Both the position numbers and the translations under genes were made by a program. From positions 1-38,401 of IMG/VR virus record IMGVR_UViG_3300048586_000080: a DNA stretch of 38,401 bases; one strand, given 5' to 3'. The notes below the pieces were generated by a model, which saw nothing but the letters and a program-made list of their open reading frames with translations, was not told the origin of the DNA and searched no databases. This document shows, piece by piece, positions 1-38,401 of this stretch (position 1 is the stretch's first letter; each line of letters begins with the position of its first letter). This DNA comes from a virus.

Positions 1-236
1 GCGACGCACAGGATCTCGACCCGGTACTGGTCGCGGTACGAGAGCCGGCCCCGCTTCATCGTCGGCACCGACGTGTCGTCGCCGAACGTGTCACCCGACG
101 CAATCAGGTCCGTCGTGGCACCTTCGCGTGGGACACCGCGGCACACGGTGACACCGTTCGGGAGATCAGGGTGCGACTTGGTGAGCGCCAGCAGACGCTT
201 GACGACACTCGACCTGGAGAACGTGGAGGTGGTCAT
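1..236 (-). CDS. Tail terminator-like protein, N-terminal part (runs off left edge)
   Basis: The first 78 complete codons of a gene that leaves the window at base 1, starting at an ATG (234-236) that overlaps the connector stop codon as ATGA. The protein begins MTTSTFSRSSVVKRLLALTK and continues to YRDQYRVEILCVA at the edge. Its place just after the head-tail connector, and its pattern (N-terminal helix, short middle, then an R-x-x-Y-x-V-E-I strand), fit the small tail terminator or neck proteins of siphoviruses. The incoming fragment at 38165-38401 looks like the missing C-terminal half. Family assignment is from position and general pattern only. Confidence 0.6.
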   Translation of the reverse strand, partial: MTTSTFSRSSVVKRLLALTKSHPDLPNGVTVCRGVPREGATTDLIASGDTFGDDTSVPTMKRGRLSYRDQYRVEILCV

Positions 237-1048
237 GCGACGCCGATGTCGTGGCGGCGTAGCTCGGTGATGATCGGATCGAGCGACATGATCCCCGTCC
301 ACCTGCCGGCCCGCGGGTCAGGGGTCGAGTAGCGGATCACCGGACCGCCCTGACTGGAAGTCTCCGAGATGACGTCGTTGGGTGTCTGAGCGCCGCGGCG
401 CAGCAGCTCGCGTGCGATCGCCTTGCGGACCTCGCGCACCAGCTTTCCCGGCGGGCGTGTCAGTCCGTGTTCGAAGTGGACTTCGACCCGGTTCGTTGCC
501 CCGAACCCGGGCGAGTACACCACCCGGTCATTGGGGCCGAGCAGCGCGCCGGTCACGGCGACGTCGTCGACGGTGACGCTGCGGATCGCGGTGACCTCGT
601 TCGCGTCGAGCGACAGCCACGTGCGCCGCCGACCCCAATGCTGCTCGACGCCGTAGCCGGGCGTCATGCGAAGGTTGCACAGCTCTTCGATCCACGACTC
701 CCACTCGTCGCGCACCTCACGGAGCAGCGAGTCAGGGAACGCGGTGACGTCGCCGAGCTTCGGTTCCTTACGGAGCGACGCGATCGACACCCAGTTCGAG
801 CCGATCACGTCGACGTCGATCACCTGCACCTCGTCACCTGAGGTGATGGTGACGGTGAGCTGGTCGAGTTCGTCGAGATGATCCGCAGCGGTGAGCGGCA
901 CCAGCACCGTGTCGTCCTCGGTGGTGCAGGTCGGTGCTGGGGTGATCTCGGTGCCGTCGGCGCGCACGACGGTGCAGGTCGGTGTTTCGGGCGCGACGTC
1001 GAAGGGCTCCGACGTGATCGTGACGCTGGAGCCCTTCGCGACGCGCAT
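233..1048 (-). CDS. Head-tail connector (adaptor) protein
   Basis: A 271-residue protein. The start chosen is the ATG at 1048, which shares one base with the stop of the upstream gene (TGATG); a longer reading frame extends upstream but its translation there is Arg-rich shadow. The C-terminal half resembles head-tail adaptor proteins that dock under the portal: a helix with LLREVRDEWESWIEELCNL, then beta-strand-rich sequence, then GLTRPPGKLVREVRKAIARELL. The N-terminal roughly 100 residues are strand-rich and Thr/Val-rich, resembling an added Ig-like or connector domain. It lies directly between the capsid block and the tail-terminator-like gene, as expected for this role. The exact fold of the N-terminal part is unknown. 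Confidence 0.65.
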   Translation of the reverse strand: MRVAKGSSVTITSEPFDVAPETPTCTVVRADGTEITPAPTCTTEDDTVLVPLTAADHLDELDQLTVTITSGDEVQVIDVDVIGSNWVSIASLRKEPKLGDVTAFPDSLLREVRDEWESWIEELCNLRMTPGYGVEQHWGRRRTWLSLDANEVTAIRSVTVDDVAVTGALLGPNDRVVYSPGFGATNRVEVHFEHGLTRPPGKLVREVRKAIARELLRRGAQTPNDVISETSSQGGPVIRYSTPDPRAGRWTGIMSLDPIITELRRHDIGVA

Positions 1049-1287
1049 CAGCCCTTGACCGCCGGTGCCTTCTTGGCGGGGGCCTTCTTCGCCGGTGCCG
1101 GCGCGGTGGCCGGTGCGGCGTGGAACTCGTCGGCGGTCGTGGTGACGTTCGACTCGTACAGCTCGACGAGGGCCTTCTCGGCGTTCGTCGCTTCGCGCCC
1201 GGGGGCGACGAGCAGACGCCCGCGGCGGGGCGCCTTGTGGACGATCTTGCCGCTGTCCTTGTCGAGCCACGTTCCGGTGGTGCTCAT
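1048..1287 (-). CDS. Small Lys/Ala-tailed head-region protein
   Basis: A 79-residue protein between the major capsid and connector genes, with a strong ribosome site (GAGGAGG) ahead of its ATG. The N-terminal half (MSTTGTWLDKDSGKIVHKAP) is polar. The C-terminus is a low-complexity Ala/Pro/Lys tail containing AKKAPAKKAPAVKG. Many actinophages carry a small gene of unknown role here; a structural accessory or decoration role is possible, but no domain was recognised. Confidence 0.7.
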   Translation of the reverse strand: MSTTGTWLDKDSGKIVHKAPRRGRLLVAPGREATNAEKALVELYESNVTTTADEFHAAPATAPAPAKKAPAKKAPAVKG

Positions 1288-1309
1288 GGCAGTACCTCCT
1301 CGATCGGGT

Positions 1310-1337
1310 GGACCCCGGCCCGTGTGGGCCGGGGTCC
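1310..1337. terminator. Perfect 12-bp hairpin after the capsid gene
   Basis: GGACCCCGGCCC pairs exactly with GGGCCGGGGTCC across a four-base GTGT loop, 17 bases downstream of the capsid stop and before the ribosome site of the next gene. There is no U-run after the stem on the leftward transcript. It may act as a partial terminator or an RNA 3'-end stabiliser that keeps capsid mRNA more abundant than downstream messages. Confidence 0.55.
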
Positions 1338-1354
1338 GCTACATGCCGCTGGGA

Positions 1355-2611
1355 TCAGGGGATGTAGTCGAAGGTGACCGAGCAGATGCCCGCCGGCTCG
1401 AACACGGCCAAGCCGAGACGGGCCTCGAGCAGCAGCGTCAGGATGTTCGAGACGAACAGGCTGGCGTGGCTGTCGGTCATGTACGCGGTGACCTGCTGGC
1501 GGTCGAGGACCGCCACGGCCATCGGGTCGATGAGCACCGCGGTGCCCGACGCGACGGCCGTGGACCGCACCTGGGTGAGACCCCATGCCGTGGTGGCGCT
1601 GGGGCCGGCGACGTTCGGCACGGCGTGCAGACCGTTGCTGGACACGTTGGTGAGGTCGAACAGCTCGGCGTCCGCCGGGTTCAGCACGATGATCTCGGGG
1701 ACGGCCTCGTCCTGCTCCATCATCGTGATCGCCTTGCGGATCGACGTCGAGGTGATCTCCGCGCCGGCCGGCGCCGTGTAGGCGTTGATGCCGGAACGGT
1801 CGAGCAGACCCGAGATGTTCGGGCTGGTGCCGTTGCCGTTGATGACCTGACCGTCGGCGCGGCGCTTCACCGAGTAGCGGAGACGCCCGTCGAGGTAGCC
1901 CTGGATCTGCGGCTGGTCGGCCGCGGCCTGGCGGGTGATGTTCGCCCAAGCTGCGATCGTCTGGATGGGCTCCGAGATGACCGCCATCGTGACGCCGGCC
2001 TGGGGCTTGGCGGACGCCTCGGCGACCTCCACGGCCTTGTTCGCCATGTCGGCGAGCGGGGACTGGTCCTGCACGATCTCGACCGAGGTGGTGGACACCT
2101 GGATGGAGGGGAGCAGGTCGATGAGGAACGTGCGTCGGTCGATGAAGTCCGTACCGATGCGACCGAGCCGCTGGTTCGGGGAGAGCGCTCCGGCCGACGT
2201 GGCACCGGTGGTGGCGTCGGTGACGGCACGGAAGTCCATGCCGGCATCGACGATGGGCGAGGTGCCGCGTGCGCCGCCGTCGACCCACGAGCGGAACTCG
2301 TTCATCTCGACGAACTGCTGGCCGAGGCTGCGGGTGTCCATGACCTCGCGGGTGTCGCGGTCGATCATGGCGCCGAGCATCCCGCCGATGCCGTCCTCGA
2401 TCTCGCGGGAACGGACCTCCATGTCGAGGTTGGCGGTGATGCGGCCGTCGATGGCTTCGAGCTCGGAACGCAGCTCGGTGATCTTCGAGGACTCGTCCTC
2501 GGTGTACTCGCGCTGGTCCTTGGTGGCTGCCTCGTCGATGGAGCGCAGCTCGCCCTGGATGTCGGTGCGGCGCGAGAAGTTCGCCCGCACGAGGTCGATG
2601 TGCGTGGTCAT
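1355..2611 (-). CDS. Major capsid protein, HK97 fold
   Basis: A 418-residue protein that forms the icosahedral shell. The first 70 or so residues are a charged coiled coil (TKDQREYTEDESSKITELRSELEAIDGRI), the usual delta or scaffold region that the prohead protease removes. The rest has the HK97 pattern: a long polar E-loop region, a spine segment AVEVAEASAKPQ, then the P and A domains with ISEPIQTIAAWANITRQA and a C-terminal strand LGLAVFEPAGICSVTFDYIP. AGGAGGG precedes the ATG. It lies directly after the protease in the canonical portal-protease-capsid order. The cleavage site cannot be placed exactly; it is probably between residues 75 and 110. Confidence 0.9.
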   Translation of the reverse strand: MTTHIDLVRANFSRRTDIQGELRSIDEAATKDQREYTEDESSKITELRSELEAIDGRITANLDMEVRSREIEDGIGGMLGAMIDRDTREVMDTRSLGQQFVEMNEFRSWVDGGARGTSPIVDAGMDFRAVTDATTGATSAGALSPNQRLGRIGTDFIDRRTFLIDLLPSIQVSTTSVEIVQDQSPLADMANKAVEVAEASAKPQAGVTMAVISEPIQTIAAWANITRQAAADQPQIQGYLDGRLRYSVKRRADGQVINGNGTSPNISGLLDRSGINAYTAPAGAEITSTSIRKAITMMEQDEAVPEIIVLNPADAELFDLTNVSSNGLHAVPNVAGPSATTAWGLTQVRSTAVASGTAVLIDPMAVAVLDRQQVTAYMTDSHASLFVSNILTLLLEARLGLAVFEPAGICSVTFDYIP

Positions 2612-2674
2612 GGTTGCCCTCCTAGGGCTGTGATCTGTTGGGTGGGGTGACGCGGTGCCGTGCGGGCGGCCGTG

Positions 2675-3349
2675 TCAGACGTACGCGTGGAGGAGCTTCG
2701 GGCGGACGATGGGGGTCTCCCGGTCGTCTGCCGTGTCCTCGGCGTCGTCGTCGACCTGCTGGTCGAGTAGGGAACGCAGCTCGCCGGCGGCGGCTGCGTC
2801 GATGAGGTCGCCGATGTCCAGGTGGTACTGGTCGGCGAGCGAACGGAACGCCATGTCGGCGGTGCTGTCGTCGTAGGCGGGGGCGACGGTCAGGTCGACG
2901 ACACCCAGGCGGGCCTGCGACACGGAGCGGAGCGTCATGCCGTCGTCGCTCTTGCCCCACTTCTCCGCACCGGGCATGGCGAGGAACCCGACGCTCGCGC
3001 CGCGCACGTCGCGCCGCTCGAGCAGCGCGGCGGCGTCGCGGCCGGCGGACGTGTCGGGCAGGTCGAGTTCGAACGTGAGCGCCGAACGGTCGTCGTGGAG
3101 ACGCAGCGACCCGTTCGACACGCGGCCCAGGTACGGGCCATGGTGCTCGAGGTGGGAGCGGACGTCCTGCTCTTGGATCGTCTTCGCGAACGCGGCGGGT
3201 TCGAACACCTCGCGGAACACGCCGCGGCCGGCCTTCATCACCGGCTTGGACACGGCGCCGTAGCGCATGGCGACGCCGCTGGCGACGATGCGCCCGCCTT
3301 CGGCTGAGCGGAACTCGATGGGTTCGAGCAGGCTGCGATGTTCGATCAC
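2675..3349 (-). CDS. HK97-family prohead protease (peptidase U35)
   Basis: A 224-residue protein that matures the capsid by cutting the scaffold region of the capsid protein. The GTG at 3349 was chosen as start because AGGAGG lies just upstream and the GTG overlaps the portal stop as GTGA; an ATG farther upstream would lie inside portal. Family signs are GVAMRYGAVSKPV near residue 28, FREVFEPAAF near 46, a His-rich block HLEHHGPYLGR (66-76) that should hold the catalytic His, and RGASVGF (117-122) carrying the catalytic Ser. The acidic C-terminus (VDDDAEDTADD) is likely a tether inside the prohead. Confidence 0.88.
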   Translation of the reverse strand: MIEHRSLLEPIEFRSAEGGRIVASGVAMRYGAVSKPVMKAGRGVFREVFEPAAFAKTIQEQDVRSHLEHHGPYLGRVSNGSLRLHDDRSALTFELDLPDTSAGRDAAALLERRDVRGASVGFLAMPGAEKWGKSDDGMTLRSVSQARLGVVDLTVAPAYDDSTADMAFRSLADQYHLDIGDLIDAAAAGELRSLLDQQVDDDAEDTADDRETPIVRPKLLHAYV

Positions 3350-4575
3350 GCTGCACCTCCTGGTGCTGGTACTGCGGGCTCGTTGCCCCATGGGACGGGC
3401 TGGAGATCCTCGAGCCGGCGCGCTTCGTTGACGGTGAGGAACCCGTTCTCGATGCCGACCGCATAGGACTCGTAGCGGTCGGACAGCGACGCCCGGAGCA
3501 GTGCGTCGAGGTTGAGCTTCACGAACGCCTGCGGCAGACCGTGCGTCGTCAGGAGCCGGCCGTGACCGTCCTCGATCCGTTCGGTCCAGGGGCGCAGCGA
3601 GAACTGACCGAACGCCAGGTTCTGCTCAGCAAGACCGGAACCCCAGCTCGTCGAGTTCGATGCGTCGGCGATCAGGTGCGGCGGAACGCCGTAGAACCGG
3701 GCGACCTCCGACACGCTGAACCGCTTCGAGTCCAACCATTCGGCATCCTCGGGGGAGATCGCGACCGTCTTCAGGGTGGCGCCACCCATCAGCACGCCGA
3801 CCTTGCCGGCGTTCGACGTGCCGCCGTGCGTCTCGTTCCACGTCTGCGCGATCTTCGTCGCCCGGTCCCGGTCGGCGTCGTCGGGCATCTCGATCACCGC
3901 AGGCGGGACCGCCGAATTCTCGAAGAACGACGACCCGAACTCCTGCGCCTTGCGGCCCGACGTGATGACCTCACGCGCCGCCCGCAACGGGGAGACGCCA
4001 CGGTTGCAGCCCGGCAAGGTCATGCCGGCGATGTGCATGACCTCGAACGAGTCGAGTTCGACGGACCGCTTGCCCGGCACCTCCACCACGTAGACGTGGT
4101 CAGCGCCCTTGCGGTGAACGCTGACGAGCGTCGGGTCGAGCACCGCCAACGTGACCGGCACACCGAACTCGTCGCGGGGCGTGTACACGAACGCGTTGCC
4201 GTCCGTGAGCAGCGACAACATGACCTGCGACAGATAGGTGATCCTCGACCCCTGCGGCGGCTGGAAGTCCAGGTAGGCGGGCCGGGGGCGGAACGGGCGA
4301 CGTGCCCCGTCGGTGCGAATGTACGTGTCGAGCGGCAGCGTTGAGATGGCTTCGGACAGCAGCCGCAGACACGCGAACACTGCCGACAAGGTCATGGCCG
4401 AGTCGATGCTCTGCTCGCCGACGGTGCCCCACGAGTTCCACCGCATCCCAGGAAGCCACGACCCGGCGCCGGGCTGCCCGTAGGCGGGGTCGATGGCGGG
4501 GCTCGTGCCACGGTCAGGCAGCTGCGCGACGGTCGTCACCGACCGTTCGTCCCACGCTCGCCGCAGGACGCTCAC
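3346..4575 (-). CDS. Portal protein
   Basis: A 409-residue HK97-type portal, which forms the dodecameric DNA channel at one capsid vertex and docks the terminase. It starts at a GTG (4575) that overlaps the stop of the small membrane-protein gene as GTGA. Typical portal segments are visible: SAVFACLRLLSEAISTLPLD near residue 65, LLTDGNAFVY near 122, HIAGMTLPGCNRGVSPLRAA near 180, and SEVARFYGVPPHLIAD near 290. Length and the following protease gene fit the family. The C-terminus is short and Pro/Ala-rich. Confidence 0.92.
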   Translation of the reverse strand: MSVLRRAWDERSVTTVAQLPDRGTSPAIDPAYGQPGAGSWLPGMRWNSWGTVGEQSIDSAMTLSAVFACLRLLSEAISTLPLDTYIRTDGARRPFRPRPAYLDFQPPQGSRITYLSQVMLSLLTDGNAFVYTPRDEFGVPVTLAVLDPTLVSVHRKGADHVYVVEVPGKRSVELDSFEVMHIAGMTLPGCNRGVSPLRAAREVITSGRKAQEFGSSFFENSAVPPAVIEMPDDADRDRATKIAQTWNETHGGTSNAGKVGVLMGGATLKTVAISPEDAEWLDSKRFSVSEVARFYGVPPHLIADASNSTSWGSGLAEQNLAFGQFSLRPWTERIEDGHGRLLTTHGLPQAFVKLNLDALLRASLSDRYESYAVGIENGFLTVNEARRLEDLQPVPWGNEPAVPAPGGAA

Positions 4576-4709
4576 CGGCCGGGCCTCGACAGGTCAACCC
4601 CAGCGGCGAGCAACAGGAACCCGGCGACAGCCATCCCGACTGTCGGGGCCACGATCGCTCCGGCTGCCACGAGAAGGGCGGCACCGACGAGAATCATTGC
4701 GAGTGCCAT
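4572..4709 (-). CDS. 45-residue membrane protein between terminase and portal
   Basis: A very short gene that begins MALAMILVGAALLVAAG and ends DLSRPGR. Nearly the whole chain is hydrophobic and could form two helices (residues about 2-20 and 22-39) joined by a Pro-Thr turn. The ATG is preceded by GGGGAGG and the stop overlaps the portal GTG as GTGA, so translation coupling supports it as real. Function is unknown. It is not in the lysis block, so a holin role is only one possibility. Confidence 0.7.
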   Translation of the reverse strand: MALAMILVGAALLVAAGAIVAPTVGMAVAGFLLLAAGVDLSRPGR

Positions 4710-4722
4710 TGGGCCTCCCCTC

Positions 4723-6318
4723 TCAGATCACGATGAAGTCGGACTCGACCGTCGGGTCGGTGGACTCGGTCAATTCCCATGTAGCCATCGACCCGGCTCG
4801 GATCAGGTCCATCGGTCCCCGTGACCGACCCTTGGACAAGTACCGGCCGCGCTCGTTTTCGCGCCATGCCGCCGCTGCGCTGTGGGCGTTGAGAACTGGA
4901 TCGTCAGGGACCTCAAGTTCGCCGGCCACGACCAGGTTGAACAGGTGTCCGTCGGCTGGCACCAAGCGCTCGGGCGACTGCGTGAACTCAACGAGCAGTA
5001 GACCCTCGTCCTCGAGTTGGCGGGCCTGCGTCTCGAAGAACCTTGGGTCGTAGGTGACTGCCTTCACGTTGAACCGCCGGGCCAGCGTTCCCCGGATCGT
5101 GTCGAATACGTCGAGGAAGTCGATCTTGCCGTGGCTGTCCGCCGACCAGTGGTGCGGCTCCCAGGTCACTCCGCCGCCGTCGTTGAGCGCTGCGACGATG
5201 ATGCCGACCGAGTCGTGGCGCAGCGCCATGTCGACACCGATCACCACCTCGGCGCCATCAGGGATGACTGCTTCGCCGATGCTGTCGGGCCAAGCGGACG
5301 GGTGCTCGATCAGCCAGTTGTCGTCGGCCATGTCGACGAACCGGTTCCCGAAGTACCGGAGGAACTCATGCTTGGGCATCTTGCCGGTCTCGAACTCCCT
5401 GGCCCGGACCTCGACTGACCAGGTGACGTCGGCGGCTCGCATCGACCGAAGCGCTGCGCGGAGCTCGGCCGGGTTGTGTAGGTCAACGTCTGACGGGAAC
5501 TCCCGCCAGTCGAACAGGAACCGCGACTCGGGATCGTCCTGAGCGAGTAGTCCTCGGCTGTACAGCCGCCAGAGAAGCGGGTCGGAAGGGGCTGGTGGGA
5601 TCTGCCCTCGGCCGGCGCCTGCGGTCGACAGGGTGATGGACCGGCCTGGGTTCATTCGCTTGGTGAGCGCTGCGGTGATGACGACGTGGACTCGGGCCTT
5701 GTTGCCGGTCCATTCGTGGGCTTCGTCTGCGGCGAACAGCGTCGTCTTGCCGCCCTCGTTGGTGCCGGCGACGGCGGCGATGCGTTCGATCTTCCCGGGG
5801 CGCCCGTCGACGAACGAGATTTCGGTGTCCCACACGTTGAACAGGCCATGCATCGGCGCCTGCGGGACCGTGCCGCCCTGGCCTCCTGCCATGATCTGAC
5901 ACTGCCGGAACAGTTCGCCGGCCTGGTCGTACGACGCCGCGGCGACGTGGATGATGGGCGTGGGTCGGCGGAACGGCGCCGGACCGGCGAACTCGAGCAT
6001 CGCGATCGCCCCGACGAACTCGGTCTTCGACGCACCTCGCTCAGCGCCGACCAGCGCTTCCTGGTACCACCAATCGTCCTGCTTCGCAGGGTCGAGTTCG
6101 TACCAGCGCCACAGGAACTCTTTGTGCCAGTCAAGTAGCCGGTAGGGCTCTGCGAACAGGTCGCCCTCACCGTGGATCAGGCGTTCCTCCATCCACCGGA
6201 TGGCGGTGGCACCCTTGGACTCGCGCAGCTCAACTCGCGGCGCGTCCTGTGGTCTCGATCGTGGTGACGTTCCGTCGGGGGTCTTCTTCTTCGCCGTCGG
6301 GGTCGTCCTCGAAGTCAC
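4723..6318 (-). CDS. Terminase large subunit
   Basis: A 531-residue DNA-packaging motor with ATPase and nuclease domains. A Walker A-like segment GAERGASKTE lies at 91-100 and Walker B with the catalytic acid at TLFAADEAHEW (193-203, D198 E199). The RNase H-like nuclease has EVVIGVDMALRHDS (357-370, acid D363) and VTYDPRFFETQ (421-431, D424). The start is a GTG at 6318 preceded by GGAGG. It overlaps the small-subunit gene by 89 bases, which is long, but the conserved region begins soon after (ATAIRWMEERLIHGEG), so a much later start is unlikely. A Lys-rich stretch occupies residues 10-12. Confidence 0.93.
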   Translation of the reverse strand: MTSRTTPTAKKKTPDGTSPRSRPQDAPRVELRESKGATAIRWMEERLIHGEGDLFAEPYRLLDWHKEFLWRWYELDPAKQDDWWYQEALVGAERGASKTEFVGAIAMLEFAGPAPFRRPTPIIHVAAASYDQAGELFRQCQIMAGGQGGTVPQAPMHGLFNVWDTEISFVDGRPGKIERIAAVAGTNEGGKTTLFAADEAHEWTGNKARVHVVITAALTKRMNPGRSITLSTAGAGRGQIPPAPSDPLLWRLYSRGLLAQDDPESRFLFDWREFPSDVDLHNPAELRAALRSMRAADVTWSVEVRAREFETGKMPKHEFLRYFGNRFVDMADDNWLIEHPSAWPDSIGEAVIPDGAEVVIGVDMALRHDSVGIIVAALNDGGGVTWEPHHWSADSHGKIDFLDVFDTIRGTLARRFNVKAVTYDPRFFETQARQLEDEGLLLVEFTQSPERLVPADGHLFNLVVAGELEVPDDPVLNAHSAAAAWRENERGRYLSKGRSRGPMDLIRAGSMATWELTESTDPTVESDFIVI

Positions 6319-6751
6319 GATTCATGTCCTCCAGCGACTTAGCCGCAGCACCGAAGGTGATCCCGAGCTTGAGCCGCGCCATCGGAGTGATGCCGAGCCG
6401 GTCCTCGAGTTGCAGAATCCGACCATCGAGCGAAGCGATTTCCTTCGACGCCGGATGCGACACCGTCTGCCCTGTCGAACCGGTCACGAACGGTGTCTTC
6501 AGCACGATGCGCTCGTAGCGGGTCCGCTGGTCGTACATCCTGAACAGTCGAGTCAGTGCCGGCATGTCCGGGTCGGTAACGAGCCCGGCGATCTCGGACT
6601 CCCAGAACGACACCCACGCCTTGGTTGTCTCGGCCAACAGCTTCGACTCAGCAGGGTGCGGAGCCGGCGGAACTCGTCCCGCCCGACCACCGCGGCCGAT
6701 GTCGACCGTACCCCGGCCCTGTCGTTGATCTGGAGACTTCCGTCGAGGCAC
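6230..6751 (-). CDS. Terminase small subunit (P27-like)
   Basis: A 173-residue protein that recognises the packaging site and regulates the large subunit. The GTG at 6751 was chosen because it follows the HNH stop by five bases with GGTGAGG ahead; an ATG at 6817 would lie inside the HNH gene. The basic N-terminus (PRRKSPDQRQGRG, then VPPAP) is followed by TKAWVSFWESEIAGLV and a helix-rich core with RYERIVLKTPFV, then LDGRILQLEDRLGITPMARLKLGI. This is the usual P27 small-terminase order. The C-terminus is acidic (DDPDGEEEDP). Confidence 0.8.
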   Translation of the reverse strand: MPRRKSPDQRQGRGTVDIGRGGRAGRVPPAPHPAESKLLAETTKAWVSFWESEIAGLVTDPDMPALTRLFRMYDQRTRYERIVLKTPFVTGSTGQTVSHPASKEIASLDGRILQLEDRLGITPMARLKLGITFGAAAKSLEDMNRDFEDDPDGEEEDPRRNVTTIETTGRAAS

Positions 6752-6755
6752 GACC

Positions 6756-7028
6756 TCACCACCGATCACGCCGGCCGCTGTTGCACGATCTGTGAGCCCG
6801 GCGGGCCACGGGGCCACCGCCCGCCGAGAGGGGCTCGACGTGGTCCCATGTGAATGGGTCCCTGGATCTCACGGGCTGCTGGCAGATCCAACACAACCCG
6901 TCCTGTGGGCACGGCCCGAGGAGTGCAGCGTGTTCGTTCCTCACCCGCTTGCGCGCCGCCGCACAACCACGGCACCGCGCACCTGATCTCACGAGAACTC
7001 GGCAATCGAGGCACCGACGGACCGGCAA
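6756..7028 (-). CDS. HNH protein adjacent to terminase
   Basis: A 90-residue HNH endonuclease. It reads from a TTG at 7028, with GGGGAG and GAGGGG upstream; no ATG is available in the non-basic part. A CxxC pair (C6-C9) and another (C18-C21) precede CWICQQP, then the core WDHVEPLSAGGG with H63 and a closing H79-x-x-C82-N83. HNH proteins encoded next to terminases are an established part of the packaging machinery in many cos phages, where they are needed for terminase cleavage at cos. The position here supports that role rather than a homing role. Confidence 0.8.
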   Translation of the reverse strand: MPVRRCLDCRVLVRSGARCRGCAAARKRVRNEHAALLGPCPQDGLCWICQQPVRSRDPFTWDHVEPLSAGGGPVARRAHRSCNSGRRDRW

Positions 7029-7031
7029 CCC

Positions 7032-7058
7032 CTCAGCTCCCCAAAAACGAGGGCTGAG
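7032..7058 (-). promoter_or_regulatory. Inverted repeat overlapping the ribosome site of the packaging operon
   Basis: CTCAGC (7032-7037) and GCTGAG (7053-7058) form a six-base stem just upstream of the TTG start of the HNH/terminase operon. The stem base adjoins the GAGGGG ribosome site, so the hairpin could limit initiation. The region 7029-7219 otherwise has no gene and is where a packaging (cos) site would be expected; no cos sequence could be identified by eye. Confidence 0.3.
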
Positions 7059-7157
7059 TTCCTACACGAAAAAGCGAAGGATGCGGGTCTGCCGGGCTCT
7101 GTTCGGCTCGTGAACTTTCGTCCGGGTGTGCGAGGTGCTGAGCGAGTGCGTCGCTGA

Positions 7158-7189
7158 GTCCACGGGGAGGTGCCCAGCTCCCCGTGGAC
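7158..7189. terminator. 12-bp hairpin downstream of the HNH gene
   Basis: GTCCACGGGGAG (7158-7169) pairs perfectly with CTCCCCGTGGAC (7178-7189) across an eight-base loop. It lies 30 bases after the stop of the HNH gene at 7220 and before the packaging operon. No U-run follows on the leftward strand, so it could be a terminator of a non-canonical type or an RNA processing or stability element. Confidence 0.5.
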
Positions 7190-7219
7190 GTCTGTGGGTG
7201 GTGCGCTGTAGTCGGCACC

Positions 7220-7570
7220 TCAGCTCCTGGCTCGGGCGTGGAGGCTGGCGTGGTCGCTCGCCGACATTGCGGCGAGGTGGGCGGGGTTGATGCATCCGGG
7301 TTGCTCGCACGTGTGGTGCACGTGCGAGTCGCTGTCGAGGTAGATCCCGTTGACCTGCTCGTACACGAACCGGTGTGCAGTCGATCGGCCCCACGGTGTC
7401 ACCACTCGCAGGTAGGTGTCGCGGTCGCCATCGAGGATGTAGCAGCCGCCCTTAACCTGAGCCCGTTGTCCGAGCCGGGTCATCAGCGAGTCCACCGCAT
7501 CCGTGTCGCAGTGGAGTGCGTGGTCCTGTCCACGTCCGTCGGTCAGCACGCGTGCTCTACGCTCGGTCAT
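7220..7570 (-). CDS. HNH homing-type endonuclease (stand-alone)
   Basis: A 116-residue protein. The ATG at 7570 has GGAGGAG seven bases upstream and is preferred over two earlier ATGs. The C-terminal half is an HNH_3-type domain: a strand with GCYILDGDRDTYLRV, HRFVYEQVNG (67-75), the catalytic HVHHTCEQPGCINPAHL (H85 H86, C88, C93, N95, H98), then a polar tail. The gene is isolated, with its own ribosome site and a hairpin on each side, as is common for mobile free-standing HNH genes in phages. Whether it is mobile or helps packaging cannot be decided here. Confidence 0.8.
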   Translation of the reverse strand: MTERRARVLTDGRGQDHALHCDTDAVDSLMTRLGQRAQVKGGCYILDGDRDTYLRVVTPWGRSTAHRFVYEQVNGIYLDSDSHVHHTCEQPGCINPAHLAAMSASDHASLHARARS

Positions 7571-7600
7571 GTCGTTCTCCTCCATGTGGTGAACGGCCAC

Positions 7601-7631
7601 GACCCCGGGCAGTTGACGCTGCGCCGGGGTC
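7601..7631. terminator. Hairpin upstream of the HNH gene
   Basis: GACCCCGG (7601-7608) pairs with CCGGGGTC (7624-7631), with a possible inner CAG/CTG pairing. It lies in a 182-base gene-free stretch (7571-7752) between the early operon and the HNH gene and is a candidate end for the long early transcript. A UCUCUUUC tract follows on the rightward strand only. Confidence 0.4.
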
Positions 7632-7698
7632 TCTTTCGGTTGCCGGTCTGAGGTGCGGGGCCGACCTTTGGCGGGCCTCGTGGCGCAGTTCTGCAGAC

Positions 7699-7715
7699 GC
7701 TACGGAGAACGTAGC
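7699..7715. promoter_or_regulatory. 17-bp palindrome in the gene-free stretch
   Basis: GCTACG (7699-7704) and CGTAGC (7710-7715) flank a five-base spacer. The size and symmetry resemble a dimer-binding operator or a small hairpin. It lies between the stop at 7753 and the HNH gene. No second copy was noticed elsewhere. Confidence 0.3.
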
Positions 7716-7752
7716 ACCCTGAGAGAACTCGTGGAAGGATCTTCGGTTCGGG

Positions 7753-8298
7753 TCAGGTTCGAGCGCGGTCCCGCAGTCGTGCGAGCTCGGCCTCTGCACG
7801 GTCAGCTCGTCGGCGTTCACGCTTCACGTCGCCCTCGAGCGCGGTGATCTTGCCGGCCAACGTCTTGCGGGCCTTCGGCTGCTGCGGCTGAGCCTCGCTG
7901 CGGCCGGGGTTGAACTCGCCGCGTTGGATGCGGCGCGCCTGTGCGTCGAGTGCTTCGGCGTGTTCGCGTGCGGTGATCGCGTACGGATGACGTTTGCCGG
8001 TGGTGTCCTCAGCAGCGGTGATGATCAACAGTGCGGGGTGGACTTTGGTGGCGACCTGCTGGCACAGGTGGTCGACCAGGTGACCGAGGTCGGCGTACGC
8101 GCGTCGGGCTGCTGGGTCGCCGTGGTTGTCGAGCGCGTAGTCGGGCTGTCCGCCCTGCACCCTGCACACGTCGGCTGCGGTCGCGCGGTCGTAGGCCAAC
8201 TGGTGGAGGGTGTCGAGGATGGTGCCGGCTTTGGTGAGCATCGTTGCGGATGCGTGAAGCTGGTTGCGGAGCGTGTCGATCCGGGGGGCGTTGCTCAC
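7753..8298 (-). CDS. Last early-operon protein, C-terminal coiled coil
   Basis: A 181-residue protein of unknown function that ends the early operon. The GTG at 8298 has AGGAG upstream and overlaps the preceding stop as GTGA. Residues 1-100 are helical (IDTLRNQLHASATMLTKAG; AYADLGHLVDHLCQQVATKV). The C-terminal 45 residues form a charged coiled coil with LAGKITALEGDVKRERRRAD and RAEAELARLRDR. No enzymatic motif is seen. Confidence 0.7.
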   Translation of the reverse strand: MSNAPRIDTLRNQLHASATMLTKAGTILDTLHQLAYDRATAADVCRVQGGQPDYALDNHGDPAARRAYADLGHLVDHLCQQVATKVHPALLIITAAEDTTGKRHPYAITAREHAEALDAQARRIQRGEFNPGRSEAQPQQPKARKTLAGKITALEGDVKRERRRADRAEAELARLRDRART

Positions 8299-8615
8299 TG
8301 AGGGTCTCCTGGGCTGTTCTTGTCTTCGAACGCGGTGCATCCGAAGTCGTGGCGGGTACGCAACGCGTGGAAGTAGCCGGACCCGTCGTTCGTGTACATC
8401 GGCGTTGGCTGCTTGTTCTCGCGTTCACATGTCCCCCAAGGCATCGGTGCGTTCGCAGCAAGTTCGGCGGCTCGTTGAGCGGTGTCGTCCCACTCGACGC
8501 CGTCAGCCCAGAGGACTTCGCGTACATCGAAGTAGCGGTCGTTGAACACGTTCGGGTCGTCCGTCAGCTCTTCGCCGTACGGGGTCCAGAAGCGGCAGTT
8601 GCTGCACTGGTTCAC
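8295..8615 (-). CDS. Cys-rich small protein, probable zinc binding
   Basis: A 106-residue protein that starts at a GTG with AGGAG upstream. It begins MNQCSNCRFWTPYG (CxxC followed by an aromatic pair), has a middle GTCERENKQPTPMY and ends near HDFGCTAFED. The spacing CxxCxxW ... C ... C suggests one zinc site built from the two ends. Proteins of this pattern are common in actinophages and bacteria without a known function. It is coupled to both neighbours. Confidence 0.7.
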   Translation of the reverse strand: MNQCSNCRFWTPYGEELTDDPNVFNDRYFDVREVLWADGVEWDDTAQRAAELAANAPMPWGTCERENKQPTPMYTNDGSGYFHALRTRHDFGCTAFEDKNSPGDPQ

Positions 8616-8680
8616 GGTTGGTCTCCTGGGTGTTCGGTGTTCGGGACAGCAGGAACAGAGGACGGCGGTGTGTCGCCCAT
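8612..8680 (-). CDS. Possible 22-residue leader-like peptide
   Basis: A mini reading frame (MGDTPPSSVPAVPNTEHPG plus three residues) with a strong AGGAGGAG site. Its ATG overlaps the preceding stop (TGATG) and its own stop overlaps the next GTG start (GTGA). It may be a coupling peptide that delivers ribosomes to the Cys-rich gene rather than a functional protein. Sequence is Pro-rich with no domain. Confidence 0.4.
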   Translation of the reverse strand: MGDTPPSSVPAVPNTEHPGDQP

Positions 8681-8859
8681 CAGGGACTCTCCTCCTGGAC
8701 AGCAGCAGAACCGAGCCGACGCTGGATGCCGTCGGCTGCCCGCACCTTGAACCTTGACCACCTGCTCGTCTTCATCCAGATGACACCCTTGCGGTCTCGG
8801 TAGTACCCGACGCTCTCGCCGGACACCATGTCGGTGAATGCGCTCGCCACGAACTGCAT
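8680..8859 (-). CDS. Small basic protein of unknown function
   Basis: A 59-residue protein from the ATG at 8859, chosen for its strong AGGAGGAG site. It begins MQFVASAFTDMVSGESVGYY and has a basic aromatic middle (WMKTSRWSRFKVRAADG). An upstream in-frame GTG at 8955, overlapping the previous stop as GTGA, would add 32 residues and cannot be excluded; if not used, 8860-8951 is a short untranslated spacer. Confidence 0.6.
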   Translation of the reverse strand: MQFVASAFTDMVSGESVGYYRDRKGVIWMKTSRWSRFKVRAADGIQRRLGSAAVQEESP

Positions 8860-8951
8860 CTCAGCTCCTCCTCTGTTCCGGCCCACGGGAATGCCAGAGG
8901 TCGATGCACGGCGACCAAGCATCGGACACTGCTCGCCGCCAGTCGGGATCG

Positions 8952-9278
8952 TCACTCCCCGCACGTCGGGCACCGCTCGGGATCGGTCTGGGTGTCCGAC
9001 AGGACCGCCTCGACAGCATCAGCGAGCAGTTCAGCGGCGAGCCGGTTGGCCGAGGACGCCACCTTGCCGTCACGCAGCAGCACGATGGCCTGTTCGATGG
9101 CGTCGAGGAGTCGCTGGTCCGGGCGTTCCGACACCGGCACCACGGCCAGCAGATCGGCGTTGGCGAGTCGTTCGGACTGCACCCGCTCCATCGCCGACCG
9201 GAACGCCGGGTCTCTCATCCGGTCAAGCAGGTACGCGTCGAGTTCATCAGGCTCGGCGGCGGTCTGGTCGTCACCCAT
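8952..9278 (-). CDS. Acidic helical protein with C-terminal CxxC
   Basis: A 108-residue protein. The ATG at 9278 overlaps the previous stop as TGATG. The chain is predicted mostly helical (LDAYLLDRMRDPAFRSAMER; RLLDAIEQAIVLLRDGKV; LAAELLADAVEAVLSD) and ends PERCPTCGE, a single CxxC. Function unknown. Its first 20 bases are identical to those of the zinc-finger gene at 9768-9938, although the proteins are otherwise unrelated. Confidence 0.65.
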   Translation of the reverse strand: MGDDQTAAEPDELDAYLLDRMRDPAFRSAMERVQSERLANADLLAVVPVSERPDQRLLDAIEQAIVLLRDGKVASSANRLAAELLADAVEAVLSDTQTDPERCPTCGE

Positions 9279-9281
9279 CAC
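9260..9281. repeat. 22-bp exact direct repeat, copy 1
   Basis: A stretch covering the start codon and first six codons of the gene at 8952-9278 recurs exactly at 9920-9941. Both copies encode M-G-D-D-Q-T. Confidence 0.85.
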
Positions 9282-9589
9282 AGCACCTTCACCCTTCGTA
9301 GGTTGCGGAAGTCGGTGCGGGTGACCAACTCCTCGGTCATCGGATCGACCAGTTCGATCATGTAGATGTCGGGCTTGGACCAGCCGGGACTCACATGGAA
9401 CTCCTCACCCCGTCGGGTGACCCTGCGGAACAACCCGTCAGCGGTCCAGCCGTCAAGTCCCTCCACCTCGACACACCAGCCGTCCAGTGCGTCGATGGCC
9501 GGGTTGAGATCCAGGAACTCGATGTCAGGGCAGAGGTCGTGGTCAGCGGGTGGTTTGTTGGTGCCCTCGGGGTGGATCGGGTCGTCCAT
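9278..9589 (-). CDS. Hypothetical protein with beta-rich C-terminus
   Basis: A 103-residue protein starting at the ATG that overlaps the upstream stop (TGATG). The N-terminus is acidic and Pro-rich; the middle has DGWCVEVEGLDGWTADGLF and the end is strand-like (IYMIELVDPMTEELVTRTDF), which could be a small SH3-like or OB-like barrel. No family recognised. It sits in a chain of coupled small genes. Confidence 0.6.
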   Translation of the reverse strand: MDDPIHPEGTNKPPADHDLCPDIEFLDLNPAIDALDGWCVEVEGLDGWTADGLFRRVTRRGEEFHVSPGWSKPDIYMIELVDPMTEELVTRTDFRNLRRVKVL

Positions 9590-9768
9590 CACCCCTCCCC
9601 TCGGGCAGCAGCAGTGGCGTCAGCGATGCGACGAGGGGTGACGCGCTGGTGGTAGACGATCGACGCGTTCGGCGTCACTACTTCCACCTCCGGTCCGCAC
9701 GGGCAGTCGAGCGACTTGGCGTGCTGACCGTCGAGTTCGGCCAGCGGGATGTCATGCGAGTACTTCAT
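9589..9768 (-). CDS. Small phage protein with CPCGP motif
   Basis: A 59-residue protein starting at an ATG preceded by AAAGGA and overlapping the upstream stop as TGATG. It reads MKYSHDIPLAELDGQHAKSL then DCPCGPEVEV and IVYHQRVTPRR. The pattern (short H-x-I-P-L start, a Cys-x-Cys block, then an E/D-x-V strand and a His) matches a widespread family of small actinophage proteins without known function, possibly metal-binding. Confidence 0.7.
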   Translation of the reverse strand: MKYSHDIPLAELDGQHAKSLDCPCGPEVEVVTPNASIVYHQRVTPRRIADATAAARGEG

Positions 9769-9938
9769 CACCAGATCCTTTGGTTGTAGCCACGGCCATC
9801 GCAGGCCAAGCAGGTGCACATGTCGCCGGTGCAGCTGGGGTCCAGGCACTGGATCGGGTCGTCGCACTCATCGACGCCTTCACCACCACAGAACGTGCAC
9901 TCCGGCGAGTCCTCGTAGTCGGTCTGGTCGTCACCCAT
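9768..9938 (-). CDS. DnaJ-type zinc-finger small protein
   Basis: A 56-residue protein. Two CxxCxGxG-like blocks are visible: CTFCGGEGVDEC near residue 14 and CTCLACDGRGY near residue 42, with two more Cys between. This resembles the Cys-rich zinc module of DnaJ, known in phages as a stand-alone unit. It is coupled on both sides (8-base overlap upstream, TGATG downstream). A role in protein or nucleic-acid binding is likely; the partner is unknown. Confidence 0.75.
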   Translation of the reverse strand: MGDDQTDYEDSPECTFCGGEGVDECDDPIQCLDPSCTGDMCTCLACDGRGYNQRIW

Positions 9939-9941
9939 CAC
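9920..9941. repeat. 22-bp exact direct repeat, copy 2
   Basis: Identical to 9260-9281 and also positioned over a start codon, here that of the DnaJ-type zinc-finger gene. Confidence 0.85.
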
Positions 9942-10143
9942 GGGCCTCCCTCGGGTCGTCGGTGGTCGACAGCTCGACGCCGAACAGGTACGAGTCGGCG
10001 GGCATGAGCTGTCGCAGCGACTGAGTGAGCAGCACTTCGATCAGCAGCCCTCGGCCGACGCAGCGGTCTCGTGCGGCGAGGTCGAGCGAGTCGACCAGCT
10101 CGACGGGCAGGTTGAGCGTGATCTGCTTGCGCTCACTCCCCAT
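9931..10143 (-). CDS. Ribbon-helix-helix (CopG/Arc-like) DNA-binding protein
   Basis: A 70-residue protein with GGGGAGG ahead of its ATG. It starts MGSERKQITLNLPVELVDSL, the classic ribbon-helix-helix opening: a short beta strand K-Q-I-T-L-N-L-P followed by helix A, then a turn (DRCVGRGL) and helix B (LIEVLLTQSLRQLM). Such proteins bind operators as dimers. In this operon it could autoregulate early genes or act like a small Arc-type repressor. The C-terminal 20 residues are acidic. Confidence 0.75.
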   Translation of the reverse strand: MGSERKQITLNLPVELVDSLDLAARDRCVGRGLLIEVLLTQSLRQLMPADSYLFGVELSTTDDPREARDG

Positions 10144-10426
10144 CGGTGGCCTCCCCCAACAGGTACCGGGAGAGCAGATCGGCGGCACGCACTCGATCAG
10201 TCGGTGTCGCCCAGAGCGTGGCCCGCAGGTAGCCCACCAGCTCCCGCACTTCTCGTTGGGTGTCGTCATCGACTGCTGGGCGGATCACCCAACCAGCAGC
10301 AGCGAGAGCGGCAACCACTCGATCGGCCTCGCGAAGCTCGTGGGCGTCGGGCGGTTCGCCCTTCATCTCCTCCACTTCACACATGAGTGTTCGGGCGATC
10401 ACGTCGATGGGGTTTGGGTCACTCAC
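10133..10426 (-). CDS. Helical protein of unknown function
   Basis: A 97-residue protein beginning at a GTG with GAGGAGG upstream and overlapping the previous gene by eight bases. It is mostly helical: PIDVIARTLMCEVEE, then AHELREADRVVAALAAAGW, then DTQREVRELVGYLRATLW. The ADRVVAALAAAGW segment is a frequent module in small actinophage proteins. No catalytic motif. Confidence 0.65.
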   Translation of the reverse strand: MSDPNPIDVIARTLMCEVEEMKGEPPDAHELREADRVVAALAAAGWVIRPAVDDDTQREVRELVGYLRATLWATPTDRVRAADLLSRYLLGEATDGE

Positions 10427-10826
10427 TGGGGGCCTCCTCGGTAGACGGGTCATCGAGCAGCGCCCGAAGCGCGTCGGCGATAAGGGACGACGTGCAGGGC
10501 CACGAGCCGTCCTCCGGGTAGCAGACCTCGCAGCCCACCGGGTCCTTGCCTGGCTGCACGACGAGCGGGTGGTGGACGGTGGCGAGGTCGACACCTTCGC
10601 GGACGATCCCCTCTCGGAGTCGCCGGGTCTCGGCCTCCAAGCGACGCAGCTCGGCAGCAGCGGCACCCGTCGCCCAGTAGGCGCTTGCGTGCTCACAGCA
10701 CGACGCATCGGGGTGATGGTCGTACAGCCGAACGTCGGGTGCAGCGTGCATCTCCCAGCAGTACGCGCGCTCGTAGTCGCCGATCTCCAGCAGCCGTTCG
10801 GCGAGGCTTTCGGTCCGGTCACTCAC
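10419..10826 (-). CDS. Small protein with CEVCYPEDGSWPC motif
   Basis: A 135-residue protein from a GTG with AGGAGGAG upstream. The N-terminal part is helical and has a Cys/His-rich stretch (DHHPDASCCEHASAYW). A coiled helix AAAELRRLEAETRRLREG follows, then GCEVCYPEDGSWPCTSSLIA, a CxxC...C arrangement typical of many actinophage early proteins. Zinc binding is likely; function unknown. Confidence 0.7.
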   Translation of the reverse strand: MSDRTESLAERLLEIGDYERAYCWEMHAAPDVRLYDHHPDASCCEHASAYWATGAAAAELRRLEAETRRLREGIVREGVDLATVHHPLVVQPGKDPVGCEVCYPEDGSWPCTSSLIADALRALLDDPSTEEAPSE

Positions 10827-10902
10827 TGTTCGTCTCCTCCTGGGTACAGGTGCAGCAGCACGCTGCACACGTCTGCTGTCCGTTGATGTCGTCATGCCAC
10901 AC
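10819..10902 (-). CDS. Possible Cys-rich micro-protein (start uncertain)
   Basis: A 27-residue frame from a GTG at 10902, reading MWHDDINGQQTCAACCCTCT then QEETNSE. Five Cys in eight residues suggest a metal site. There is no good ribosome site. The frame stays open upstream to 10935 (with a further Cys: P-L-C-G-G-L-T-D-D-D) but has no ATG or GTG there; removing one base near 10930 would join it to the ATG at 10939. It may be a frameshifted or rarely started small gene. Confidence 0.35.
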   Translation of the reverse strand: MWHDDINGQQTCAACCCTCTQEETNSE

Positions 10903-10935
10903 GTCGTCATCCGTCAGACCGCCACACAGAGGGCC

Positions 10936-12744
10936 TCATGGCGGCTGCTCCTCGACGGTGAGGAACATGCCGACGCGTTCGCGTGCGAGCTCGGCGTTGC
11001 GTTCGTCGAGGTCGATCAGGATGCAGTCGCGTCCGAGTCCGGTGGCGACCTGGGCGGTTGTGCCTGATCCGCCGAACGGGTCGAGCACGATGCCGTTGCG
11101 CCACGAGTCGTGGCCGCAGTCGGTCCACCCGACGGTGTCGACGGTGCGCGTCGCGGTGTGCTGGCTACCTGTCGCGCCGAGGCCGAGCCGTTCAGCACTG
11201 CGCCCTCGACCTTGCCGGTCTCGTTCCCGGGGCCCGCCGACGGACACCTCGCCAGCGACCTCCACGATCCGTCGTCGCGGTTCACCGCAGACCGTGCAGA
11301 CCTGCATCGGACACATCGACTTGATCGGACGCTCGAGCAGGGCGGGCGGGAACACGGCGTAGTGCGAGCCTCGATATCCGACGGTAGGTATGTCCCAATA
11401 GTCCGGTGGGTTGTCGGCGTAGTGCGTGGTATCCTCGGCCTTTACGACGATCTTCGCCGAGTAGGAGCACGTACATGCCGAGGAAAACGCCGGTTCAGTG
11501 CGAGTGTCAGCACTGCCACCAGCAGTTCGGAGCAAAGGACTATCGGTCGAACCGTCCGCCGAAGTTCTGCTCCCGGTCGTGTCGAGACTCGGCTCGACGA
11601 ACTCGGGTGACCCTGACGTGCCGCCAGTGCCAGCAGTCGTTTGATCGGAAGGCGTACCAGCAGGACTGGTCGACTGAGCGAGGTCCGTTCTGTTCGATCC
11701 GTTGCCATTCAGACTGGCAGAGTCGCCACATGCGGGGTCCAGCGTCTCCGTCGTGGAAGCCGTCGGGTCGGGACTCCACAGTGTGGGAGGAGTCACGCCA
11801 TGTGGTGCTGGATCGAGACGGGCATCGATGTGTTCGGTGCGGCTCAGATCGTCTCCTGCATGTCCACCATCGGGAGCATTGGAACCCCGACGATCCGGCG
11901 ACCCATGAACCGGACAATCTGGAGACGTTGTGCGCAGGATGCCATCGGCGCCAGCATCCAATGGAACGCGGATCTGATGGGCGGTTCCTCCCGCGGGAAC
12001 GACCAACCCATCAGGCGTGACGTACGGGGCGGTGGGGATCTCCCAGTAGTCGAGCGGCGGGGCCCCGGCAGGGTTTTGCGGCGCATTGGTGGAGCCGCGA
12101 ACGCCACTGGCCTTGTTCTTCTCGCCGGTGAGCCCCGCTTCGTCAACGCGCGGGTTGGCGTGCCGCACCGCGTCGAGGTCGAAGTACCGTTTCGGGTCCT
12201 TCGTGGCGATCGTCAGATACGAAGTGGCGGGCCGGAACTTGTCGCCGAGCGCACCGACGGGCGGGTTCGGTCGGCACCATGCGACGACGTTGCGGACACG
12301 CCACATTCCGGCGGGTGACGGTTCGCCGGTGAGTAGGTTGCGGCCGTAGGCGAGGGAGAGTGAGTAGAGCCACGGGATGCCGCACAGCGACTTGGCGAGC
12401 GGCCATCCCGTGCCTTTCGTGGCGTTCACGGGGCGAAGCGATCCGATGTGGTTGGCATCGGGGCCGCCACCCGATCCCGAGTACGTGTCGCCGAGCTCGA
12501 CACAGATCGACCCGTGCGGAGCGAGTAGACGTTCCCACTCGGCAGTCAGTGCGAGCAGCGTGTCGATGAACTCCGCGGGTGACGGCTCCGAGCCGATCTC
12601 CTTGCCCTTGTCGGGGTGATCGGCGGGCAGGTACGAGCGCAGCGCCAGGAACGGCGGTGAGGTCATCACCATGTCCACCGATGCGTCGGGCAGTGTCGCC
12701 ATGACGTCGAACACGTCACCGATCAGGTAGCGGGATGCACTCAC
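10936..12744 (-). CDS. DNA methyltransferase (beta class, probably N4-cytosine), interrupted by an antisense HNH gene
   Basis: The open frame encodes 602 residues from a GTG that overlaps the previous stop as GTGA. Motif IV is TSPPF (28-32) and the AdoMet-binding motif I is DPFGGSGTT (555-563), giving the beta-class order. Ser-Pro-Pro-Phe/Tyr favours N4-cytosine. After DYWEIPTAPY (232-241) comes about 200 residues of Ser/Thr/Pro/Gly/Asp-rich sequence with no enzyme features, which is the antisense reading of an HNH gene on the plus strand. At 448-457 a second version, DYWDIPTVGY, resumes normal sequence (YRGSHYAVFPPALLERPI). The frame is intact by length (648 bases), so a protein with a disordered insert could be made; activity is uncertain. 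Confidence 0.8.
   Translation of the reverse strand: MSASRYLIGDVFDVMATLPDASVDMVMTSPPFLALRSYLPADHPDKGKEIGSEPSPAEFIDTLLALTAEWERLLAPHGSICVELGDTYSGSGGGPDANHIGSLRPVNATKGTGWPLAKSLCGIPWLYSLSLAYGRNLLTGEPSPAGMWRVRNVVAWCRPNPPVGALGDKFRPATSYLTIATKDPKRYFDLDAVRHANPRVDEAGLTGEKNKASGVRGSTNAPQNPAGAPPLDYWEIPTAPYVTPDGLVVPAGGTAHQIRVPLDAGADGILRTTSPDCPVHGSPDRRGSNAPDGGHAGDDLSRTEHIDARLDPAPHGVTPPTLWSPDPTASTTETLDPACGDSASLNGNGSNRTDLAQSTSPAGTPSDQTTAGTGGTSGSPEFVEPSLDTTGSRTSADGSTDSPLLRTAGGSADTRTEPAFSSACTCSYSAKIVVKAEDTTHYADNPPDYWDIPTVGYRGSHYAVFPPALLERPIKSMCPMQVCTVCGEPRRRIVEVAGEVSVGGPRERDRQGRGRSAERLGLGATGSQHTATRTVDTVGWTDCGHDSWRNGIVLDPFGGSGTTAQVATGLGRDCILIDLDERNAELARERVGMFLTVEEQPP
11374..11403 (-). repeat. Second, diverged copy of the methyltransferase DYWxIPT block
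   Basis: Encodes DYWDIPTVGY and continues into normal methyltransferase sequence. It is homologous to 12022-12051 but differs at several bases, including synonymous sites, so it is not a recent tandem duplication. Confidence 0.75.
11475..12020 (+). CDS. HNH endonuclease with tandem zinc knuckles, antisense within the methyltransferase gene
   Basis: A 181-residue protein with its own ribosome site (TAGGAG at 11462-11467) and ATG. Two repeated zinc units come first: C11-x2-C14 with C32-x3-C36, and C49-x2-C52 with C73-x3-C77. An HNH nuclease domain follows: C119-x2-C122, HVHH (129-132), N148 in PDNLETL, and C153-x2-C156-H157. All metal and catalytic positions are present, so the enzyme looks active. 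The stop codon ends one base short of the upstream methyltransferase block. Third positions look less GC-biased than in the neighbours, consistent with transfer. This is a likely homing endonuclease. Confidence 0.85.
   Translation: MPRKTPVQCECQHCHQQFGAKDYRSNRPPKFCSRSCRDSARRTRVTLTCRQCQQSFDRKAYQQDWSTERGPFCSIRCHSDWQSRHMRGPASPSWKPSGRDSTVWEESRHVVLDRDGHRCVRCGSDRLLHVHHREHWNPDDPATHEPDNLETLCAGCHRRQHPMERGSDGRFLPRERPTHQA
12022..12051 (-). repeat. First copy of the methyltransferase DYWxIPT block
   Basis: Encodes DYWEIPTAPY, the point at which methyltransferase-like sequence stops and the HNH-bearing segment begins. Its partner at 11374-11403 lies 648 bases away, in frame. Confidence 0.75.
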
Positions 12745-13331
12745 AGCGAGCGTCCTTCCACGAATGCGGCGTTGGATGCGTGGAGCGCAGCGACAGCAGG
12801 TGTGACTGCTGGTCGGTCGTCGTACGGGTAGTGGCCGTGGCTCGCAGTCCGGTTATCCACAGACGGGACGATCGGAAGGGGGGTAGGGGGGTTTACGTCT
12901 GGGTCTGTTTCTGCTTCTGTCTCTGGTGCGTTGCCACCACCGTCGCTGGAACGCTGTTGCAACGTTGCATCGCTGTTGCTTGCCCGTTCCCTCGACCGTC
13001 GCGACCGCTCCGTCGACACGTCCGACTTGTACTGCCGGTGATCCCACGACGGAACAGTCCACGGCTCCGACCCGGCGAGCAGGTTCAGGCGCAGCATGTG
13101 GTCCACCGCCGCAGCAGCAACCTTCACCGGCACGCCCGCCATGTCGGCGAGGTCATCGATCGTCATAGGGTCACCAGGGGCCACCCACAGCTCCCCCGGC
13201 TCACACGACGACCGTGCGGCGCACAGGCACGCCACCCACACCCAGCGGTGCTCTGGGCGCATCCTGCGGAGCTTCCGGTCGGCTGCGGCTTCGACGTAGA
13301 ACCTGAACCACGGCATCGGCTTCTTCGCCAT
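12741..13331 (-). CDS. Replication-initiation (replisome organiser-like) protein
   Basis: A 196-residue protein with GGAGG upstream of its ATG. The N-terminal 120 residues match the phage replisome organiser pattern: MPWFRFYVEAAADRKLRRM, PEHRWVWVACLCAARSS, a winged-helix segment MTIDDLADMAGVPVKVAAAA and WDHRQYKSD. The C-terminal 80 residues are polar and probably disordered (SSDGGGNAPETEAETD), usually a helicase- or loader-contact tail. It would bind the phage origin and recruit host replication proteins. A phage origin is often within or near such genes; none could be picked out by eye. Confidence 0.75.
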   Translation of the reverse strand: MAKKPMPWFRFYVEAAADRKLRRMRPEHRWVWVACLCAARSSCEPGELWVAPGDPMTIDDLADMAGVPVKVAAAAVDHMLRLNLLAGSEPWTVPSWDHRQYKSDVSTERSRRSRERASNSDATLQQRSSDGGGNAPETEAETDPDVNPPTPLPIVPSVDNRTASHGHYPYDDRPAVTPAVAALHASNAAFVEGRSL

Positions 13332-13708
13332 CAGGCTGCCTCCACTGTGACGGTCAGGCGTTCCTTGTGACCCGCCGCACATACCAACAGGGCTTCCATC
13401 CGCTCCGGCGCTTCCGACACGAGTTCGCCCGACTGCCGGCGACCACACTGGGTGCAGCGATGCAGGATCGTTGACCGGGCGTCCGGTTCGACGTGCAGCA
13501 CTTCGCAGATCGTGTCGTCGCGCAGCTCGGGCCACACCTCGTACGCCGACAGCCCGGCCTTCGTCGCGAGCCGGTCAGCGACCAGCTCCGACACGCCACG
13601 GGTGCGGTAGTCCTTCCCGACACGCCCCGTCGCTCCAAGCTGTTCGCACGCCTGGTAGGGAGACAGGTGCATCGCCTCAGCCAACGGCTCGAGCGGATAC
13701 CGCTTCAT
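13331..13708 (-). CDS. HTH protein with C-terminal zinc ribbon
   Basis: A 125-residue protein whose stop overlaps the next start by one base. Residues 1-60 resemble a small HTH module frequent in actinophages (KRYPLEPLAEAMHLSPYQAC; SELVADRLATKAGLSAYEVWP). The C-terminal part has CTQCGRRQSGELV and VCAAGHKERL, which could form a zinc ribbon from CxxC plus C-x3-H. The combination suggests a DNA-binding regulator or adaptor of the early operon. Confidence 0.65.
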   Translation of the reverse strand: MKRYPLEPLAEAMHLSPYQACEQLGATGRVGKDYRTRGVSELVADRLATKAGLSAYEVWPELRDDTICEVLHVEPDARSTILHRCTQCGRRQSGELVSEAPERMEALLVCAAGHKERLTVTVEAA

Positions 13709-13959
13709 GGCGCGGCCATCCAGCCGGCGGCACGGTGGCCGAGGCAGTCGAACGAGCACGGGTGATCCTCGGTGTGGCACCGCTTGTCGCACGGGCAGTA
13801 CGGGGTGGCCTCGCACGCGGCGCACACCTTCACGCCAGGCCCACCGGTCGCCCACTCGTCGCAGACCCGGCAGACGAACGCCAACGGCGGGGGCTCGGGA
13901 ACTGGGGTGATCGTCACTCGCACGTTCACGTCCAACTCGATCGGCTTCAGCTTCGCCAC
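13705..13959 (-). CDS. Cys-rich zinc protein
   Basis: An 84-residue protein from a GTG with AAGGAG upstream, overlapping the previous stop (TAG) by one base. The first 25 residues are a beta-strand-like segment (IELDVNVRVTITPVPEPP). Many Cys/His follow: FVCRVCDEW, VCAACEATPYCPCDKRC, HTEDHPCSFDCLGH, enough for two or three zinc sites. Function unknown. Confidence 0.65.
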   Translation of the reverse strand: MAKLKPIELDVNVRVTITPVPEPPPLAFVCRVCDEWATGGPGVKVCAACEATPYCPCDKRCHTEDHPCSFDCLGHRAAGWMAAP

Positions 13960-14096
13960 TACGCCTTCTCCTTCAGCCAGCATCCGCCTACACACCAGTA
14001 GTGCGGCACCTTGTTCGGTCCAACCCTGGGGGTCGTGACCTTGCGTTTCTTGCCGCACCTGGGGCACTTGTACGGATCACGCTTACGACCAGCCAT
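13959..14096 (-). CDS. 45-residue basic zinc-ribbon protein
   Basis: Begins MAGRKRDPYKCPRCGKKRKV, ends with VGGCWLKEKA. Two Cys pairs (CPRC and CVGGC) about 25 residues apart and a strongly basic N-terminus suggest a nucleic-acid-binding zinc ribbon. The ATG overlaps the upstream stop as TGATG and the TAG overlaps the next GTG by one base. Confidence 0.7.
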   Translation of the reverse strand: MAGRKRDPYKCPRCGKKRKVTTPRVGPNKVPHYWCVGGCWLKEKA

Positions 14097-14326
14097 CACT
14101 CACCGCCTCGCAATGCGGCGTCGAGAAGTGCGACCGTGCCCGCCGCTTGCGTAGCGTCTCTCGCTTCCACGATGGCGGCTCGCAGCCGCTTGACTTCCTG
14201 GCGCAATTCATCACGCCCGCAGTCCGGGCAGTGGTTCGGGCAGTACCAGACGTCACCCTCAGTGGAGTGCATCCAGTCGCGAGGACCAGACACAACACAC
14301 CCGACATGGGCACAGGACTCAGTCAC
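14096..14326 (-). CDS. Small zinc-binding protein with coiled coil
   Basis: A 76-residue protein starting at a GTG that overlaps the rusA stop as GTGA, with TTTGGAG upstream. It has CAHVGC near residue 5, a further WYCPNHCPDCGRDELRQE cluster and a C-terminal helix (VKRLRAAIVEARDATQAAG). Likely a zinc-binding accessory protein; function unknown. Confidence 0.65.
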   Translation of the reverse strand: MTESCAHVGCVVSGPRDWMHSTEGDVWYCPNHCPDCGRDELRQEVKRLRAAIVEARDATQAAGTVALLDAALRGGE

Positions 14327-14733
14327 GGCATCTCCAAACGGATCACTGCGCCGGTCCAGCCGACAACCTCGACCTTCGACGCGTGCAGTTCGCAGATCAG
14401 CGCGTCGGAACGGATCAGACCGCCGGCCTCGAGCGCGTCGCCGACAGCACGGACGAGCTTGTCCAGGTCCGGTGCGGTCGTCTTCGGACCGCGGCCGGCT
14501 GCACGGACAGCCTTCGACCGGGACCGTGGCATCGGACAACGGAACTCGACGGTCAACCGGATCGGCTCGTCGATCGGCACGTCAGGTGCCACGTCTCTCG
14601 CTGCGTTGGTGAGACTGTCACGCCACGTCGCGAGCGTCTTCGACGACTCGACCATCCGCCCGTTACCAACATGCTTTTTCGATCCCTGAGGACTTGGCAG
14701 CCCCAGAACCTCGAACTCCACAACAGATGTCAT
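14323..14733 (-). CDS. rusA: RusA-family Holliday junction resolvase
   Basis: A 136-residue endonuclease that cuts four-way DNA junctions as a dimer, needed for phage recombination or for clearing branched DNA before packaging. The family's Asp-rich core is clear: TTAPDLDKLVRAVGDALEAG then GLIRSDALICELHASK. The N-terminus EFEVLGLPSPQGSKK is the usual RusA first strand and loop. The start is an ATG overlapping the stop of the preceding HNH gene (ATGA). The first 14 codons recur, diverged, as the start of that HNH gene. Confidence 0.9.
   Translation of the reverse strand: MTSVVEFEVLGLPSPQGSKKHVGNGRMVESSKTLATWRDSLTNAARDVAPDVPIDEPIRLTVEFRCPMPRSRSKAVRAAGRGPKTTAPDLDKLVRAVGDALEAGGLIRSDALICELHASKVEVVGWTGAVIRLEMP
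14692..14733 (-). repeat. rusA 5' end, resident copy
   Basis: Encodes MTSVVEFEVLGLPS. The same block with one amino-acid change and several silent differences starts the HNH gene (15147-15188). Confidence 0.85.
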
Positions 14734-15188
14734 GCTCGTTCCGCCTTCAGTCGGGCGCGACGTTCCCGCTCGGCGATCCGCTTGGCTTCGCGCCGCGCCT
14801 CTTCGTACTCAGCGAGACAGATGGGGCACCGACGCTGTCCGCGCATGGGCTCTAGCTGGTGGCCCTTCCTGCACTCGGTCATGCCAGCCGGGGTCAGGGG
14901 TGACCGGCGGATGTTCTCGCCTGGCGTCACCGGCTCGAGGTGCGCCGGGTTGACGCAGTGCCGCACACGGCACAGGTGGTCTAGATGCTTGCCATCGGGT
15001 GGTTCGCCCACCAGTAGGCGGTAGACCAGTCGGTGCGCCTGGTGCGTCTTGTTGTTGAGCGATGTCCAGCCGTAGCCGTCGCGGCTCTTGGACTTGTTCC
15101 AGAGCCAGCATCCGCTGGCGTCGATGTCGATGCCGCGCTGGATGTGTGACGGCAGGCCGAGCACTTCGAACTCCACGAGCGACGTCAT
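14730..15188 (-). CDS. HNH endonuclease fused to a diverged rusA 5' end
   Basis: A 152-residue protein. Residues 1-14 (MTSLVEFEVLGLPS) are a diverged copy of the RusA start; from residue 15 the chain becomes an HNH_3 endonuclease: GCWLWNKSKSRDGYGW (27-41), HRLVYRLLVGEPP, the core LDHLCRVRHCVNPAHLEP (D70 H71, C73, C78, N80, H83), then a zinc module with C106 and C121-x2-C124 and a basic helical tail. Start and stop are both ATGA overlaps, so the gene is inserted without breaking coupling from the upstream gene to rusA. A homing endonuclease that targets or targeted rusA is likely. Confidence 0.85.
   Translation of the reverse strand: MTSLVEFEVLGLPSHIQRGIDIDASGCWLWNKSKSRDGYGWTSLNNKTHQAHRLVYRLLVGEPPDGKHLDHLCRVRHCVNPAHLEPVTPGENIRRSPLTPAGMTECRKGHQLEPMRGQRRCPICLAEYEEARREAKRIAERERRARLKAERA
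15147..15188 (-). repeat. rusA 5' end, captured copy
   Basis: Homologous to 14692-14733 but diverged mostly at silent positions, including the ATGA coupling sequence. Ends abruptly where the HNH sequence starts. Confidence 0.85.
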
Positions 15189-15754
15189 GCGACACGCTCC
15201 ACGAGGGGACGCAGCACGCCGCGGCGGTCCGGTTCGTAGCCGACGAGCCCGAACGCTGCGAGACGCACCAGATGGGCGTGTGCCGTGCTCTTCGCCATGC
15301 CACGCGTGTCGGCGACCTGGTCGACCGTGACACGCCCGTAGTGGCGCCACAGGTTCAGGACGCAGAACAGGGTGCGGATGTGCGTGTCCTCGATCCGCTT
15401 CGGGCCATCCACGACGGTCTCGAGGACCGGCTTCGCCAACGGGAGCGACACCCTGTCCAAGCTGTACCCGTGCTCCTTCGCCCACAGCGGGTCGGTCGTG
15501 ATCCTGTGGTCGCACCAGGCGCACAGATGCAGGAGCATCGACGGATGGTTCACGCCCGGCCCGCGACGGCCGGCGCGGTGATGATGCGACGTGGCTTTGC
15601 GGGTGCAGCCGTCGACCTCACAGATGCCACCGGAGCGAGCGTCAACGATCTCGTAGCCGGCGCGCTTCTCGGCTTCCCACTGGGCGCGACGAGCCTGCTG
15701 CGGCGAACGCTTCCCCGTCGTCTTCGCGAGGGGTTCCACCATGCGGTCAGACAC
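15185..15754 (-). CDS. HNH domain fused to a winged-helix domain
   Basis: A 189-residue protein, start GTG at 15754 overlapping the previous gene by eight bases; an ATG 12 bases later is possible. Residues about 40-95 form an HNH nuclease: C45 and C50, SHHHRAG (57-59), N69-H70, then LCAWCDH (C78, C81, H83). Residues about 123-189 form a winged helix: TLFCVLNLWRHYGRVTVDQV, a recognition helix MAKSTAHAHLVRLAAFGLVG and a wing with YEPDRRGVLRPL. The fusion suggests a nuclease guided to, or repressing, a specific DNA site. Confidence 0.75.
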   Translation of the reverse strand: MSDRMVEPLAKTTGKRSPQQARRAQWEAEKRAGYEIVDARSGGICEVDGCTRKATSHHHRAGRRGPGVNHPSMLLHLCAWCDHRITTDPLWAKEHGYSLDRVSLPLAKPVLETVVDGPKRIEDTHIRTLFCVLNLWRHYGRVTVDQVADTRGMAKSTAHAHLVRLAAFGLVGYEPDRRGVLRPLVERVA

Positions 15755-16025
15755 GAGACACCCCACAGTCCAACTCCAAACGACGAACAGCTCGGCAGCC
15801 CTCGGCGGTTGGGACTTGAAGGTCGGAAGCGAGACGACTACACGCCTTGCAGATCGGCTTCGCTACGGCGCTGATCTCTCTCGCCCGCCACGTGACCTCA
15901 TGTGGGATGGCGTTCAGCACCACCCCGAACGAACCCCACTCATGCGGCGGCGGGACAATGAACTGCGGGTCGTAGCCGGCTTCGGCTACGCACATGCGGA
16001 CACGTTCCAACACGTCGTCACTCAT
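15747..16025 (-). CDS. Small early protein with one CxxC
   Basis: A 92-residue protein, start ATG overlapping the previous stop as ATGA. Starts MSDDVLERVRMCVAEAGYD; the middle contains WGSFGVVLNAIPHEVTW, then ICKACSRLASD. No family recognised. It may bind one metal ion with C-terminal Cys residues. Confidence 0.6.
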   Translation of the reverse strand: MSDDVLERVRMCVAEAGYDPQFIVPPPHEWGSFGVVLNAIPHEVTWRAREISAVAKPICKACSRLASDLQVPTAEGCRAVRRLELDCGVSRV

Positions 16026-16288
16026 CGTCCGGCCTCCAACAGCGCGCGACCGGACTTGGTCAGAACCACCTCAGAGCGCCGGAACTGCCCTGGCAGCACC
16101 TGAATCAACCCACGGTCGTTCAGGTACTCGTACGGTGCAGATAGCAATGCATCGGGGATCCGTGTGGCGTTCACCCAGCGCATGGGCTTGGGACCTGTGG
16201 GCCAGAGGGCGACTACCTCGCCCTTGCCGACGGCGGCGAGCGCGGCCCTGCGCGCGGGGGTCATCTTCAGCTCGTCGTCGTCACTCAT
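16022..16288 (-). CDS. Winged-helix-like small protein
   Basis: An 88-residue protein. After an acidic start, PARRAALAAVGKGEVVALWP and LSAPYEYLNDRGLIQVLPG, then RSEVVLTKSGRALLEAG, resemble a small winged helix (recognition helix followed by a beta wing, ending LTxxGRALLE). A DNA-binding role is possible. Coupled on both sides. Confidence 0.6.
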   Translation of the reverse strand: MSDDDELKMTPARRAALAAVGKGEVVALWPTGPKPMRWVNATRIPDALLSAPYEYLNDRGLIQVLPGQFRRSEVVLTKSGRALLEAGR

Positions 16289-16451
16289 CTACGCACCTCT
16301 TTGCGTACGCCTGGTGCGGCATGTACGTCACCGTCCAGTCCTCCTCAACCACCTCAGCCAACGCCAGCTCCATCGCGCTTTCCTCGTCCCGCGCGTTCAC
16401 ACCGACCTGAGCTGCCTGCATCCGCTCCAAATCCACGATGTAGTCAGGCAT
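16281..16451 (-). CDS. 56-residue acidic protein
   Basis: Begins MPDYIVDLERMQAAQVGVNA and continues with an acidic helix (DEESAMELALAEVVEEDW) and a C-terminal VTYMPHQAYAKRC. The fold may be a helix followed by a strand. Both ends overlap neighbours by eight bases. Its MPDYI start is shared with the gene at 17674-18039. Confidence 0.65.
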   Translation of the reverse strand: MPDYIVDLERMQAAQVGVNARDEESAMELALAEVVEEDWTVTYMPHQAYAKRCVDE

Positions 16452-17085
16452 CCGACGGCTCCTCGAAGGGTCGTTCCAGCCACTTCCGCAGCGCGTCGGC
16501 CTGCTCGTCCGTCAGCGCAGCGCGGGTGACGGTGATGCCGTTCTCGTGCGCCCAGTCCTTGAGCTCGCCCCGCTGTTTCTCGTCCAACATCTGGATCGCC
16601 GGAGCGACCGCGTCGAACGGGGTCAACGGCTCGACGGGGCGCAGGTCGTTCCACTCGTCCTTCGCCCACAAGGCCAGGCCGATCCCGAAGCGCATCGCCC
16701 CGTTGCGGAGCAGGTCGCCGATCAGTTCCTTCTCGGGTTCCGGCTTGTTGGCGTCGCAGGTCCCGACACAGATCAGCGTCTTGCCCAGCAGGGTCAACCG
16801 GCCCCACATCCGCAGATGCGACCCAGCGAGCGTGACGACAGGTTCGCCGGCGTCGTTGAACGCGATCGGTTCCCACGACCACTCCGGGTCAATCTCGATC
16901 AACGCACGGGTCACGGACGCGTGACCCATGTAGTCCAGGTGGACGGCGGGCAGTCCGTGCCAGCCGCCGCACTCGCGACACGACCCCTTCTCGTTGTCGC
17001 GCTTGGTCGGCTTCGGGAGCTTGTCGACCAGCGTGGACGGCGGGTTGCCCCACACCGTCAACACGTTCCGCAGAGCGTCGGTCAC
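16444..17085 (-). CDS. Rad52/Sak-like single-strand annealing protein
   Basis: A 213-residue protein, start GTG overlapping the previous stop as GTGA. It contains HLDYMGHASVTRALIEIDPE then WSWEPIAF, a mid beta-sheet (RMWGRLTLLGKTLICVG) and the helix ELIGDLLRNGAMRFGIGLAL followed by W. This matches the Rad52 superfamily pattern in which an Asp-(A/L)-L-x-x-(A/G)-A-x-R-F-G-I-G-L helix follows a beta core. An N-terminal CRECGGWH may bind zinc. It probably promotes strand annealing in phage recombination, with RusA resolving the products. Confidence 0.65.
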   Translation of the reverse strand: MTDALRNVLTVWGNPPSTLVDKLPKPTKRDNEKGSCRECGGWHGLPAVHLDYMGHASVTRALIEIDPEWSWEPIAFNDAGEPVVTLAGSHLRMWGRLTLLGKTLICVGTCDANKPEPEKELIGDLLRNGAMRFGIGLALWAKDEWNDLRPVEPLTPFDAVAPAIQMLDEKQRGELKDWAHENGITVTRAALTDEQADALRKWLERPFEEPSDA

Positions 17086-17465
17086 GAGAACTCACCGCCG
17101 ATGAACGAGAACCCGTCAGCGTCAAGCCAGTCGCACCCTGGGGCAACCTCGGCCGCCGTGCCGCGGTTCTCCACCATCCAGTCGAACTGGCGGCGACGGG
17201 ACTCCATCGGCACCAACTCCACGCACCGAATGAACTCCTCGACATCGTGCTCGGCGCCGTACTCGTCGAAGATGCGGCCAGCGCCGCCACGTAGCTCGGC
17301 CTTCCAGTCCTGCCAGGAGACGACCCACGGCTCAGCGTCCCCACCATCGTCCGGCCATGTGAAGTGGCCGCGGAACTTGTTGAGGCTCTTGCAGATGTGC
17401 AGCACCTCGTCGGAGCGGCCGCAGTGCTCGCACGGCTCGGTGCGCCAGTAGTAGTTGGTGCCCAT
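17082..17465 (-). CDS. MGTNYYW family protein
   Basis: A 127-residue protein from an ATG that overlaps the previous stop (TGATG). It starts MGTNYYWRTEPCEHCGRSDE, then ICKSLNKFRGHF, a widespread but uncharacterised family in bacteria and phages with a single CxxC and an aromatic core. The rest is rich in Trp and acidic residues (WVVSWQDWKAELRG; QFDWMVENRG). No activity known. Confidence 0.75.
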   Translation of the reverse strand: MGTNYYWRTEPCEHCGRSDEVLHICKSLNKFRGHFTWPDDGGDAEPWVVSWQDWKAELRGGAGRIFDEYGAEHDVEEFIRCVELVPMESRRRQFDWMVENRGTAAEVAPGCDWLDADGFSFIGGEFS

Positions 17466-17674
17466 CAGCTCTTCACCTCGTACGGGTCGTCGTGTCTGGG
17501 GTGATGAGCGTTCGCGTTCGTGAACTTCACGTACATGCACTGCGCTTGACGGACCGAACGCTCGACCGTCATCCACTCACCAGCGGGGTGTTTGAAATCA
17601 GCTGGGAGCCGAACAACCATCCCCGCTTGGAGGTCGCGGGCTTCGACCTGCTCGAGCTTGGTGTCGACAGCCAT
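17465..17674 (-). CDS. Small beta-rich protein
   Basis: A 69-residue protein starting at an ATG overlapping the previous stop as TGATG. The sequence QVEARDLQAGMVVRLPADF, GEWMTVERSVRQAQCMYVKF suggests a small SH3-like barrel of the type that follows an R-D-L-x-x-G-M motif. Function unknown. Confidence 0.65.
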   Translation of the reverse strand: MAVDTKLEQVEARDLQAGMVVRLPADFKHPAGEWMTVERSVRQAQCMYVKFTNANAHHPRHDDPYEVKS

Positions 17675-18039
17675 CAGAAACCGGCCTGTTCGCGGCGGTC
17701 GGCCAGCTCGTCAGCGATCCACGGCGTTGCGTCCTCCGACGACATCAGGTAGGCGCCGAGCGTCACCATCGCCTCAGCGAGCGCCGACCGAAGCTCGTCG
17801 TCGACTTCGGCTGCGGCCTGGCCGGCGTGACCCAGCCAGTACGCCGCCTGCAAGAGTCGCTGCTCACCATGGCTCAGACAGTTCCAAGCGGTGGCGTCGT
17901 TGCCGTCGAGTTCTCCGAGCTCGTCGAGCAGGGCGAGGTTCACGCGGTGCGGGCCGGAGAACGCGCGCAACACGGGTGTGTCGAGCTTGTCGGCGAGCCG
18001 TGCCGTGAGCCGGCTGGTCTCAGCGATGTAGTCGGGCAT
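17674..18039 (-). CDS. Helical early protein, first of its cluster
   Basis: A 121-residue protein, almost entirely helical: MPDYIAETSRLTARLADKLD, VNLALLDELGELDGND, LQAAYWLGHAGQAAAEVDDE. It has only a weak ribosome site (AGCAGG), and two hairpins lie upstream, so it may start a separate transcript. Function unknown. Confidence 0.65.
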   Translation of the reverse strand: MPDYIAETSRLTARLADKLDTPVLRAFSGPHRVNLALLDELGELDGNDATAWNCLSHGEQRLLQAAYWLGHAGQAAAEVDDELRSALAEAMVTLGAYLMSSEDATPWIADELADRREQAGF

Positions 18040-18064
18040 GTGCGGTAACCTGCTTTCGGTTGTT

Positions 18065-18101
18065 GCCCCTCACCCGTTGCTTGGTCGCTCAGGTGAGGGG
18101 C
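18065..18101. terminator. 10-bp hairpin with U-rich flank on the rightward strand
   Basis: GCCCCTCACC (18065-18074) pairs with GGTGAGGGGC (18092-18101). On the rightward strand it is followed by UUCUUCUU, and on the leftward strand preceded by the matching A-rich run. It lies in the leader of the gene at 17674-18039. It could stop antisense transcription or act as an attenuator. Confidence 0.45.
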
Positions 18102-18120
18102 TTCTTCTTGTGTGCGGGGT

Positions 18121-18170
18121 TGCCCTGGGGTCAGCCGAGGAGGGGGAAGGAAGGGAGCGACCCCAGGGCA
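18121..18170. terminator. 12-bp stem with purine-rich loop
   Basis: TGCCCTGGGGTC (18121-18132) pairs perfectly with GACCCCAGGGCA (18159-18170). The 26-base loop is strongly purine-rich on the plus strand. The stem begins four bases after the stop of the gene at 18175, a good position for a leftward terminator, but no U-run follows. Confidence 0.5.
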
Positions 18171-18174
18171 GAAC

Positions 18175-18330
18175 TCAGCGGAAACGACCGTGGTCGTCGA
18201 CGCGAGACCAGAACTCGTCGTCAGACAGCCGGTCAGGTGAGTCGCCTGCTGCGAACGAGCGGCCACAGATGAGAGCGATACCGACCGCGACAAGCAGCCA
18301 GCCAGCGAAGACGAACAGCAGCTCGGTCAT
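18175..18330 (-). CDS. 51-residue single-helix membrane protein
   Basis: Starts MTELLFVFAGWLLVAVGIAL with a membrane helix at about 3-22, then a polar acidic tail (DRLSDDEFWSRVDDHGRFR). The ATG overlaps the previous stop (ATGA). Likely an inner-membrane peptide with a cytoplasmic tail; function unknown. Confidence 0.65.
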   Translation of the reverse strand: MTELLFVFAGWLLVAVGIALICGRSFAAGDSPDRLSDDEFWSRVDDHGRFR

Positions 18331-18530
18331 GGCGCGTCATCCAGTAGCGCCCAGAGGTCACCGTCGATCGACGTGTCGGTTGACCCGACACCGTCACGAT
18401 GGCGAGCGATGCCGGAACGCAGGCGAGCGACCTCGGCTTCGGCGTCTGCGAGCTGCTGTTCGAGCCGTGCGATCTCAGCACTGCCGTCCAGCTCGGACGC
18501 GATCGCGGCCCACGACAGTCGGTCGCTCAT
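18327..18530 (-). CDS. Coiled-coil small protein
   Basis: A 67-residue protein with AGAAGGA upstream. After MSDRLSWAAIASELDG it forms one coiled coil (AEIARLEQQLADAEAEVARL then RSGIARH) and an acidic end. It may oligomerise, perhaps with the two small membrane proteins that flank it. Confidence 0.65.
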   Translation of the reverse strand: MSDRLSWAAIASELDGSAEIARLEQQLADAEAEVARLRSGIARHRDGVGSTDTSIDGDLWALLDDAP

Positions 18531-18649
18531 CGCTTGTCCTTCTCGTCTCGTTCGCGCACCCATTGCAGGAACGCCAACACGACCAGCAGCGACACGACAG
18601 CAGCCGCGACCACCAACACCCGACCCAACACGAACACCTGAGCAGTCAC
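18527..18649 (-). CDS. 40-residue single-helix membrane protein
   Basis: Reads from a GTG (GTGA overlap) as MTAQVFVLGRVLVVAAAVVS, with one membrane helix at about 7-30 and a charged tail (QWVRERDEKDKR). The stop overlaps the next start by three bases. Function unknown. Confidence 0.65.
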   Translation of the reverse strand: MTAQVFVLGRVLVVAAAVVSLLVVLAFLQWVRERDEKDKR

Positions 18650-18927
18650 GACGGGTCACCTACGTAGCGGACCCACACGTCGACCCGGATCTTGCCGTCG
18701 ACCGTGCGCATGTTCCGGCCAGTCGCCTCGTACTCGCCCGCCGTGAGACCTGCCAGTTTCCCGGTCTTGATATGGGTGACGGTCGACGGATGGAGCGGCC
18801 CCAGGTTGCCCCACTGGCCCGGTCGGTCCCTAAATGGGGCGAGCCGCTTATACCAAATCCCCGCGGAGCCGCTCGTCGAACGCTTGTCCGGCGGCAGCTC
18901 ACCCCACTCGACCTCGGCGTCGCTCAT
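18646..18927 (-). CDS. Small phage protein with aromatic/basic core
   Basis: A 93-residue protein, ATG at 18927 with GGAGC upstream. It contains WYKRLAPFRDRPGQWGNLG, LHPSTVTHIKTGKLAGLTAG then EYEATGRNM, and ends DGKIRVDVWVRYVGD. The S/T-x-x-x-x-I-K-x-G then G-E-Y/F-E-A pattern is recurrent in small actinophage proteins. Possibly DNA-binding; unproven. Confidence 0.65.
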   Translation of the reverse strand: MSDAEVEWGELPPDKRSTSGSAGIWYKRLAPFRDRPGQWGNLGPLHPSTVTHIKTGKLAGLTAGEYEATGRNMRTVDGKIRVDVWVRYVGDPS

Positions 18928-19064
18928 CGCTGACGCTCCGGTGCCAGGGCGTCCATCTGTCGACGGTGCTTCTCGACCTCTTCGAACCCACGGACCCGGC
19001 CGGGCCAGCAGTAGATGAGACCGGACACACACGCCACGATCCCCAACGCGAACAGGCCACCCAT
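18924..19064 (-). CDS. 46-residue single-helix membrane protein
   Basis: MGGLFALGIVACVSGLIYCW forms a membrane helix, followed by a basic, polar tail (RVRGFEEVEKHRRQMDALAP). The ATG overlaps the clamp stop (TGATG). The two membrane Cys residues are unusual. Function unknown. Confidence 0.65.
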   Translation of the reverse strand: MGGLFALGIVACVSGLIYCWPGRVRGFEEVEKHRRQMDALAPERQR

Positions 19065-19753
19065 CAGGACACCTGGACGGGCATCGATGCCGCGTCGAGT
19101 CGCAGGTCCAAGGCGTTGACGTAGAAGGCGCAGACGTTCTTGGAGTTGAACGTCGAGAAGCGCATCGGCGCACCGCCGAGGATCGACGCGGCCTTGCACA
19201 TGCGGCCGAACGTGTCGGGGTTGAACGACGGCAGCTCGACGGGCATCGCCGTCTGGTCGATGTGCTGGTCCAGGTCCGGGTAGATGTCGATGTCGCGCAC
19301 CTCGCCGAACGCCAACCGCTCGACGCAGGTGAGCGACACGCCGCGGCCGGTCCAGTTGCCGGTGGACGACAGGTTGAACTTGCCGGTGCGGCCGACTCGG
19401 ATCTGTGTGGTGAGTCCGATGCCGCTCGACGCCCGGTACTTGAGCTTCTTCACGTCGGCGGGGTTGACGACAAACCCGCACGTCAGGTTCGGGGTGCCGT
19501 CGCACTCGGCGGTGATGCGACCTGCCACGTAGGCGTCGGTGGCTCGGAAGGTGACCTTGTCGCCCTTGTCGTTGACGGTCATGTGGATTACCTCCAACAT
19601 CGGCCGGAACTCGTCGTGCGAGCGGAACAGCTCGAGCGCCTGCACGACCTGGATCAGCTCGCCCGTGTTGAGCTCCACCGTTCCGGTGGCGGACGGGCCG
19701 GCCTTCTTGGCGTCGGCCTTGGTCGTGGGCTTCTCTGCGGTGGCGGTGCTCAT
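19064..19753 (-). CDS. DnaN-like sliding clamp (shortened)
   Basis: A 229-residue protein starting at an ATG that overlaps the previous stop (ATGA). The core resembles the bacterial beta clamp: ELIQVVQALELFRSHDEFRP, MLEVIHMTVNDKGDKVTFRA, then TDAYVAGRITAE and FVVNPADVKKLKY. This matches the clamp order helix, strand, A-T-D-x-x-x-x-A, then a later P-A-x-x-x-x-x segment. Bacterial DnaN is about 370 residues in three domains, so this would hold roughly two. It could be a processivity factor, a decoy, or a host-clamp-interacting protein. The N-terminal 20 residues are Lys/Ala/Thr-rich. Confidence 0.6.
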   Translation of the reverse strand: MSTATAEKPTTKADAKKAGPSATGTVELNTGELIQVVQALELFRSHDEFRPMLEVIHMTVNDKGDKVTFRATDAYVAGRITAECDGTPNLTCGFVVNPADVKKLKYRASSGIGLTTQIRVGRTGKFNLSSTGNWTGRGVSLTCVERLAFGEVRDIDIYPDLDQHIDQTAMPVELPSFNPDTFGRMCKAASILGGAPMRFSTFNSKNVCAFYVNALDLRLDAASMPVQVS

Positions 19754-20562
19754 GGGGTCTCGCTTTCGATGTGGACGGAACGTGTGCGAAGGGCGGCGCA
19801 GGCGATGTCGGACAGTTCCTGCGCGGTGAGTTCGGGGTGGTCGGCGATGACACCGAGCGCGTACTCCCAGGTCTGGGTGAGGTAGGAGCGGCGCCACACC
19901 TGGTCGTCGTTGCCTTCCATGAGCGCGACGGATCGGCCGAGGAGTGCGATGGCGTCGCGGGCGATGTCGTCGCGCGCTTCGATCGGTTCGATCAGGGGTG
20001 ACCCGGCAGAGGGTTGCGACGGCGACGCCTCAACCTCTGCCGGGTCGTCCGAGGGAACCTCTCGCATCGGCTCCGGCTCGGGGGTGGCAGGAGAGGGTGG
20101 AGCGGGTTCGTCGCCGCCCGGCCCCTCTCCCGCGAACTCGACGGTCGTGGACTCGGTGGTCCGCGTCGTCGCCTTGTACGTCTTGCCGTCCGCACCTTCG
20201 ACCTCGGCAGGTGGCTCAATCTGAGCCACCTGCTTGGCGACGGTGTTGCGGCTCGCCCCGGTCGTCATGGCGATCTGCCGCTGTGACATGCCGGCGTTGC
20301 GAAGGCCGATCATCAGCACCTGTCGCGCCGCAGGGTTCAACCCGACGCCGGGGAACTCCTGGTCGATGAACGACTCCCAGTTCTTGTGGCCGAGCGGCTT
20401 CCAGATCCGTCGCTCCCACGCCTCGAGGATCAGTTCAGCGGTGAGCTGGACCGATCCGCGCATCTTGTCGACGTGCCGCTGTGCCTCCTCCTCGGAGAAC
20501 ACCTCGATGACCTCGGCGTCGGTCAGCACCTCACCTGTGATCGGGTCTGCCGGGAGGCCCAT
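19750..20562 (-). CDS. ParB-like HTH regulatory protein
   Basis: A 270-residue protein. Residues 1-110 include a helical core KMRGSVQLTAELILEAWERR, LGHKNWESFIDQEFPG, then NPAARQVLMIGLRNAGMSQR leading into the HTH recognition helix QIAMTTGASRNTVAKQV (about 100-116), followed by GADGKTYKATTR. These are typical of the ParB/KorB-like HTH proteins of actinobacterial phages. The middle is a Pro/Glu-rich linker, and the C-terminal 80 residues are helical (LTAQELSDIACAALRTRSV). Likely an early regulator or partition-like DNA-binding protein; it lacks an obvious ParB N-terminal nuclease motif. Confidence 0.65.
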   Translation of the reverse strand: MGLPADPITGEVLTDAEVIEVFSEEEAQRHVDKMRGSVQLTAELILEAWERRIWKPLGHKNWESFIDQEFPGVGLNPAARQVLMIGLRNAGMSQRQIAMTTGASRNTVAKQVAQIEPPAEVEGADGKTYKATTRTTESTTVEFAGEGPGGDEPAPPSPATPEPEPMREVPSDDPAEVEASPSQPSAGSPLIEPIEARDDIARDAIALLGRSVALMEGNDDQVWRRSYLTQTWEYALGVIADHPELTAQELSDIACAALRTRSVHIESETP

Positions 20563-20660
20563 CAGCTCATCCCTACGATCGGGGCGCAGAGAGCGATGAC
20601 CAGACCGCCAGTCAGAGCGACGATCGCAGTGACGACCGCGAGGTGGAACCAGCGCCTCAT
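20562..20660 (-). CDS. 32-residue membrane peptide
   Basis: MRRWFHLAVVTAIVALTGGL continues VIALCAPIVGMS: a basic start followed by one long membrane helix. It overlaps the upstream stop (ATGA) and the downstream ATG (TGATG), so coupling supports translation. Function unknown. Confidence 0.6.
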   Translation of the reverse strand: MRRWFHLAVVTAIVALTGGLVIALCAPIVGMS

Positions 20661-20911
20661 GACGCCACCGCCAGCTCGGCGCGGCGACGGGCGACCTCGA
20701 CGTCGGCTGCGTTGTAGCGGTGCCACACACCGAAGTGACCGGACTGGAACCGGACGTAGACCGTGGTCGGGTCCGCCTGGTAGGTCTCGTGCCTCACGAC
20801 GAGCCGTACGCCGTCGACCGGTGGGTTGGTCAGGTAGGCGCAGGTCAAGCCGTCGCAGTCGACCTTGTCGAACATGAGGCGGAGTGCGTCGGCGAACGCT
20901 CGGAGGTTCAC
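20657..20911 (-). CDS. Small early protein
   Basis: An 84-residue protein starting at a GTG that overlaps the previous stop (GTGA). Segments NLRAFADALRLMFDKVDCDG, VRLVVRHETYQADPTTVYVR and HRYNAADVEVARRRAEL suggest a mixed alpha/beta fold. Two Cys lie at DCDGLTC. Function unknown. Confidence 0.6.
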   Translation of the reverse strand: MNLRAFADALRLMFDKVDCDGLTCAYLTNPPVDGVRLVVRHETYQADPTTVYVRFQSGHFGVWHRYNAADVEVARRRAELAVAS

Positions 20912-21099
20912 GACTTCACCGCCTCGGCGAGCCAGAGCCGGATGGTCTCCCGGTTGACGGTGAACCCGACCACCGCTGAGAGGTCGTCGGCGATCTGCTT
21001 GAAGGTGGCCCCGTTGTCTCGGCGTTCAGTGGCCCAGTCGAGGACGTCGCGTCCGAGGGCTGCACTCCCGAGCCGTTGCAGTGGCGTTCGGTTGCTCAT
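20908..21099 (-). CDS. HTH protein, first gene of the leftward early operon
   Basis: A 63-residue protein. From ALGRDVLDWATERRDNGATF it has an HTH FKQIADDLSAVVGFTVNRET then IRLWL, a two-helix-plus-recognition-helix pattern. The ATG is only eight bases from a candidate -10 box and has no Shine-Dalgarno sequence, so the message is probably leaderless. As the first early gene it may be a Cro-like or early regulatory protein facing the HTH repressor on the other side of the promoter region. Confidence 0.7.
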   Translation of the reverse strand: MSNRTPLQRLGSAALGRDVLDWATERRDNGATFKQIADDLSAVVGFTVNRETIRLWLAEAVKS

Positions 21100-21107
21100 G
21101 GGGGTGC

Positions 21108-21136
21108 AACTTAATTGACCGAGACGCAATGTGCAA
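21108..21136 (-). promoter_or_regulatory. Leftward early promoter
   Basis: On the minus strand TTGCAC (21131-21136) and TAAGTT (21108-21113) are separated by exactly 17 bases. Transcription would start about at 21100-21102, giving a leaderless mRNA for the HTH gene at 21099. The -35 box lies within the near-palindrome GTGCAAGCAC (21131-21140), a likely repressor site. Confidence 0.55.
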
Positions 21137-21187
21137 GCACTTTGTTTCCCGACAGTTCTTCGGTGCCTCCTTGCAAATCTCTTGCAG
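21131..21187. promoter_or_regulatory. Candidate operator cluster: three TTGCA/TGCAA elements
   Basis: TGCAA at 21132-21136 (inside GTGCAAGCAC), TTGCAA at 21171-21176 and TTGCAG at 21182-21187. The elements overlap the -35 boxes of both divergent promoters or lie in their spacers, as expected for operators controlling a lysis-lysogeny switch. The binding protein would be the HTH protein at 21222-21479, its leftward partner, or both. Confidence 0.4.
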
Positions 21188-21198
21188 GTCTGTACCTT
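21171..21198 (+). promoter_or_regulatory. Rightward promoter for repressor and integrase
   Basis: TTGCAA (21171-21176), a 16-base spacer and TACCTT (21193-21198). The expected start at about 21205 leaves a short leader with AGGAGG (21209-21214) before the ATG at 21222. Confidence 0.5.
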
Positions 21199-21221
21199 GG
21201 GGATCACCAGGAGGTTTCACC

Positions 21222-21479
21222 ATGAACCGCACACAAGAGATCGGCGTCGTCGTCAACACCGTTGCCGCGATGCTCGGACACACACAGCGCGACGTCGCAC
21301 GCATCGTCGGGTCCGACCCCGCCACCATCAGCCGCCGCACGAAGCGCGGCGTCGGCTCGTGGTCAGCCGAAGACTTGGAGAAGCTGGCCGACGAGTGGGA
21401 GGTGCCCGTGTCGACCTTCTACCGCCAGCCCGACGACCTGCGCGAGGCAGTTATCGCTCGGTATCTCCAGGCTGCCTAG
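21222..21479 (+). CDS. HTH repressor-like protein (Cro/CI family)
   Basis: An 85-residue protein with AGGAGG and ATG. It is a single HTH domain: EIGVVVNTVAAMLGHTQRDV, with the two DNA-reading helices in QRDVARIVGSDPATISRRTK, then SAEDLEKLADEWEVPVSTFY. There is no separate oligomerisation or cleavage domain, so it resembles small phage repressors or Cro proteins. It is co-directional with the integrase and divergent from the early operon, which suggests it is the immunity repressor of the switch. The Arg/Thr-rich recognition region is typical. Confidence 0.75.
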   Translation: MNRTQEIGVVVNTVAAMLGHTQRDVARIVGSDPATISRRTKRGVGSWSAEDLEKLADEWEVPVSTFYRQPDDLREAVIARYLQAA

Positions 21480-21505
21480 TCCACCCGACCTAGGCCCCCC
21501 GACCC

Positions 21506-22411
21506 ATGGACACAAGTGTCAGCCCGAACAATGCTCACCCCACCCCCCACGGACATCAGGGAGTGGACGTGGTCACCCGCTACATCGAGTCGTTCATCGT
21601 TGCCCGCAGCTACAGCCCCGCCAGCGCCAAGCAACGCCGGCACCTCCTCGGCCAGTTCGCCGACCTCACCGGACACCCCACCCCCGAACAACTCGACACC
21701 GCGCTGGTCTACGACTGGTGGGCCGCAATCGCCCACCTCGCCGACAGCAGCCGCCGCGCCCACCTCTCAGCCGTCCGCCAGTTCATCCGCCACCTGATCG
21801 CACTCCAGGTCATCGACCACGACCCCACCGTCACGATCACCCCGCCGCGCATCCAGTACGACCCGCCCGTCACGATCACCCCAGCCGAAGCCGTCCGCTT
21901 CCTCGCGTGCATCCGGCATCCACGCGACCGGGTCGCAGCGGCGATCATGCTCGGCTGCGGGTTACGCGGCGGCGACGTCGCACGCTTGGACACGGCCAGC
22001 ATCAACCTCACGGAACGGATCGCCCGCGTCCCCGGCAAGGGCGGCAAGGTGCGCCTGGTGCCGATCCCCGAGATCGTCGCCGACCTCCTCCACCAGCACC
22101 TCGCAGGCTTGGACGACGGGCCGTTGATCCGCACAGAGTGCGGCCACCGGCTGTCAGCCGAGCAGCTCCGCTACCGACTCACCCGCGAGCTCTACCGGGC
22201 CGGCATCAAACGCGAACCGCTCGACCGACGGTCCTCGCATGTGTTGCGTCGGACGTGCGCGACGACGCTGCTCGAGACCGGAGCGACGATGGTCGACGTC
22301 ATGGCGATCCTTGGTCACGCCGAACTGTCATCCACTCAGCGGTACATGGCGCTACCGGATGCGAAGCGGCTGCTGACAGTGATCGAGTCCGGTCCCTTGT
22401 CCGCAGCATGA
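21506..22411 (+). CDS. int: Tyrosine integrase (XerC/D-like)
   Basis: A 301-residue site-specific recombinase for integration and excision. An N-terminal core-binding helical domain (residues 25-105) precedes the catalytic domain. All six catalytic positions can be seen: R154 in GCGLRGGDVARL, the GKGGKVR Lys (178 or 181), H245 and R248 in SHVLRRTCATTL, H271 in ILGHAELSS and the nucleophile Y280 in TQRYMALP. There is no large arm-binding domain, so it is XerC/D-sized. The ATG at 21506 has no good ribosome site; a GTG at 21569 with AGGGAG upstream is an alternative start. attP is probably close by but was not identified. Confidence 0.9.
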   Translation: MDTSVSPNNAHPTPHGHQGVDVVTRYIESFIVARSYSPASAKQRRHLLGQFADLTGHPTPEQLDTALVYDWWAAIAHLADSSRRAHLSAVRQFIRHLIALQVIDHDPTVTITPPRIQYDPPVTITPAEAVRFLACIRHPRDRVAAAIMLGCGLRGGDVARLDTASINLTERIARVPGKGGKVRLVPIPEIVADLLHQHLAGLDDGPLIRTECGHRLSAEQLRYRLTRELYRAGIKREPLDRRSSHVLRRTCATTLLETGATMVDVMAILGHAELSSTQRYMALPDAKRLLTVIESGPLSAA

Positions 22412-22426
22412 CGCGCGTCGTACCCT
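22397..22426 (+). promoter_or_regulatory. Possible promoter of the MmpS-like gene
   Basis: TTGTCC (22397-22402), an 18-base spacer and TACCCT (22421-22426), overlapping the end of the integrase gene. If used, the MmpS-like gene could be expressed in lysogens independently of the integrase. Confidence 0.3.
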
Positions 22427-22452
22427 CCTGACCGTACAGAGGGAGTGGGACA

Positions 22453-22848
22453 GTGAGCGACGACGAGAAGGCCAACAGGGTCGCGCGCAATGCGATCATC
22501 GGCGTGGTGGTGATCGTCGCTGCCGTGTGGGGGGTCGACCAGTTGAGGTCGTCGAGCCAGGACGTGCCCACACCCATGCCACCGTCGCAGGTGGAAGTGT
22601 GCTGGTCGGGGACGGCGCGCATGGTGGACATCACCGTGAACGTCGATGGGACAACAGAGCAGGCGTCGAAGAGGGACAACGACCAGTGTGTGGCGAAGAC
22701 GGTGCGGTCAGCTGTCGTCCTGTCGGCGCAGAACAGCACCGACACGGGGACCGTCGAGTGTGAGATCCGCACATCGGGCGGGACGGTGCTCGATTCGGCG
22801 TCGTCGACTGGCGGGTACGTGATCGCCATGTGTTCGACGCGGGTCTAG
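22453..22848 (+). CDS. MmpS-like membrane-anchored protein
   Basis: A 131-residue protein from a GTG with GGGAG upstream. Residues about 13-31 (NAIIGVVVIVAAVWGVDQL) form a membrane anchor, leaving an outside domain. That domain has the MmpS-type beta pattern: VEVCWSGTARMVDITVNVDG, then AVVLSAQNSTDTGTVECEIR and GGTVLDSASSTGGYVIAMC, with the S-A-Q-N ... G-x-V-x-C-x-I ... S-x-G-x-Y-x-x-x-x-C arrangement. MmpS proteins are actinobacterial and work with MmpL transporters. A copy beside the integrase is probably expressed in lysogens and could alter the host envelope or block superinfection. Confidence 0.7.
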   Translation: MSDDEKANRVARNAIIGVVVIVAAVWGVDQLRSSSQDVPTPMPPSQVEVCWSGTARMVDITVNVDGTTEQASKRDNDQCVAKTVRSAVVLSAQNSTDTGTVECEIRTSGGTVLDSASSTGGYVIAMCSTRV

Positions 22849-22858
22849 ACGCGGCGAA

Positions 22859-22890
22859 GGCCCCGCATCCCAGTGAAGGGACGCGGGGCC
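22859..22890. terminator. Strong convergent terminator
   Basis: GGCCCCGC (22859-22866) pairs with GCGGGGCC (22883-22890), extended by TCCC/GGGA beyond one mismatch, closing an AGTGAA loop. It lies between the stop codons of the rightward MmpS-like gene and the leftward fibre gene and probably terminates both. Confidence 0.75.
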
Positions 22891-22910
22891 ACACAACCAC
22901 TCAGCTCAGG

Positions 22911-25034
22911 TCACCGCACCAACACGATCGGAGCGGTCTGGTTCGGACCCAACCTCGTCGCCGTGTTCGCCGCACTGTTCAACGTGAACCCCGACATGTC
23001 AGCGGCCGGCGTCGCTCCCGGCTGCGCGACCACACCTGACCACAACGTCACCGACGCACCCAACCCACCGAACGGTGCGTCGACTGGCCGACCCACCCTG
23101 AACGTCACCGTTCCAGAGTTGCCCACCGGGTTGTGCATCCCGATGAAGTAGCCGTTGTCCGGCAGGCGGACCCCTGCACCGACGTTGTGACCGATGATGC
23201 CGACCGTCGTGCCGACCGTCACCGACTCGGACCACGCCAGCTCACCGGGCAGCCCGTTCGCCGCCTGTTCGTAACACACCACGTTCACGGCTTGACCAGC
23301 GGTGAGGCTCGTCGCCGTGATCTCGAACATCAGCCGGGAGAGATCAGCGGTCGTCACCCTGTCGCCGTACGCCAGATAGGCGTAACCGGCGAGGGCAGCG
23401 ACCGTCGCCGTCGTTGTGAGGTCCATCCTGGCGGCGGGTGTCCCGTAGTTCGCTTGCAACGAGTAGTCGGCGGCCGTGGCGAGCACCGCCGGCCGACGCG
23501 GTGACGCCGCCACCTTCGCAGCGTCGAGCACCACCGTGCCGGTGAGACCGTTCACCGAGTCGACAGCACCACCGCCACCGCCTGTGTAGACGGCGTCGAG
23601 GTCGATCGTCGTCGCAGCATCGGAGTCGACGGTCGTGATCGAGCCGCGCAGGTTGCGGTACAGGAACGTGTCGCAGTCCTCATCGGCGACGATCGTCGTG
23701 GACGGCGAGAAGCCATGCACACCGTCGACGGTGACGACGGCGCAGTCCTCGAACTGCATCGCTGTCGTCGCTGTTGCGAAGTAGCCGACGGCCGTGTCGC
23801 GCACCAGAACCGTGTCGACCCCGTTCACCAGCAGCGGCGCCGCCAGGGCGTACGGAACCGTCGATGTGGACGGTGACGCGATGTTGCAGTTCTCGATCGT
23901 CACCAACCTGTGACGGTCCGAGTTGATGGTGTTCTCCACCCGGATCGCCGACGCGGTCGCCTCGTCGAACTGGCAGTTCTTGAACGACAGGGCGCGCGAC
24001 TGGGTGGGCGCCCACGCACCCGACACCATCTGCGGTTCACGCACCCACACCCACGCGATCGGCTGACGCTTGAACGCCTGCGCCGTCCCGCGGAAATGGG
24101 CGCCGTGAATGACGTCATGGAACCGGCAGTCCTCGACGGTCAGGCCGTTGCTCGAACTCGACAGGACCACCGGCACGTCGGCGCCGCCGTGCCACGATGC
24201 GATCTGCCCGCCGCACGCGATGAAGTTCGTGGACCGCAGCACGAGGTTTGATGCGTGAGAGCGGAGAACTGCGCCGTTGATGGAACCCGAGCTCCCACCA
24301 GCGACGAGGCCGATGAACGTGCAGCCGTGCAGCGTCGCGGTGCGGCACTCCGTCAGGTACACGGCGTTGCGGCAGTCGGGCAGCGTCGACTGTGAGCCGA
24401 AGAACACGACGTTCTCGATCATCAACGTGTCGAGCCCGCTGATCTGGAGGCACACGTTGTTGACGCCGCCGCGGCAGAAAAACGCCGAGCGTGACCCGTA
24501 GCCGCGGATCGTCACCGAGTTTGCTGCGCCGGAGAAGTTGACGACTGCTGTAGCGGTGTCGAGGAGGAAGAGGCCGTCCACGATCAGTTCGCCGCCGCCC
24601 TGGGCGGCGAGCGCGTCGAGTGCGTCCTTGAGTCCGGCGGACGCCGAGTCGGTGCCGCCCTCCGGTGCGTAGTCAGACAGGAACAACGGTGCCGACGTGC
24701 GGGGTACCGAGTTGTCCGCGACCTCTGCGGCCGCTGCGATTCCAGCGGCAGCCTGTGCGAGAGCGAAGTTGATACCGAACCCGTACTGCAACAGCGCCGT
24801 CTCGATCTCCTCGGCGGTGAACGTCGCCTCGGGGAACACCACCTGCAATGCCGTCTGGATTGACGCTGCGTCGACCGGGATGTCAGCGGCGTCTAGCTCG
24901 ACGACACCTGTCTCACCGTTCACCGAAGCTACAGCGGATGGTTCGCTGTACACGGTGCGCCACTCGACACCCGCCGTCGTCGACGACTCCCACACTTCCT
25001 CAACCAGCGGCGAAGACTCCCACGTGTCAGTCAC
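22911..25034 (-). CDS. Tail fibre or tailspike with beta-helix
   Basis: A 707-residue protein, start GTG overlapping the previous stop (GTGA) with GGAGG upstream. The head has SVNGETGVVELDAADIP (37-53), a trimeric fibre motif that recurs as SVNGLTGTVVLDAAKV near 493. Between them is a right-handed beta-helix: short repeated strands with stacked Asn, such as VNFSGAANSVTIRGYGSRSA, SGLDTLMIENVVFFG, ASNLVLRSTNFIAC, NGLTVEDCRFHDVIHGAHF. The C-terminal 200 residues are a beta-rich domain (LMFEITATSLTAGQAVNVVC). It likely binds, and perhaps cleaves, a host surface glycan. Confidence 0.8.
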   Translation of the reverse strand: MTDTWESSPLVEEVWESSTTAGVEWRTVYSEPSAVASVNGETGVVELDAADIPVDAASIQTALQVVFPEATFTAEEIETALLQYGFGINFALAQAAAGIAAAAEVADNSVPRTSAPLFLSDYAPEGGTDSASAGLKDALDALAAQGGGELIVDGLFLLDTATAVVNFSGAANSVTIRGYGSRSAFFCRGGVNNVCLQISGLDTLMIENVVFFGSQSTLPDCRNAVYLTECRTATLHGCTFIGLVAGGSSGSINGAVLRSHASNLVLRSTNFIACGGQIASWHGGADVPVVLSSSSNGLTVEDCRFHDVIHGAHFRGTAQAFKRQPIAWVWVREPQMVSGAWAPTQSRALSFKNCQFDEATASAIRVENTINSDRHRLVTIENCNIASPSTSTVPYALAAPLLVNGVDTVLVRDTAVGYFATATTAMQFEDCAVVTVDGVHGFSPSTTIVADEDCDTFLYRNLRGSITTVDSDAATTIDLDAVYTGGGGGAVDSVNGLTGTVVLDAAKVAASPRRPAVLATAADYSLQANYGTPAARMDLTTTATVAALAGYAYLAYGDRVTTADLSRLMFEITATSLTAGQAVNVVCYEQAANGLPGELAWSESVTVGTTVGIIGHNVGAGVRLPDNGYFIGMHNPVGNSGTVTFRVGRPVDAPFGGLGASVTLWSGVVAQPGATPAADMSGFTLNSAANTATRLGPNQTAPIVLVR

Positions 25035-25432
25035 TCCGGTGCCTCCACTGCAACCTGGGGCAACGTCGTCCAACGACGATGCAGGAACTCTTCGAGCTTG
25101 CCGTCGATCTCACACTGTGCAGCGAGGACCTGCTGGTCTCCTGCGGGGACACGCTCACTGTTGGCGCACTGCCACGCGAACACGATCGGGTCGCCGTCGA
25201 AGTCGGTGCCGGTGGTGGTGATGAGCGCGTGCTTCGACGCGTTGTAGCCCTTGCCGTTCGCCGTCGACGCGAGCAGCTTCGACGACTCGTCATCCCCGGC
25301 GCGCAGCTGCACCACCAACGTCGCCTCGTCATAGACGCGGGTACCGGTGGTGCGCGTCCATGAGCGCGCCCAGTAGTCACCGCGACGACCTGTCCGTTCG
25401 GCCTTGTTCGCAGCCTCAGCCGACAGAGCCAT
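25031..25432 (-). CDS. Hypothetical protein between holin and tail fibre
   Basis: A 133-residue protein, ATG overlapping the holin stop (TGATG). It has DYWARSWTRTTGTRVYDEAT, LVVQLRAGDDESSKLLAST, DGDPIVFAWQCANSERVPAG then a helical end LEEFLHRRW. Neither a membrane helix nor an enzyme motif is visible. A fibre assembly chaperone or minor tail protein would fit the position, without sequence proof. Confidence 0.55.
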   Translation of the reverse strand: MALSAEAANKAERTGRRGDYWARSWTRTTGTRVYDEATLVVQLRAGDDESSKLLASTANGKGYNASKHALITTTGTDFDGDPIVFAWQCANSERVPAGDQQVLAAQCEIDGKLEEFLHRRWTTLPQVAVEAPE

Positions 25433-25596
25433 CAGACCGGGGTGACCTTCTGCCGGGTGATGAGCCCGAGCACGGCAGCGGTAGCGGCGAGGATGAGAGA
25501 CAGCTGCTCGGGGGTGACGTCGAGACCGAAGCCGATCGCGACGGCGAGGACCGCCTGGACTGCGGCGAGGATGAGAGCGGGTTCGCGGTTGAACAT
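25432..25596 (-). CDS. Holin candidate (two membrane helices)
   Basis: A 54-residue protein with AAGGAG and ATG. MFNREPALILAAVQAVLAVA then IGFGLDVTPEQLSLILAATA AVLG: two membrane helices at about 8-24 and 31-47, joined by a DVTPEQ turn, ending ITRQKVTPV. Size, topology and position two genes after the endolysin fit a class II holin, which would form membrane lesions to release the endolysin. Confidence 0.75.
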   Translation of the reverse strand: MFNREPALILAAVQAVLAVAIGFGLDVTPEQLSLILAATAAVLGLITRQKVTPV

Positions 25597-25625
25597 GGTG
25601 TTCTCCTTGGTGGTGAAGTAGCTGG

Positions 25626-26630
25626 TCACTGGACGACCTCGAAGTCGGACAGGCGGATCTGGAACTTGCCGAGCGGCCCGCACACGTCGTCTCCGTGGTG
25701 CCAACGCCGGTCCTGGGTGAGCGGGAACCCGCCTGCTCCGACCTTCGCTGGTGTGCCTGTGGCGGCGTTCTTGTCGAGCTGCACCCAGCCGTACTCGTAG
25801 AGCGCCTGGGCGATGATGCGGGCTGCGGTGCCGGGTGAGAACCGTTCGACCGCCGCGCGCCTGAGTCGGAGCCGTTCACCTGCACGGACGGGGTGGCCGA
25901 CGAGCGACCCATCCGAGCCTCGAGCCGGTCCCGTCTTCGCGGGTGCGTAGTTGGGGAGGACTCCGAAGATGGCGTGTTCGATGCGGCCTCGGCGGATCTC
26001 GTCCCACCGGCAGATCATCGGGAACTGCGGCACCCCACCTGCCACCACACCCGCAGGCTGGCCGGGCGCGTTCCACGGGCGACGACAGTCCCACCGCGCC
26101 AAGCCGGGTCCGCCGCCCATGTAGCCGGCGGTCCAGTCGGTCTGGAACCACGACCGCCACCGGCCGTTCGGTCCCAGCGTGATCGCTTCCCAGAGCACCT
26201 GGCGGTCAGGGTCGTAGCCGTACCAGTGGAGGTCCGAGTTGTGCGGGCCGGCGGGGTCGCCCTCGCGGCGGACGATGTTGGGGAGGGGTACGTGTTCGAT
26301 GGGGAACTGGAACCCGGTGCGCCAATCGAAGCGGAGTGGGCGGGCCACGTCGTAGACCGGGGTCGTCGGCGCCGAGCTGTCGATGAGATGGAACGGCATC
26401 CCGTAGCTCGTGCCCTGCCACGGCGCAGCACCCGCAGCAGCAGCGATCGGCACGTCGTAGTCGACCAGCGCCCTGGTGCGCTCGTGGTCGACCGGTCGCT
26501 GGGTGACATCGTCGCGCCAGAAGCAGTCAACGACACCGGCCCACGGCTCGACATGCACGTCGGGCATCTCCGGCACCGGCCACTTCGCCCAGTCCGAGCG
26601 AGCGTCGGCGACAGCGACGGTGACGGGCAT
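25626..26630 (-). CDS. Uncharacterised exported-protein-like gene in the lysis cluster
   Basis: A 334-residue protein, ATG overlapping the endolysin stop (TGATG). It resembles an uncharacterised family of bacterial extracellular proteins by its order of motifs: HNSDLHWYGYDPDRQVLWEA, DCRRPWNAPGQPAGVVAGGV, PMICRWDEIRRGRIEHAIFG, GERLRLRRAAVERFSPGTAA and QALYEYGWVQLDKNAATG. In bacterial relatives an R/W-D-E-x-x-x-G-x-I-x-H-A-I/L block is followed by a Y-G-x-x-x-x-D block. No signal peptide is seen. The function may relate to cell-surface carbohydrate; it is not known. Confidence 0.6.
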   Translation of the reverse strand: MPVTVAVADARSDWAKWPVPEMPDVHVEPWAGVVDCFWRDDVTQRPVDHERTRALVDYDVPIAAAAGAAPWQGTSYGMPFHLIDSSAPTTPVYDVARPLRFDWRTGFQFPIEHVPLPNIVRREGDPAGPHNSDLHWYGYDPDRQVLWEAITLGPNGRWRSWFQTDWTAGYMGGGPGLARWDCRRPWNAPGQPAGVVAGGVPQFPMICRWDEIRRGRIEHAIFGVLPNYAPAKTGPARGSDGSLVGHPVRAGERLRLRRAAVERFSPGTAARIIAQALYEYGWVQLDKNAATGTPAKVGAGGFPLTQDRRWHHGDDVCGPLGKFQIRLSDFEVVQ

Positions 26631-27361
26631 CAGTCGGTGAACCCGGTGTACCAGCGCCACTCTGCGTCCGAGCTCAACGTCAGTTCGACGAGCGGCCGGT
26701 TCGCCTTCTTGTACGCCTCGCGCACCTTGACGAGCTGCTGGGCGGTGATGCCCACGGCCCGGTTGTTGACGAGATGGGCGATGCCCTTGCCGTCACGAAT
26801 CACGATCATGTCGTCGTCCTCCTGGAGGAGCTGTTGGATGGTCTGGAGCTGTTCGGCGGTCGGGCCGGGCGGCGGCTTCGGAGCAGGCGTGTCGGTCGCA
26901 ACCGGACGGCCATCGATCTGAGCTGCGATCCGCCGGGCGTCCGACGGCCAGCCGTTGAACTCGAAATGCATCGGGTCCTTACGGCCTGACCAGTCGCCGC
27001 CGTAGTCGAACCCGTGCGCCTTGAACAGATCAACGACCCACTGCGGCAACCGCTTCGATGACCCCAACGGGAACTGGGTGGCGTCGATGTCGATCGCCAA
27101 ACCCCAACTGTGGTTGGAGGGGCGGCTGCTGCCACGGATCGGACGGTTGTTGTACGACCAGTCATCAGGCGTCTGGCCGGGGTAGTGCAGCAGGTAGCCG
27201 CGCCGTTCCACCTCGTCGATCACGTACTGGACGATCGGTGCGATCAGGTGGTGGACCTGGAACTGGGTGCGGGACCTCGCGGCGCGCGCCCACGCCATGT
27301 CGTCCGACCGGTTGACCGGCCAGCCCTGACCCCAACCACGCAGGTTCGCAGGTGCAGTCAT
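26630..27361 (-). CDS. Endolysin, peptidase M15 (VanY/L-Ala-D-Glu type)
   Basis: A 243-residue lysin. The N-terminal 140 residues are an M15 zinc peptidase: SSRPSNHSWGLAIDIDATQF carries H84 and D91, and DWSGRKDPMHFEF carries H132 and E134. RGYLLHYPGQTPDDW precedes. It cleaves peptidoglycan stem peptides or cross-links. The rest, after a Pro-rich linker (DTPAPKPPPGPT), is a second region: AEQLQTIQQLLQEDDDMIVI, GKGIAHLVNNRAVGITAQQL and SSDAEWRWY, possibly a wall-targeting or tail-derived domain. No signal peptide; release needs the holin. Confidence 0.88.
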   Translation of the reverse strand: MTAPANLRGWGQGWPVNRSDDMAWARAARSRTQFQVHHLIAPIVQYVIDEVERRGYLLHYPGQTPDDWSYNNRPIRGSSRPSNHSWGLAIDIDATQFPLGSSKRLPQWVVDLFKAHGFDYGGDWSGRKDPMHFEFNGWPSDARRIAAQIDGRPVATDTPAPKPPPGPTAEQLQTIQQLLQEDDDMIVIRDGKGIAHLVNNRAVGITAQQLVKVREAYKKANRPLVELTLSSDAEWRWYTGFTD

Positions 27362-27714
27362 TCGGGTCCCTCCAGGTCGTAGCGCACCTGTGCCTGCTCG
27401 TGCGACACAGCGTCGATGCGCCGCTCGATCCGTTCCACCCGGTCATGCAACCGGGGGCTGTCACCGTTCGGCCCCAAGTGGTACTTCGTGTAGTTCCGGT
27501 GTTCCTTCAGGTCGGCCTTCACGTCGTTCACCTCAGCGCGGGTCACCTCGAGCAACGCGGCGATCGGCCGGTTGCCGTCCTCCACCGCTCTCGCAACCCA
27601 CCGCTGCCCAGCCCCGGTGACCTTCTCCAACAGGGTCATCACAGCGATCACCAGCGCGACGACAGCGCCCAACGCTGCGACGATCTCCAACGGCCCCATC
27701 GCCGCAGCGATCAC
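27358..27714 (-). CDS. Membrane protein with coiled coil (second holin-like gene)
   Basis: A 118-residue protein, GTG overlapping the previous stop (GTGA). One strong membrane helix (EIVAALGAVVALVIAVMTLL, about residues 9-29), then a charged coiled coil (LEVTRAEVNDVKADLKEHRN; RVERIERRIDAVSHEQAQVR). The layout resembles holin-associated or antiholin proteins, in reversed order to XhlA. Its stop overlaps the endolysin start (ATGA), so it is coupled to the lysin. Confidence 0.65.
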   Translation of the reverse strand: MIAAAMGPLEIVAALGAVVALVIAVMTLLEKVTGAGQRWVARAVEDGNRPIAALLEVTRAEVNDVKADLKEHRNYTKYHLGPNGDSPRLHDRVERIERRIDAVSHEQAQVRYDLEGPE

Positions 27715-28250
27715 GGCTGAGCGACCATGCGGACCGCCAACCGGCCCGTCACGTTCAACGCGCCACCCGAGTTCTGAGCACACATCAGGCGGACGACATC
27801 CCCGGCGTTCAACCGGTACTCAGCCGCCACCGGCAGGGTCGTCGCCGCGCCATCCGTGTTCGTGATGACACGCATCCCGCCCGGCTGCTGCGACCCGTTG
27901 ATCTCGATCGTCCACTGCCGGCGACCCGTCGAGTTCGCCGACCAGTTCACCCAACCGATCAGCGAATACCAGCCACCCAAACCGGCGGGGATCACGATGT
28001 CAGCGTGGTTCGGCGCGAACGGAGTGTGATACCCGTCGGTGTCACGCGAGTCGGCGTCGGAGAACGACAGAGCCGTGGCGGTGTCGTTCGCGTGCGACAC
28101 GGCAGGGGAGACCCGCGACACGACACAACCCGGCGGACGGGCCAGCATCTCGAAGTTGTCGCGGTACGTCGCGAACATGCTCGACGGGACCGGGTCGCCC
28201 GTGCCGATGATCGCGACGCTGTCCGGGTCGACGTACGGGGTGGTCGGCAT
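27711..28250 (-). CDS. Tail fibre protein with C1q-like head
   Basis: A 179-residue protein with AGGAGG and ATG. The C-terminal 100 residues form a C1q/TNF-like jelly roll: IPAGLGGWYSLIGWVNWSAN, RRQWTIEINGSQQPGGM, LPVAAEYRLNAGDVVRLMCA then QNSGGALNVTGRL. The N-terminus is a short adaptor (TTPYVDPDSVAIIGTGDPVP). A trimeric host-binding tip or head-fibre role is likely. Confidence 0.75.
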   Translation of the reverse strand: MPTTPYVDPDSVAIIGTGDPVPSSMFATYRDNFEMLARPPGCVVSRVSPAVSHANDTATALSFSDADSRDTDGYHTPFAPNHADIVIPAGLGGWYSLIGWVNWSANSTGRRQWTIEINGSQQPGGMRVITNTDGAATTLPVAAEYRLNAGDVVRLMCAQNSGGALNVTGRLAVRMVAQP

Positions 28251-28259
28251 CAAGTCCTC

Positions 28260-30350
28260 CTAGAACGCTGCGGGGTGAGCGGGGCTGTCGGTCGGTGACG
28301 TGCCGGCGAGGAACCAGTCGCGCTCGGCGCGGGTGCAGTCGATCCACAGGGTGACGGTCCACTGGACGTGCGACCAGTCGTTGCGGATACCGATGACGTG
28401 CCCGGACACGTCGACCGGTGCCCCGATCGGGTTGCCGTCACAGTCCGTCGGGGCGGCTTTCACCAGGCGGACGAGCCATCCGATGTCCACCACACGTCCG
28501 AACGCGACAGCGAGTTCGGTGTCGGCGGTGAACTGGATCTGCTGGATACGCAGCGGGGCGGTCGACTGCGAGTAGATGAGCCAGTCGGCGATGGCTTGGG
28601 ACTGGGCGTCCGACGGATGCAACAGGCCGGTGAGCGACACAGCATTCCTGCGGCCGGTCGCGGCGATCGAATCGAGGTTGGTGGCGGTCTGGGTGCGGCC
28701 CGTCTCAGAGGTGACGTCGGCGACGTTCACCAGGTCGAACGGACTGTCCGCCAAGATCGTGTCCTCGCCGATCTCGATCGCGTCGCCGTCGTCCAGCACG
28801 GCGGGCGCATCAGAGAACGTCATCTGTACATCGGTCGACACGGTGTCGGTCCACGCCCAGCCACGCTGAGCGAACCGGAGCTGGCCGCGCCGGTCGACCC
28901 ACACCCGCCCCTGCTCGGTGTCCTCGAGTGTCTGCCACAGTTCGATCGGGCCGCTCTGCGTGTAGTGGTTCTGCGTCACCACACCGGACACGTCCAACAT
29001 GCCGAGATGCGGATCGAGTCCGAACGCCGTCAACAGCCGGGCGGTGCGCTGATCCAACCTGTCGCCCGCCCACGCCGCCGTCGCAGCAGAGTGCAGCTCG
29101 TTTGCCATGCCGGGCAGGTCAGCAGTGTCCGGGTTCCGCCACAGGACGATCGGGTCGATGACACCCATGTACGGCCAGGCGTCAGCGAACGGACCCGAGT
29201 GACCGAAGTAGAGGGGTCCGCGGTTGACGGTGTACGACCCGCCGGTGGTGTCGGTGTCGACGACGAGCTCGCGGCCATCGACGAACACCCTGATGTCACC
29301 CGTTCCGAGCGGCGCGTAGACCAGGACGCTGTGGGTGCGGCCGTTGAACAGGTTCAACGCACCGATCTCCGTCTCACCCGACCGGAAGGTGGTGGAGCTG
29401 ACCGAGTAGACGGCGATGTGTGTCGAGTGGACGACGACTTCGAACGCCGTGTTCAACGGGTCGGTCGGGTTGGACTGGGAGATGAGCGTGACTGCGGGTG
29501 CGGGGGTGACTTGGGTGACGCTCGCCCTCGTCTCCGCTTGAGCGAGCCGGATGCGGGAGAACGCGAGGACCGCCGAGTTGTCGACGTCCGGCAGTCCGAT
29601 GAACCCGGCCGGGTTGTCGACCGTCCCCCAACCGTCAGGGTCACCCAGGCCCCACGACTCCTCGCCGCCCGCAGCGGTCGAATCGAACGACGTGAGCGCG
29701 CCGCTGTGCCGACCCGTGATACCGGTGACACGGTCGGTCCACGCCTGCGCGTTCGGCACCCACCAGTGATCCGGCTCGAGCAGGCCGATCGCAGCGTCGA
29801 GCGCCGACATCGGAGCGTCGCCCTGGGCGGCGACACCGAACACGTCGTGCCCCTCCACCTCCACCACTGCGACCTGTTCGGTGAACTGCTGCGGAAACCC
29901 CGATGACACGAACCCGCGCCACCGCGTCGACGCACCCGACACGCCCTCCACACCAACCCTCACCCTGACCGGGGTGCCGATGTTCAACAGTCCGTAGTAC
30001 GGGCCGGCGATGTTGCGCGGATCGAACCGGCCGTGCAGGTTCTCCAACGCCAACGACACCGAACCGGGTGCGATACCGGAGCCGGGTTCGGTGCGGCCCT
30101 GCATCGTCGACACCGACACCGACGTGTCATCCGTCGCCACATGTTCGGTGACGTCCACCCAACCGGGTTCGGGTACGTCGTCGCTGGGCCCGTAGCCGAA
30201 CGCCATCTCCACCACCGGTGCAGTCGTTTCGCTGACCTCGGTGGTGAGTCCGCCGTAGCTGTCGAAGTACTCGTCGGTGTACTCGTCGAGCGGGGCTGTT
30301 GGGGCGGGCGAGTACTCGTCCAGGTACTCGTCGGTGTAGACGTCGCTCAC
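28260..30350 (-). CDS. Minor tail (hub-like) protein with LamG-like domain
   Basis: A 696-residue protein, GTG overlapping the previous stop (GTGA). The N-terminus repeats D-E-Y (VSDVYTDEYLDEYS; LDEYTDEYFDSY). Residues about 40-180 resemble a tail hub domain (GRTEPGSGIAPGSVSLALEN; GRFDPRNIAGPYYG; VRVRVGVEGV). A LamG/concanavalin-like domain follows (HIAVYSVSSTTFRSGE; FNGRTHSVLVYAPLGTGDIR; RGPLYFGHSG), then a second hub-like region (RLLTAFGLDPHLGMLDVSGV). Such proteins form the distal tail and bind sugars. No catalytic motif. Confidence 0.75.
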   Translation of the reverse strand: MSDVYTDEYLDEYSPAPTAPLDEYTDEYFDSYGGLTTEVSETTAPVVEMAFGYGPSDDVPEPGWVDVTEHVATDDTSVSVSTMQGRTEPGSGIAPGSVSLALENLHGRFDPRNIAGPYYGLLNIGTPVRVRVGVEGVSGASTRWRGFVSSGFPQQFTEQVAVVEVEGHDVFGVAAQGDAPMSALDAAIGLLEPDHWWVPNAQAWTDRVTGITGRHSGALTSFDSTAAGGEESWGLGDPDGWGTVDNPAGFIGLPDVDNSAVLAFSRIRLAQAETRASVTQVTPAPAVTLISQSNPTDPLNTAFEVVVHSTHIAVYSVSSTTFRSGETEIGALNLFNGRTHSVLVYAPLGTGDIRVFVDGRELVVDTDTTGGSYTVNRGPLYFGHSGPFADAWPYMGVIDPIVLWRNPDTADLPGMANELHSAATAAWAGDRLDQRTARLLTAFGLDPHLGMLDVSGVVTQNHYTQSGPIELWQTLEDTEQGRVWVDRRGQLRFAQRGWAWTDTVSTDVQMTFSDAPAVLDDGDAIEIGEDTILADSPFDLVNVADVTSETGRTQTATNLDSIAATGRRNAVSLTGLLHPSDAQSQAIADWLIYSQSTAPLRIQQIQFTADTELAVAFGRVVDIGWLVRLVKAAPTDCDGNPIGAPVDVSGHVIGIRNDWSHVQWTVTLWIDCTRAERDWFLAGTSPTDSPAHPAAF

Positions 30351-32221
30351 GACGGGATCGGCCTTGCGACGAACGCGCTGTAGGCGGCGATGGCTTCGGG
30401 TGTCAGGAGGCGGGGGCCGGGGTCGCGCTGCCCGTAGTCGTAGTAGGTGACGTACTCGGGCGGATGCCCCGAGCGGGGGCTGATGATGTGGTTCATCACC
30501 GTCGTGATCCAGTTCGCGCGCTGCTGGAGCGAGTACCAGTACTGGACGTTCTTGCCGCCGGTCTGAATGTCGTCGTAGGCGTCCGCAGAGTCGGGGTCGC
30601 CGCGCTGGGCGCCGATCTCGCAGATCGTCCACGGCTTGCCGACGCTCTTGGCGTACTCGGACCAGGACTCGATGGTGAACCAGCAGTCAGGCGACGGGCT
30701 GAGTCCACCGTTCGCGGTGAGGATGTTCGTCGGCAGCGTCATGTACTGGTACTGGCGGAGCACGTAGTTGCTGACCTGCCACAGCTTGGCGATGGCGATG
30801 CTGCCGTCGCCGCGCTGGCCGACCGGGTAGATGTCGATGCCGAGGACGTCGTAGTTCCACAGTCCTTCGCTGCCACGAATCCAGTCGCGGGCGTTGGTGG
30901 TCCAGCTGTTCGAATTGACATGCCAGTCGCAGACGACCGGCTGACACCACACGTCCCAGCCCTCGGCGCGCAGCTGGACACACGCGTTGTAGATCGCCGT
31001 GTGCCCGTTTCGCCAGTTCGTCTTCCACTGCGCGAGAGTCAACCCGGACGGCGTGTTGCCCTCCGGTTCGTGCCAGGCGCCGATGTACAGCTTGACGTTC
31101 TTCGGGACGTTCGCCCTGATCCACGCCTCGGCTTCGGTGCCCCACGCGTTCGTGTTGGTCTGAGCGGGCTTCCAGGTGACGCTCGCGTAGCGGGTCGAGC
31201 TGTTGACGATCCACGCTCCACCGCTTCCGAGCGATGACCCGAAGAACGTGCGGGCCGCTTTGAGCGGGGTGGTGAACTTGGCGCTCTTCGTGTTCATGTC
31301 GGACTGCGACGTGACAGTCGTTCCGAACACGGTGTACGCCGCACCCGTGGGTGGTGGTGGCGGCGGGGTGGTGGTGCCGGTGATGGTAGCGATGGGCGAC
31401 GCGGTGTAGATCCCGTCTGCTCCGTCGGCGAAGATGCCGGCGGCGATCGCCGCGGTCTCAGCCGACGAGACCCACACCTTCAGTCCGGCGTTGCGGAGGT
31501 TCGCGGCGATCGTGCTGTTCGTGTTGCTGATCGACAGCACGACCCCGTACATGCCGTCGGCGGCGAGCGTGGACGCGGACGGGTTGCCCGAGTTGCCGGG
31601 GTAGGTGGTGGGCCGGTGCATGACGTTGAGGCCCCCGGCCTGCATCGTCTGACAGTCGGTGTAGCTCGTCGACACGGCGAGAATGGCGTTCTCTGCGCCC
31701 TCGGCGGCGACCCAGTCGACGAGCTCGGACGCTGCGGTGGTCGTCATGGGTTGGGCGATGATGAGCTTCTCGCCGCCGTACGCTTCCATCACCTGATCCC
31801 ACGTCGCGCCGGGGCGGGCGGGCTGCCCGGCGATCGGTGACGGGATGGTGACGGTCGCCCATTCGGCCTGGTCCATCGTGACGACCGTTTCGGCGCCACC
31901 CGAGTCCGTCTGCGTGTCCGGCTCGGACACGACCAATGTGCCGTCGGAGAGGGTGCGGAGCTTCACCGCACCAGCGACACGGAAGTTCTGGAGGTCGGTG
32001 GAACCGATCGTGTTCGCGGCGGCGTGGAGGGTGCCCGACGCGAACTCTGCGGACCCGAAGTTGTCTGCCGCCCACATCGGGTACGTGAGCGCGCCAACCA
32101 CGTCGGGGCCGGATGACCACGGCCACCGACGCACCACGCCTTCGATGTGGTCAGACCCGCCGGTGGACATGACGGTCGTGCCGTCCACCCACCCGGATTC
32201 GGTCCACAAGCGGAGCGGCAT
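30347..32221 (-). CDS. Tail protein: degenerate GDPD-like barrel plus glycoside hydrolase barrel
   Basis: A 624-residue protein, ATG overlapping the previous stop (TGATG). Residues about 40-275 follow a glycerophosphodiester phosphodiesterase-like order (LRTLSDGTLVVSEPDTQTD; WDQVMEAYGGEKLIIAQP; NAGLKVWVSSAETAAIAAGI then FADGADGIYTA), but the usual H-R-G and H-D catalytic pairs are missing. A poly-Pro linker (TPPPPPPTG) leads to a clan-A-like glycoside hydrolase barrel: YIGAWHEPEGN with E387 or E385 as acid/base candidates, DVLGIDIYPV, and WTICEIGAQRG with E535 as nucleophile candidate. Probably degrades host surface polysaccharide. Confidence 0.75.
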   Translation of the reverse strand: MPLRLWTESGWVDGTTVMSTGGSDHIEGVVRRWPWSSGPDVVGALTYPMWAADNFGSAEFASGTLHAAANTIGSTDLQNFRVAGAVKLRTLSDGTLVVSEPDTQTDSGGAETVVTMDQAEWATVTIPSPIAGQPARPGATWDQVMEAYGGEKLIIAQPMTTTAASELVDWVAAEGAENAILAVSTSYTDCQTMQAGGLNVMHRPTTYPGNSGNPSASTLAADGMYGVVLSISNTNSTIAANLRNAGLKVWVSSAETAAIAAGIFADGADGIYTASPIATITGTTTPPPPPPTGAAYTVFGTTVTSQSDMNTKSAKFTTPLKAARTFFGSSLGSGGAWIVNSSTRYASVTWKPAQTNTNAWGTEAEAWIRANVPKNVKLYIGAWHEPEGNTPSGLTLAQWKTNWRNGHTAIYNACVQLRAEGWDVWCQPVVCDWHVNSNSWTTNARDWIRGSEGLWNYDVLGIDIYPVGQRGDGSIAIAKLWQVSNYVLRQYQYMTLPTNILTANGGLSPSPDCWFTIESWSEYAKSVGKPWTICEIGAQRGDPDSADAYDDIQTGGKNVQYWYSLQQRANWITTVMNHIISPRSGHPPEYVTYYDYGQRDPGPRLLTPEAIAAYSAFVARPIPS

Positions 32222-33285
32222 CAGACAGCGTCCAACGCCACGGTCCAGGCACACGGCGACGTGTTCACCGCAACGCTCGAGGTTCGCACCCAGTTGCCAG
32301 GCGACACCGTGCCAGCCGTGATGGACAGGTCGTAGCCGGTCGCGATGTTCGCGCACGACCCGCCGGCCGGGGTGACGGATTCGGGGCCGTCGGTGAACGC
32401 CGCCGGCCGAGCGACGGACAGGGTGTCGCCGGACGACGCGTAGTTCTGGCGGTTCATGTAGAACCCGGCCACGACACCGTCAGTCGTTCCGGTGACCGAC
32501 GGTGCGGCGAGGGTGGCGTTCGACGCCTTGCCGAACTGGACGTCCGACGGGATCGGGTCGACGTTGCGGAACACCATGAGCGCCGCGGCCTTCTTCGCTG
32601 CGACCGGGGTCACGAGCGACACGGCGTTGTCGGACGCCTGCATGACCCGCCGGTAGATCTTCGACGCGTGGTCGCTGTCGTTGGACACGTCGGTGTCGAT
32701 GAGCGTCCACCCGCCGGGCAGCGTCGGCTCGTTCGCGACCGCCGTGGAGGTGACGGGGTCGTAGTTGACGACCAAGATCCCGACGTCCCCGGTGAGCACG
32801 GACGGGATCGACAGGGTCAACGTCGTGACCGTCGAGCACTGCCCGGCGACTCCGGTCACGTAGGCGGGAGTCGCGGTGGGTGACGGCGGGGTGCTGTCCG
32901 CAACGAACCAGAGTGTCCCGTACTCGGCGTCGACCGGCGGGTCCTCACCAGGCCCCAACAGACCGACGACCGTTCCCGCCGCACCGTTGTTGCCCGGTTC
33001 GCCCTTCAGGTTCCCGACGTACGTCCACGTCGAGTTGACCCACTTGAACAAGTCGCCCGAGTCGCCGACGATGTACAACTGGTTCGGGGTGCCTTCGGCG
33101 GGGAGCTGTTCGTAGCCACCGACGGCGCCGACGATCCCTACGCCTCCCTCGACGATCTGGGTGACGACGTCCTGCACTTCGGCGAGCTCGCGGCTGAGCC
33201 GGTTGTGGTCCTCGACGTGACCGGTTGAGCTGGTCGTCTTGTCGTCGGACGGCAGTTCGTCGCCGAAGTCTTCGATCGTTGCCAT
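32221..33285 (-). CDS. Tail fibre with short collagen-like segment
   Basis: A 354-residue protein with GGGAG and ATG. Residues 1-50 form an acidic coiled coil (EDHNRLSRELAEVQDVVTQI). The next part (QLYIVGDSGDLFKWVNSTWT) is followed by a Gly-x-y stretch GEPGNNGAAGTVVG (about 93-106). The C-terminal 220 residues form a beta-sandwich (TLTLSIPSVLTGDVGILVVN; VFRNVDPIPSDVQFG). A trimeric fibre or tail-tip protein between tape measure and hub is likely. Confidence 0.7.
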   Translation of the reverse strand: MATIEDFGDELPSDDKTTSSTGHVEDHNRLSRELAEVQDVVTQIVEGGVGIVGAVGGYEQLPAEGTPNQLYIVGDSGDLFKWVNSTWTYVGNLKGEPGNNGAAGTVVGLLGPGEDPPVDAEYGTLWFVADSTPPSPTATPAYVTGVAGQCSTVTTLTLSIPSVLTGDVGILVVNYDPVTSTAVANEPTLPGGWTLIDTDVSNDSDHASKIYRRVMQASDNAVSLVTPVAAKKAAALMVFRNVDPIPSDVQFGKASNATLAAPSVTGTTDGVVAGFYMNRQNYASSGDTLSVARPAAFTDGPESVTPAGGSCANIATGYDLSITAGTVSPGNWVRTSSVAVNTSPCAWTVALDAV

Positions 33286-33307
33286 GTTCAGATGCTCCCT
33301 AGTTCGT

Positions 33308-35866
33308 TCATCGGCTCATCGCCCGCTTCAGCCGTGGCGCTTGGACGCCCTTCGCGACGCCCTCTTCGACGAGGCCGACGATCTGACGGGACAGGTCGTT
33401 CGTCATCAGCGACCCGCGGGCGTCGACGTTCACAACGACCTGCGTCGGCGACGCTGCTGTGTATCCGACGGGCAGGCTCGAGCCGCCCGCGTTGCTCATC
33501 AGCGCCGCAGTCTCGGACGCGGTCATGACCATGCCGTTGTGCTCGGGGAAGATCAGCTCCGGCCCCTTCTCACCCACCATGTACGGCACGCCAGCTGAGA
33601 TCGGACCGCCACCGGCCCGTCCAGCGATGTTGCCGATCCCGCGCAGTACGCCCTGGGCGGCGGTGCCTCCGACGACGCGTACACCGAAGAACACCTCACG
33701 CGGTCGGGCCAGGTCGTCCAGCGCCCGTGCAGCAGCGATGACGTCGCCCTGAGCGAGCGCCGCGTTGAACTTCGTCAACTTGTTCGGGGGAGTCGAGTTG
33801 ATGAGACCCTGGTAGGCGCGAATCCTGAACTCCGCAGCGGCCATCTCGCTGAGACGGATGGCTGTCGTCACCTGCTCGGGGGTGAGGTTCAGGGTTTCGA
33901 TGTAGTCCTGGGTCTGCTCGTCGTTCAGGCCGAGCTGCTTCGCCTGCTTGACGTACTGCTGACGCAGCACGTCGGCACTGAACGCCACATCTTCCGACGA
34001 CGCACCCTGCGCCAGCAGGCCCGACAGGTACGCCGCATTGGCGTCACCCGCGGATATCAGCGCGTCGATCGACTTCTGCTGCTCTTCGTTGTAGCCGCCC
34101 ATCGCCAGGGTGGTCTGGTCGATGTCCTTTGGTAGCGCCTTGATGCTGTCACCGAAGCCGCGCATGACGGTCCCGAGCTTCGACGCGTTCGACAAGGCGT
34201 CGTCGATCTGCGACGACCGTTCGATGGCGTCACCGAACGCCGTGGCTCCCTCCGCAGCACCATCAGCGGCAGAGTTCCAACGGGCCATCGCGTCGGCGTT
34301 CTCGGCAAGCGACTCGTCCACCGCATCGAACGCGTCGGCGACTCCACCCCCTGCCTCGCCGAGAGAATCCATCGCAGCCGTGGCGTCGCCAGCGGTGCCG
34401 GCCATCTCGCCCTGACTTCCAGCGACCGCGTCCGCGGCGTCGCTCGACGAGTCCAGGTACGCCTGGTACTTGTCGAGCGTGGGGAGGAACTTGTCGTAGG
34501 CGATGCGGGCCTGCGTGCCTTCCACCTTGGCGTCGCGGAAGTTGTCAATCGCGAACTGGAGTAGTTCCTTGTCGCCGGACGACTTGATGCGGTCGAGCGT
34601 GTCGCCGAGGTTGTCGATCTCGAACCGCAGCCCGTCGACTTCGACTGCCGGGTCGGCGAACATCGAACCGAAGATCGACCCGAAGTCCTTCGCCTTGTCG
34701 CCGATGCCCTCAGTGGACGCTGCGATGTCCTGTAGGCCCTTGACGGTCTTCTCGGTCTTGGCTTCGTTGAGGGCCGTCTCGAGGCCGAGAGCGTCCTCTG
34801 TGGCCGTGTTGAGTGCCTGTGCGAGCTGGTAGACGGCGAATGCTGCGCCGGCACCGCCGAGCAGTGTGGCTGCCTTGCCGACATTCGTCAGAGAGCGCGT
34901 CGTCCCGTCCGCCGACGTCGAGGTTTCGACGAGCTTGCCCTTGAGCGCGCCCATCTGATCGCCGAGACGCATGACCGTACCGACCGCGGTCGAGACGGGG
35001 CCGGCAGCGGCAGCGATCCCGGCGAACACGAGCACGACGTTCTGGCCGGTGTCGCCCAACTTGTCCCACGCATCCAAGCCGGTGGTGACGAAATCGCCGA
35101 GCTTCGACAGGACTGGGATCAGCTTCTCGCCGATCTCCTCTTGGATGTCCTCAAACTGAAGCTTCGCCTTCTCGAGCTTGCCCGCAGCGGTACCGGCGAA
35201 CGCCTCAGCCGACCCACCGAACTGGGTCTCCAGCTCCTGAAGGATGATCTTCTGAGCAGACATGACGTCGCCCATGGCGACGTACTGCTCGACCTGCGCC
35301 TCCTGCGACTCGGTCAACTGGACGCCGGCCTTGCGGAGCGCACCCATGCCCTTGATCGGGTCGTTCAGCGCCTTGCCGAGCAGGATGTTCGCCGACTGGA
35401 GATCCGTGCCCAGCTTCACCGACAGGTCCGCAGCGAGCTGTGTGGCCTGGTCGAAGACGTCGTTGCCTTCGCCGACCTCGTTCCGCACGTTCGTGAACGT
35501 CAGCAGCACGGACTGGCCCGACTTGATGAGGTCGCCGTCGATCGCCAGCTTGTCCTGCATCGACGACGCCAGATCGTCCATCTGATCGGCAGACGTCCAG
35601 GCTGTCGCGCCGGTCGACTTGAGTGACGCTTCGAGCTGGGCCTGGGACTGCTCGGCCTCCATGAACGCCTTGACGGACGAGGTGCCCATCGCGATCAGCG
35701 GCAGGGTGACGCCGACGGTGGCGGCGGCGCCGACCTTCTGCATCTTCGAGCCGATCTGATCGGCCTTCGAAGAGAACCCGGACAGCTGCTTCTCGCCGTC
35801 CCCAAGCGCCTTGCCGAGCTTCGACGCGTCCCCTGTGATCGAGATCTTCACCTCGTTCTTCGCCAC
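33308..35866 (-). CDS. Tape measure protein
   Basis: An 852-residue protein, GTG with GAGGTGA upstream. It starts KNEVKISITGDASKLGKALG and SKADQIGSKMQKVGAAATVG then VTLPLIAMG, the usual tape-measure opening with a hydrophobic segment. Long helical sequence with Ala-rich runs follows (NVVLVFAGIAAAAGPVSTAV; AATLLGGAGAAFAVYQLAQA). At about 1.5 angstrom per residue it predicts a tail of roughly 125-130 nm. It also organises DNA ejection. Confidence 0.9.
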   Translation of the reverse strand: MAKNEVKISITGDASKLGKALGDGEKQLSGFSSKADQIGSKMQKVGAAATVGVTLPLIAMGTSSVKAFMEAEQSQAQLEASLKSTGATAWTSADQMDDLASSMQDKLAIDGDLIKSGQSVLLTFTNVRNEVGEGNDVFDQATQLAADLSVKLGTDLQSANILLGKALNDPIKGMGALRKAGVQLTESQEAQVEQYVAMGDVMSAQKIILQELETQFGGSAEAFAGTAAGKLEKAKLQFEDIQEEIGEKLIPVLSKLGDFVTTGLDAWDKLGDTGQNVVLVFAGIAAAAGPVSTAVGTVMRLGDQMGALKGKLVETSTSADGTTRSLTNVGKAATLLGGAGAAFAVYQLAQALNTATEDALGLETALNEAKTEKTVKGLQDIAASTEGIGDKAKDFGSIFGSMFADPAVEVDGLRFEIDNLGDTLDRIKSSGDKELLQFAIDNFRDAKVEGTQARIAYDKFLPTLDKYQAYLDSSSDAADAVAGSQGEMAGTAGDATAAMDSLGEAGGGVADAFDAVDESLAENADAMARWNSAADGAAEGATAFGDAIERSSQIDDALSNASKLGTVMRGFGDSIKALPKDIDQTTLAMGGYNEEQQKSIDALISAGDANAAYLSGLLAQGASSEDVAFSADVLRQQYVKQAKQLGLNDEQTQDYIETLNLTPEQVTTAIRLSEMAAAEFRIRAYQGLINSTPPNKLTKFNAALAQGDVIAAARALDDLARPREVFFGVRVVGGTAAQGVLRGIGNIAGRAGGGPISAGVPYMVGEKGPELIFPEHNGMVMTASETAALMSNAGGSSLPVGYTAASPTQVVVNVDARGSLMTNDLSRQIVGLVEEGVAKGVQAPRLKRAMSR

Positions 35867-35875
35867 AGGGTCACC

Positions 35876-36378
35876 TCATTTCTTCGGCTCGTACTGCACG
35901 ACGCCACCGATGGGTGGCAGCTGGGCTAGACGGGTTTCGTACTGTGCGAGCTCGCCCGCGGGGAGCTGGTCGAGGTCGCGGCCGGTGAGGCCGAACCAGT
36001 GGGCGAACTCGGGGAGGAGCCGCCTCAGTCGGCGGCTGGGTCTTCCGGGCCGTCGTCCGCCTCGCCCTCGCTGATGATCTCGAGGGCGATCTCGGTCGCG
36101 TCGTTGATCGGGTCGGCGACCTGCTTGAACGTCACCTGCTCGCCGGCTGCGCGACGTCCGAGGAACACGAGCGCGGCGACCATGAACGGTGCGTACGAGC
36201 CGCTGGCGAACGCTGCCTGGATGTCGCGGCGGGTGAGCTTGAGCGCCTTGAACAGTTCGGCGTCGTGCTCCCACGACACGTCCTCGGGATCGTAGAAGTA
36301 CACCTCCCCATCGACGGTGATCTTGAACCCGGACGCGGGTGGGGTCGGCTTCTTCTGGCGGGCACTACGTGGGGGCAC
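35876..36378 (-). CDS. Tail assembly chaperone, frameshift-extended form (GT-like)
   Basis: The long form shares the start of the short chaperone and then passes into the -1 frame to end at 35876. The extension adds RRLRRLLPEFAHWFGLTGRD then LDQLPAGELAQYETRLAQLP and ends YEPKK, typical of the second chaperone domain. Neither a clear ribosome site nor an ATG or GTG start exists for the extension alone, which supports programmed slippage. The best slip candidate is C-CCG-GAA at about 36043-36049, which is not a canonical heptamer. Confidence 0.6.
36025..36378 (-). CDS. Tail assembly chaperone, short form (G-like)
   Basis: A 117-residue protein, GTG at 36378 with AGGAG upstream. It has ITVDGEVYFYDPEDVSWEHD, ELFKALKLTRRDIQAAFASG, FMVAALVFLGRRAAGEQVTF and an acidic C-terminus (SEGEADDGPEDPAAD). 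Position between tail tube and tape measure, plus the overlapping -1 frame extension, identify it as the G-type chaperone that coats the tape measure before tube assembly. Confidence 0.8.
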   Translation of the reverse strand: MPPRSARQKKPTPPASGFKITVDGEVYFYDPEDVSWEHDAELFKALKLTRRDIQAAFASGSYAPFMVAALVFLGRRAAGEQVTFKQVADPINDATEIALEIISEGEADDGPEDPAAD

Positions 36379-36386
36379 GGGGTCTC

Positions 36387-36830
36387 CTAGGTGATGGTGG
36401 TCTCGAGGCCGGCAGAGCGGAGCGCTTCGGCGACCTGCTGTTCGAACGTCTCGAGGATTTCGGGCATGTCGCCTCGGATCGCGTCGCCGACGATGTACGG
36501 GCCACCGCCCGACAAGATGTCCCACCGGTTCCCAACCCATTCGGGGAACTGCGGGCGCTTTCCGCCGAGGAACGCACCCAACCCGAACGGCACCCGGCCC
36601 GTGTTGCGGATCGCCAGATCAGCGGCGGTCGACGACCCTTTCGCCAACAGCACGGCCGCGGCGCGGGCCTGCTGTCGGGTGCCGCCCTTCGCCTGCGAAC
36701 GCGACGACCGCTGCACCACACGGGACACCTCGCGGTGCGCCTTCGACAGATCCTTCGTGGTGCCGGTAGCCCGGCGGAACGCGGCGCGGGCTTCGGCGAT
36801 GCCCTCGACGTGAACCGCCGGTTCCGGCAT
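36387..36830 (-). CDS. Neck/tail completion-like protein (HK97 gp10-like)
   Basis: A 147-residue protein, ATG overlapping the tail-tube stop (TGATG). It is basic and helical (VHVEGIAEARAAFRRATGTT; RQQARAAAVLLAKGSS), then has a short beta part (VGDAIRGDMPEILETFEQQV). Length and general layout resemble minor tail or tail completion proteins of the HK97 gp10 type, but here it follows the tail tube rather than preceding it, so its role is less certain. Confidence 0.55.
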   Translation of the reverse strand: MPEPAVHVEGIAEARAAFRRATGTTKDLSKAHREVSRVVQRSSRSQAKGGTRQQARAAAVLLAKGSSTAADLAIRNTGRVPFGLGAFLGGKRPQFPEWVGNRWDILSGGGPYIVGDAIRGDMPEILETFEQQVAEALRSAGLETTIT

Positions 36831-37828
36831 CAGGCCGCTGCCGTGGTCACGTACGTGATCGTGAGCGGTTCGTCCGAACCGTTGTCGCGCACCTCGCCCG
36901 ACACCGTCTGCATCGTCATCTCCTCCGACATGTCGCCGATCGACACGTCATCGAAGCGGAGCGCCGGGATCGCGATGTTCAACTCCGCGTACGTGGAGCC
37001 GGTGATCGGGATGGGCCCCTGGCAGGCGACCTCGATCGCCGCGTAGTTGTTCGCACGCGTGAGCGATGCCATCCGGTTCCACTGGGTGAGGTCGGTGAAG
37101 TCGAGTTCGCATTCGAACGTGATCTCACGCGGCCCGTTCGCGACCGGCTCGGAACGCCCCGTCCCCGGTGTCGCGCCGGTGCCGGCGATGTAGTGCCGGT
37201 CCGTCTTCAGGTTGTTGTTGCACGACAGCGTCCACGACGTGACGGGGACGGCGGTGCCGCCGATCGTCGCCGCGGCGTTGGCCCACGACAGGACTTCCAT
37301 GCCGGTCGGATAGGACGCGGTGGCGAGCGCAGTGCCGGTCGTGTGGTTCGCGAACACCATCTCCAGCTCGGCGGTCACGTTCCCCTCGACCTCGCACGAC
37401 AGCGACCACGACGCGACCTTGCCGCCACCCCACGTGAACGCCAGATCGGTTGTCTTGCACGCACCACCGATCACGTTCTCCTGGTAGGTGAACGACGTTC
37501 CGCACAGGTCGGCGAGCGTCGCGATGTGCGAATCGGCACCGACCACCGGGGCGTCGTCATCGACCGTGACGGCGCCCATCATCCGCTTCAGCCACTTCTC
37601 GAACCCGAGGTTGAACACCTCCAACGTCCGGGTGCCGCTGCCGCCCATGTGGTACGGCTGACCCTGGTTGACGAACGGCACGATCCGTCCCGCCCGCAGA
37701 CCCGTCGAGTTCGTGTACCCCTTGTCCAACACGATCGGGGCGCCGGGCAGGAACTCGTCGAACTCGTCGACCGTCACCCGTGTGCCGTACGTGGTCTCGT
37801 CCTTGGTGCCGAGCTGGTAGTCAGCCAT
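36830..37828 (-). CDS. Major tail (tube) protein
   Basis: A 332-residue protein with AGGAGGAG and ATG. Strand-rich throughout: YQLGTKDETTYGTRVTVDEF, GYTNSTGLRAGRIVPFVNQG, LEVFNLGFEKWLKRMMGAV, TTDLAFTWGGGKVASWSLSC and a long C-terminal part (FDDVSIGDMSEEMTMQTVSG). It has the look of a lambda V/HK97-type tube subunit with an extra C-terminal domain. Its position before the chaperones and tape measure is canonical. Confidence 0.85.
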   Translation of the reverse strand: MADYQLGTKDETTYGTRVTVDEFDEFLPGAPIVLDKGYTNSTGLRAGRIVPFVNQGQPYHMGGSGTRTLEVFNLGFEKWLKRMMGAVTVDDDAPVVGADSHIATLADLCGTSFTYQENVIGGACKTTDLAFTWGGGKVASWSLSCEVEGNVTAELEMVFANHTTGTALATASYPTGMEVLSWANAAATIGGTAVPVTSWTLSCNNNLKTDRHYIAGTGATPGTGRSEPVANGPREITFECELDFTDLTQWNRMASLTRANNYAAIEVACQGPIPITGSTYAELNIAIPALRFDDVSIGDMSEEMTMQTVSGEVRDNGSDEPLTITYVTTAAA

Positions 37829-38165
37829 CGGTGTTCTCCTCCTTCGGGCGCTCGGCGCCGTCGTTCACGTCGCCGGGTTCGGCGACGAGTTGCTCGAGCT
37901 GCTCGAGCAACCTCTTGCGGCCCTTGCCGGCGCGTTCCTCTTCGAGCGCCTGCCGGGCCTTGTCGATGTCGCCGCCGACCTGGGCGAGCACTTCGTCGAT
38001 CGTTCCGCCGCCCTCGGCGTACTCCCAGCAGTCCTGTTCACACAGCGACGCCGCTAGGTCGTCGGCGACCTCGGTGGGGACGCCGCGCTTGACGGGACGC
38101 CACCGCTCGGGGCCGGTCTGGATCTCTACTTCGGCGAACCTGCCGACGTACTTCACTGAGCGCAT
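37821..38165 (-). CDS. Small neck-region protein with coiled C-terminus
   Basis: A 114-residue protein, ATG overlapping the previous stop (TGATG). MRSVKYVGRFAEVEIQTGPE with WRPVKRGVPTEVADDLAASL resembles a small beta module found in many phage head-tail proteins (V-K-R-G then V-x-x-x-L-A). The C-terminal half is helical and charged (TIDEVLAQVGGDIDKARQAL, KGRKRLLEQLEQL). Function unknown. Confidence 0.65.
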   Translation of the reverse strand: MRSVKYVGRFAEVEIQTGPERWRPVKRGVPTEVADDLAASLCEQDCWEYAEGGGTIDEVLAQVGGDIDKARQALEEERAGKGRKRLLEQLEQLVAEPGDVNDGAERPKEENTDG

Positions 38166-38401
38166 CAGGTCTCTCCTGTGATCCTCTGGTCGACAGCGAC
38201 TTCGAGTCGCATCGCCGACGCTGTTCCGTCTTCGATCCAGAACGGGCTGGGGCCGTCTGCGAGCACCACCTGCGCCGAGGTGACGCACAGTCCGGGGTCG
38301 GTCTCCGAGTCGGCGTCGACGAGCTGGGGATGATCGGCGCACACCATGCGGACGAACTCGGCGTACGACTCAACGAGCTCATCGGCCTTCTCGAACTCGT
38401 A
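38165..38401 (-). CDS. Tail terminator-like protein, C-terminal part (enters from right edge)
   Basis: The last 78 codons of a gene whose start lies outside the window. In frame from the edge it reads YEFEKADELVESYAEFVRMV then DSETDPGLCVTSAQVV and ends MRLEVAVDQRITGET. The helix followed by strands, and the position before the tail-tube genes, match the C-terminal half of a tail terminator. It is probably the continuation of the fragment at 1-236. Joining base 1 directly to base 38401 is out of frame, so 3n+1 bases would be missing. Confidence 0.6.
   Translation of the reverse strand, partial: YEFEKADELVESYAEFVRMVCADHPQLVDADSETDPGLCVTSAQVVLADGPSPFWIEDGTASAMRLEVAVDQRITGET

Follow-up and report, generated by a model that had tools for sequence, protein, structure and literature searches.

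A phage tail-module protein with a putative GH26-like glycosidase barrel and a GDPD-like module that lacks its catalytic residues

We examined a window of 38,401 nucleotides (IMG/VR virus record IMGVR_UViG_3300048586_000080, positions 1 to 38,401), in which one gene encodes a 624-residue protein. On balance, and with modest confidence, we read this protein as a tail-associated GH26-like depolymerase that carries a decommissioned GDPD module and is encoded in a two-gene cassette. The gene is real, a single open frame with an ATG start overlapping the preceding gene's stop codon (TGATG), while its own stop overlaps the start of the next gene (GTGA). The features are collected in Table 1. The overall picture given in the first-pass annotation, an inactive GDPD-like module followed by a probably active glycosidase within a tail gene module, was supported as a prediction, although several of its details had to be changed.

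Table 1. Features of the 624-residue protein and of the neighbouring tail genes (coordinates are those of the window)
Feature	Coordinates	Strand	Basis
Tape measure protein, upstream boundary of the insertion	33308..35866	-	PHROG tape measure, E 1e-29
Tail-fibre-like companion gene of the insertion, 354 aa	32221..33285	-	PHROG tail fibre match, E 7e-5
Whole gene, bimodular tail-module protein, 624 aa	30347..32221	-	ATG frame; TGATG overlap upstream, GTGA overlap downstream
Residues 1-45, N-terminal lead-in, possibly a tail-attachment piece	32087..32221	-	role conjectural
Residues 87-278, GDPD-like module, catalytic residues substituted	31388..31963	-	hhalign against 42 GDPDs; seven key positions
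Residues 281-293, TGTTTPPPPPPTG hinge	31343..31381	-	sequence
Residues 294-624, GH26-like (clan GH-A) barrel	30350..31342	-	hhalign, AlphaFold2, structural matches
H384-E385, predicted acid/base pair after strand 4	31067..31072	-	aligned with HE of canonical GH26 via the bacterial family
Y465, conserved Tyr in the D-x-Y motif of strand 6	30827..30829	-	invariant in 21/21 rows; D-x-Y aligned in GH26
E535, predicted nucleophile, strand 7	30617..30619	-	invariant in 21/21 rows; aligned with Glu of the GH26 E-x-G motif
Hub-like tail protein (putative hub), downstream boundary	28260..30350	-	phrog_5313

When the C-terminal domain was compared by hhalign with an uncharacterised bacterial family (the HEPED family, alignment A2, built from 17 of its 50 loci), the two aligned nearly end to end (probability 98, score 93.2, 229 columns, the invariant motif residues being included in this similarity). 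The best of 100 shuffled sequences scored 28.6, the reversed sequence 15.7, and the N-terminal domain of the same protein 14.4. The bacterial family in turn aligned with nine canonical GH26 domains (probability 96, score 70.9), with the HE, D-x-Y and E-x-G motifs matched to each other. Its profile also found 27 PDB sequences at E ≤ 1, which were GH26 or mannanase by name save two (one computational design and one 'YdhT protein'), and GH26 was the only enzyme family named among these solved sequences. The C-terminal domain alone scored at shuffle level against canonical GH26 (19.9, best of 60 shuffles 20.6) and had no direct match to PF02156, the Pfam GH26 family. Since it has no GH26-profile match of its own, we name it 'GH26-like' and do not file it as GH26.

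The AlphaFold2 model of this domain (pTM 0.80) has eight strands (model residues 7-12, 31-36, 54-59, 86-91, 132-135/138-140, 169-173, 240-246 and 299-303). The HEPE motif (model 93-96) follows strand 4 and E535 (model 244) is part of strand 7, which is the clan GH-A layout. The model is not independent evidence, because it was built with an alignment of the bacterial relatives. Its top structural matches were GH26 enzymes (Foldseek best 2bv9, a family 26 glycoside hydrolase, E 1.5e-8), with GH1 chains scoring within 1 Z of these and GH5 lower by about 1; among viral predicted structures (BFVD), the best matches included GH5 phage proteins. The profile score, the model and the GH26 matches give good support to the earlier proposal that the second domain is a glycoside hydrolase barrel, and it is probably a GH26-like clan GH-A barrel and an apparently intact glycosidase.

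In GH26 enzymes a His directly precedes the acid/base Glu, a D-x-Y motif lies on strand 6, and the nucleophile belongs to an E-x-G motif. H384-E385, D463-Y465 and E535-G537 align with these elements via the bacterial family, and H384-E385, Y465 and E535 were invariant in all 21 aligned rows. The HEPE and CEIG motifs noted at first pass are present (H384-E387 and C534-G537), and of the two Glu residues proposed there, E535 was retained as the predicted nucleophile. The other, E387, was replaced by E385, which aligns as the acid/base and is most likely the catalytic Glu of HEPE.

For the N-terminal domain, we observed a colinear hhalign match of residues 87-278 to a profile of 42 GDPDs (probability 87, score 45.2, 186 columns). 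Here the best of 60 shuffles reached 21.7, the reversed sequence 15.6 and the C-terminal domain of the same protein 11.5. A 31-row GDPD alignment gave a score of 35.0 (best of 200 shuffles 22.6). A profile of 11 phage GDPDs scored 31.2 across 38 columns only (best shuffle 20.6), and a six-sequence actinophage GDPD profile scored 19.4, below the best of 60 shuffles (24.4); with this short match and the lack of signal in the actinophage profile, the idea that the domain is closest to Streptomyces-phage GDPDs was dropped. There was no match to PF03009, no significant alignment of residues 1-86 (first strand and helix) to GDPDs, and no match of residues 1-50 to phage records at E ≤ 10. The AlphaFold2 model was poor (pLDDT 43.8, pTM 0.45). 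Its top structural match was to the phage 812/K spikes, a result that is partly circular, as the alignment contained near-identical sequences. The view that the first barrel is GDPD-like is supported over residues 87-278 by the profile match; the unaligned residues 1-86, the poor model and the shuffle-level score with the six actinophage sequences limit that support.

GDPDs are described in PMC10194240 as having two catalytic His residues and three metal ligands. At the GDPD positions H, R, E, D, H, E and K (the HRG, ExD, HD and ExK motifs), the N-terminal domain reads D, N, Q, K, E, Q and M, a substitution of all seven catalytic or metal-site positions examined. The first His, the R, the E and the K were kept in 47/47 GDPDs compared; in the phage GDPDs checked, the HRG His was kept in 17/17 and the second His in 16/17. 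With every key position substituted, the domain is not a GDPD enzyme and should be inactive as one. The absence of the H-R-G and H-D pairs, already pointed out at first pass, extends to the ExD and ExK positions. The phosphate-containing target suggested at the same time was not supported: the positions lost are those that hold metal and phosphate, which makes canonical phosphodiester binding unlikely, and a GH26-like cutter would point to a beta-linked glycan.

The 624-residue gene and the tail-fibre-like gene together sit between the tape-measure and hub-like genes. This location within the tail module agrees with the designation 'tail protein'; for 'tail tip', gene order is the sole basis and makes it plausible. 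The hub-like protein was 47% identical to the product of the gene directly after the tape measure gene in one related record (L002). In all three related records examined (L002, L003 and L004), a hub homologue directly followed the tape measure gene with no gene between, with a weak match in L003 and L004 (about 55 residues, 34-36% identity). The two genes would have come into the phage lineage together, as one cassette placed after the tape measure gene and before the hub gene. We infer that the change was a gain in this lineage, and the cassette may instead have been lost in the related records. The GC content of the cassette (64-70%) is similar to that of its neighbours and thus offers no hint of a recent transfer. 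The hub protein matched two of 396 actinobacterial genomes (27% and 29%), and the surroundings of these two matches (short loci) had no match to other tail genes. The host of the phage is probably an actinobacterium.

We also searched for homologues with the whole protein and its halves, and obtained no usable direct family match for either domain in Pfam, PHROGs, NCBIfam or PDB sequences. No full-length homologue was found in IMG/VR, phages, genome contigs or the other collections searched; the IMG/VR and genome-contig scans seed from exact short patterns and reach close relatives only. IMG/VR scans with the GH alignment A1 and with four actinobacterial GDPDs returned no relatives, and a mixed GDPD set returned seven. 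A tblastn search of 50,697 phage records with the GH-family member L058 gave no relative at E ≤ 1, and the one plasmid match of the C-terminal domain (E 0.4) was not usable. Twelve weak phage matches of this domain (E 7-8; ten Arthrobacter, two Aeromonas) were rejected; in the one inspected, Arthrobacter Daob, the match was local, around the WHEPE region only, and the motif itself was absent. Two IMG/VR stretches with a WHEPEGN motif were also set aside, as neither frame resembled the GH domain by eye. The whole protein matched four of the 396 actinobacterial genomes at E ≤ 0.01, all rejected as weak and local; two contained internal stop codons and the longest (L113) was antisense to an apparently real gene. 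Among the papers found on GH26 in phage, inactive GDPD, tail GDPDs and the phage 812/K spikes, the architecture appeared in no title or beginning of an abstract.

The bacterial HEPED family comprises 50 loci (L014-L063), and the record titles of 49 name actinobacteria. Their products, which are likely to be secreted, were 21-29% identical to the C-terminal domain (20 aligned). A recognised CBM preceded the GH domain in five of the ten full-length relatives scanned. A Pro/Ser/Thr-rich stretch lies before the GH domain in L014, L022, L025 and L027, for example, and is lacking in L049 and L055; the order CBM, Pro-rich linker, cutter was found in two of the ten (L025 and L027). The poly-Pro hinge reported between the two domains of the phage protein is indeed present (TTTPPPPPP, residues 283-291). 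Since a CBM precedes the same GH domain in half of the relatives scanned, the 'binder plus cutter' proposal gains support.

In the mechanism that we propose, the C-terminal GH26-like barrel would be a working retaining glycosidase, with E535 as nucleophile and E385 as acid/base, and would act while the phage adsorbs, cutting a beta-linked glycan of the host surface. The N-terminal domain would be a former GDPD barrel, with its metal and phosphate chemistry lost, and would serve as a non-catalytic module (for glycan binding or spacing) at the place where the bacterial relatives often have a CBM. The gene itself, its location, the profile matches and the states of the key residues are observed; we infer the enzymatic activity, the substrate, the binding role of the N-terminal domain and the position in the virion. 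A bolder version, to which we give limited credence, is that the phage took a bacterial GH26-like enzyme of the 'binding module, linker, cutter' type, and that a GDPD barrel stripped of metal and phosphate sites was turned into a new targeting module of lectin type, in the slot where some bacterial relatives have the CBM. The result would be a binder made from a pseudo-enzyme and, within the searches made here, the first case of a GH26-like enzyme in a phage tail module.

Other readings have to be weighed against this. The GDPD-like barrel could serve purely for structure, as a stalk or spacer on which the glycosidase is held out, with no binding of glycan: with the catalytic and metal positions gone there is no sign of a retained ligand site, and a fold-level relation alone is left. 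However, a recognised CBM occupies the same place in the five bacterial relatives mentioned, and we consider a pure spacer unlikely. That the N-terminal region is not GDPD-derived at all, the profile match being to a generic barrel half, would fit the poor model, the unaligned residues 1-86 and the shuffle-level actinophage result; it is improbable given that the protein's own C-terminal barrel scored only 11.5 on the GDPD profile (45.2 for the colinear N-terminal match) and that the N-terminal domain scored only 14.4 on the profile of the other barrel, the bacterial GH one.

Within clan GH-A, the C-terminal domain might be a member of a different family, whether GH5 or a new one, and have a polymer substrate beyond those of GH26. 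GH1 and GH5 structures do score near GH26, GH5 phage proteins are among the best viral predicted-structure matches, and there is no direct Pfam GH26 match. Nevertheless, the residue before the acid/base is His and not Asn, and GH26 alone among enzyme families was named in the profile matches to solved sequences; we would not expect this reading to be the right one. That the two barrels are pseudo-enzymes alike, and the whole a pure receptor-binding protein, is very doubtful. The N-terminal domain is dead by sequence and the activity of the C-terminal domain is a prediction, but H384-E385, Y465 and E535 are kept, as in every aligned row.

If the reading as a GH26-like depolymerase with a decommissioned GDPD module is true, a GH26-like cutter joins the enzymes known from phage tails, and a hydrolase fold has been reused as a non-catalytic tail module. 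With residues E385 and E535 named, and with a comparison of the N-terminal module and the CBMs, the binder-plus-cutter idea can be tested directly. Glycosidases able to open the surface of actinobacteria are also useful tools.

Among known systems, the bacterial HEPED proteins share the GH domain and its HEPE, D-x-Y and E-x-G landmarks, some a Pro/Ser/Thr-rich linker, and half of those scanned an upstream binding module; they differ in being bacterial and in having CBM96 or CBM4_9 in place of the GDPD-like module. The GH26 beta-mannanases, lichenases and xylanases (PF02156; CtLic26, Man26A) share the predicted fold and the three active-site landmarks, but the 624-residue protein has no direct profile match to them and its C-terminal domain alone is not significant against GH26. 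The GDPDs of phage tails (the central spike of phage 812, and proteins of Lactobacillus phage Ld25A and of the Streptomyces phages ZL12 and Yara) likewise place a GDPD-type module in or near the tail module, and the Ld17 baseplate glycerophosphodiesterase is a further example (as cited in PMC6116005 and PMC10194240); unlike them, the present protein has lost every key position and carries an attached glycosidase. GH5-type hydrolases in phage proteins (BFVD) are also clan GH-A barrels in a phage, whereas this protein has a GH26-like signature and a different partner domain. The layout, a seemingly dead GDPD-like module joined to a GH26-like barrel, is a new twist on a familiar theme.

We observed that the C-terminal domain of the 624-residue tail protein was not directly recognised by any family library searched. 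Genome contigs were scanned with a bait profile, in which consensus sequences of actinobacterial HEPED-motif proteins, used as bait only, were aligned with this domain. The scan yielded 50 loci of an uncharacterised bacterial (HEPED) family, 49 from records whose titles name actinobacteria. A profile of 17 of these loci (A2) aligned with the domain over 229 columns (score 93.2, probability 98). By comparison, the best of 100 shuffles of the domain scored 28.6, its reversed sequence 15.7 and the N-terminal half of the same protein 14.4. The remaining record is titled Aquabacterium (a proteobacterium), and its GH26-like protein (L057:3143-5023) reflects either transfer or a mixed assembly. Another family frame (L061:404-1051) has a stop codon inside, which marks it as a pseudogene unless the sequence is in error there.

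A2 gave 27 matches at E<=1 among PDB sequences; apart from a computational design and a 'YdhT protein', all bear the names of GH26 or mannanase enzymes. Of its 17 members, 4 matched Pfam GH26 at E<=0.01. When the family was aligned with a set of nine canonical GH26 domains (score 70.9 at probability 96), its HEPE fell on HE-V-N, its D-x-Y on their D-x-Y and its E-x-G on E-I-G. Read through a 21-row alignment including the domain (A3), these landmarks fall at H384-E385, D463-Y465 and E535. Because they align with GH26 via the HEPED family, E385 is predicted to be the acid/base and E535 the nucleophile, which we take, from GH26, to be the roles in a retaining clan GH-A enzyme. The first-pass annotation had named E387 and E535. 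The latter aligns with the E-x-G Glu of GH26 and holds up as a catalytic candidate; E387, invariant too, lies two residues beyond the position to which the landmarks point. The C-terminal domain alone gave no signal against canonical GH26 (19.9; best of 60 shuffles, 20.6), so the link is a two-step one, and we call the domain GH26-like rather than filing it as GH26.

An AlphaFold2 model of this domain, built with A3 and dependent on the relatives' alignment, had eight strands (pTM 0.80, mean pLDDT 72.6), with HEPE following strand 4 and E535 within strand 7. Its top Foldseek match was a family 26 glycoside hydrolase, 2bv9 (E 1.5e-8; VIA-align Z 18.2, rmsd 3.4, 253 aligned). Since GH1 chains scored within 1 Z of 2bv9 and GH5 about 1 lower, the modelled fold would indicate clan GH-A rather than GH26 specifically. 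Profile and model together bear out the earlier call of a glycoside hydrolase barrel.

The N-terminal domain had no direct match in the family libraries searched. A profile of 42 glycerophosphodiester phosphodiesterase-type (GDPD) sequences, 31 cellular and 11 phage, gave a colinear match of 186 columns to residues 87-278 (probability 87, score 45.2), clearest in the last two strands (AGLKVWVSS...GADGIYTASP); 60 shuffles gave at most 21.7, the reversed sequence 15.6 and the C-terminal barrel 11.5. A smaller, cellular-only profile scored 35.0 (200 shuffles, up to 22.6), and with the 11 phage GDPDs the score was 31.2 over just 38 columns. A profile of six actinophage GDPDs reached 19.4, under its best shuffle (24.4).

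When the domain was aligned with 47 GDPDs, 30 cellular and 17 from phages, several rows being near-identical, the first His, Arg, first Glu and Lys were kept in 47/47 GDPDs and the second His in 46/47. In the window protein all seven positions are replaced: H and R of HRG by D and N, E and D of E-x-D by Q and K, the His of HD by E, and E and K of E-x-K by Q and M, the register of the first strand being uncertain. Residues 1-290 contain three His in total, none aligned with either catalytic His. GDPD activity is described in an excerpt of PMC10194240 as requiring two His and three metal ligands; since these are absent here, such activity would not be expected. A phosphate-containing polymer, the target proposed earlier, is unsupported, since the positions lost are the very ones that hold metal and phosphate.

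The AlphaFold2 model of this domain, from an alignment with only two foreign rows, was poor (pLDDT 43.8, pTM 0.45); taken in blocks of ten residues, the stretch 161-270 stood at 55-76. Its best structural matches were phage 812/K central spikes and GDPDs; the spike match is partly circular, because the foreign rows are near-identical to those spikes. The apparently dead GDPD-like barrel of the first-pass annotation is partly confirmed, by the profile match and the substituted key positions.

Among the aligned GDPDs, Ser replaces the metal-ligand Asp of E-x-D in 11/11 from six named actinobacteriophages (L094, L097, L100-L103) and five ZL12-like IMG/VR records (L107-L111), some rows being near-identical; the Asp is kept in 6/6 other phage and 30/30 cellular GDPDs. 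Metal use may be altered or lost in the Ser-bearing enzymes.

The gene of the window protein is real. Its ATG overlaps the upstream stop (TGATG) and its end overlaps the next tail gene (GTGA), as in a translationally coupled operon. With a tail-fibre-like companion, it makes up the two genes between tape measure and hub-like gene. In 3/3 viral records carrying the neighbouring tail protein (phrog_290; 64% identity in L002, 44% in L003 and L004), the hub homologue directly follows the tape measure; it aligns nearly full length in L002 (47%), and over about 55 residues in L003 and L004 (34-36%). The whole window protein was found in 0/8 relative records, several of them fragmentary. The simplest reading would be a two-gene insertion in this phage's lineage, the alternative being loss of both genes from the related records. 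GC content across the pair gave no hint of recent transfer.

Coordinates of the tail gene pair, its flanking genes and two further frames in the window
Feature	Position	Strand	Remark
Window protein gene	30347-32221	-	open frame, 624 residues
Tail-fibre-like gene, 354 aa	32221-33285		companion of window protein gene
Tape measure	33308-35866		bounds gene pair on one side
Hub-like gene	28260-30350		bounds gene pair on other side
Beta-helix protein, 720 aa	22911-25073	-	downstream of endolysin
Methyltransferase-like frame, 602 aa	10936-12744	-	

The window (38,401 bases) encodes a portal, large terminase, integrase, tape measure protein and M15 endolysin, and is therefore probably a near-complete temperate siphophage. 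An actinobacterial host is suggested by the portal, which shares 42-45% identity with the portals of phiC31/phiBT1-type Streptomyces phages. The portal and terminase genes occupy one end (3346-6318) and the tail genes the other (33308-38342, minus), on a single strand; a genome that is circular or circularly permuted would be expected to look like this if opened within its head-tail region. The 720-residue protein matches a right-handed beta-helix (PF13229, E 1.4e-6) and, weakly, a tail-protein PHROG; it is possibly a second tail spike. The DNA methyltransferase-like frame may contain a large insertion mid-way, because in its best match to PHROGs about 215 profile positions are stretched over about 580 residues.

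Neither GDPDs in phage tails nor phage hydrolases of clan GH-A are new in kind. A tblastn search with one HEPED GH-family member against 50,697 phage records gave no match at E<=1, the 17 A2 members had no credible match in PHROGs (best E 0.015), and a non-exhaustive, pattern-based IMG/VR scan found no relatives of the GH family. Our literature searches found no paper on a dead GDPD-like module combined with a GH26-like cutter.

When ten full-length HEPED relatives were scanned, five had a recognised carbohydrate-binding module (CBM) before the GH domain, four of them CBM96 and one CBM4_9. Pro/Ser/Thr-rich linkers occur in several relatives; module, linker and cutter come together in two of these five (L025, L027). 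According to an excerpt of PMC9971899, the family CBM96 was established on the basis of alginate binding. The N-terminal domain may be a mere spacer, but the earlier binder-plus-cutter proposal gains support from these relatives. We favour a targeting module plus cutter, because the module order matches this CBM-before-GH layout: the N-terminal domain would target and the C-terminal domain would cut, presumably a beta-linked glycan, since the active site is GH26-like. The window protein has the same order as its CBM-bearing bacterial relatives, with the apparently dead GDPD-like barrel standing where their CBM stands.
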